Shown in pieces: positions 1 through 22,905 of a stretch of 22,905 nt of DNA. The stretch lies in IMG/VR virus record IMGVR_UViG_3300035698_005957, positions 1 through 22,905 of that record; one strand, given 5' to 3'. The first letter of the stretch is position 1; every line of letters begins with the position of its first letter. Below the pieces are notes generated by a model. It was given only the letters and a program-made list of their open reading frames with translations, made no database searches and had not been told where the DNA came from. Position numbers and translations under genes: made by a program. The stretch comes from a virus.

Positions 1-87
1 AAAACCGGAGAATGCTTAAAAAATATGTCTTCTGATTCCGTAAAGGAACTCCAGGCTATACTTAATCAAGCGGGAACAAATATATAA
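1..87 (+). CDS. 3' end of an unidentified gene upstream of portal
   Basis: This is an open frame entering from the left edge, 28 codons plus a TAA stop at 85-87. Its stop overlaps the portal start codon in a TAATG arrangement, which suggests translational coupling. The visible tail is hydrophilic (it ends QAILNQAGTNI) and carries no motif. In this gene order the gene before portal is commonly the large terminase subunit or a small gene next to it, but nothing in these residues proves that. An internal ATG at 25-27 could also start a very short frame, which is less likely. Confidence 0.5.
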   Translation, partial: KTGECLKNMSSDSVKELQAILNQAGTNI

Positions 88-1835
88 TGGCACAAAGACA
101 ACGACCTTTTTTAACAGCTTTACGAAAACGCTTCCGTCCTTCCTTGGAAGATAAAATGGAAAAGATCCTAGATAAGAGAAATAAGGCTACAGAAGATGCC
201 TCTCCTACAGTAAAAATGGTAGACGCTAAAACTTCCAGCGTTAAAAGTATTTTGCAAACATTGAAATCTACAATTCTTACTGTTTTTAAAGGTGGTAACA
301 GAGGGGTATTTAAAAAGCCTGAGTGGGACTTCGCCAAAGTACAACTTGCCTTTACCAATGAATCTATATTCAGACGTTCTGTTGAGAAGTATGTAGAACA
401 AATCCGTAAACAAAAATGGGAAGTAATTGGTAATAATCCTAACACTGTTAAATATATAAGAAAACGTTTTGATCAAATGGCAACAGTCCAAAACCGTCCA
501 ATGGAATATTTATGGGATGAATTGGCTTTTAACTTGGTATTATATAATAACTGTGTTGTAATAAAAAGACGCAATAGAAAAGCTTCTGGTGGAAGAATGC
601 GTAAAACCTTTGATGGGAGTTTACGTATACCCGTAGCCGGTTACAGTGCTGTCGATGTTTCTTCTGTTAAAGTAGACAGAGATAACTATGGTAATGCTAG
701 AAAATGGAAACAGGTGATAAATGCCTCCAGTAGCATGTGGGAGAGATTTAACCCTGATACAGAAACTTCTCCTGAATGGCCCCATTACAATGTTATTCAC
801 ATTAAAGATCACACAGCCTCACCTACACAATATTTCTTCGCTATGCCTATGTCAATCCCTGTGATTGCCGACATGGAAGCCTTGCGTGAGCTGGAAGAAC
901 TTTCTTTGATAGAATCTGTTAAAATAGCTGTTCCAAAATTGCACGCTAAAGTAGGTTCTAAAGATGTTCCTGGCACACAGGACCAAGTTGATGATCTAGC
1001 CGGGACTATCCGCACCTTAGCTGGGGATGGAATTCTTGTTACAACAGAACGTGTAGAAATAAAAGATATAACATCTTCTTCTTCTTCAGCAAACACCGTA
1101 CTTACCTCGGCTGTAGATTACTTCCGAGCTAGAGTTCTTGCCGGTCTCGGCATGTCAGGCGTAGCTATGGGTGATGGTGATTCAGCCAATCGCTCCACAG
1201 CACAAGTTATAAGCGCCGAGATGCAGAGCACCTCTGCTAAGTTCCAACGTACACTTAAGTCTGCTATTGAATTCTATATCATTAGAGAACTATTGTACGA
1301 ATTAGGACACACTGAAAGTACTCTTGATGATGCTAATATGGTTTACTTATCAATCCCAGAAATCGATTTAACTGAAAAAATAAAAAGAGAAGCTCATTAC
1401 CTTAACCTTTATACCACTAATGGTATAGTTGAGAATGAGCTAAGAAAAGAACTAGGTAGAGATATTCTTTCAGACGCTGAAAGAGCAGGTCTTTATCTTA
1501 ACAATATTCAGATCCCTCTCGCCAAAGCAGAGGCCGAAGCCTCAGCCTCAGCATCTGCTAAACTTAATGAAAATAATGCTAGACCAGCCAATCAACATGG
1601 AAAACAATTAGCTAAACCTAAAATAGCTAAAGATGAATATATGAAGATTTGGGATAAATGTCTAGTGACATCAACGCATTTAGAGCTATTCGACACACTT
1701 AGCGGGTCTAAGTTAGAGCCGTATGACATAACTCTAATGAAGACACTACTGTTAGAGGCCCTAAGAGGTAACTCAATTCAAGATGCAGTTGGAGCAACAT
1801 TCACTGCTATGGAGTCTAACATAACCAAGGAGTAA
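87..1835 (+). CDS. Portal protein
   Basis: A 582-residue protein judged to be the portal, the dodecameric ring at the capsid vertex through which DNA is packaged and to which the tail attaches. Support is the size, the position just before a prohead protease, scaffold and capsid gene, and portal-like content. This includes a basic N-terminus, the segment FRRSVEKYVEQIRKQKWEV (about 94-112) resembling the start of portal core folds, a stem/wing-like middle, and a helical GLGMSGVAMGDGDSANRSTA region (about 353-372) typical of the helix preceding the crown. A Ser/Ala-rich stretch (SASASASA, about 486-493) marks a flexible C-terminal linker, followed by PKIAKDE at 511-517, a motif echoed in neighbouring head proteins. 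The start overlaps the upstream stop and only a weak GGGA lies upstream, so initiation is probably coupled. The family call rests on pattern and context, not on a search. Confidence 0.88.
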   Translation: MAQRQRPFLTALRKRFRPSLEDKMEKILDKRNKATEDASPTVKMVDAKTSSVKSILQTLKSTILTVFKGGNRGVFKKPEWDFAKVQLAFTNESIFRRSVEKYVEQIRKQKWEVIGNNPNTVKYIRKRFDQMATVQNRPMEYLWDELAFNLVLYNNCVVIKRRNRKASGGRMRKTFDGSLRIPVAGYSAVDVSSVKVDRDNYGNARKWKQVINASSSMWERFNPDTETSPEWPHYNVIHIKDHTASPTQYFFAMPMSIPVIADMEALRELEELSLIESVKIAVPKLHAKVGSKDVPGTQDQVDDLAGTIRTLAGDGILVTTERVEIKDITSSSSSANTVLTSAVDYFRARVLAGLGMSGVAMGDGDSANRSTAQVISAEMQSTSAKFQRTLKSAIEFYIIRELLYELGHTESTLDDANMVYLSIPEIDLTEKIKREAHYLNLYTTNGIVENELRKELGRDILSDAERAGLYLNNIQIPLAKAEAEASASASAKLNENNARPANQHGKQLAKPKIAKDEYMKIWDKCLVTSTHLELFDTLSGSKLEPYDITLMKTLLLEALRGNSIQDAVGATFTAMESNITKE

Positions 1836-1836
1836 T

Positions 1837-2184
1837 ATGAGTAGTAATAAAAACACTGATTTTAGGTGTCCCGCTTGTGGAGCATTATTATGCAAATACA
1901 AGGATACGGAACATTCATACGCGGTAGAAATCAAATGTCAAAAGCGAGGATGCTCGCACATTAATATTAAAGCGAACTGCGTTCCGATAAATCTGATGGA
2001 ACTAAGATGTCAAGAGGTGGACGAGAAGAAATCTGAAAGATGGGGAGCACCCACGCGATGCAACAAATTGCTTGCTAAAATAGTTCCCGGAACAGATATT
2101 GAAGTAAAGTGCCCACGCTGTAAGAAAATAACTAAAAGCTTGGACCAATTTCCGGAACTCTTGTCGGAGGACACTTATGAGTAA
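1837..2184 (+). CDS. Tandem Com-like zinc-finger protein
   Basis: A 115-residue protein with two zinc-ribbon-like units. Unit 1 has C11-x2-C14 and C34-x4-C39 around the phrase CGALLCK and VEIKC. Unit 2 has C58 and C75, then CNKLLAKI and IEVKCPRC (C92, C95). The pattern 'C-N-K-L-L ... I-E-V-K-C-P-R-C' closely resembles phage Mu Com, a small zinc finger that binds RNA and allows translation of the DNA-modification gene mom. Unit 1 looks like a degenerate copy. Unit 2 has about 15 residues inserted where Com has a tight C-x2-C. The start follows AAGGAG by a normal spacing, one base after the portal stop, and the 3' end overlaps the protease gene by 8 bases. A regulatory RNA-binding role is inferred from Com. 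A structural zinc protein of the head is the alternative. Confidence 0.65.
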   Translation: MSSNKNTDFRCPACGALLCKYKDTEHSYAVEIKCQKRGCSHINIKANCVPINLMELRCQEVDEKKSERWGAPTRCNKLLAKIVPGTDIEVKCPRCKKITKSLDQFPELLSEDTYE

Positions 2185-3739
2185 CTTGATCAAAAATAGT
2201 TTTAGAGATGAGTCATATAATGACTTCTCAAAGACATTTACAATGAAAGATGGGGAAACACCCAAAGCTTTATTAATAACAGTAGACGCTACCCACGCTG
2301 GGTATGTAAATAGAAATGGTTTTAAGTATAGCGCAGCTGGCATGAGACATGCTGTCAGCAAAAACGTATGGACAAAACCTTTTCAAAAACCCTTATTAAC
2401 AAATCATGACATGAAGAGCGAACCTCTTGGAAGAGTCCAGGCTGCTCGCTTTATCTCTACCTCAGACACTGAAGGTTTCACACAATTAGATATTCTAGTT
2501 TCTGATGCCGCGGCTATTGAGAAAATCATGGATGGTCGTTATTTAACAGTATCTACTCACGGTGATCCTTTGAAGAAAGCACCCGCTGAACTTAGATACG
2601 CCAATTGCTCGATCTGTGGTGAGAATCTTCTCCTGCAAGACGAATGGTGTGGACACAAACGCGGTGGTATTTATAAAAGCGAAATCACTGGAAAAAAAGA
2701 AAAATGTTTCTGGGATATTGGAGCTTTGGATTATAAAGAAGTTTCCCTTATAAATTCTCCTGCAGATTACAACGATGTTAAAAATGAAGCAGCGATTATT
2801 ACTTCTTATGTTATGGTTGATGGTGAAGAGCCGGAAGCTTATCATACTGAAGATAATATCCATAGAAGTGCTTTAATTTTCTCTGATGCTGCAGTTGAAT
2901 ATGCTACTGAAGAGCTTATGGATAGCGCGGAAGTAAAAGTTGCAAACTCCATTCTTTGGGAAGCTGTTGGTCACGACAAAGAAGCCTACATTAAAGCTAA
3001 GGGTCTTCTTTACAAGGAAACTGAAGAAGCTGTAGTAGTTAAAGACGACAATAAAAATACTCAAACACTTGAAGGCGAAGAACCTGAAACAGCTCCAGTT
3101 ATTAAAGACGAAGAAATGGAATCTGAAGAGCCCCGTTTCTGCGTTGATTGGAGACTTGTTCGTTTAAGCTCTTTTGATAAAGCCGGATTGGAGTATGAGC
3201 ATGCACATGCTGTTTATGTAGAAGACGAACTTGGAAATGGATATACTGATTACATTCTTGGACATAGCCACAAGGTTATTGATGGTGTGATTGAAGTATC
3301 TGCCGTTCCACATGCAGATAAAGTACATAATCACATTATGGGCAAAGATAAAATTGAAAACGAAGATAAAAAATATATTCTTGGTAAGAGTGAAGGACAT
3401 AGACATCTTGCATGGACGAACGCAGCAAAGAATGGGCATTCTTCATGGGTAGATGGACACAGTCATCAAATAGTTAATGGTAATGTTATCGTTAGCGACG
3501 TTCATGAAAAACCCCATGAACACAAACTAGAAGAATATGTAAAGATTGAAGCAAAAGATCTTGCAAGCGATGGAGCATTTCTATCTCTAAAAGACATTGA
3601 AAACATGAATAAAGAACTAGAAGACGGATCAGATCTTAAAAATTACTTTGACTCAGTGCTTACTGAAGCTAAAGAGAATCAAGAACACTCCGAAAAATTA
3701 CAAATTAATTCAGTATTAAAGTCATTAGAACTTATTTAA
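2177..3739 (+). CDS. Prohead maturation protease with zinc loop and His-rich C-terminal half
   Basis: A 520-residue protein. Residues 1-200 resemble the herpesvirus-assemblin/HK97-type (S78-like) prohead proteases that cleave scaffold and capsid proteins during head maturation. LLTNHDMKSEPLGRV places the likely catalytic His77. YLTVSTHG places the nucleophile candidate Ser126. KEVSLINSPAD (187-197) matches the family's terminal strand motif. Between the last two lies an insert with C144-x2-C147 and C158-x-H160, probably a zinc knuckle, with C177 nearby. The C-terminal half is unusual: residues 340-450 hold repeated Gly-His-x-His units (GHSH at 362 and 427, HNH at 384, GHRH at 407, HEH at 447). 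It ends in a charged helical tail, possibly a fused scaffold or core segment. The ATG sits after GGAGGA and overlaps the preceding gene by 8 bases. Confidence 0.85.
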   Translation: MSNLIKNSFRDESYNDFSKTFTMKDGETPKALLITVDATHAGYVNRNGFKYSAAGMRHAVSKNVWTKPFQKPLLTNHDMKSEPLGRVQAARFISTSDTEGFTQLDILVSDAAAIEKIMDGRYLTVSTHGDPLKKAPAELRYANCSICGENLLLQDEWCGHKRGGIYKSEITGKKEKCFWDIGALDYKEVSLINSPADYNDVKNEAAIITSYVMVDGEEPEAYHTEDNIHRSALIFSDAAVEYATEELMDSAEVKVANSILWEAVGHDKEAYIKAKGLLYKETEEAVVVKDDNKNTQTLEGEEPETAPVIKDEEMESEEPRFCVDWRLVRLSSFDKAGLEYEHAHAVYVEDELGNGYTDYILGHSHKVIDGVIEVSAVPHADKVHNHIMGKDKIENEDKKYILGKSEGHRHLAWTNAAKNGHSSWVDGHSHQIVNGNVIVSDVHEKPHEHKLEEYVKIEAKDLASDGAFLSLKDIENMNKELEDGSDLKNYFDSVLTEAKENQEHSEKLQINSVLKSLELI

Positions 3740-3764
3740 AATAGAAATAATACGAGGAAATATC

Positions 3765-4487
3765 ATGGTAAAATTAGAAGATTCTACTATTGAAGCGCTG
3801 ATGGCTACATTGGAAGACGCATCCCCCGAAAAAATCAAAAGAGCTAAACTCATGGTTGAAAATAATTCAAAAATTTCCCAGGAAGTAAAAGATAAATATA
3901 TCACTGCTATAGATGTACTAGAAACTTCAGAAGAAAATTCTACTGAAGCTCCGGTGGACTTAGTCGATGCTCTTGCTGTAAAAGGCATGGATGAATACAT
4001 TGCTTCAGTCAAAAAAGAAGCACGGGAAGAAGGAATTGCATCCGTTGAAGTAATTCCAGTGATTAAAGATGAAGCAACATTAGCTGCTGAAAAAGAAGCT
4101 GAAGAAGCAAAGAAAAAAGAAGATGACGAAAAAAGCGCAAAAGATGCAGAAGAGGCAGCCGACAAACATATTAAAGATGTTCTTATCGACTCTATCGCAC
4201 ACTCTGCTATCTCCCTTCGCGATGAAGTAATCAATCTTGAAGATATTGAAGGTTCCACAAGAGCCTACAAAGAATCTTTAAAAGAAAAATCAACAGATGA
4301 TCTTAAAAAGTTATTTAAAGACTTCTCTACAAAAATGGAAGAAGTTTTTATAAATACTCCTCTCGAAAGTCTGGATAACGAAACACTCTCAGAAGATAGT
4401 CCAAATGGACTAGAAGAAGAAGAGAAAAATAAAGGGACTAAGAGCCCCGCACAAATGGTTGTTGACCACTACTTAGATAGTAAATAG
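3765..4487 (+). CDS. Probable capsid scaffold (prohead core) protein
   Basis: A 240-residue, highly charged, low-complexity protein with no cysteine or tryptophan. A Lys/Glu/Ala-rich stretch (about 103-136, including AAEKEAEEAKKKEDDEK) predicts a long coiled coil. Flanking segments are acidic (Glu/Ser-rich near 52-62 and 205-222). These properties, plus its place between protease and capsid genes, fit an internal scaffold that organises the procapsid and is then cut out. It carries PVIKDE at 98-103, also present in the protease linker, which could mark processing. The start has a GAGGAAA ribosome site about 8 bases upstream. No sequence motif identifies scaffolds directly, so this is composition plus context. 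Confidence 0.7.
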   Translation: MVKLEDSTIEALMATLEDASPEKIKRAKLMVENNSKISQEVKDKYITAIDVLETSEENSTEAPVDLVDALAVKGMDEYIASVKKEAREEGIASVEVIPVIKDEATLAAEKEAEEAKKKEDDEKSAKDAEEAADKHIKDVLIDSIAHSAISLRDEVINLEDIEGSTRAYKESLKEKSTDDLKKLFKDFSTKMEEVFINTPLESLDNETLSEDSPNGLEEEEKNKGTKSPAQMVVDHYLDSK

Positions 4488-4534
4488 GAGAATTAAACAA
4501 TGGCTAACAAAATTAATTTTAGCGCAAACGGTGC
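4486..4534 (+). repeat. Direct repeat: ribosome site and start of head paralog A
   Basis: Forty-nine bases from AGGAG through the first 12 codons match 5555-5603 at 44 positions. This shows a tandem gene duplication that included the ribosome site. The rest of the genes has diverged but still aligns at protein level. Confidence 0.8.
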
Positions 4535-5555
4535 CCCAACACGCAGACTAAAGGTAGCACCTACAAAATTTCAATTATCCCCAGGACGCCCTAACATCAG
4601 TATGTCTGATGGTGTACGCCCTGCTTTCCCACTAATGCCCTACAGGCATTTGCCAGAAAGTTTCATGGATATAAACACACAAGACTGGGTCGTAATCCCT
4701 AAAGGTAGAATCGTATCTGCGATTACATCTAATGATGGCGATCTAGGTGACGGCCTCGAATACTTCGGCGTACCAAAAGGTATTATGGGACTTATTGTTC
4801 CTGCTAATGGTGGCGCTGCTCGTACAGTCACTTCACCAGTCCTTGGTGCAGGCGACAAAGTAATTCCTGCTAACTTCCCTATCGGAGTTGCAGAACATGA
4901 CGTATATCAAGATATGCGCGGAGAAAACTTAAATTATGATATGCGTTCTAAGAACTACGGTGTTCTTGCTCGTCAACTGATCAAACTACCTTCTGTTGAT
5001 GTTGGTGCTTTGGATACATTCCTTGGTGGAACAGACTTGTTCTGTGATACAAGTGAAGGTGCTCCAGTAGCTACTGGACTAGGCGTAACCCACGCTTACT
5101 TCGCAGTTGAACCAAAATACTCATGGCTGACTATTGAAGCGGCCGCTGATGGTGTTTCTGGTACAATGTTGAAATCAGATTTTTATGGTAACTATATGCC
5201 TGGAACTACAGCGAACCAAGTAGTTGGACGTTTACTAGGGGTTGATTACCGCTTTAACAAAGATATGTTGGATACTGTACAATCTGTATATGAAGAAACT
5301 GCTTCTTATCGCGTTTCCGGTACAGGTACTATGGGTATCCCTCAGTTCTTATATGACTATGCTTACGCTGCTCTCTCACAAGCACTTATTAAAGCAACTA
5401 CAAGTTGGGCGGCTGCTACTGCATCTGATTCAGTTATTGTTGTTGTTGTTGGTGGAGAAGACGTTGCTATGGCAAGTAAAGATCCTGCAGAAATCGTAGC
5501 CCTCGCTATATCAGAAGGTGCATTCGGCGAAGCTTGGATTCAAATAAATATTTAA
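4500..5555 (+). CDS. Virion structural protein, head paralog A (capsid decoration candidate)
   Basis: A 351-residue protein strongly similar throughout to the next gene. Shared blocks include the start MANKIN, GAPTR, LSPGRPNIS, DMRGENLNYDMR, QLIKLP, GRLLGVDYRF, KDMLDTVQS and the C-terminus GEAWIQ. Location between scaffold and major capsid suggests a head protein, perhaps decoration, minor capsid or vertex, but I do not recognise the family. The second half is more variable. This copy lacks the large beta-rich insert of its partner and instead has a short Val-rich stretch (DSVIVVVVGGED, about 309-320) encoded by GTT repeats. A strong AGGAG site lies 9 bases before the ATG. This leader is itself duplicated ahead of the second gene, so the duplication included the ribosome site. 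Confidence 0.7.
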   Translation: MANKINFSANGAPTRRLKVAPTKFQLSPGRPNISMSDGVRPAFPLMPYRHLPESFMDINTQDWVVIPKGRIVSAITSNDGDLGDGLEYFGVPKGIMGLIVPANGGAARTVTSPVLGAGDKVIPANFPIGVAEHDVYQDMRGENLNYDMRSKNYGVLARQLIKLPSVDVGALDTFLGGTDLFCDTSEGAPVATGLGVTHAYFAVEPKYSWLTIEAAADGVSGTMLKSDFYGNYMPGTTANQVVGRLLGVDYRFNKDMLDTVQSVYEETASYRVSGTGTMGIPQFLYDYAYAALSQALIKATTSWAAATASDSVIVVVVGGEDVAMASKDPAEIVALAISEGAFGEAWIQINI

Positions 5556-5603
5556 GGAGAATTAGACAATGGCTAATAAAATTAACTTTACAGCAAACGG
5601 TGC
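5555..5603 (+). repeat. Direct repeat: ribosome site and start of head paralog B
   Basis: Partner of 4486-4534, with AGGAG at 5555-5559 and ATG at 5569. Spacing between the two copies is 1069 bases. The low divergence around the start may reflect selection on translation signals or local gene conversion. Confidence 0.8.
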
Positions 5604-7134
5604 GCCTACACGGACACTAAAAGCTGCCCCTGCAAGATATCGTTTATCTCCGGGCAGACCTAACATCAGTCAATCTGATGGTATCCGTCCAGCGTTTCCT
5701 TTGCTACCTTTTAAACATCTGCCAACCGCTTTCCAAGATATTAGTACTGAAGATTACGTTGTAATCCCTAAGGGCCGTCTTATTTCGGCTATTACCTCTA
5801 ACGATGACCCTGCTAGTGTCATCGGTGATGGTAATGATTACTACGGAGTTGCCAGAGGTATCATGGGACTTATGGTTCCGGCGAACGGCGGGGTTGCAAG
5901 AGTTGTAACTTCTCCTGTCACGGATGCTGGTGATTTCACTATCCCGGCTAATAAACCAGTTGGCGTAACTGAACACGACGTATTTCAAGACATGCGTGGT
6001 GAGAATTTAAACTATGATATGCGTAATAAAAATTACGGTATTTTAAGTCGTCAACTTATTAAACTTCCTGCTATTGACGTCGCTACTTTTAGTGAAATGG
6101 TAGGAGATGCTGATTGTTTTCTTCCTGGTGATGCAGAAGCCGCTGGCACAGCCGGTGAACATGTACACACAATCACAACTGCTGAAGTATTTGCTGAAGT
6201 AGAAACAGAATATGTTTATACTGTTGGTGCGGGTATTACAGCTCCGGTAGAGATTCCTCTAGCTACTATGATCGACGCTCTTACACTTACACATGATAAT
6301 TACATTTTCACCGTTACCGGTGCTACTGTACTTGTTGGTGGAGTTGGAGAAGTTATAACAGCTTCTTATGCCGCTGAAGTGCTAACGCTAACGTCGAATG
6401 CTGCTTATACTGAAGGTATGACGGTTACAGTTACTTACCAGTACATCAACGCACAACTTGAGATCCCTGTTGCTACTATGGTCTCAGATGAAGCTCTTGC
6501 TGCTGAACAATATAGCTATGTAGTTACTGCTGAAACAGTAACTTCTGGTGCAGAAGTTGTTACAGCTACTTACGCTGATGCAGTTCTAACTCTCGTAACT
6601 GATACTGTCTTTACTGACGAGGCAACGATCACAGTTGCTTATGTATATACTGACTTAAACTCAGATGTTGCTGCTCCTGTTACTAATGCTGATCTTGTCA
6701 CAGACAGTTATGCATATGCTACAGTAGAAGCAGAATACTCATTCTTTACTTTTAATGGTGAAAACGCTACTGTGGAAGCAGTATCCGGAAAACTATTGAA
6801 ACCAGATTATTATGGCAACTTCATGCCTCACTCTAGCTACGATGAACAAACAGTTGGTCGTCTGCTTGGTGTTGACTACAGATTCGGAAAGGATATGTTA
6901 GACACTGTACAGAGTAAATATGAAGAAACTGCTGGCTACAGAGTAGCTGGTACTGGCACCAAGGGCGTGCCACAATTCTTGTTTAATTTTGCATATGATG
7001 CAATTACGGCAGCTCTCGTGAAGGGCGGAACCACATGGGAAGCTAAATGGCCAAGTGTTGATCCCTCTGCCAAAATCTTAGAATTTTGTGAAGGTGGAGC
7101 AATTGGAGAAGCCTGGATCCAGCTCAACGTATAA
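5569..7134 (+). CDS. Virion structural protein, head paralog B with doubled beta-rich insert
   Basis: A 521-residue paralog of the preceding gene. The N-terminal ~185 and C-terminal ~130 residues align with it, for example DMRGENLNYDMR at 141-152 and LLGVDYRF near the C-terminal third. The extra length is an insert of about 190-387, rich in Thr, Val, Ala and Tyr. It contains two tandem units of ~70 residues, 228-297 and 298-367. They open EIPLATM and EIPVATM, each carries a VxTA(S/T)YA-VLTL core, and each ends in TVTVTYQYIN or TITVAYVYTD. The units look like immunoglobulin-like or similar beta-sandwich domains, which are often surface-exposed on capsids. A third partial echo begins near 368. 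A head surface or decoration role is inferred. Start: AGGAG 9 bases upstream. Confidence 0.72.
   Translation: MANKINFTANGAPTRTLKAAPARYRLSPGRPNISQSDGIRPAFPLLPFKHLPTAFQDISTEDYVVIPKGRLISAITSNDDPASVIGDGNDYYGVARGIMGLMVPANGGVARVVTSPVTDAGDFTIPANKPVGVTEHDVFQDMRGENLNYDMRNKNYGILSRQLIKLPAIDVATFSEMVGDADCFLPGDAEAAGTAGEHVHTITTAEVFAEVETEYVYTVGAGITAPVEIPLATMIDALTLTHDNYIFTVTGATVLVGGVGEVITASYAAEVLTLTSNAAYTEGMTVTVTYQYINAQLEIPVATMVSDEALAAEQYSYVVTAETVTSGAEVVTATYADAVLTLVTDTVFTDEATITVAYVYTDLNSDVAAPVTNADLVTDSYAYATVEAEYSFFTFNGENATVEAVSGKLLKPDYYGNFMPHSSYDEQTVGRLLGVDYRFGKDMLDTVQSKYEETAGYRVAGTGTKGVPQFLFNFAYDAITAALVKGGTTWEAKWPSVDPSAKILEFCEGGAIGEAWIQLNV
6250..6669 (+). repeat. Tandem ~210-base coding repeat inside head paralog B
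   Basis: Two consecutive 70-codon units (6250-6459, 6460-6669) encode similar beta-rich domains, beginning EIPLATM and EIPVATM, with matching YAAEVLTLT / YADAVLTLV cores and VTVTYQY / ITVAYVY ends. The similarity is clear in protein and weaker in DNA. Confidence 0.75.
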
Positions 7135-7226
7135 AGGAATATAATATTGAAACAGAACTCCCGATTATATATCACAGAGAGTCTGCTTTTTAAAAGTAAT
7201 CACTTCTTAAATGGAGAAAAATTGAA

Positions 7227-8588
7227 ATGAAAGTGAAAACTCAAACAGTAAAGCAGGCTCAAGCACAAAAATTTATCTATGACATCTTCACTAACAACGG
7301 TGTTGTTGGTTTTGAAGATAAAGATAAAGGCGCGATGAGCCTACAATTCGATTTTAAAGATGTCTTTAGAATTGAAGAAGAAATGAAAAATGAAAACATT
7401 GCAGAATTTGCTGATGTTTTCTTCACAGAAGACTTAACTCGCTTCATTGGTACAACTGTTACTTCTTTAGTACAGGAAGCCATTGAACCCGAACTCTTAG
7501 TAGTTCCTAATTTGTTCAAACAAATTAATTACGAAGGCCCCGGCCGTACTGTAGAGATCGGTTCTGTAGGTGCATTTCATGCAGCTGAAGTTCCTGAAGG
7601 TCAGGAATTCCCAGAGGCTGATATGTCTTATGGAGAGGGCAACATTGTCCAACTTGGAATCGCTAAACACGGTCTTAAGTTACGCATAACATCAGAAGTT
7701 ATCGATGATAATCTTTTTGATGTATTCGGAATGTGGCTAAGAATGGCAGGTCGAGCACTTGCACGTCACAAAGAAGAATATGGTATTGCTCTTTTAAATG
7801 ACATGGGTCAAACAATCTACGATAATGCCGGTGGCACAAGTGCTATTGGTTACACTAAAGGACGCGGAATTGACGGCAAATTTAATGGTTCTATGACTAT
7901 TAATGATGTTTTCGAAATGTGGGCTTATGGTTACCTTCGTGGTTTTAATTATGACACACTCTTAATGAATCCTCTAGCATGGAAGACATTCATGAATGAT
8001 CCTAAAATGCGTGAGATTCTGTTCTCAAATGGCGTTATTGCTAGCAACCGTTTACCTAATGGTTCAGGCGCAAGCACATTCGGAACAAGTTTTGGTGGAA
8101 AAGGATACGTTAATGATCCTACCGGTATTTCAAATCAAAGTGCAGGCGTTGCCGGTCCTAATCCGTTTGTACAAACTCTTAACCCATTAGGCGCAAGCTT
8201 CAACATTGCTCCTAAATACCTCCCATCTCCTCTTAAAGTTATTGTTTCACCTCACGTTAAGTACGGCTCAGGCACTACTGACTCAGGTTCAGCAGACAGT
8301 AATATTACTACGGACAGTGCTGTATACGTTACAGACATCATCATGGCTGATTCACAAAACGCTGGTCTATTAATGACTAAAGAAGGCGTTACTACTGATG
8401 AATGGAAAGATCCAGAAGTGGAAATCCATGCTATGAAGATCAAAGAACGTTGGGGTATGGCTTTACTTGCACAAGGTAAAGGTGTTGGAATTGCACGTGA
8501 CGTTGTAATCAAAGACAACTACGTTTTTGATAACGTTAATAGCGTGTCAATTACTGGTGAAAAACCAGCTATAGCTCCAGTTGACTAA
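7227..8588 (+). CDS. Major capsid protein, HK97 fold
   Basis: A 453-residue protein with the features of an HK97-fold major capsid subunit. A charged N-terminal arm of about 60-70 residues may be the delta/scaffolding segment removed by the protease. A Gly/Pro/Glu-rich loop (about 104-137, with GPGRTVEIG and VPEGQEFPEAD) fits an E-loop. A long helix around 161-195 (FGMWLRMAGRALARHKEE) fits the spine helix. The P/A-domain region includes MNPLAWKTFMND. It sits downstream of portal, protease and scaffold genes and has its own strong terminator directly after, as expected for the most abundant head protein. GGAG lies about 10 bases before the ATG. The 92-base leader upstream holds no convincing promoter. 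Confidence 0.88.
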   Translation: MKVKTQTVKQAQAQKFIYDIFTNNGVVGFEDKDKGAMSLQFDFKDVFRIEEEMKNENIAEFADVFFTEDLTRFIGTTVTSLVQEAIEPELLVVPNLFKQINYEGPGRTVEIGSVGAFHAAEVPEGQEFPEADMSYGEGNIVQLGIAKHGLKLRITSEVIDDNLFDVFGMWLRMAGRALARHKEEYGIALLNDMGQTIYDNAGGTSAIGYTKGRGIDGKFNGSMTINDVFEMWAYGYLRGFNYDTLLMNPLAWKTFMNDPKMREILFSNGVIASNRLPNGSGASTFGTSFGGKGYVNDPTGISNQSAGVAGPNPFVQTLNPLGASFNIAPKYLPSPLKVIVSPHVKYGSGTTDSGSADSNITTDSAVYVTDIIMADSQNAGLLMTKEGVTTDEWKDPEVEIHAMKIKERWGMALLAQGKGVGIARDVVIKDNYVFDNVNSVSITGEKPAIAPVD

Positions 8589-8617
8589 ATTGGATCTACA
8601 GTGACGTGAATATATGA

Positions 8618-8650
8618 AAAGAGGGATGCTTCGGCTCCCTCTTTTTATTT
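8618..8650 (+). terminator. Intrinsic terminator after major capsid gene
   Basis: AGAGGGA pairs with TCCCTCT across a small GC-TTCG-GC hairpin with one bulged T, followed by CTTTTTATTT. The stem, stable TTCG tetraloop and T-run make a strong rho-independent terminator about 30 bases past the capsid stop codon. Confidence 0.88.
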
Positions 8651-8652
8651 CC

Positions 8653-8676
8653 TAAGAATGACATAACTTAAATGAA
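8653..8676 (+). promoter_or_regulatory. Intergenic TGACATA motif, copy 1
   Basis: The 24 bases read TAAGaaTGACATA then aCTtaaATGAA and match 19 of 24 bases with a site just after the sheath gene (14447-14470). A related site lies before 17819. It sits between the capsid terminator and the next gene's ribosome site (AAGGAG). It could be a phage promoter, a processing site or a protein-binding site. No consistent -10 box follows all three copies. Confidence 0.4.
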
Positions 8677-8696
8677 CAAATTATAAGGAGCTTAAA

Positions 8697-9359
8697 ATGC
8701 TAGACAGAAAAAAGTTCGCTAGATTGGCCCGAGGCGAGGCCATGTGGAGACACGAAGAAGCTGGAGTAACCCTAACAGCTTTTACGACAGAATCAATCAA
8801 AAACAAAAAGAACGTTATCTCAGTAAGCAAGATCCCTAAAGAATATTTAGCAGATTTTGATGAAGGTGTGAGACTGGGAAGTTTGGATTATGTTACTAAG
8901 CATGATGAAGACTATAGAGTCAATGCTAATGCTACTCCAACCGGTCCTATCGTACAGGAGTCCAGTGGCAGATTCATATGGACAGATGACGGCAAGGGTA
9001 AACCGGGTAAAGTCTTAAAGACACCTTCTTACTCCTCTCATTCAATTGGTTTTGATAGTGATAGTGCGGTCTACAAAAAAGCGTTTACTATTCTTGCAGG
9101 AACTCCTTCTAAAGCCGTGAAAGACATTCAAACTATGTTTTCTGGCTTATCCAAAAAAATGGATAAACTAGATTTTGCAGAAGCTTGTTATAAGATTGAA
9201 AAAGAGGGCAAAAACCCCTCTATGCATCCTAGAGATGTCGTTATGGATTATCTATCAGGTATCCTTAATAACCTCGGGAAAGCAACAGGAATCAGTTCGA
9301 TCAAGGTTGAAGAAGAGCCAATTGTTAAGGATAAAAAACCTCTGCGCTTCGTTACTTAA
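8697..9359 (+). CDS. Unknown head-module protein, 220 residues
   Basis: I do not recognise this family. The 220-residue protein is soluble-looking, Lys-rich and without cysteines apart from one in EACYKIEK. The N-terminal third has alternating charged and hydrophobic residues. A Gly/Lys-rich loop (TDDGKGKPGK) lies near 98-107, and a helical segment (VVMDYLSGILNNLGKATG) near 181-198. The C-terminus PIVKDKKPLRFVT carries the KD motif seen in portal, protease and scaffold. Its place just after the capsid gene suggests a head accessory or connector role. A strong AAGGAGC site sits 7 bases before the ATG, and it is the first gene after the capsid terminator. Its stop overlaps the next small ORF (TAATG). 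Confidence 0.75.
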   Translation: MLDRKKFARLARGEAMWRHEEAGVTLTAFTTESIKNKKNVISVSKIPKEYLADFDEGVRLGSLDYVTKHDEDYRVNANATPTGPIVQESSGRFIWTDDGKGKPGKVLKTPSYSSHSIGFDSDSAVYKKAFTILAGTPSKAVKDIQTMFSGLSKKMDKLDFAEACYKIEKEGKNPSMHPRDVVMDYLSGILNNLGKATGISSIKVEEEPIVKDKKPLRFVT

Positions 9360-9460
9360 TGACTAAGAATAAAACTAAAGAAATCAAGAGTACTCCTGTT
9401 CGTATTATACGTCCAGGAGGAAACTCTACTAGAAGAAAACCTAAACCAATTAAAGGGTAA
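9359..9460 (+). CDS. Small basic microprotein, 33 residues
   Basis: A short frame coding 33 residues, very rich in Lys and Arg (begins MTKNKTKEIK, includes RPGGNSTRRKPKPIKG at the end). Its ATG overlaps the stop of the preceding gene (TAATG), and its own stop lies 5 bases before the next ATG, so it fills the gap exactly as a coupled gene would. A good SD-like AGGAGGAAA occurs inside it (about 9414-9422), too far from the next start to serve it. The function is unknown. The charge would suit nucleic-acid or acidic-protein binding. Confidence 0.5.
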   Translation: MTKNKTKEIKSTPVRIIRPGGNSTRRKPKPIKG

Positions 9461-9465
9461 CTCTT

Positions 9466-10899
9466 ATGGCTTTTACTTTAAAAAGTTGTACATACATAAA
9501 TCCGGAAGGTGAGTCTATTCAACTAGATCAAGCAGATCTTGTTCCAAAAGACTCCCCAATCGATCTACTGTTTTCAACTGCAGTTGGATCATCTTCTATC
9601 TTGGCACACACTGTAGCACTCTACAGAACTATGCCAGATGGCAAGAATGGAAATAGAATTGACATAAATTTATCCCTACTTACAGATACTAAAACTGTAA
9701 GAATCATTCCAACATCGGATATGGTGTCCGGAGCCTTTTATGCCTTATATATACCAAAAAATATATATGGTATCAAAGCTGCTGACGGAACGCCTCTATC
9801 CAGTAGTTACTCGTACTCTTTCAGTGTCGTTATGACTACTGCGGATGTTGCTGATCCTGGGACAACCATTGTAGAAGATATAGAATCTATTCCTTCTGAA
9901 CTCTATTTAGCCTCTTCCTCGCCAGGTAAAGGTACTATAATGCAATTTGGATTGGGAAGCCTAACTGTTAATTTTGATGGTATTGTTCCAGCAGGTGGAA
10001 CGTGTAGCAACTCAACTTATACAGATCAAACTAGTTGTGAGGCCGAGGACGAGACATGGACTAGAGATGTAATTGTTGCAGCTACAGCCGCGGACCCGAT
10101 GGGCTTTGGTTTTAATGAAACATCCTACTGGGTGGATAATTTACAAAATCCCATTATTATGGGAAAAGATATCTATCTAGTTTCCAAGATTCTCTACTCA
10201 GCTCTCTCTGTTGAGGAGATAGCTCTATTAGCTGTCCCAGGTACTGATTCTATCTTACCTGACAGTATACTTTGCATTAGTAAAACAGCGGACGCTGAAG
10301 GATATATTACTTTAGATTTTGATCTAAACAAAGCATTCGAAATAGAATTCGATATATCTATAAACGAACATACCCCTGAACTAACCTTCATGAGTTTACT
10401 CTCTCCCTTCTACACATCTCTAAACGATGCGAAGATGGAGATAGGCCCGTTCGTAGAACAATATGACGATTTTACATTGTCCCTGGCGCTGCGTAGACAC
10501 AGTATAACAGCCTCTCAGTTATGGGGTTCTTCTATTGCTTCTACCTCTATCCCGCTGAGGGTGACAGAATATGTAATGGCTCGAACTAAGAAAGATATTT
10601 TATCTACTTATTTCACTGATCCTAATGGTGCTGGAGCTGGCTCTATCTCATTGGGAGACTATAAAATGTCCGGACGTACCCTTGCAAAGTATTTACAAGA
10701 TAATTTAAAGGTCCTAGATCTTAAAATAGTTGCTTTAGAAAGAATGTTAAAAAGCAAAGACACTTCAACTACTCCTTATACTGATCACTCTTACATAAGC
10801 TTACCCGCCAAAACAAGGAGTGCTTCACCAGGGGAAAGCGTAGGAACATCCATCTCTTCTATGGCAATAGGCTCTGGAAGAAGTTTGTATAAAAAATAA
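9466..10899 (+). CDS. Large beta-rich virion structural protein (neck or adaptor candidate)
   Basis: A 477-residue protein of unrecognised family. Residues 1-125 resemble a bacterial Ig-like domain of the Big_5/SbsA type: a 'LFSTAV' strand, a central TKTVRIIPTSDM, then a YGIKAADGTPLSSSYSYSFSV-like closing strand. A short cysteine module at 178-199 (GGTCSN...SCEAEDETWT) interrupts the middle. The C-terminal part is helical (ISLGDYKMSGRTLAKYLQDN and LKVLDLKIVALERML, 390-430 region), then Ser-rich. Position between the capsid genes and the connector/sheath genes suggests a neck, collar or head-fibre protein. Only a weak AAAGGG precedes the ATG, so coupling with the microprotein is likely. Its stop overlaps the next ATG. 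Confidence 0.65.
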   Translation: MAFTLKSCTYINPEGESIQLDQADLVPKDSPIDLLFSTAVGSSSILAHTVALYRTMPDGKNGNRIDINLSLLTDTKTVRIIPTSDMVSGAFYALYIPKNIYGIKAADGTPLSSSYSYSFSVVMTTADVADPGTTIVEDIESIPSELYLASSSPGKGTIMQFGLGSLTVNFDGIVPAGGTCSNSTYTDQTSCEAEDETWTRDVIVAATAADPMGFGFNETSYWVDNLQNPIIMGKDIYLVSKILYSALSVEEIALLAVPGTDSILPDSILCISKTADAEGYITLDFDLNKAFEIEFDISINEHTPELTFMSLLSPFYTSLNDAKMEIGPFVEQYDDFTLSLALRRHSITASQLWGSSIASTSIPLRVTEYVMARTKKDILSTYFTDPNGAGAGSISLGDYKMSGRTLAKYLQDNLKVLDLKIVALERMLKSKDTSTTPYTDHSYISLPAKTRSASPGESVGTSISSMAIGSGRSLYKK

Positions 10900-11360
10900 T
10901 GAAACCATGGTCACCTTATACTAGTCCCTCCGCTCTAAAACGATCATTCGAAAGCATGATCGAAAGATACGGGCATTGGGTTTTATATCGTAAATATAAC
11001 GTTGGAGAGAAAAGCGAACATTATCGTCCAAATACTGGAGATAGTATTGGTGGTCCTAAATGGACATTTGAGGATAAACCAACAAAGCTGAGACATGATC
11101 CCATGTCTGTTCGTGGCGCCGTTGGTATCGGTGTACAAACATCTAAGATGTTTGTAAAAGCAGATATTCATCCTAAGCGTGGTGATGTAATTATAGAACT
11201 AGATTATGAGCCCACAGAGAATGAACCAACTGAGTATAAGCTGTATTTTGCTGATCATGTTGAAGCTTTTGAAATAATGGAAATAGATCCTAAAAGAGGC
11301 TTTAGAGGCAAGATAGAATATTACATAGTCCAAGTAACTCCTCACATGGGTGACTATTAA
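10899..11360 (+). CDS. Head-closure or neck connector protein candidate
   Basis: A 153-residue protein. An early segment (IERYGHWVLYRKYNVGEKSEHY, about 21-42) followed by a compact beta-rich body (VKADIHPKRGDVIIELDYEP, then KLYFADHVEAFEIMEID) resembles the small beta-barrel head-closure/stopper proteins that cap the portal and receive the tail. Size and position, just before a probable tail terminator and the sheath, agree with that. The start overlaps the previous stop (TAATG) and its stop overlaps the next ATG, so three genes in a row are translationally coupled. The assignment is by size, context and fold impression only. Confidence 0.55.
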   Translation: MKPWSPYTSPSALKRSFESMIERYGHWVLYRKYNVGEKSEHYRPNTGDSIGGPKWTFEDKPTKLRHDPMSVRGAVGIGVQTSKMFVKADIHPKRGDVIIELDYEPTENEPTEYKLYFADHVEAFEIMEIDPKRGFRGKIEYYIVQVTPHMGDY

Positions 11361-12013
11361 TGCCAAATACACCGATTGACATAACTCTCTATAGAGACGG
11401 CATAGAAGGAATTATCATGCCTTTTGAGGTTGACAATGAACCTTTATCACAAGGTAACGTAGGACCCCTTAAATACATTACTAAAATGGAAAGGGCTCTG
11501 CACCTCCTTAAGCCTGATCTGAATTTTGATGCAGCTTACCCTACGTGGGTAACTGTTCAAGAGGATGAAAACTTAATTGAGAACGGTATTGTTTGGAGCA
11601 TTAACAAAATGCTTCCGGTTAATTTAGGCGGAAAGCCACAATCTAATCCGGATGCAGGTACGAGAGAAGTTAAGCCAAGGATACGCACGGATCTTTTTTT
11701 AGAAGATGGCGGAGCCATTAGAGTCTCGGCTCAACGTTTTACAGTTTTTTTCCAATTTGACATATTTGCAAAGAGTCCAAATGAGGCAGAGGAACTGGTT
11801 GACTGGTTTCAGTTTGCATTTATGGACCACTTTGGAGGTTTATTTGGCTCACACTACACCGTCTTTAGACAAAGGTTTAAAGATAAAGAAGTAGAAAAGC
11901 TAAATCAAAATTTTAATGTTAGATCTCTAGAATACATTGTAGACATAGAGAAGGTAACTGCAACACTAGAAAGCACAATAGATGTGATAAATATAAAAGT
12001 AAATAATCAATAG
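11360..12013 (+). CDS. Tail completion/terminator protein candidate
   Basis: A 217-residue protein directly before the sheath gene, the usual place for the tail terminator or sheath-terminator of myophages. The body has a mixed alpha/beta look: an N-terminal helix (LKYITKMERALHLLKPDL, about 38-55), a strand-rich centre containing RIRTDLFLEDGGAIRVSAQR, FFQFDIFAKSPNEAEELVDW (a strand followed by a helix, as in lambda gpU-like terminators), then C-terminal strands. No single diagnostic motif is present. It is coupled to the preceding gene by a TAATG overlap and followed by a 45-base gap with the sheath ribosome site. Confidence 0.5.
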   Translation: MPNTPIDITLYRDGIEGIIMPFEVDNEPLSQGNVGPLKYITKMERALHLLKPDLNFDAAYPTWVTVQEDENLIENGIVWSINKMLPVNLGGKPQSNPDAGTREVKPRIRTDLFLEDGGAIRVSAQRFTVFFQFDIFAKSPNEAEELVDWFQFAFMDHFGGLFGSHYTVFRQRFKDKEVEKLNQNFNVRSLEYIVDIEKVTATLESTIDVINIKVNNQ

Positions 12014-12058
12014 TACCACGAGTAAGAAAGAAAACAAAAATAAAATGGAGATAAAGTT

Positions 12059-14449
12059 ATGGCAACACCAAAAGTAACTAGAACTTTATATGATAACAAC
12101 CTGGATAGATCAGTCCCTCAAGGACCCACTAATAGAAGAGTGGTAATCCTAGGAACAGCTTCTGATGGCCCAATGTACGAACCTCTTTTAGTAAACTCGC
12201 CTGCCAATGCCGAAGACCTCTTTGGTAGCTTTGGCTCCGGAACACTTGTCCGCGGTTTAAAAGAATGTATTAATGCACAAGCCAGCAGTACTGCTAGTCC
12301 TGACACGTGGGGAATGAGAATCGGTGACACCAATGCACAGCGTGCCTCTGCATCACTTGTTGATGGAGACGGAGCTGAGGTAATGCAGGTTGAATCAATT
12401 TATAAAGCGGACCTTTACAACCAAGTAACTATTAAGAAAGATGCTGATGCTTTGGGCAACCAGTGGATTTATGTCTACAATCCAAAAACAGGCCTTTCTT
12501 CAAAATTCGATTCAGCTCTTGACGCTGACGAATTAGCTTCTGCTATCAATGCAGACCCAAACACGAAAGACATGCTATTTGCTGTATCAGCTACAGCAGG
12601 TAACGCAGAAAATTTAGAACTTACAGCGGCTGCTGGAAGTTATGACGCTACTGCTGATGTACTCATAGTTGATGTACAGACTGACGCCGCTGGAGCTACT
12701 GCTTCATGGCCCGTAGCAGAAATTAGTAAAGTATATACAGTCGGTGCTTCAGAGTTAAAAACTCTTGAAGGATCTACCGTTCTTGCTGTCGATGCCGGCA
12801 CTTCTATTGCAGAAGCTCCTGCCTCTATTGGTAATGATACTCAGCCAGATTACGCTCCTATTATGTTAGAGGATAACATCAATGACTCTACTAAGAAAAA
12901 CTATGTGTACTACACAGGGACAATAGAAGCAGACTTTGACGCTTTAGCAGATGGGCTTACTTTTGACGAAGATTTTGATCTAGGAGCTGACATCCTTGGA
13001 GCTGCTGATGTTAATATTGCTGGTACAGTAACTGTTACCGATAAATCTGGAGTAGTTGGTCCATTAGAACTAGCCGCTCATCTTCTTATTGTTGATACTG
13101 ATGTGGCAACCTTTTCTTTAGATACTGATTTATCTATTTTTGATGGTAAAAATATTACTGTCTCTGTAGAATTTACAACCGTTGCTAACCCAAAACTTCT
13201 AACTAATATTGGAATGGCAACTGTCCCTACGACAGAATTCCAGTACAGATTATCTACTTCTGCAAACCTAGCTTTGACTTTTGGAGCTATTCCAACGTAT
13301 ACGATGAATCTTCGTTACGCACAGAAAGTTCAGTATGAGTCACCTAATGGTTACTCAGAAAGCTCTGGTATTGTTACTGTTAGTACTTCATATCTTACTG
13401 CTATTGCTAAAGCAATCATTGGTATGGAATACTTCTACTCAGCCGGTACCCCTGTATGGACAAGCACTTACCAATTAAGTGCAGGACGCGATGGTATCCT
13501 AATGACAAATGCTCAGCTTAAAGCTGATCTTGTTTCTGCTTACGAGCACTTCCATTATGACTTCTTTGACATCATGTGTGTTACAGATCTTACAGTGGAC
13601 GCTCTTTTAGCTGATGGATCTTCTGCCGGTTTTGCAGAACAAATGTCTGCTTTCTTAGATACCTTTAATGGCGAGATGCTCGCAGTTATTGGTTATGAAC
13701 CCCTTGTTGGAAGTGGTATTGGTGGACGTATCGAACGTCTTGCTGATATCTCTCACTCAAGTACAGGAAGAGTTTCTCAGCTAACGCAAGAAGGTCTTTC
13801 TGGATATAACGATGCGAACGCCGGAACAATCCTTCCAAGCATAAATCAACCATTTATGTTTGCTCCCGATCTCGAACCTATTTTCTCAAGCAATGGTGTT
13901 CGTTACTCAGCTATCAGTACTTCAGCCGTAGCCGGTTTGATTGCTGTTATGCCGACAGAAGAGGCTATCTACAGACATCCTCTTAGTGGGGCTCTGGGAC
14001 TTCGCTACCGCTATACAGAAAAAGATCAAGCTAGTGGAGAACGTCAAGTTGATGTTCTCGCTAATGCACGTATCCCTGTTGGTACAATCGATAGTGGTGC
14101 GGTTAAATTAACTGATTCCAAGACACTTGCTGCTCCTGGATCAGACTTTGAAAATCTAATGACTGTTTTGATACTACAGGAAACTTTGGATATTTGTCGT
14201 GAGGTCGCTAAAGACTTCAAAGGGTTAGTTACAAGTAACGCTCTGCTTCAGGCTATGCAAAGTGCAATGGATAAAAAACTTGGTGATGCGCTAGTTCCTC
14301 GTGTTCTTCGCGGATTCAAGGCACCTATCCTTCTAACTCCTGGTGAAAGAGTAGTTGGAAAACTTACTATTCCTCTTACTCTAAGTCCTCAGTTCGAACT
14401 TAGGGATGTACACTTCAATCTGCAGTTAACAGCTGACGATCTTGTTTAA
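12059..14449 (+). CDS. Contractile tail sheath protein
   Basis: A 796-residue tail sheath, the subunit that forms the contractile outer layer of the tail. The N-terminus has the typical linker, then an RRVVILGTASDGP segment (about 25-37) and LFGSFGSGTLVRGLKECINA (about 59-78). The C-terminal third has the conserved sheath domain: YRHPLSGALGLRYRYTEKD, RIPVGTIDSGAV, a helix-rich LQETLDICREVAKDFKG, and the closing KLTIPLTLSPQFELRDVHFN. It is longer than the ~660 residues of T4 gp18. The excess appears as an acidic, Ala/Thr-rich beta region between about 110 and 440, which may be surface-exposed domains. The GGAG site lies 9 bases before the ATG. Adjacent tube and connector genes support the call. 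Confidence 0.92.
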   Translation: MATPKVTRTLYDNNLDRSVPQGPTNRRVVILGTASDGPMYEPLLVNSPANAEDLFGSFGSGTLVRGLKECINAQASSTASPDTWGMRIGDTNAQRASASLVDGDGAEVMQVESIYKADLYNQVTIKKDADALGNQWIYVYNPKTGLSSKFDSALDADELASAINADPNTKDMLFAVSATAGNAENLELTAAAGSYDATADVLIVDVQTDAAGATASWPVAEISKVYTVGASELKTLEGSTVLAVDAGTSIAEAPASIGNDTQPDYAPIMLEDNINDSTKKNYVYYTGTIEADFDALADGLTFDEDFDLGADILGAADVNIAGTVTVTDKSGVVGPLELAAHLLIVDTDVATFSLDTDLSIFDGKNITVSVEFTTVANPKLLTNIGMATVPTTEFQYRLSTSANLALTFGAIPTYTMNLRYAQKVQYESPNGYSESSGIVTVSTSYLTAIAKAIIGMEYFYSAGTPVWTSTYQLSAGRDGILMTNAQLKADLVSAYEHFHYDFFDIMCVTDLTVDALLADGSSAGFAEQMSAFLDTFNGEMLAVIGYEPLVGSGIGGRIERLADISHSSTGRVSQLTQEGLSGYNDANAGTILPSINQPFMFAPDLEPIFSSNGVRYSAISTSAVAGLIAVMPTEEAIYRHPLSGALGLRYRYTEKDQASGERQVDVLANARIPVGTIDSGAVKLTDSKTLAAPGSDFENLMTVLILQETLDICREVAKDFKGLVTSNALLQAMQSAMDKKLGDALVPRVLRGFKAPILLTPGERVVGKLTIPLTLSPQFELRDVHFNLQLTADDLV

Positions 14450-14470
14450 GTGTGACATATCTAATATGAA
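14447..14470 (+). promoter_or_regulatory. Intergenic TGACATA motif, copy 2
   Basis: Begins in the sheath stop codon: TAAGtgTGACATA then tCTaatATGAA. It matches copy 1 at 19 of 24 positions. The string TGACATATCT...AATATG is also shared with copy 3 before 17819. It lies about 40 bases before a terminator-like hairpin and about 95 bases before the tube ATG, so if it is a promoter the hairpin would be in the leader. Confidence 0.4.
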
Positions 14471-14510
14471 TTGATGAGGATATAACTACCAAGAGCAGTT
14501 CCCAAAATAA

Positions 14511-14541
14511 AGGGGCTCCGTTAATCAAGACGGAGCCTCTT
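14511..14541 (+). terminator. Hairpin between sheath and tube genes
   Basis: GGGGCTCCGT pairs with ACGGAGCCTC around an 8-base loop, giving about ten pairs with one G-T wobble. It is followed only by TCTTCTAAAT, a poor T-run, so it may be a weak terminator, an mRNA-stabilising or RNase-processing hairpin. It sits in the 114-base gap after the sheath stop, 20 bases before the tube gene's ribosome site region. Confidence 0.6.
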
Positions 14542-14563
14542 CTAAATTAGGAGACATTATAAC

Positions 14564-15172
14564 ATGGCTTTTAAATCAAACGTAACCACTCAAGCTGGAA
14601 AAGGAACGGTAACTACTTTTTCCGGATCAGATATTAAGACTGTTTTCGGTAATATCGAAATCGGTAATATCCAGGGTATTTCATGGTCTGTGAACCGGGA
14701 AGTTAGACCAATTTTTGTATGCGGTGATCCGAATGCTCTTGCTTATTCGAAGAATAAAAGAGGCGTTGCCGGTTCTATCGTTATGACATGCTTTGATAGA
14801 GCAGCTCTACGGGATATTATGGACTTGTCCAAAGTATACCGAACTGACCAAAGTTTTGTCCCGGGTAACCCTTTTAACGTTTCTAATGATAACCCATTCG
14901 GAGATGAGAAGAGAGTAGCCCTTTACGCTGATGAAATTCCTCCATTCGATATTACCCTTTACGGTAAGAACGAATTTGGAAAACAAATGGTTATGCGTAT
15001 ATTCGACGTAACTCTGATCTCTGAAGGTGCCGGTATGTCAATCGATGATGGTATCCAAGAAGCTCAGTTTACATACGTTGCGCGTCATATCGACTCATGG
15101 AGACCTGTTGCAGGTGTTCAATCAGCTACAGCTGATGCAGTTGGTATCCAATCAAGTGCAAGTATAACTTAA
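14564..15172 (+). CDS. Tail tube protein
   Basis: A 202-residue protein directly after the sheath, the normal place of the tail tube subunit, which stacks as rings to form the DNA channel. Recognisable parts are FSGSDIKTVFGN (about 19-30), IGNIQGISWSVNREVRPI (about 34-51), GVAGSIVMTCF (about 68-78) and ADEIPPFDITLYGKNEFGK (about 124-142), then ISEGAGMSIDDGIQEAQFTY. These are typical of the tube fold of SPO1/A511-like and related myophages. The gene has a TAGGAG ribosome site and a strong terminator just after its stop, consistent with high expression. The next gene is a clear paralog. Confidence 0.85.
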   Translation: MAFKSNVTTQAGKGTVTTFSGSDIKTVFGNIEIGNIQGISWSVNREVRPIFVCGDPNALAYSKNKRGVAGSIVMTCFDRAALRDIMDLSKVYRTDQSFVPGNPFNVSNDNPFGDEKRVALYADEIPPFDITLYGKNEFGKQMVMRIFDVTLISEGAGMSIDDGIQEAQFTYVARHIDSWRPVAGVQSATADAVGIQSSASIT

Positions 15173-15188
15173 TAATACTTAATTAGGA

Positions 15189-15222
15189 ATATGGGTGTCT
15201 TTATGGCACCCATATCTTTTTT
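15189..15222 (+). terminator. Intrinsic terminator after tail tube gene
   Basis: ATATGGGTG pairs perfectly with CACCCATAT over a 9-base loop, followed by CTTTTTT. This is a strong rho-independent terminator 16 bases past the tube stop codon. Two ATG codons (15191 in the stem, 15203 in the loop) are in frame with the next gene, so the terminator and that gene's possible 5' end overlap. Confidence 0.85.
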
Positions 15223-15226
15223 CAAA

Positions 15227-16417
15227 ATGACAGTAAAAAACACTCCAAGCGTATATATACCAGATCCTCCACGAACTAATGGATCTTTCTCTGGATCAGA
15301 TGTAGATGCCTACATTTTGGCATATGGTAAAGTTTCTGGTGACAGATTCATACCAATTAAAAATCTAGCAGCTATAAGTTGGTCATCTCACAGGGACAAA
15401 GCTCCTGTGCGCGCTTTAGGAACTTCTGTGGCTAAGAGCTATACTAAAGGAACTAGAACGATTGCTGGAAGTATCGTACTAGTTAATTTTGATAGAACAG
15501 GTTTTTATGAACTGATAGAAGGAAATGACTACGATCCTTTGTTAGATGAAACAAAGGAGGGAGTAGGTACAAGCTCAGTTTATGGTGACTTACCCGCTAC
15601 TAATATAAAATATGCTGATGACATCCCGCCTTTTGATATAATGCTTTTGTTCAAAGAAGAGAAGTCAATTAAAAAAGGAACAAAGCACTCAGATCCTATT
15701 GGTTCTAAACTAATGTTAAGAGGAATAAGACTAGTTGATGAGGGTGCAGTGACCGGTACCGAAGAGTCTCATATGGAAACTACTTTTCAATATGTTGCAG
15801 AGGAAGTAGATTATCTACGACCTCTTGATGCTAATAAAGAGGCTGAACTTGTTAGAGCAACAACTGAAAACACTTCTTCAAACATACCTATAAGCAGGAC
15901 TGCTCCCTATCTACGGGATGCAACATCTTATAGCGTGGATGGTTACCTTATTCTTGCTACTTTAATTCTTGATGGGGATAACGTGGATGTTACAGTTAAT
16001 CTACAAGAAGGAAGGGTATACTCTGATGACTTGACGGAAGCAGTAGCTACTGAATTAGACACTACTCTTAAATCAACTTATATTACCGGGCATGAGAATA
16101 TTTCAAAAAGTTACTGTCCAGTAAACATTCCTACTCTTGAGGCTTCCTCAAAAATAGCAGACTGGACTTTCTGTCTAGTTAAAAACAATGTAAAGAGTTG
16201 TAATACTATGGAATATGGAGGCAGCGTTGCTTGCTTCAATGCAATGAAAGTGGCATATTACAAGCACTTTAGTAAAAGTGGAAGTTGTATTAAAACTATA
16301 AAAAATCTGGAAACACGGACCCTTGATAGGGTAACTGCTATTCCAAATATATCAAAGACTGCGTGCGAAGAAATGAATAGTACTAATCCGTTAATAAAAT
16401 ACACATGGACACTTTAA
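15227..16417 (+). CDS. Second tail-tube-like protein with Cys-rich C-terminal extension
   Basis: The first ~220 residues parallel the tail tube protein: FSGSD, AAISWSSHRDKAPVRALG, RTIAGSIVLVNFDR, ADDIPPFDIMLLF and DEGAVTGTEESHMETTFQYVAEEVDYLRP match the same blocks in the same order. About 175 further residues follow. The first part is beta-like (SVDGYLILATLILDGDNVDV). The last part is cysteine-rich, with six cysteines at 309, 328, 337, 348, 366 and 392 when counted from the ATG at 15191. I chose ATG 15227 because it gives about the same length before FSGSD as the tube gene and lies after the terminator. ATGs at 15191 and 15203 are in frame, but lie within the terminator hairpin. No start has a well-placed ribosome site. 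It could be a tube initiator, tail-tip or baseplate tube-fold protein. Confidence 0.72.
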   Translation: MTVKNTPSVYIPDPPRTNGSFSGSDVDAYILAYGKVSGDRFIPIKNLAAISWSSHRDKAPVRALGTSVAKSYTKGTRTIAGSIVLVNFDRTGFYELIEGNDYDPLLDETKEGVGTSSVYGDLPATNIKYADDIPPFDIMLLFKEEKSIKKGTKHSDPIGSKLMLRGIRLVDEGAVTGTEESHMETTFQYVAEEVDYLRPLDANKEAELVRATTENTSSNIPISRTAPYLRDATSYSVDGYLILATLILDGDNVDVTVNLQEGRVYSDDLTEAVATELDTTLKSTYITGHENISKSYCPVNIPTLEASSKIADWTFCLVKNNVKSCNTMEYGGSVACFNAMKVAYYKHFSKSGSCIKTIKNLETRTLDRVTAIPNISKTACEEMNSTNPLIKYTWTL

Positions 16418-16418
16418 A

Positions 16419-16883
16419 ATGTACTTTAATGGACACGATGCCACAATTACAATAAAGCAAGACGGTGATACTCTTACGGCAGAAGTGGTTACTATTGAAT
16501 TCTCACAATCCTTTCAAAAAATACCTACATACGGCTACAAATCTATTACTTTTGATGACATCCTTGAAGGTGAAAAGCTTATACAAGGCCAGTTTAGTGT
16601 AACACTCGATACCTCTAACTTGTTTAAAAGAAAACTATCCAACAATGGAGAATTTAACGTTCCTGAAATTAATGGAGTTGCTCCTGTGTCTCGAGACATC
16701 TTTGACATATTTATTAAGTATTCAAAAACTGAATTAGAAAAGAAAGACGTGTATTCTAAAGTAACAAAAGAACCTACTTTAACTCTAAAAGATGTTAAGA
16801 TCACGGGATTTCAAACAGCCTTTGCAAATGATGGATCCGCTGCGCTTGAATTTTATAACTTTGTTGCAAGGGAGATTGAATAA
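16419..16883 (+). CDS. Tube-fold tail protein candidate 3
   Basis: A 154-residue protein starting MYFNG, as the next gene starts MYFSG. Its core, IEFSQSFQKIPTYGYKS then FDDILEGEKLIQGQFSVTL (about 26-63), matches the pattern 'strand, P-x-YG, loop, V/LIQG-x-F' of tail-tube-like proteins in large myophages. A closing VKITGFQTAF...ALEFYNFVARE corresponds to the final strand of the fold. A tube-derived baseplate or tube-cap function, comparable in principle to T4 gp48/gp54, is inferred from fold and place. The start lies 1 base after the preceding stop with a weak ribosome site, and its stop overlaps the next ATG. Confidence 0.6.
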   Translation: MYFNGHDATITIKQDGDTLTAEVVTIEFSQSFQKIPTYGYKSITFDDILEGEKLIQGQFSVTLDTSNLFKRKLSNNGEFNVPEINGVAPVSRDIFDIFIKYSKTELEKKDVYSKVTKEPTLTLKDVKITGFQTAFANDGSAALEFYNFVAREIE

Positions 16884-17317
16884 TGTATTTTTCAGGTGCT
16901 AATACTGAAGTATTTAAAGGTAAAGATAAACTTGATTTAGTAGAAATACAATTCAGTTCTGATCAAACCTCTTCTCCGTTGTACGGACCGGGTGATCAGT
17001 TATTTCAAACATCTATGAATTCTTCTGTGCTTATACAAGGTTCCTTTACACTGAATTTCACTGAAGAATCTAAAGACCTCAATAAGCTTCTTATGGATGA
17101 GTCTTTTGATCTTTTTATATATAATAGTAATAGCGAACTTTCTAAGTCTAGTACAACTAAGAAGTATGAAGAGGAAGGAGATGCGCACCTTTACATTATT
17201 TATAATGTGAATGTTGTAGCTATTACGCATTCCATTCAACCAACCCCAAATAATATAGTGGAAGTTTTCCATTTTATAGCTAAAACCTTCGAAGAAATAA
17301 TACCAGAAAATGAATAA
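16883..17317 (+). CDS. Tube-fold tail protein candidate 4
   Basis: A 144-residue protein related to its upstream neighbour. It begins MYFSG, has VEIQFSS and SPLYGPGDQLFQ (about 20-42), then VLIQGSFTLNF (49-59), the same order as LIQGQFSVTL in the previous gene. A final strand region is EVFHFIAKTFEE. It completes a run of four tube-fold-like genes (14564 to 17317). AGGGAG lies about 9 bases before the ATG, which overlaps the upstream stop. The precise role is unknown. Location before the chaperone genes suggests a tail tube or baseplate component. Confidence 0.58.
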   Translation: MYFSGANTEVFKGKDKLDLVEIQFSSDQTSSPLYGPGDQLFQTSMNSSVLIQGSFTLNFTEESKDLNKLLMDESFDLFIYNSNSELSKSSTTKKYEEEGDAHLYIIYNVNVVAITHSIQPTPNNIVEVFHFIAKTFEEIIPENE

Positions 17318-17378
17318 AAAGCTTGCATTCTAACACAAATAGTACTATATTAAATAGTAAATTAAGGAGATATCTCAA

Positions 17379-17750
17379 ATGGCAAATGAAAAAGTAGAAG
17401 GTCTGGATATGGAAAATTACCCAGTAGGTAAGATGGGTCCATCTCAGACGGAAATCGATGAACTTAAAAAAACCCACAACAAAGTGAAAGCTTGCTTTAT
17501 TGGAAATGAAGTATACCTTGTTCGCATGATGCACAGGGAAGAATATATGGCGTTTCAAGAAGAGGTTAACGACCAGGTTAATGCAGGAAATGTCAACTTT
17601 GATGTTGATAGCGTTATTGCTGAACGAAATACCGTATGGCCGGAAAAAGTTGAATGGGCAGTAGCTCCAGGTGGAGTGGCAACAATCCTCGCCACAGAAG
17701 TTACTAAGTTCTCTGGATTCGTTCCAGACAAAGAAAGTGTTGAACTATAA
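17379..17750 (+). CDS. Tail assembly chaperone 1 (candidate)
   Basis: A 123-residue protein immediately before a second similar gene and a giant tape-measure-like gene, the standard place of the two tail assembly chaperones that coat the tape measure during tail growth. The core reads KVKACFIGNEVYLVRMMHREEY (about 35-56), matching the 'x-V-Y-x-R-x-x-x-x-E-Y' block also seen in the next gene as HAIIYRTLTAFE. Its tail WPEKVEWAVAPGGVATILATEVTKFSGF fits the family, with W-P then a helix ending Ser-Gly-Phe. AAGGAG sits 10 bases before the ATG. A strong terminator follows its stop. No in-frame slippery site leads into the next gene. Confidence 0.65.
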   Translation: MANEKVEGLDMENYPVGKMGPSQTEIDELKKTHNKVKACFIGNEVYLVRMMHREEYMAFQEEVNDQVNAGNVNFDVDSVIAERNTVWPEKVEWAVAPGGVATILATEVTKFSGFVPDKESVEL

Positions 17751-17768
17751 GGTTCTACCACATTAAGA

Positions 17769-17798
17769 AAAGGGAAGCTATGTCTTCCCTTTCTTTTT
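17769..17798 (+). terminator. Intrinsic terminator between the two chaperone genes
   Basis: AAAGGGAAG pairs perfectly with CTTCCCTTT over a 6-base loop (CTATGT) and is followed by CTTTTTAT. It stands 18 bases after the first chaperone stop and 20 bases before the second chaperone ATG. Confidence 0.88.
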
Positions 17799-17822
17799 AT
17801 AAATGACATATCTTTAATATGG
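17798..17822 (+). promoter_or_regulatory. Intergenic TGACATA motif, copy 3
   Basis: TGACATATCT then TTAATATG, the same string as copy 2 apart from a 2-base insertion, placed just after the terminator. Its final ATG is the start codon of the next gene, which has no ribosome site, so a transcript starting here would be nearly leaderless. Confidence 0.4.
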
Positions 17823-18379
17823 AAAAACTATTAAAATGGAAAGCTGAGCAGGGTTCTGTCTATCAAATAAAGTTAGAAGGACATGCTATTATTTACAGAA
17901 CATTAACAGCCTTTGAAATCCAAGCACTCATGGAATTGAAAGAGAAAAACTCAAAGAATCTAGAACAAGCAGTTTGTTCTTTGGCAGTCATCTCCCACGA
18001 TCCTCTTCCTGTGTTTGAACTTCCAGGAACTCTCTTTAGTTTATCGTCTGCTATCTGGGAAAAGTCTGCTCCACAAGATCAACAATTGGAAGAGAAAGTA
18101 GAGGAGCTCCGTGCATGGGCAACCACGGCCATAGAAACGAATTTTAGCATAGCTCTCGCTACCCTAATAGCACGTGTCATGCCCTCTATCGACTTTACAG
18201 CTCTTTTAAATATGCCTTTAGGCCAACTGCTGAAGATCGCCGCTTTGGTAGAAAAAGTAACTAACATCCCAGTTATGACTGGGGAAGAGTCGGCGAACGG
18301 CACTTCCTTTACAGGAGCAGAGAAAGATCAATCTTCAATAGTACTTACTGATGCTATTAACAACTTAGTTAAAAAATAA
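17819..18379 (+). CDS. Tail assembly chaperone 2 (candidate)
   Basis: A 186-residue protein just before the tape-measure-like gene. An N-terminal QIKLEGHAIIYRTLTAFEIQALMEL (about 16-40) has the 'I-Y-R-x-L-T-x-x-E' block typical of tail assembly chaperones, shared in weaker form with the preceding gene. The central part (LPGTLFSLSSAIWEKSA) and a helical C-terminal half, followed by a Ser/Gly tail, agree with the family. No Shine-Dalgarno sequence precedes the ATG at 17819. An ATG at 17834 is the only near alternative and also lacks one. The gene is cut off from its partner by a terminator rather than joined by ribosomal frameshifting. Confidence 0.68.
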   Translation: MEKLLKWKAEQGSVYQIKLEGHAIIYRTLTAFEIQALMELKEKNSKNLEQAVCSLAVISHDPLPVFELPGTLFSLSSAIWEKSAPQDQQLEEKVEELRAWATTAIETNFSIALATLIARVMPSIDFTALLNMPLGQLLKIAALVEKVTNIPVMTGEESANGTSFTGAEKDQSSIVLTDAINNLVKK

Positions 18380-18383
18380 ATAA

Positions 18384-21300
18384 ATGCCTAAATACGACGA
18401 ACAGATAAATCCGCAAGAACCCAGTGGGAGTGCTGCAAAGAAGTCCTTAGGACAGATGGCACTTACTATGGGTTTCTTCCTTGGTGGGCAACTTCTCGCC
18501 TCTGCTGGATATGCTGCTGGAAAAAATGCTTTTCTAAAGAGTATTACTAAGTCTGCAGGAGCCAGTGTAGCTTTGAAAAAAGCCGCTTCCTATGCGACTA
18601 AACGCGGATCTCTTACTGCTCTTATCTCTAAGGTAGCTAAGCCCAATTCTTGGGCACAGACTCTTGCCACAAAAATAGACTTACGTTCTACTGACGCAGT
18701 TGCTATGGGTATTAGGTCTACTATGAAAGAAGGTGGAATGCATACCTTCCAACAGCTTAAACATCTTAAGGCTCTCCCATTAGACCAAAAAATTGATTTC
18801 GGAAAACAAAGTCTTGCTGCCTACGCAAAAAGATCTGCAGTTCTTTTCCCTACGGTTTATGCGATGGAACAGGCTATCGGTGTCTCCGGCCCGGGACCGG
18901 AAGAACAGAAGAAACCTAAATGGTGGAATCTTCCTGGTCATGCAATTGGGATGATCAAGTATGTTCCTACTTACCTAATGCAAGATGCAATAGGTGCTGT
19001 AGGAATGAAAGCTGTCCCAGGTCTTGGTTCTATGATTCCCGATAAAATGCTTGAACATCTCCCTAAGGGCTTTGGAGATAATATAACAAAAGGCATAAAG
19101 TATTCCCAAGGAGGCGAATATCTTAAAACTAAACTGGGAGAGAAGACTCTAGGGTATCGTTTAGCTAACCTCCGTGCCGGGAAAGACTCCTTTGCTGAAG
19201 CTATCGTTAATAGACAAAAAATGTATGTTTCATCCAAGCATACCGCTTCCCGTTATAAAAAAACTGGTAACTCCTTTCGTACAATGCGTGAATCAATCTA
19301 CGCAGACTATAAGAAAAATCTACCAATAAAACGTACCAGAAGAATGGAGTTACAAGCCGAAAGACTAGCAGCAACAGATAGTTCAACCTTAGTAGCCGCT
19401 AGACGAGGTATAGACGATGTTTTAGGTCTTACTGATGAAGCTTCGGGAAGCTCCTCTGAGCTCACTAATATATATGAAAAAGGAAGACATTACTCAGAAG
19501 ATACTACTAAACGAATAACCAACGCACTTACAAAACAAGATAAGTTACCTTTCTTGGCAAAGATCCTTAATCTTCGTCGTGCAAAAGCTAGTGACTTCGG
19601 ACAAAGAGAACTCTTTGATGATGTCTATAAAAACGCAACTAAGATAGCTAAAAGCAAAGGGTATAAGGAAGCCTTTGAAGGTATTTCTACTCCAGAAGAA
19701 TTTGCAGAGAAGTTGCTAACAAGAAAAACATTTATAAATGATAATACCGGCTCCCTTATAGACTTGGGGGCTTTTAGTCCTAAGCATTTATTAAACAAGG
19801 CCGTTAGATCACCGTTGGCAGTGCTAGGTAACAGATTCTCCGTAGCTGATCTTTTCCCATTCAAAGCTATGACTGCTCCAGAAATGTCAAGAATTATACC
19901 TATAGAAGACAACATAGCAATGCACTCTTCTATAAGAACAGAGAACCCCATCACGCCTTTCCAGGTGCTCGTAACTAGAAAAGGCGTGCCAGACGTAATG
20001 GCTAAGTATGGTAATATTCATCACATGGAAGAAGCCGGAATGGCACTTGCTACACGACGAGCAGGTAGTAAAAATTATAATATTTATAATTATAATCCCG
20101 CTCAGAAAGATGGTGGTTGGACAAAGATAGGAAGTCAAGGAAAGATCAGGTTAAACTCCGACTCAGCTAAGATGAGTAATGAGGTTAATAAGAGTCTAGT
20201 CAAGTCTTCAACAGATGGTAATATAAAACCAGTACTTGATGTTAGTACTAATCCTGCTATTGCGTGGGTACAAAGAAATTTAAGTATTCTTGATGGTACT
20301 GGGTCATCCACAAGTCTCTTTGGTAAAGTAAGAGCATTTTTGCCAGAATCTTTTAACAGGCTCCTTTCTCCAAATGGGGGAGGTATGTATAGACATAGCA
20401 GAATCTCTTCTACTATCAAACAATTAAAGAACATTGAAGGCGTTCATGCAAACAACTTAAAAGACTTAAAGAGAGATGCCAGGGGTGTTGCCATGAAAGG
20501 AAAGAGGGAACTGGATACTTTCCTTGGTAAGAGCAAGAACATGTCGAAGCTTTTTAACTTCCTAGAGGACCAAGGTGCAATTACCCGTGGTATAAAATCT
20601 GGAGAAGAAGTAGACGCAACTATGCTTCTCGATGCTACTCAACAACTTTTGAAAAGTGAAAGTGTTAGAACAGCAGACGGTCAGCTACTCTCTGCAAGGG
20701 ACACAAGAAATGTCAGCAATATCGTTAAGTCTAGTAAAATAGGTGGTCACTTAGTCGAGGATAGTCTCTCTCCTCATGACGCCGGCCAGCTTAGAAGCTT
20801 CATGTATGACTTCGCACAGGCCCAGACGCCAGCAGAGGGTTTGGACGACATTGGTGCAATCTTCAGAAAGAGCTTAAAAGAAGATTTCAAAGCCGGAAGA
20901 ATATCAGAAAGGCAAGCCAATAAAGTAGAATTTAGCTTGTTCTATGGCAAGCTTAGAGAATCTCTAAAAGGGATTGACGAAGTCACGGCTTTCAAAAAGA
21001 CGGTACAAGATGAACTTTCCCGAGACTCTGTGACAGGTAGGGGATCTGTTTTAACGACGTATTCTGACAACTTAAGATGGTATGAAAATACATTAAGTGT
21101 TGAGTCTGTACATCATAGTGATCACATCACTGCTCTTGCTAGAAACCTCACAGAAACCAATCCTTTTACTATTTACCCAAGCAAAGTTACCGGCTTACTT
21201 GGAGTCGCGGGCACATGGACTATGGCCACAGCTAATAGACTTATTAGTTCCTCTGGACTTGGCTGGGATACTGCACTGCATACTACCCCAGGCGAAGTTG

Positions 21301-22905
21301 GTAAACTATGGGGTAAAAGATTAGGGGCTTTCGCCGGTCTCTCTGTTGGCTATAATTTATTGGATACTGTAGCAGACACCTCAGGACTATTTGATTGGAG
21401 CATGTTCGATGAAGGTATTACTGTTGGACTAGCCGACCAAGCAGTAAAAGCAAGAATGGCGTCTGGCTGGGTATATGATAAACTTGGTGTTGATAATGCA
21501 GCAAGATATATGGAAGGATTAATGCCTGGATCTTCTAAAGTAATTCCTGGTGCTATAGCAGGTTTCGCTCTTGGTGGATTGCCTGGAGCAGCTATCGGTG
21601 CTGTCGCTAACGCATACATGCAACCACAAATGGAAGAAGGGGTGCTTGGTTTCTTATCTGCAGTTCCCGGACTTAACTTCCTAGTATCAGATCCTACTCT
21701 AGATTTTGAAGAACTTCAAAATATTTATGAAGGACAGCAGATGCGTCCGGTACGTAAGGGTAAAGGATGGACTTTAGGTATTAGCCCAATAGCTGGTGGT
21801 AGAGTAGAAAGGTATGAACCCGGTTGGTACCCTCGTTTAAAAGCACAGAGTAAAGCTAGTCCTGTTCTTTATGGATCAAAAATAGAACAATTCCTAGCTA
21901 AGGATGCCCCGTTTATAGATTTCTCTTTAATGGATATAATCAATCCACAGTATTTAGAAGATAAGCATAAGAGCGATCGTCCTTATCCTATTTCATCCAC
22001 ACCATTCTCTGAAGTTCCTGTGGCTGGTCCCTTATTAGGTGCTACAGCTGGACAATTGTACAATGCCATACATCCCCTAGGAAGCAATACTTCTATTAAT
22101 AAAGATGCCGCAATGAAAGCATATGGGGCTGGTACTACTACTAACTGGAGAGGGGAATCTATGGGAACCTATGGACCGCAATACGGCGGGTTTTTAGGTA
22201 AATATAATCAACAAAACTCGCTTCCAGGTAATGACGGTAATAAATACTCAGTAATGTCACCACATTCCTTGAAACCTCTCATAGGTGAACAAGTTTATAA
22301 AGGTTTTATTGAACCGGCAGGTCTTCCTGGCTTTATTACTTCTGCTCTCGCTTGGGGAGGGGATGAACCTTTTACCCATATACCTGTTGCAGAGTCAGCC
22401 AATGCTATGGACTCTCTTGCAAGATCTTACTGGGATTCCAACTTAGGAGATTTAGCTGGAACCACCGAGCTTCTTCGTAGAGCGATACCCAGACCTAGAA
22501 GTAGTTATGATAAAGTAAACCCCATACAAAATAGTATGCCATCATGGATGCCACAAGATTTTCAAACAGGTGATCCTTATTGTCTCTTACCCAACACATT
22601 AGTAGAAACATCTGAAGGTCTACTACGCGCGGATATGGTAGAAAAAGGCATTCTTCTGAAAACGCTTAATGGCCAGTACTATCCCGTAGAAAAAGTATCC
22701 ACAAGACCAGTGAACGAAGATATCTTTGCAATTACAATCAATGGTTTAGAGGACTTCCCTTTAAAAACCACTGGTGGACACCCCTTCTACATAAACGGTG
22801 AATGGGAACTTGCTAAATACCTTATACCAGGAGATAGAACAACTTATCCTTTGTTTGATGTGACATTCCCAACACTGTTACAAGTAGGGAATAGCCCCTC
22901 AGTTG
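18384..22905 (+). CDS. Tape-measure-like giant tail protein, intein-containing, 3' end outside window
   Basis: An uninterrupted frame of at least 1507 codons, starting four bases after the previous stop and running off the window. No ribosome site is visible at ATG 18384, so coupling with the chaperone gene is likely. Being the giant gene after two chaperones makes it the tape measure candidate, which sets tail length and is released through the tail. Consistent features are a Gly/Ala-rich N-terminal hydrophobic stretch (LTMGFFLGGQLLASAGYAAG, about 23-42) and long Lys/Arg-rich helical regions. Three further hydrophobic Gly-rich segments occur near 935-960, 981-1000 and 1053-1079, the last beginning VIPGAIAGFALGGLPG. 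At residue 1400 an intein/Hint domain begins, directly after the segment SMPSWMPQDFQTGDPY. A large virion enzyme or other internal protein is the alternative. Confidence 0.75.
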   Translation, partial: MPKYDEQINPQEPSGSAAKKSLGQMALTMGFFLGGQLLASAGYAAGKNAFLKSITKSAGASVALKKAASYATKRGSLTALISKVAKPNSWAQTLATKIDLRSTDAVAMGIRSTMKEGGMHTFQQLKHLKALPLDQKIDFGKQSLAAYAKRSAVLFPTVYAMEQAIGVSGPGPEEQKKPKWWNLPGHAIGMIKYVPTYLMQDAIGAVGMKAVPGLGSMIPDKMLEHLPKGFGDNITKGIKYSQGGEYLKTKLGEKTLGYRLANLRAGKDSFAEAIVNRQKMYVSSKHTASRYKKTGNSFRTMRESIYADYKKNLPIKRTRRMELQAERLAATDSSTLVAARRGIDDVLGLTDEASGSSSELTNIYEKGRHYSEDTTKRITNALTKQDKLPFLAKILNLRRAKASDFGQRELFDDVYKNATKIAKSKGYKEAFEGISTPEEFAEKLLTRKTFINDNTGSLIDLGAFSPKHLLNKAVRSPLAVLGNRFSVADLFPFKAMTAPEMSRIIPIEDNIAMHSSIRTENPITPFQVLVTRKGVPDVMAKYGNIHHMEEAGMALATRRAGSKNYNIYNYNPAQKDGGWTKIGSQGKIRLNSDSAKMSNEVNKSLVKSSTDGNIKPVLDVSTNPAIAWVQRNLSILDGTGSSTSLFGKVRAFLPESFNRLLSPNGGGMYRHSRISSTIKQLKNIEGVHANNLKDLKRDARGVAMKGKRELDTFLGKSKNMSKLFNFLEDQGAITRGIKSGEEVDATMLLDATQQLLKSESVRTADGQLLSARDTRNVSNIVKSSKIGGHLVEDSLSPHDAGQLRSFMYDFAQAQTPAEGLDDIGAIFRKSLKEDFKAGRISERQANKVEFSLFYGKLRESLKGIDEVTAFKKTVQDELSRDSVTGRGSVLTTYSDNLRWYENTLSVESVHHSDHITALARNLTETNPFTIYPSKVTGLLGVAGTWTMATANRLISSSGLGWDTALHTTPGEVGKLWGKRLGAFAGLSVGYNLLDTVADTSGLFDWSMFDEGITVGLADQAVKARMASGWVYDKLGVDNAARYMEGLMPGSSKVIPGAIAGFALGGLPGAAIGAVANAYMQPQMEEGVLGFLSAVPGLNFLVSDPTLDFEELQNIYEGQQMRPVRKGKGWTLGISPIAGGRVERYEPGWYPRLKAQSKASPVLYGSKIEQFLAKDAPFIDFSLMDIINPQYLEDKHKSDRPYPISSTPFSEVPVAGPLLGATAGQLYNAIHPLGSNTSINKDAAMKAYGAGTTTNWRGESMGTYGPQYGGFLGKYNQQNSLPGNDGNKYSVMSPHSLKPLIGEQVYKGFIEPAGLPGFITSALAWGGDEPFTHIPVAESANAMDSLARSYWDSNLGDLAGTTELLRRAIPRPRSSYDKVNPIQNSMPSWMPQDFQTGDPYCLLPNTLVETSEGLLRADMVEKGILLKTLNGQYYPVEKVSTRPVNEDIFAITINGLEDFPLKTTGGHPFYINGEWELAKYLIPGDRTTYPLFDVTFPTLLQVGNSPSV
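22581..22905 (+). other. Intein (Hint domain) N-terminal part, truncated by window end
   Basis: From Cys1400 of the tape-measure-like protein the sequence reads CLLPNTLVETSEGLL, a canonical intein block A (Cys1, then T-L-V-x-T-x-x-G). It continues with a VEKGILLKTLNG turn and YPVEKV strand. Block B is TTGGHPFYING, with the T-x-x-H motif (T1463, H1466), 66 residues after Cys1, as in known inteins. AKYLIPGD matches the following strand-and-turn of the Hint fold. A Hint domain excises itself and joins the flanking exteins if C-terminal blocks F and G are present. These, and any homing endonuclease, lie beyond the window. A non-splicing Hint domain cannot be excluded. Confidence 0.85.

Follow-up and report, generated by a model that had tools for sequence, protein, structure and literature searches.

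Inteins are known mostly from replication, packaging and nucleotide enzymes. An open frame at the end of a viral contig raises the question of whether such an element can also reside in a giant virion protein and, if so, whether it splices, cleaves or has decayed. The DNA analyzed here, referred to as the window, comprises an entire IMG/VR record (22,905 bases) and is probably a phage fragment. A preliminary description had placed an intein in a tape-measure-like virion protein and left it between splicing and cleavage. Comparison with relatives makes it very probable that positions 22581-22904 encode the N-terminal third of a canonical cis-splicing Cys1 intein, inserted after Tyr1399 of a jumbo-phage virion protein of the gp145 family, with the precursor, excision and descent proposed below.

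The open frame and its visible Hint part

The window carries the head-and-tail genes of a contractile-tailed phage (Table 1). Downstream of the sheath gene lie tube-type genes, two small genes and then a frame (18384..22904+) of 1507 codons that is still open where the contig ends; a 41-nt exact-match scan for a contig overlapping the window end found none. Elsewhere in the block, two adjoining paralogous genes (4500-5555 and 5569-7134), whose first 283 residues share 53% identity and of which the second has an internal insert, directly precede the major capsid gene.

Table 1 Features of the window (positions of the whole stretch)
Feature	Position	Strand	Basis
Portal	87-1835		phrog_9232, E 1e-33
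Major capsid	7227-8588		Pfam Phage_capsid_4, E 6e-17
Sheath	12059-14449		phrog_16991, E 2e-27
Small ORF, tail-chaperonin position	17379..17750	+	Position relative to ME3_33/34 and 0305phi8-36 orf143/144; without profile hit
Second small ORF, tail-chaperonin position	17819..18379	+	Position likewise; weak phrog_29362 match, E 0.012
N-extein, 1399 residues, putative giant virion structural protein of the 0305phi8-36 gp145 family	18384..22580	+	tblastn; ME3_35 annotation
Conserved motif NPIQNSMPSWMPQDFQTGDPY, ending exactly at the insertion site	22518..22580	+	Aligned in ~45 homologs
Intein, N-terminal 108 residues, cut by contig end	22581..22904	+	Alignments; HMM and solved-structure matches
Block A with nucleophile Cys1 (Cys1400 of the ORF)	22581..22622	+	Cys1 invariant in 11/11 inteins at the site
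Block B, TGGH (T-x-x-H)	22770..22781	+	His invariant in 11/11 inteins at the site

The intein signature reported for this frame is present exactly as described: the codon of Cys1400 (22581-22583) opens block A (CLLPNTLVETSEGL), and block B (KTTGGHPFYI) places its His (22779-22781) 66 residues past Cys1. Taken alone, the window matches general intein models weakly; the NCBIfam intein N-terminal model did not match the window fragment and reached only E 0.05 with the L019 intein, and the only Pfam match of the window protein is a weak one to PT-HINT (pretoxin Hint; E 0.058, below cut-off). The protein also matches phrog_36001 across the insertion junction (E 6e-4). Three relatives have complete inteins at this very codon, and over 97 columns the visible part is 58-67% identical to the N-terminal parts of these inteins, so the Hint match is more than chance.

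Among phage records, those most similar to the Hint part are Erwinia phage genes annotated as cytosine methylases. Reading them as the same gene was dropped because they lie in annotated methylase genes, away from structural genes. The closest named-phage sequences, in Yoloswag, Y3 and relatives, reach ~30% identity and sit in a different extein, annotated as cytosine methyltransferase (DNA methylase). Hint-like regions similar to that of the window occur in large annotated cytosine methylase genes at L005 11737-13845, L006 7737-9866 and L007 5731-8874, and the cytosine methylase genes of the Erwinia phages and of Pseudomonas phage Lana are probably intein-bearing, unannotated as such.

Assignment of the interrupted gene

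Searching phage records with the window protein (tblastn) matched only four, from KLEB27-3 (Bacillus), ME3 (Acinetobacter, listed twice) and MTATph1 (Moorella), at gp031, ME3_35 and CDS0026, respectively. In all three phages the homologous gene comes after sheath, tube and chaperonin-position genes, as in the window. Used as a lone query against IMG/VR, the window protein gave no matches, and an alignment of the exteins was needed instead. ME3_35 is annotated as a homologue of the 0305phi8-36 virion protein YP_001429636, with the chaperonin as ...634 and the hub as ...638; because the hub of 0305phi8-36 is gp147 (PMC2147016), numbering of neighbours identifies YP_001429636 as gp145. The ME3 annotation and synteny together assign the window gene to the 0305phi8-36 gp145 family. 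That a virion protein gene lies behind chaperone genes is borne out by the chaperonin-position ORFs and by homologs annotated as structural, which would place the window protein in the virion. 0305phi8-36 gp145, ME3_35, KLEB27-3 gp031+gp033 and MTATph1 CDS0026 share the extein family and gene position of the window; ME3 and MTATph1 are without intein, and in KLEB27-3 the same motif is interrupted by a probable group I intron.

The tape-measure label fared less well. In 0305phi8-36 the tape measure was assigned to orf146, mainly from tail length, and a single gene separates it from the chaperonin genes (PMC2147016). Synteny and annotation put the interrupted gene in the gp145 family, one gene upstream of orf146, so "tape measure" is not its best label; it was dropped as the leading assignment, the lineage annotation giving that role to the next gene. 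That the extein is nonetheless the tape measure protein is unlikely. Its location behind the chaperonin-position genes, its great length (~2,100 residues when spliced) and its glycine-rich hydrophobic segments speak for this reading, and the next gene is enzyme-like in some relatives (exonuclease, RNA polymerase-like motif), which weakens the claim of that gene; the orf146 assignment, the gp145 annotation of the homologous ME3_35 and the nuclease domain found inside the protein in the window's clade speak against it.

An RNA-polymerase-like A-D-[YF]-D-G-D motif occurs in the gene that follows the intein-bearing gene, at the position assigned to the tape measure: at L002 24286-31590 (KLEB27-3 gp034; Pfam Rpb1 domain 2, E 0.015, sub-threshold), near 13995 in L045 and near 13638 in L030. 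A DnaQ-like exonuclease domain (RNase_T, E 5e-5) is found in the MTATph1 gene at this position, and the product of this gene may be a virion enzyme rather than a simple tape measure.

Complete inteins at the same codon and the joined nuclease domain

An alignment search retrieved L009, L010 and L011, whose best segments are 76, 63 and 68% identical to the window, respectively, and whose N-exteins are 36-46% identical to that of the window. Each contains a complete intein of 307-311 aa at the window's codon (L009/L019, L010/L020 and L011/L021), past which the extein continues in frame. These three close relatives share the layout GDPY + C...(307-311 aa)...VHN + SKIA.GELLLPG. The 307-aa intein (GDPY-CLHPETLVET...VHN) is followed by SKIAHGELLLPG (listed for L009), the 308-aa intein (GDPY-C...VHN) by SKIARGELLLPG (listed for L010) and the 311-aa intein (GDPY-C...VHN) by SKIANGELLLPG (listed for L011). 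Homologs empty at the site (n = 34) read GDPY-x-K...GE.RLPG, and the C-extein aligns to them without gap; exact excision of the intein restores this intein-free form. HN precedes S/T in 10/10 complete inteins at the site, and S/T occupies the corresponding +1 position in 16/34 empty homologs (Fisher p 0.003, without correction for common ancestry). A search with the intein alignment recovered only the three known relatives, suggesting that this lineage is not widespread at that sensitivity.

Profile and structure comparisons point the same way. A profile of 11 inteins at the site matches solved inteins, including the DnaX mini-intein (7cfv, E 8e-7) and PI-PkoII (2cw7, E 4e-6). The AlphaFold2 model of the L019 intein (mean pLDDT 87.6) has a predicted Hint fold, with the homing-endonuclease inteins TliVMA (E 4e-11), PI-SceI and PI-PfuI as its nearest PDB folds by Foldseek; the same intein matches Pfam Intein_splicing at E 4e-5, below the curated cut-off. 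Cys1, blocks A and B, the orthologs and these matches uphold the identification as an intein, and what the preliminary description sought beyond the contig end (an HN followed by C/S/T, an endonuclease remnant and the rest of the extein) is found in the orthologs at the same codon. By its relatives, the intein end, endonuclease state and C-extein of the window would match those of the orthologs. In the proposed mechanism, a decayed LAGLIDADG endonuclease region would follow in the precursor, and beyond it the C-terminal HN and then Ser; the intein would excise itself and ligate the N-terminal virion portion to a C-terminal one starting with a Cas4/RecB-like PD-(D/E)XK nuclease.

The concern that the Hint domain might cleave is largely answered toward splicing. 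Because every complete intein ends with HN before S/T/C and has an intact C-extein, splicing rather than terminal cleavage is the likely outcome, and efficient splicing in the cell would be expected from these sequences. Processing of the virion protein by a bacterial intein-like, cleaving Hint domain is highly improbable: PT-HINT is the sole Pfam match of the window protein and cleavage would part the N-terminal portion from the nuclease domain, but the complete copies all keep Cys1, HN and +1 Ser/Thr, with a conserved C-extein that aligns gap-free to homologs empty at the site. The orthologs lack the architecture of the bacterial intein-like/pretoxin Hint class, in which Hint is terminal and neither the +1 residue nor a C-extein is conserved. 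It is extremely improbable that the intein is degenerate, or the frame broken, just beyond the contig end (a pseudogene or assembly end artefact), for although the record ends inside the element, the catalytic residues visible in the window are all intact and the splicing half is constrained like the extein in 8/8 complete relatives.

In the window's clade and sister rows, the C-extein (~700 residues in the orthologs) starts with ~250 residues matching Cas4/RecB-type PD-(D/E)XK nucleases. For the orthologs, profile searches gave phrog_1706 (E 1e-14) and Cas4-family 4ic1 (E 7e-5), and Foldseek gave 4ic1 (E 3e-7) and lambda exonuclease. Residues H64, D96, E111, K113, Q133 and Y137, forming the motif H...D...(E)xK...QxxxY, are invariant in 12/12 homologs. 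Splicing would join the virion part to a nuclease domain with its active-site residues kept, and relatives suggest the same for the window. The Cas4-like domain was not seen in 0305phi8-36 gp145, ME3_35, KLEB27-3 gp031+gp033 or MTATph1 CDS0026. In MTATph1, KLEB27-3 and relatives, the place after the motif that the Cas4-like nuclease takes in the window's clade is occupied by a staphylococcal nuclease-like stretch (L004 11377-17226, about residues 1425-1530, and the C-exteins of L013 and L014; recognized by eye, no Pfam hit).

Further into the C-extein, unrelated inserted domains of ~160 to >500 residues occur in L027 (7516, 7999), L029 (7447, 8164) and L036 (7096, 8707, 9970), each flanked by copies of an NPxAxGxGxDxGFGSPWxG-like motif; L019 and L021, without insert, have a single copy. 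The arrangement resembles a slot for cargo whose linker is repeated and may be cleavable. Large inserts of L027, L029 and L036 close to L030 position 1807-1841 were considered as inteins and rejected, being without Cys/HN boundaries; the extra 169 residues of L059 were judged an extein domain and not an intein.

Endonuclease loss and invasion of the gene family

In a tree of the family (a quick search with SH-aLRT support only, the window row filling 43% of columns), the window falls inside a nine-row clade (L019, L020, L021, L025, L027, L029, L036, L038 and the window; SH-aLRT 100), and the intein is present in 9/9. The LAGLIDADG acids are missing in 8/8 complete copies of this clade and present in L037 and L040, which have an intein at the same site; in the near relatives of those two, L033/L034 and L031, the site is empty, as expected of a mobile element. 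None of the eight complete copies of the clade reads as a homing intein with an active endonuclease. Across 28 pairs of complete copies, the splicing part has a mean identity of 0.49 vs 0.53 for the upstream extein (r 0.85), and the former endonuclease region a mean identity of 0.22. This pattern argues for vertical inheritance with selection on splicing only. Having once homed into the conserved GDPY motif, the element would have become endonuclease-deficient at or close to the ancestor of the window's clade; from then on it would have passed down vertically, its splicing preserved by the need for the extein.

Around 170 residues of dead endonuclease are still retained in the complete copies. 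It is conceivable, if quite unlikely, that the endonuclease-dead intein has been kept in all sampled clade members as useful, splicing being a timed step that would join a packaged nuclease to its virion carrier only under conditions right for assembly, so that the nuclease would be held unassembled or inactive in the infected cell.

Across the family, ~45 non-redundant homologs were mapped against intein-free members. The family holds 23 complete inteins in 14 genes at 11 sites (L030 coordinates 1104, 1106, 1168, 1178, 1290, 1333, 1372, 1384, 1672, 1681 and 1936), that of the window being 1372; all 23 start with Cys1 and end with HN before S/T/C, and several match Pfam intein-splicing and LAGLIDADG models. 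Single genes bear up to four (four each in L037 and L040, three in L025). These counts are lower bounds, not frequencies, as pattern scans supplied the loci and contig ends truncate several of them. Two probable group I introns add to them, each in a split frame and each scoring below the RF00028 gathering score of 50: one in L057 (39.7 bits, E 3e-8), whose internal ORF shows LAGLIDADG-like motifs by eye, and one in KLEB27-3 (19.6 bits, E 0.03), whose internal ORF gp032 looks HNH-like by eye. Relative to the insertion point in the window, the KLEB27-3 intron sits about a dozen residues upstream, with NPIRNQMPDW on one side and the ...FQHGDPF motif on the other, and the L012 intein 12 residues downstream; the three elements fall within ~25 residues of one motif. 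By these alignments, the family appears invaded by inteins or introns at at least 13 different places (11 intein and two probable intron sites). KLEB27-3 gp031, gp032 and gp033 (L002 21131-22229), annotated as three genes, look like one intron-split virion gene, and the start annotated for gp033 falls inside the second exon.

A close parallel is the haloarchaeal MCM gene, with four intein insertion sites (PMC10643990). Both systems have clustered sites in conserved parts, sporadic occupancy, LAGLIDADG endonucleases and dependence on the +1 residue. MCM is a replicative helicase with four sites, whereas 11 intein sites and two probable group I intron sites were found here in a phage virion protein, one intein site being fixed with a dead endonuclease. 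Among phages, cluster C1 mycobacteriophages are recorded as having inteins in the portal protein (PMC5050341). The mycobacteriophage inteins, including those in portal and terminase genes, likewise count one virion protein among their exteins; they differ in gene, phage lineage and intein, and their exteins are mostly terminases and nucleic-acid enzymes. The SPbeta ribonucleotide reductase and the IBB_35 terminase are each targeted by both intein and intron (PMC3322345); unlike there, intein and intron occur here in different family members, at closest about a dozen residues apart, and were not seen side by side in a single gene. Our literature search, with subscription papers largely outside its coverage, found no paper on inteins in the gp145-family virion gene, nor any structural phage gene with so many intein sites.

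The view that an intein in a structural gene is unusual stands for this host gene and for the density of its invasion, and yields to the mycobacteriophage portal precedent (PMC5050341) as a general statement; the intein mechanism itself is ordinary. The giant virion gene family emerges as a dense target of inteins and introns, whose genes are easily mis-annotated, as with the intron-split gene of KLEB27-3. An intein fixed in a clade with a dead endonuclease would also make the test of "decay versus domestication" practical in phages.
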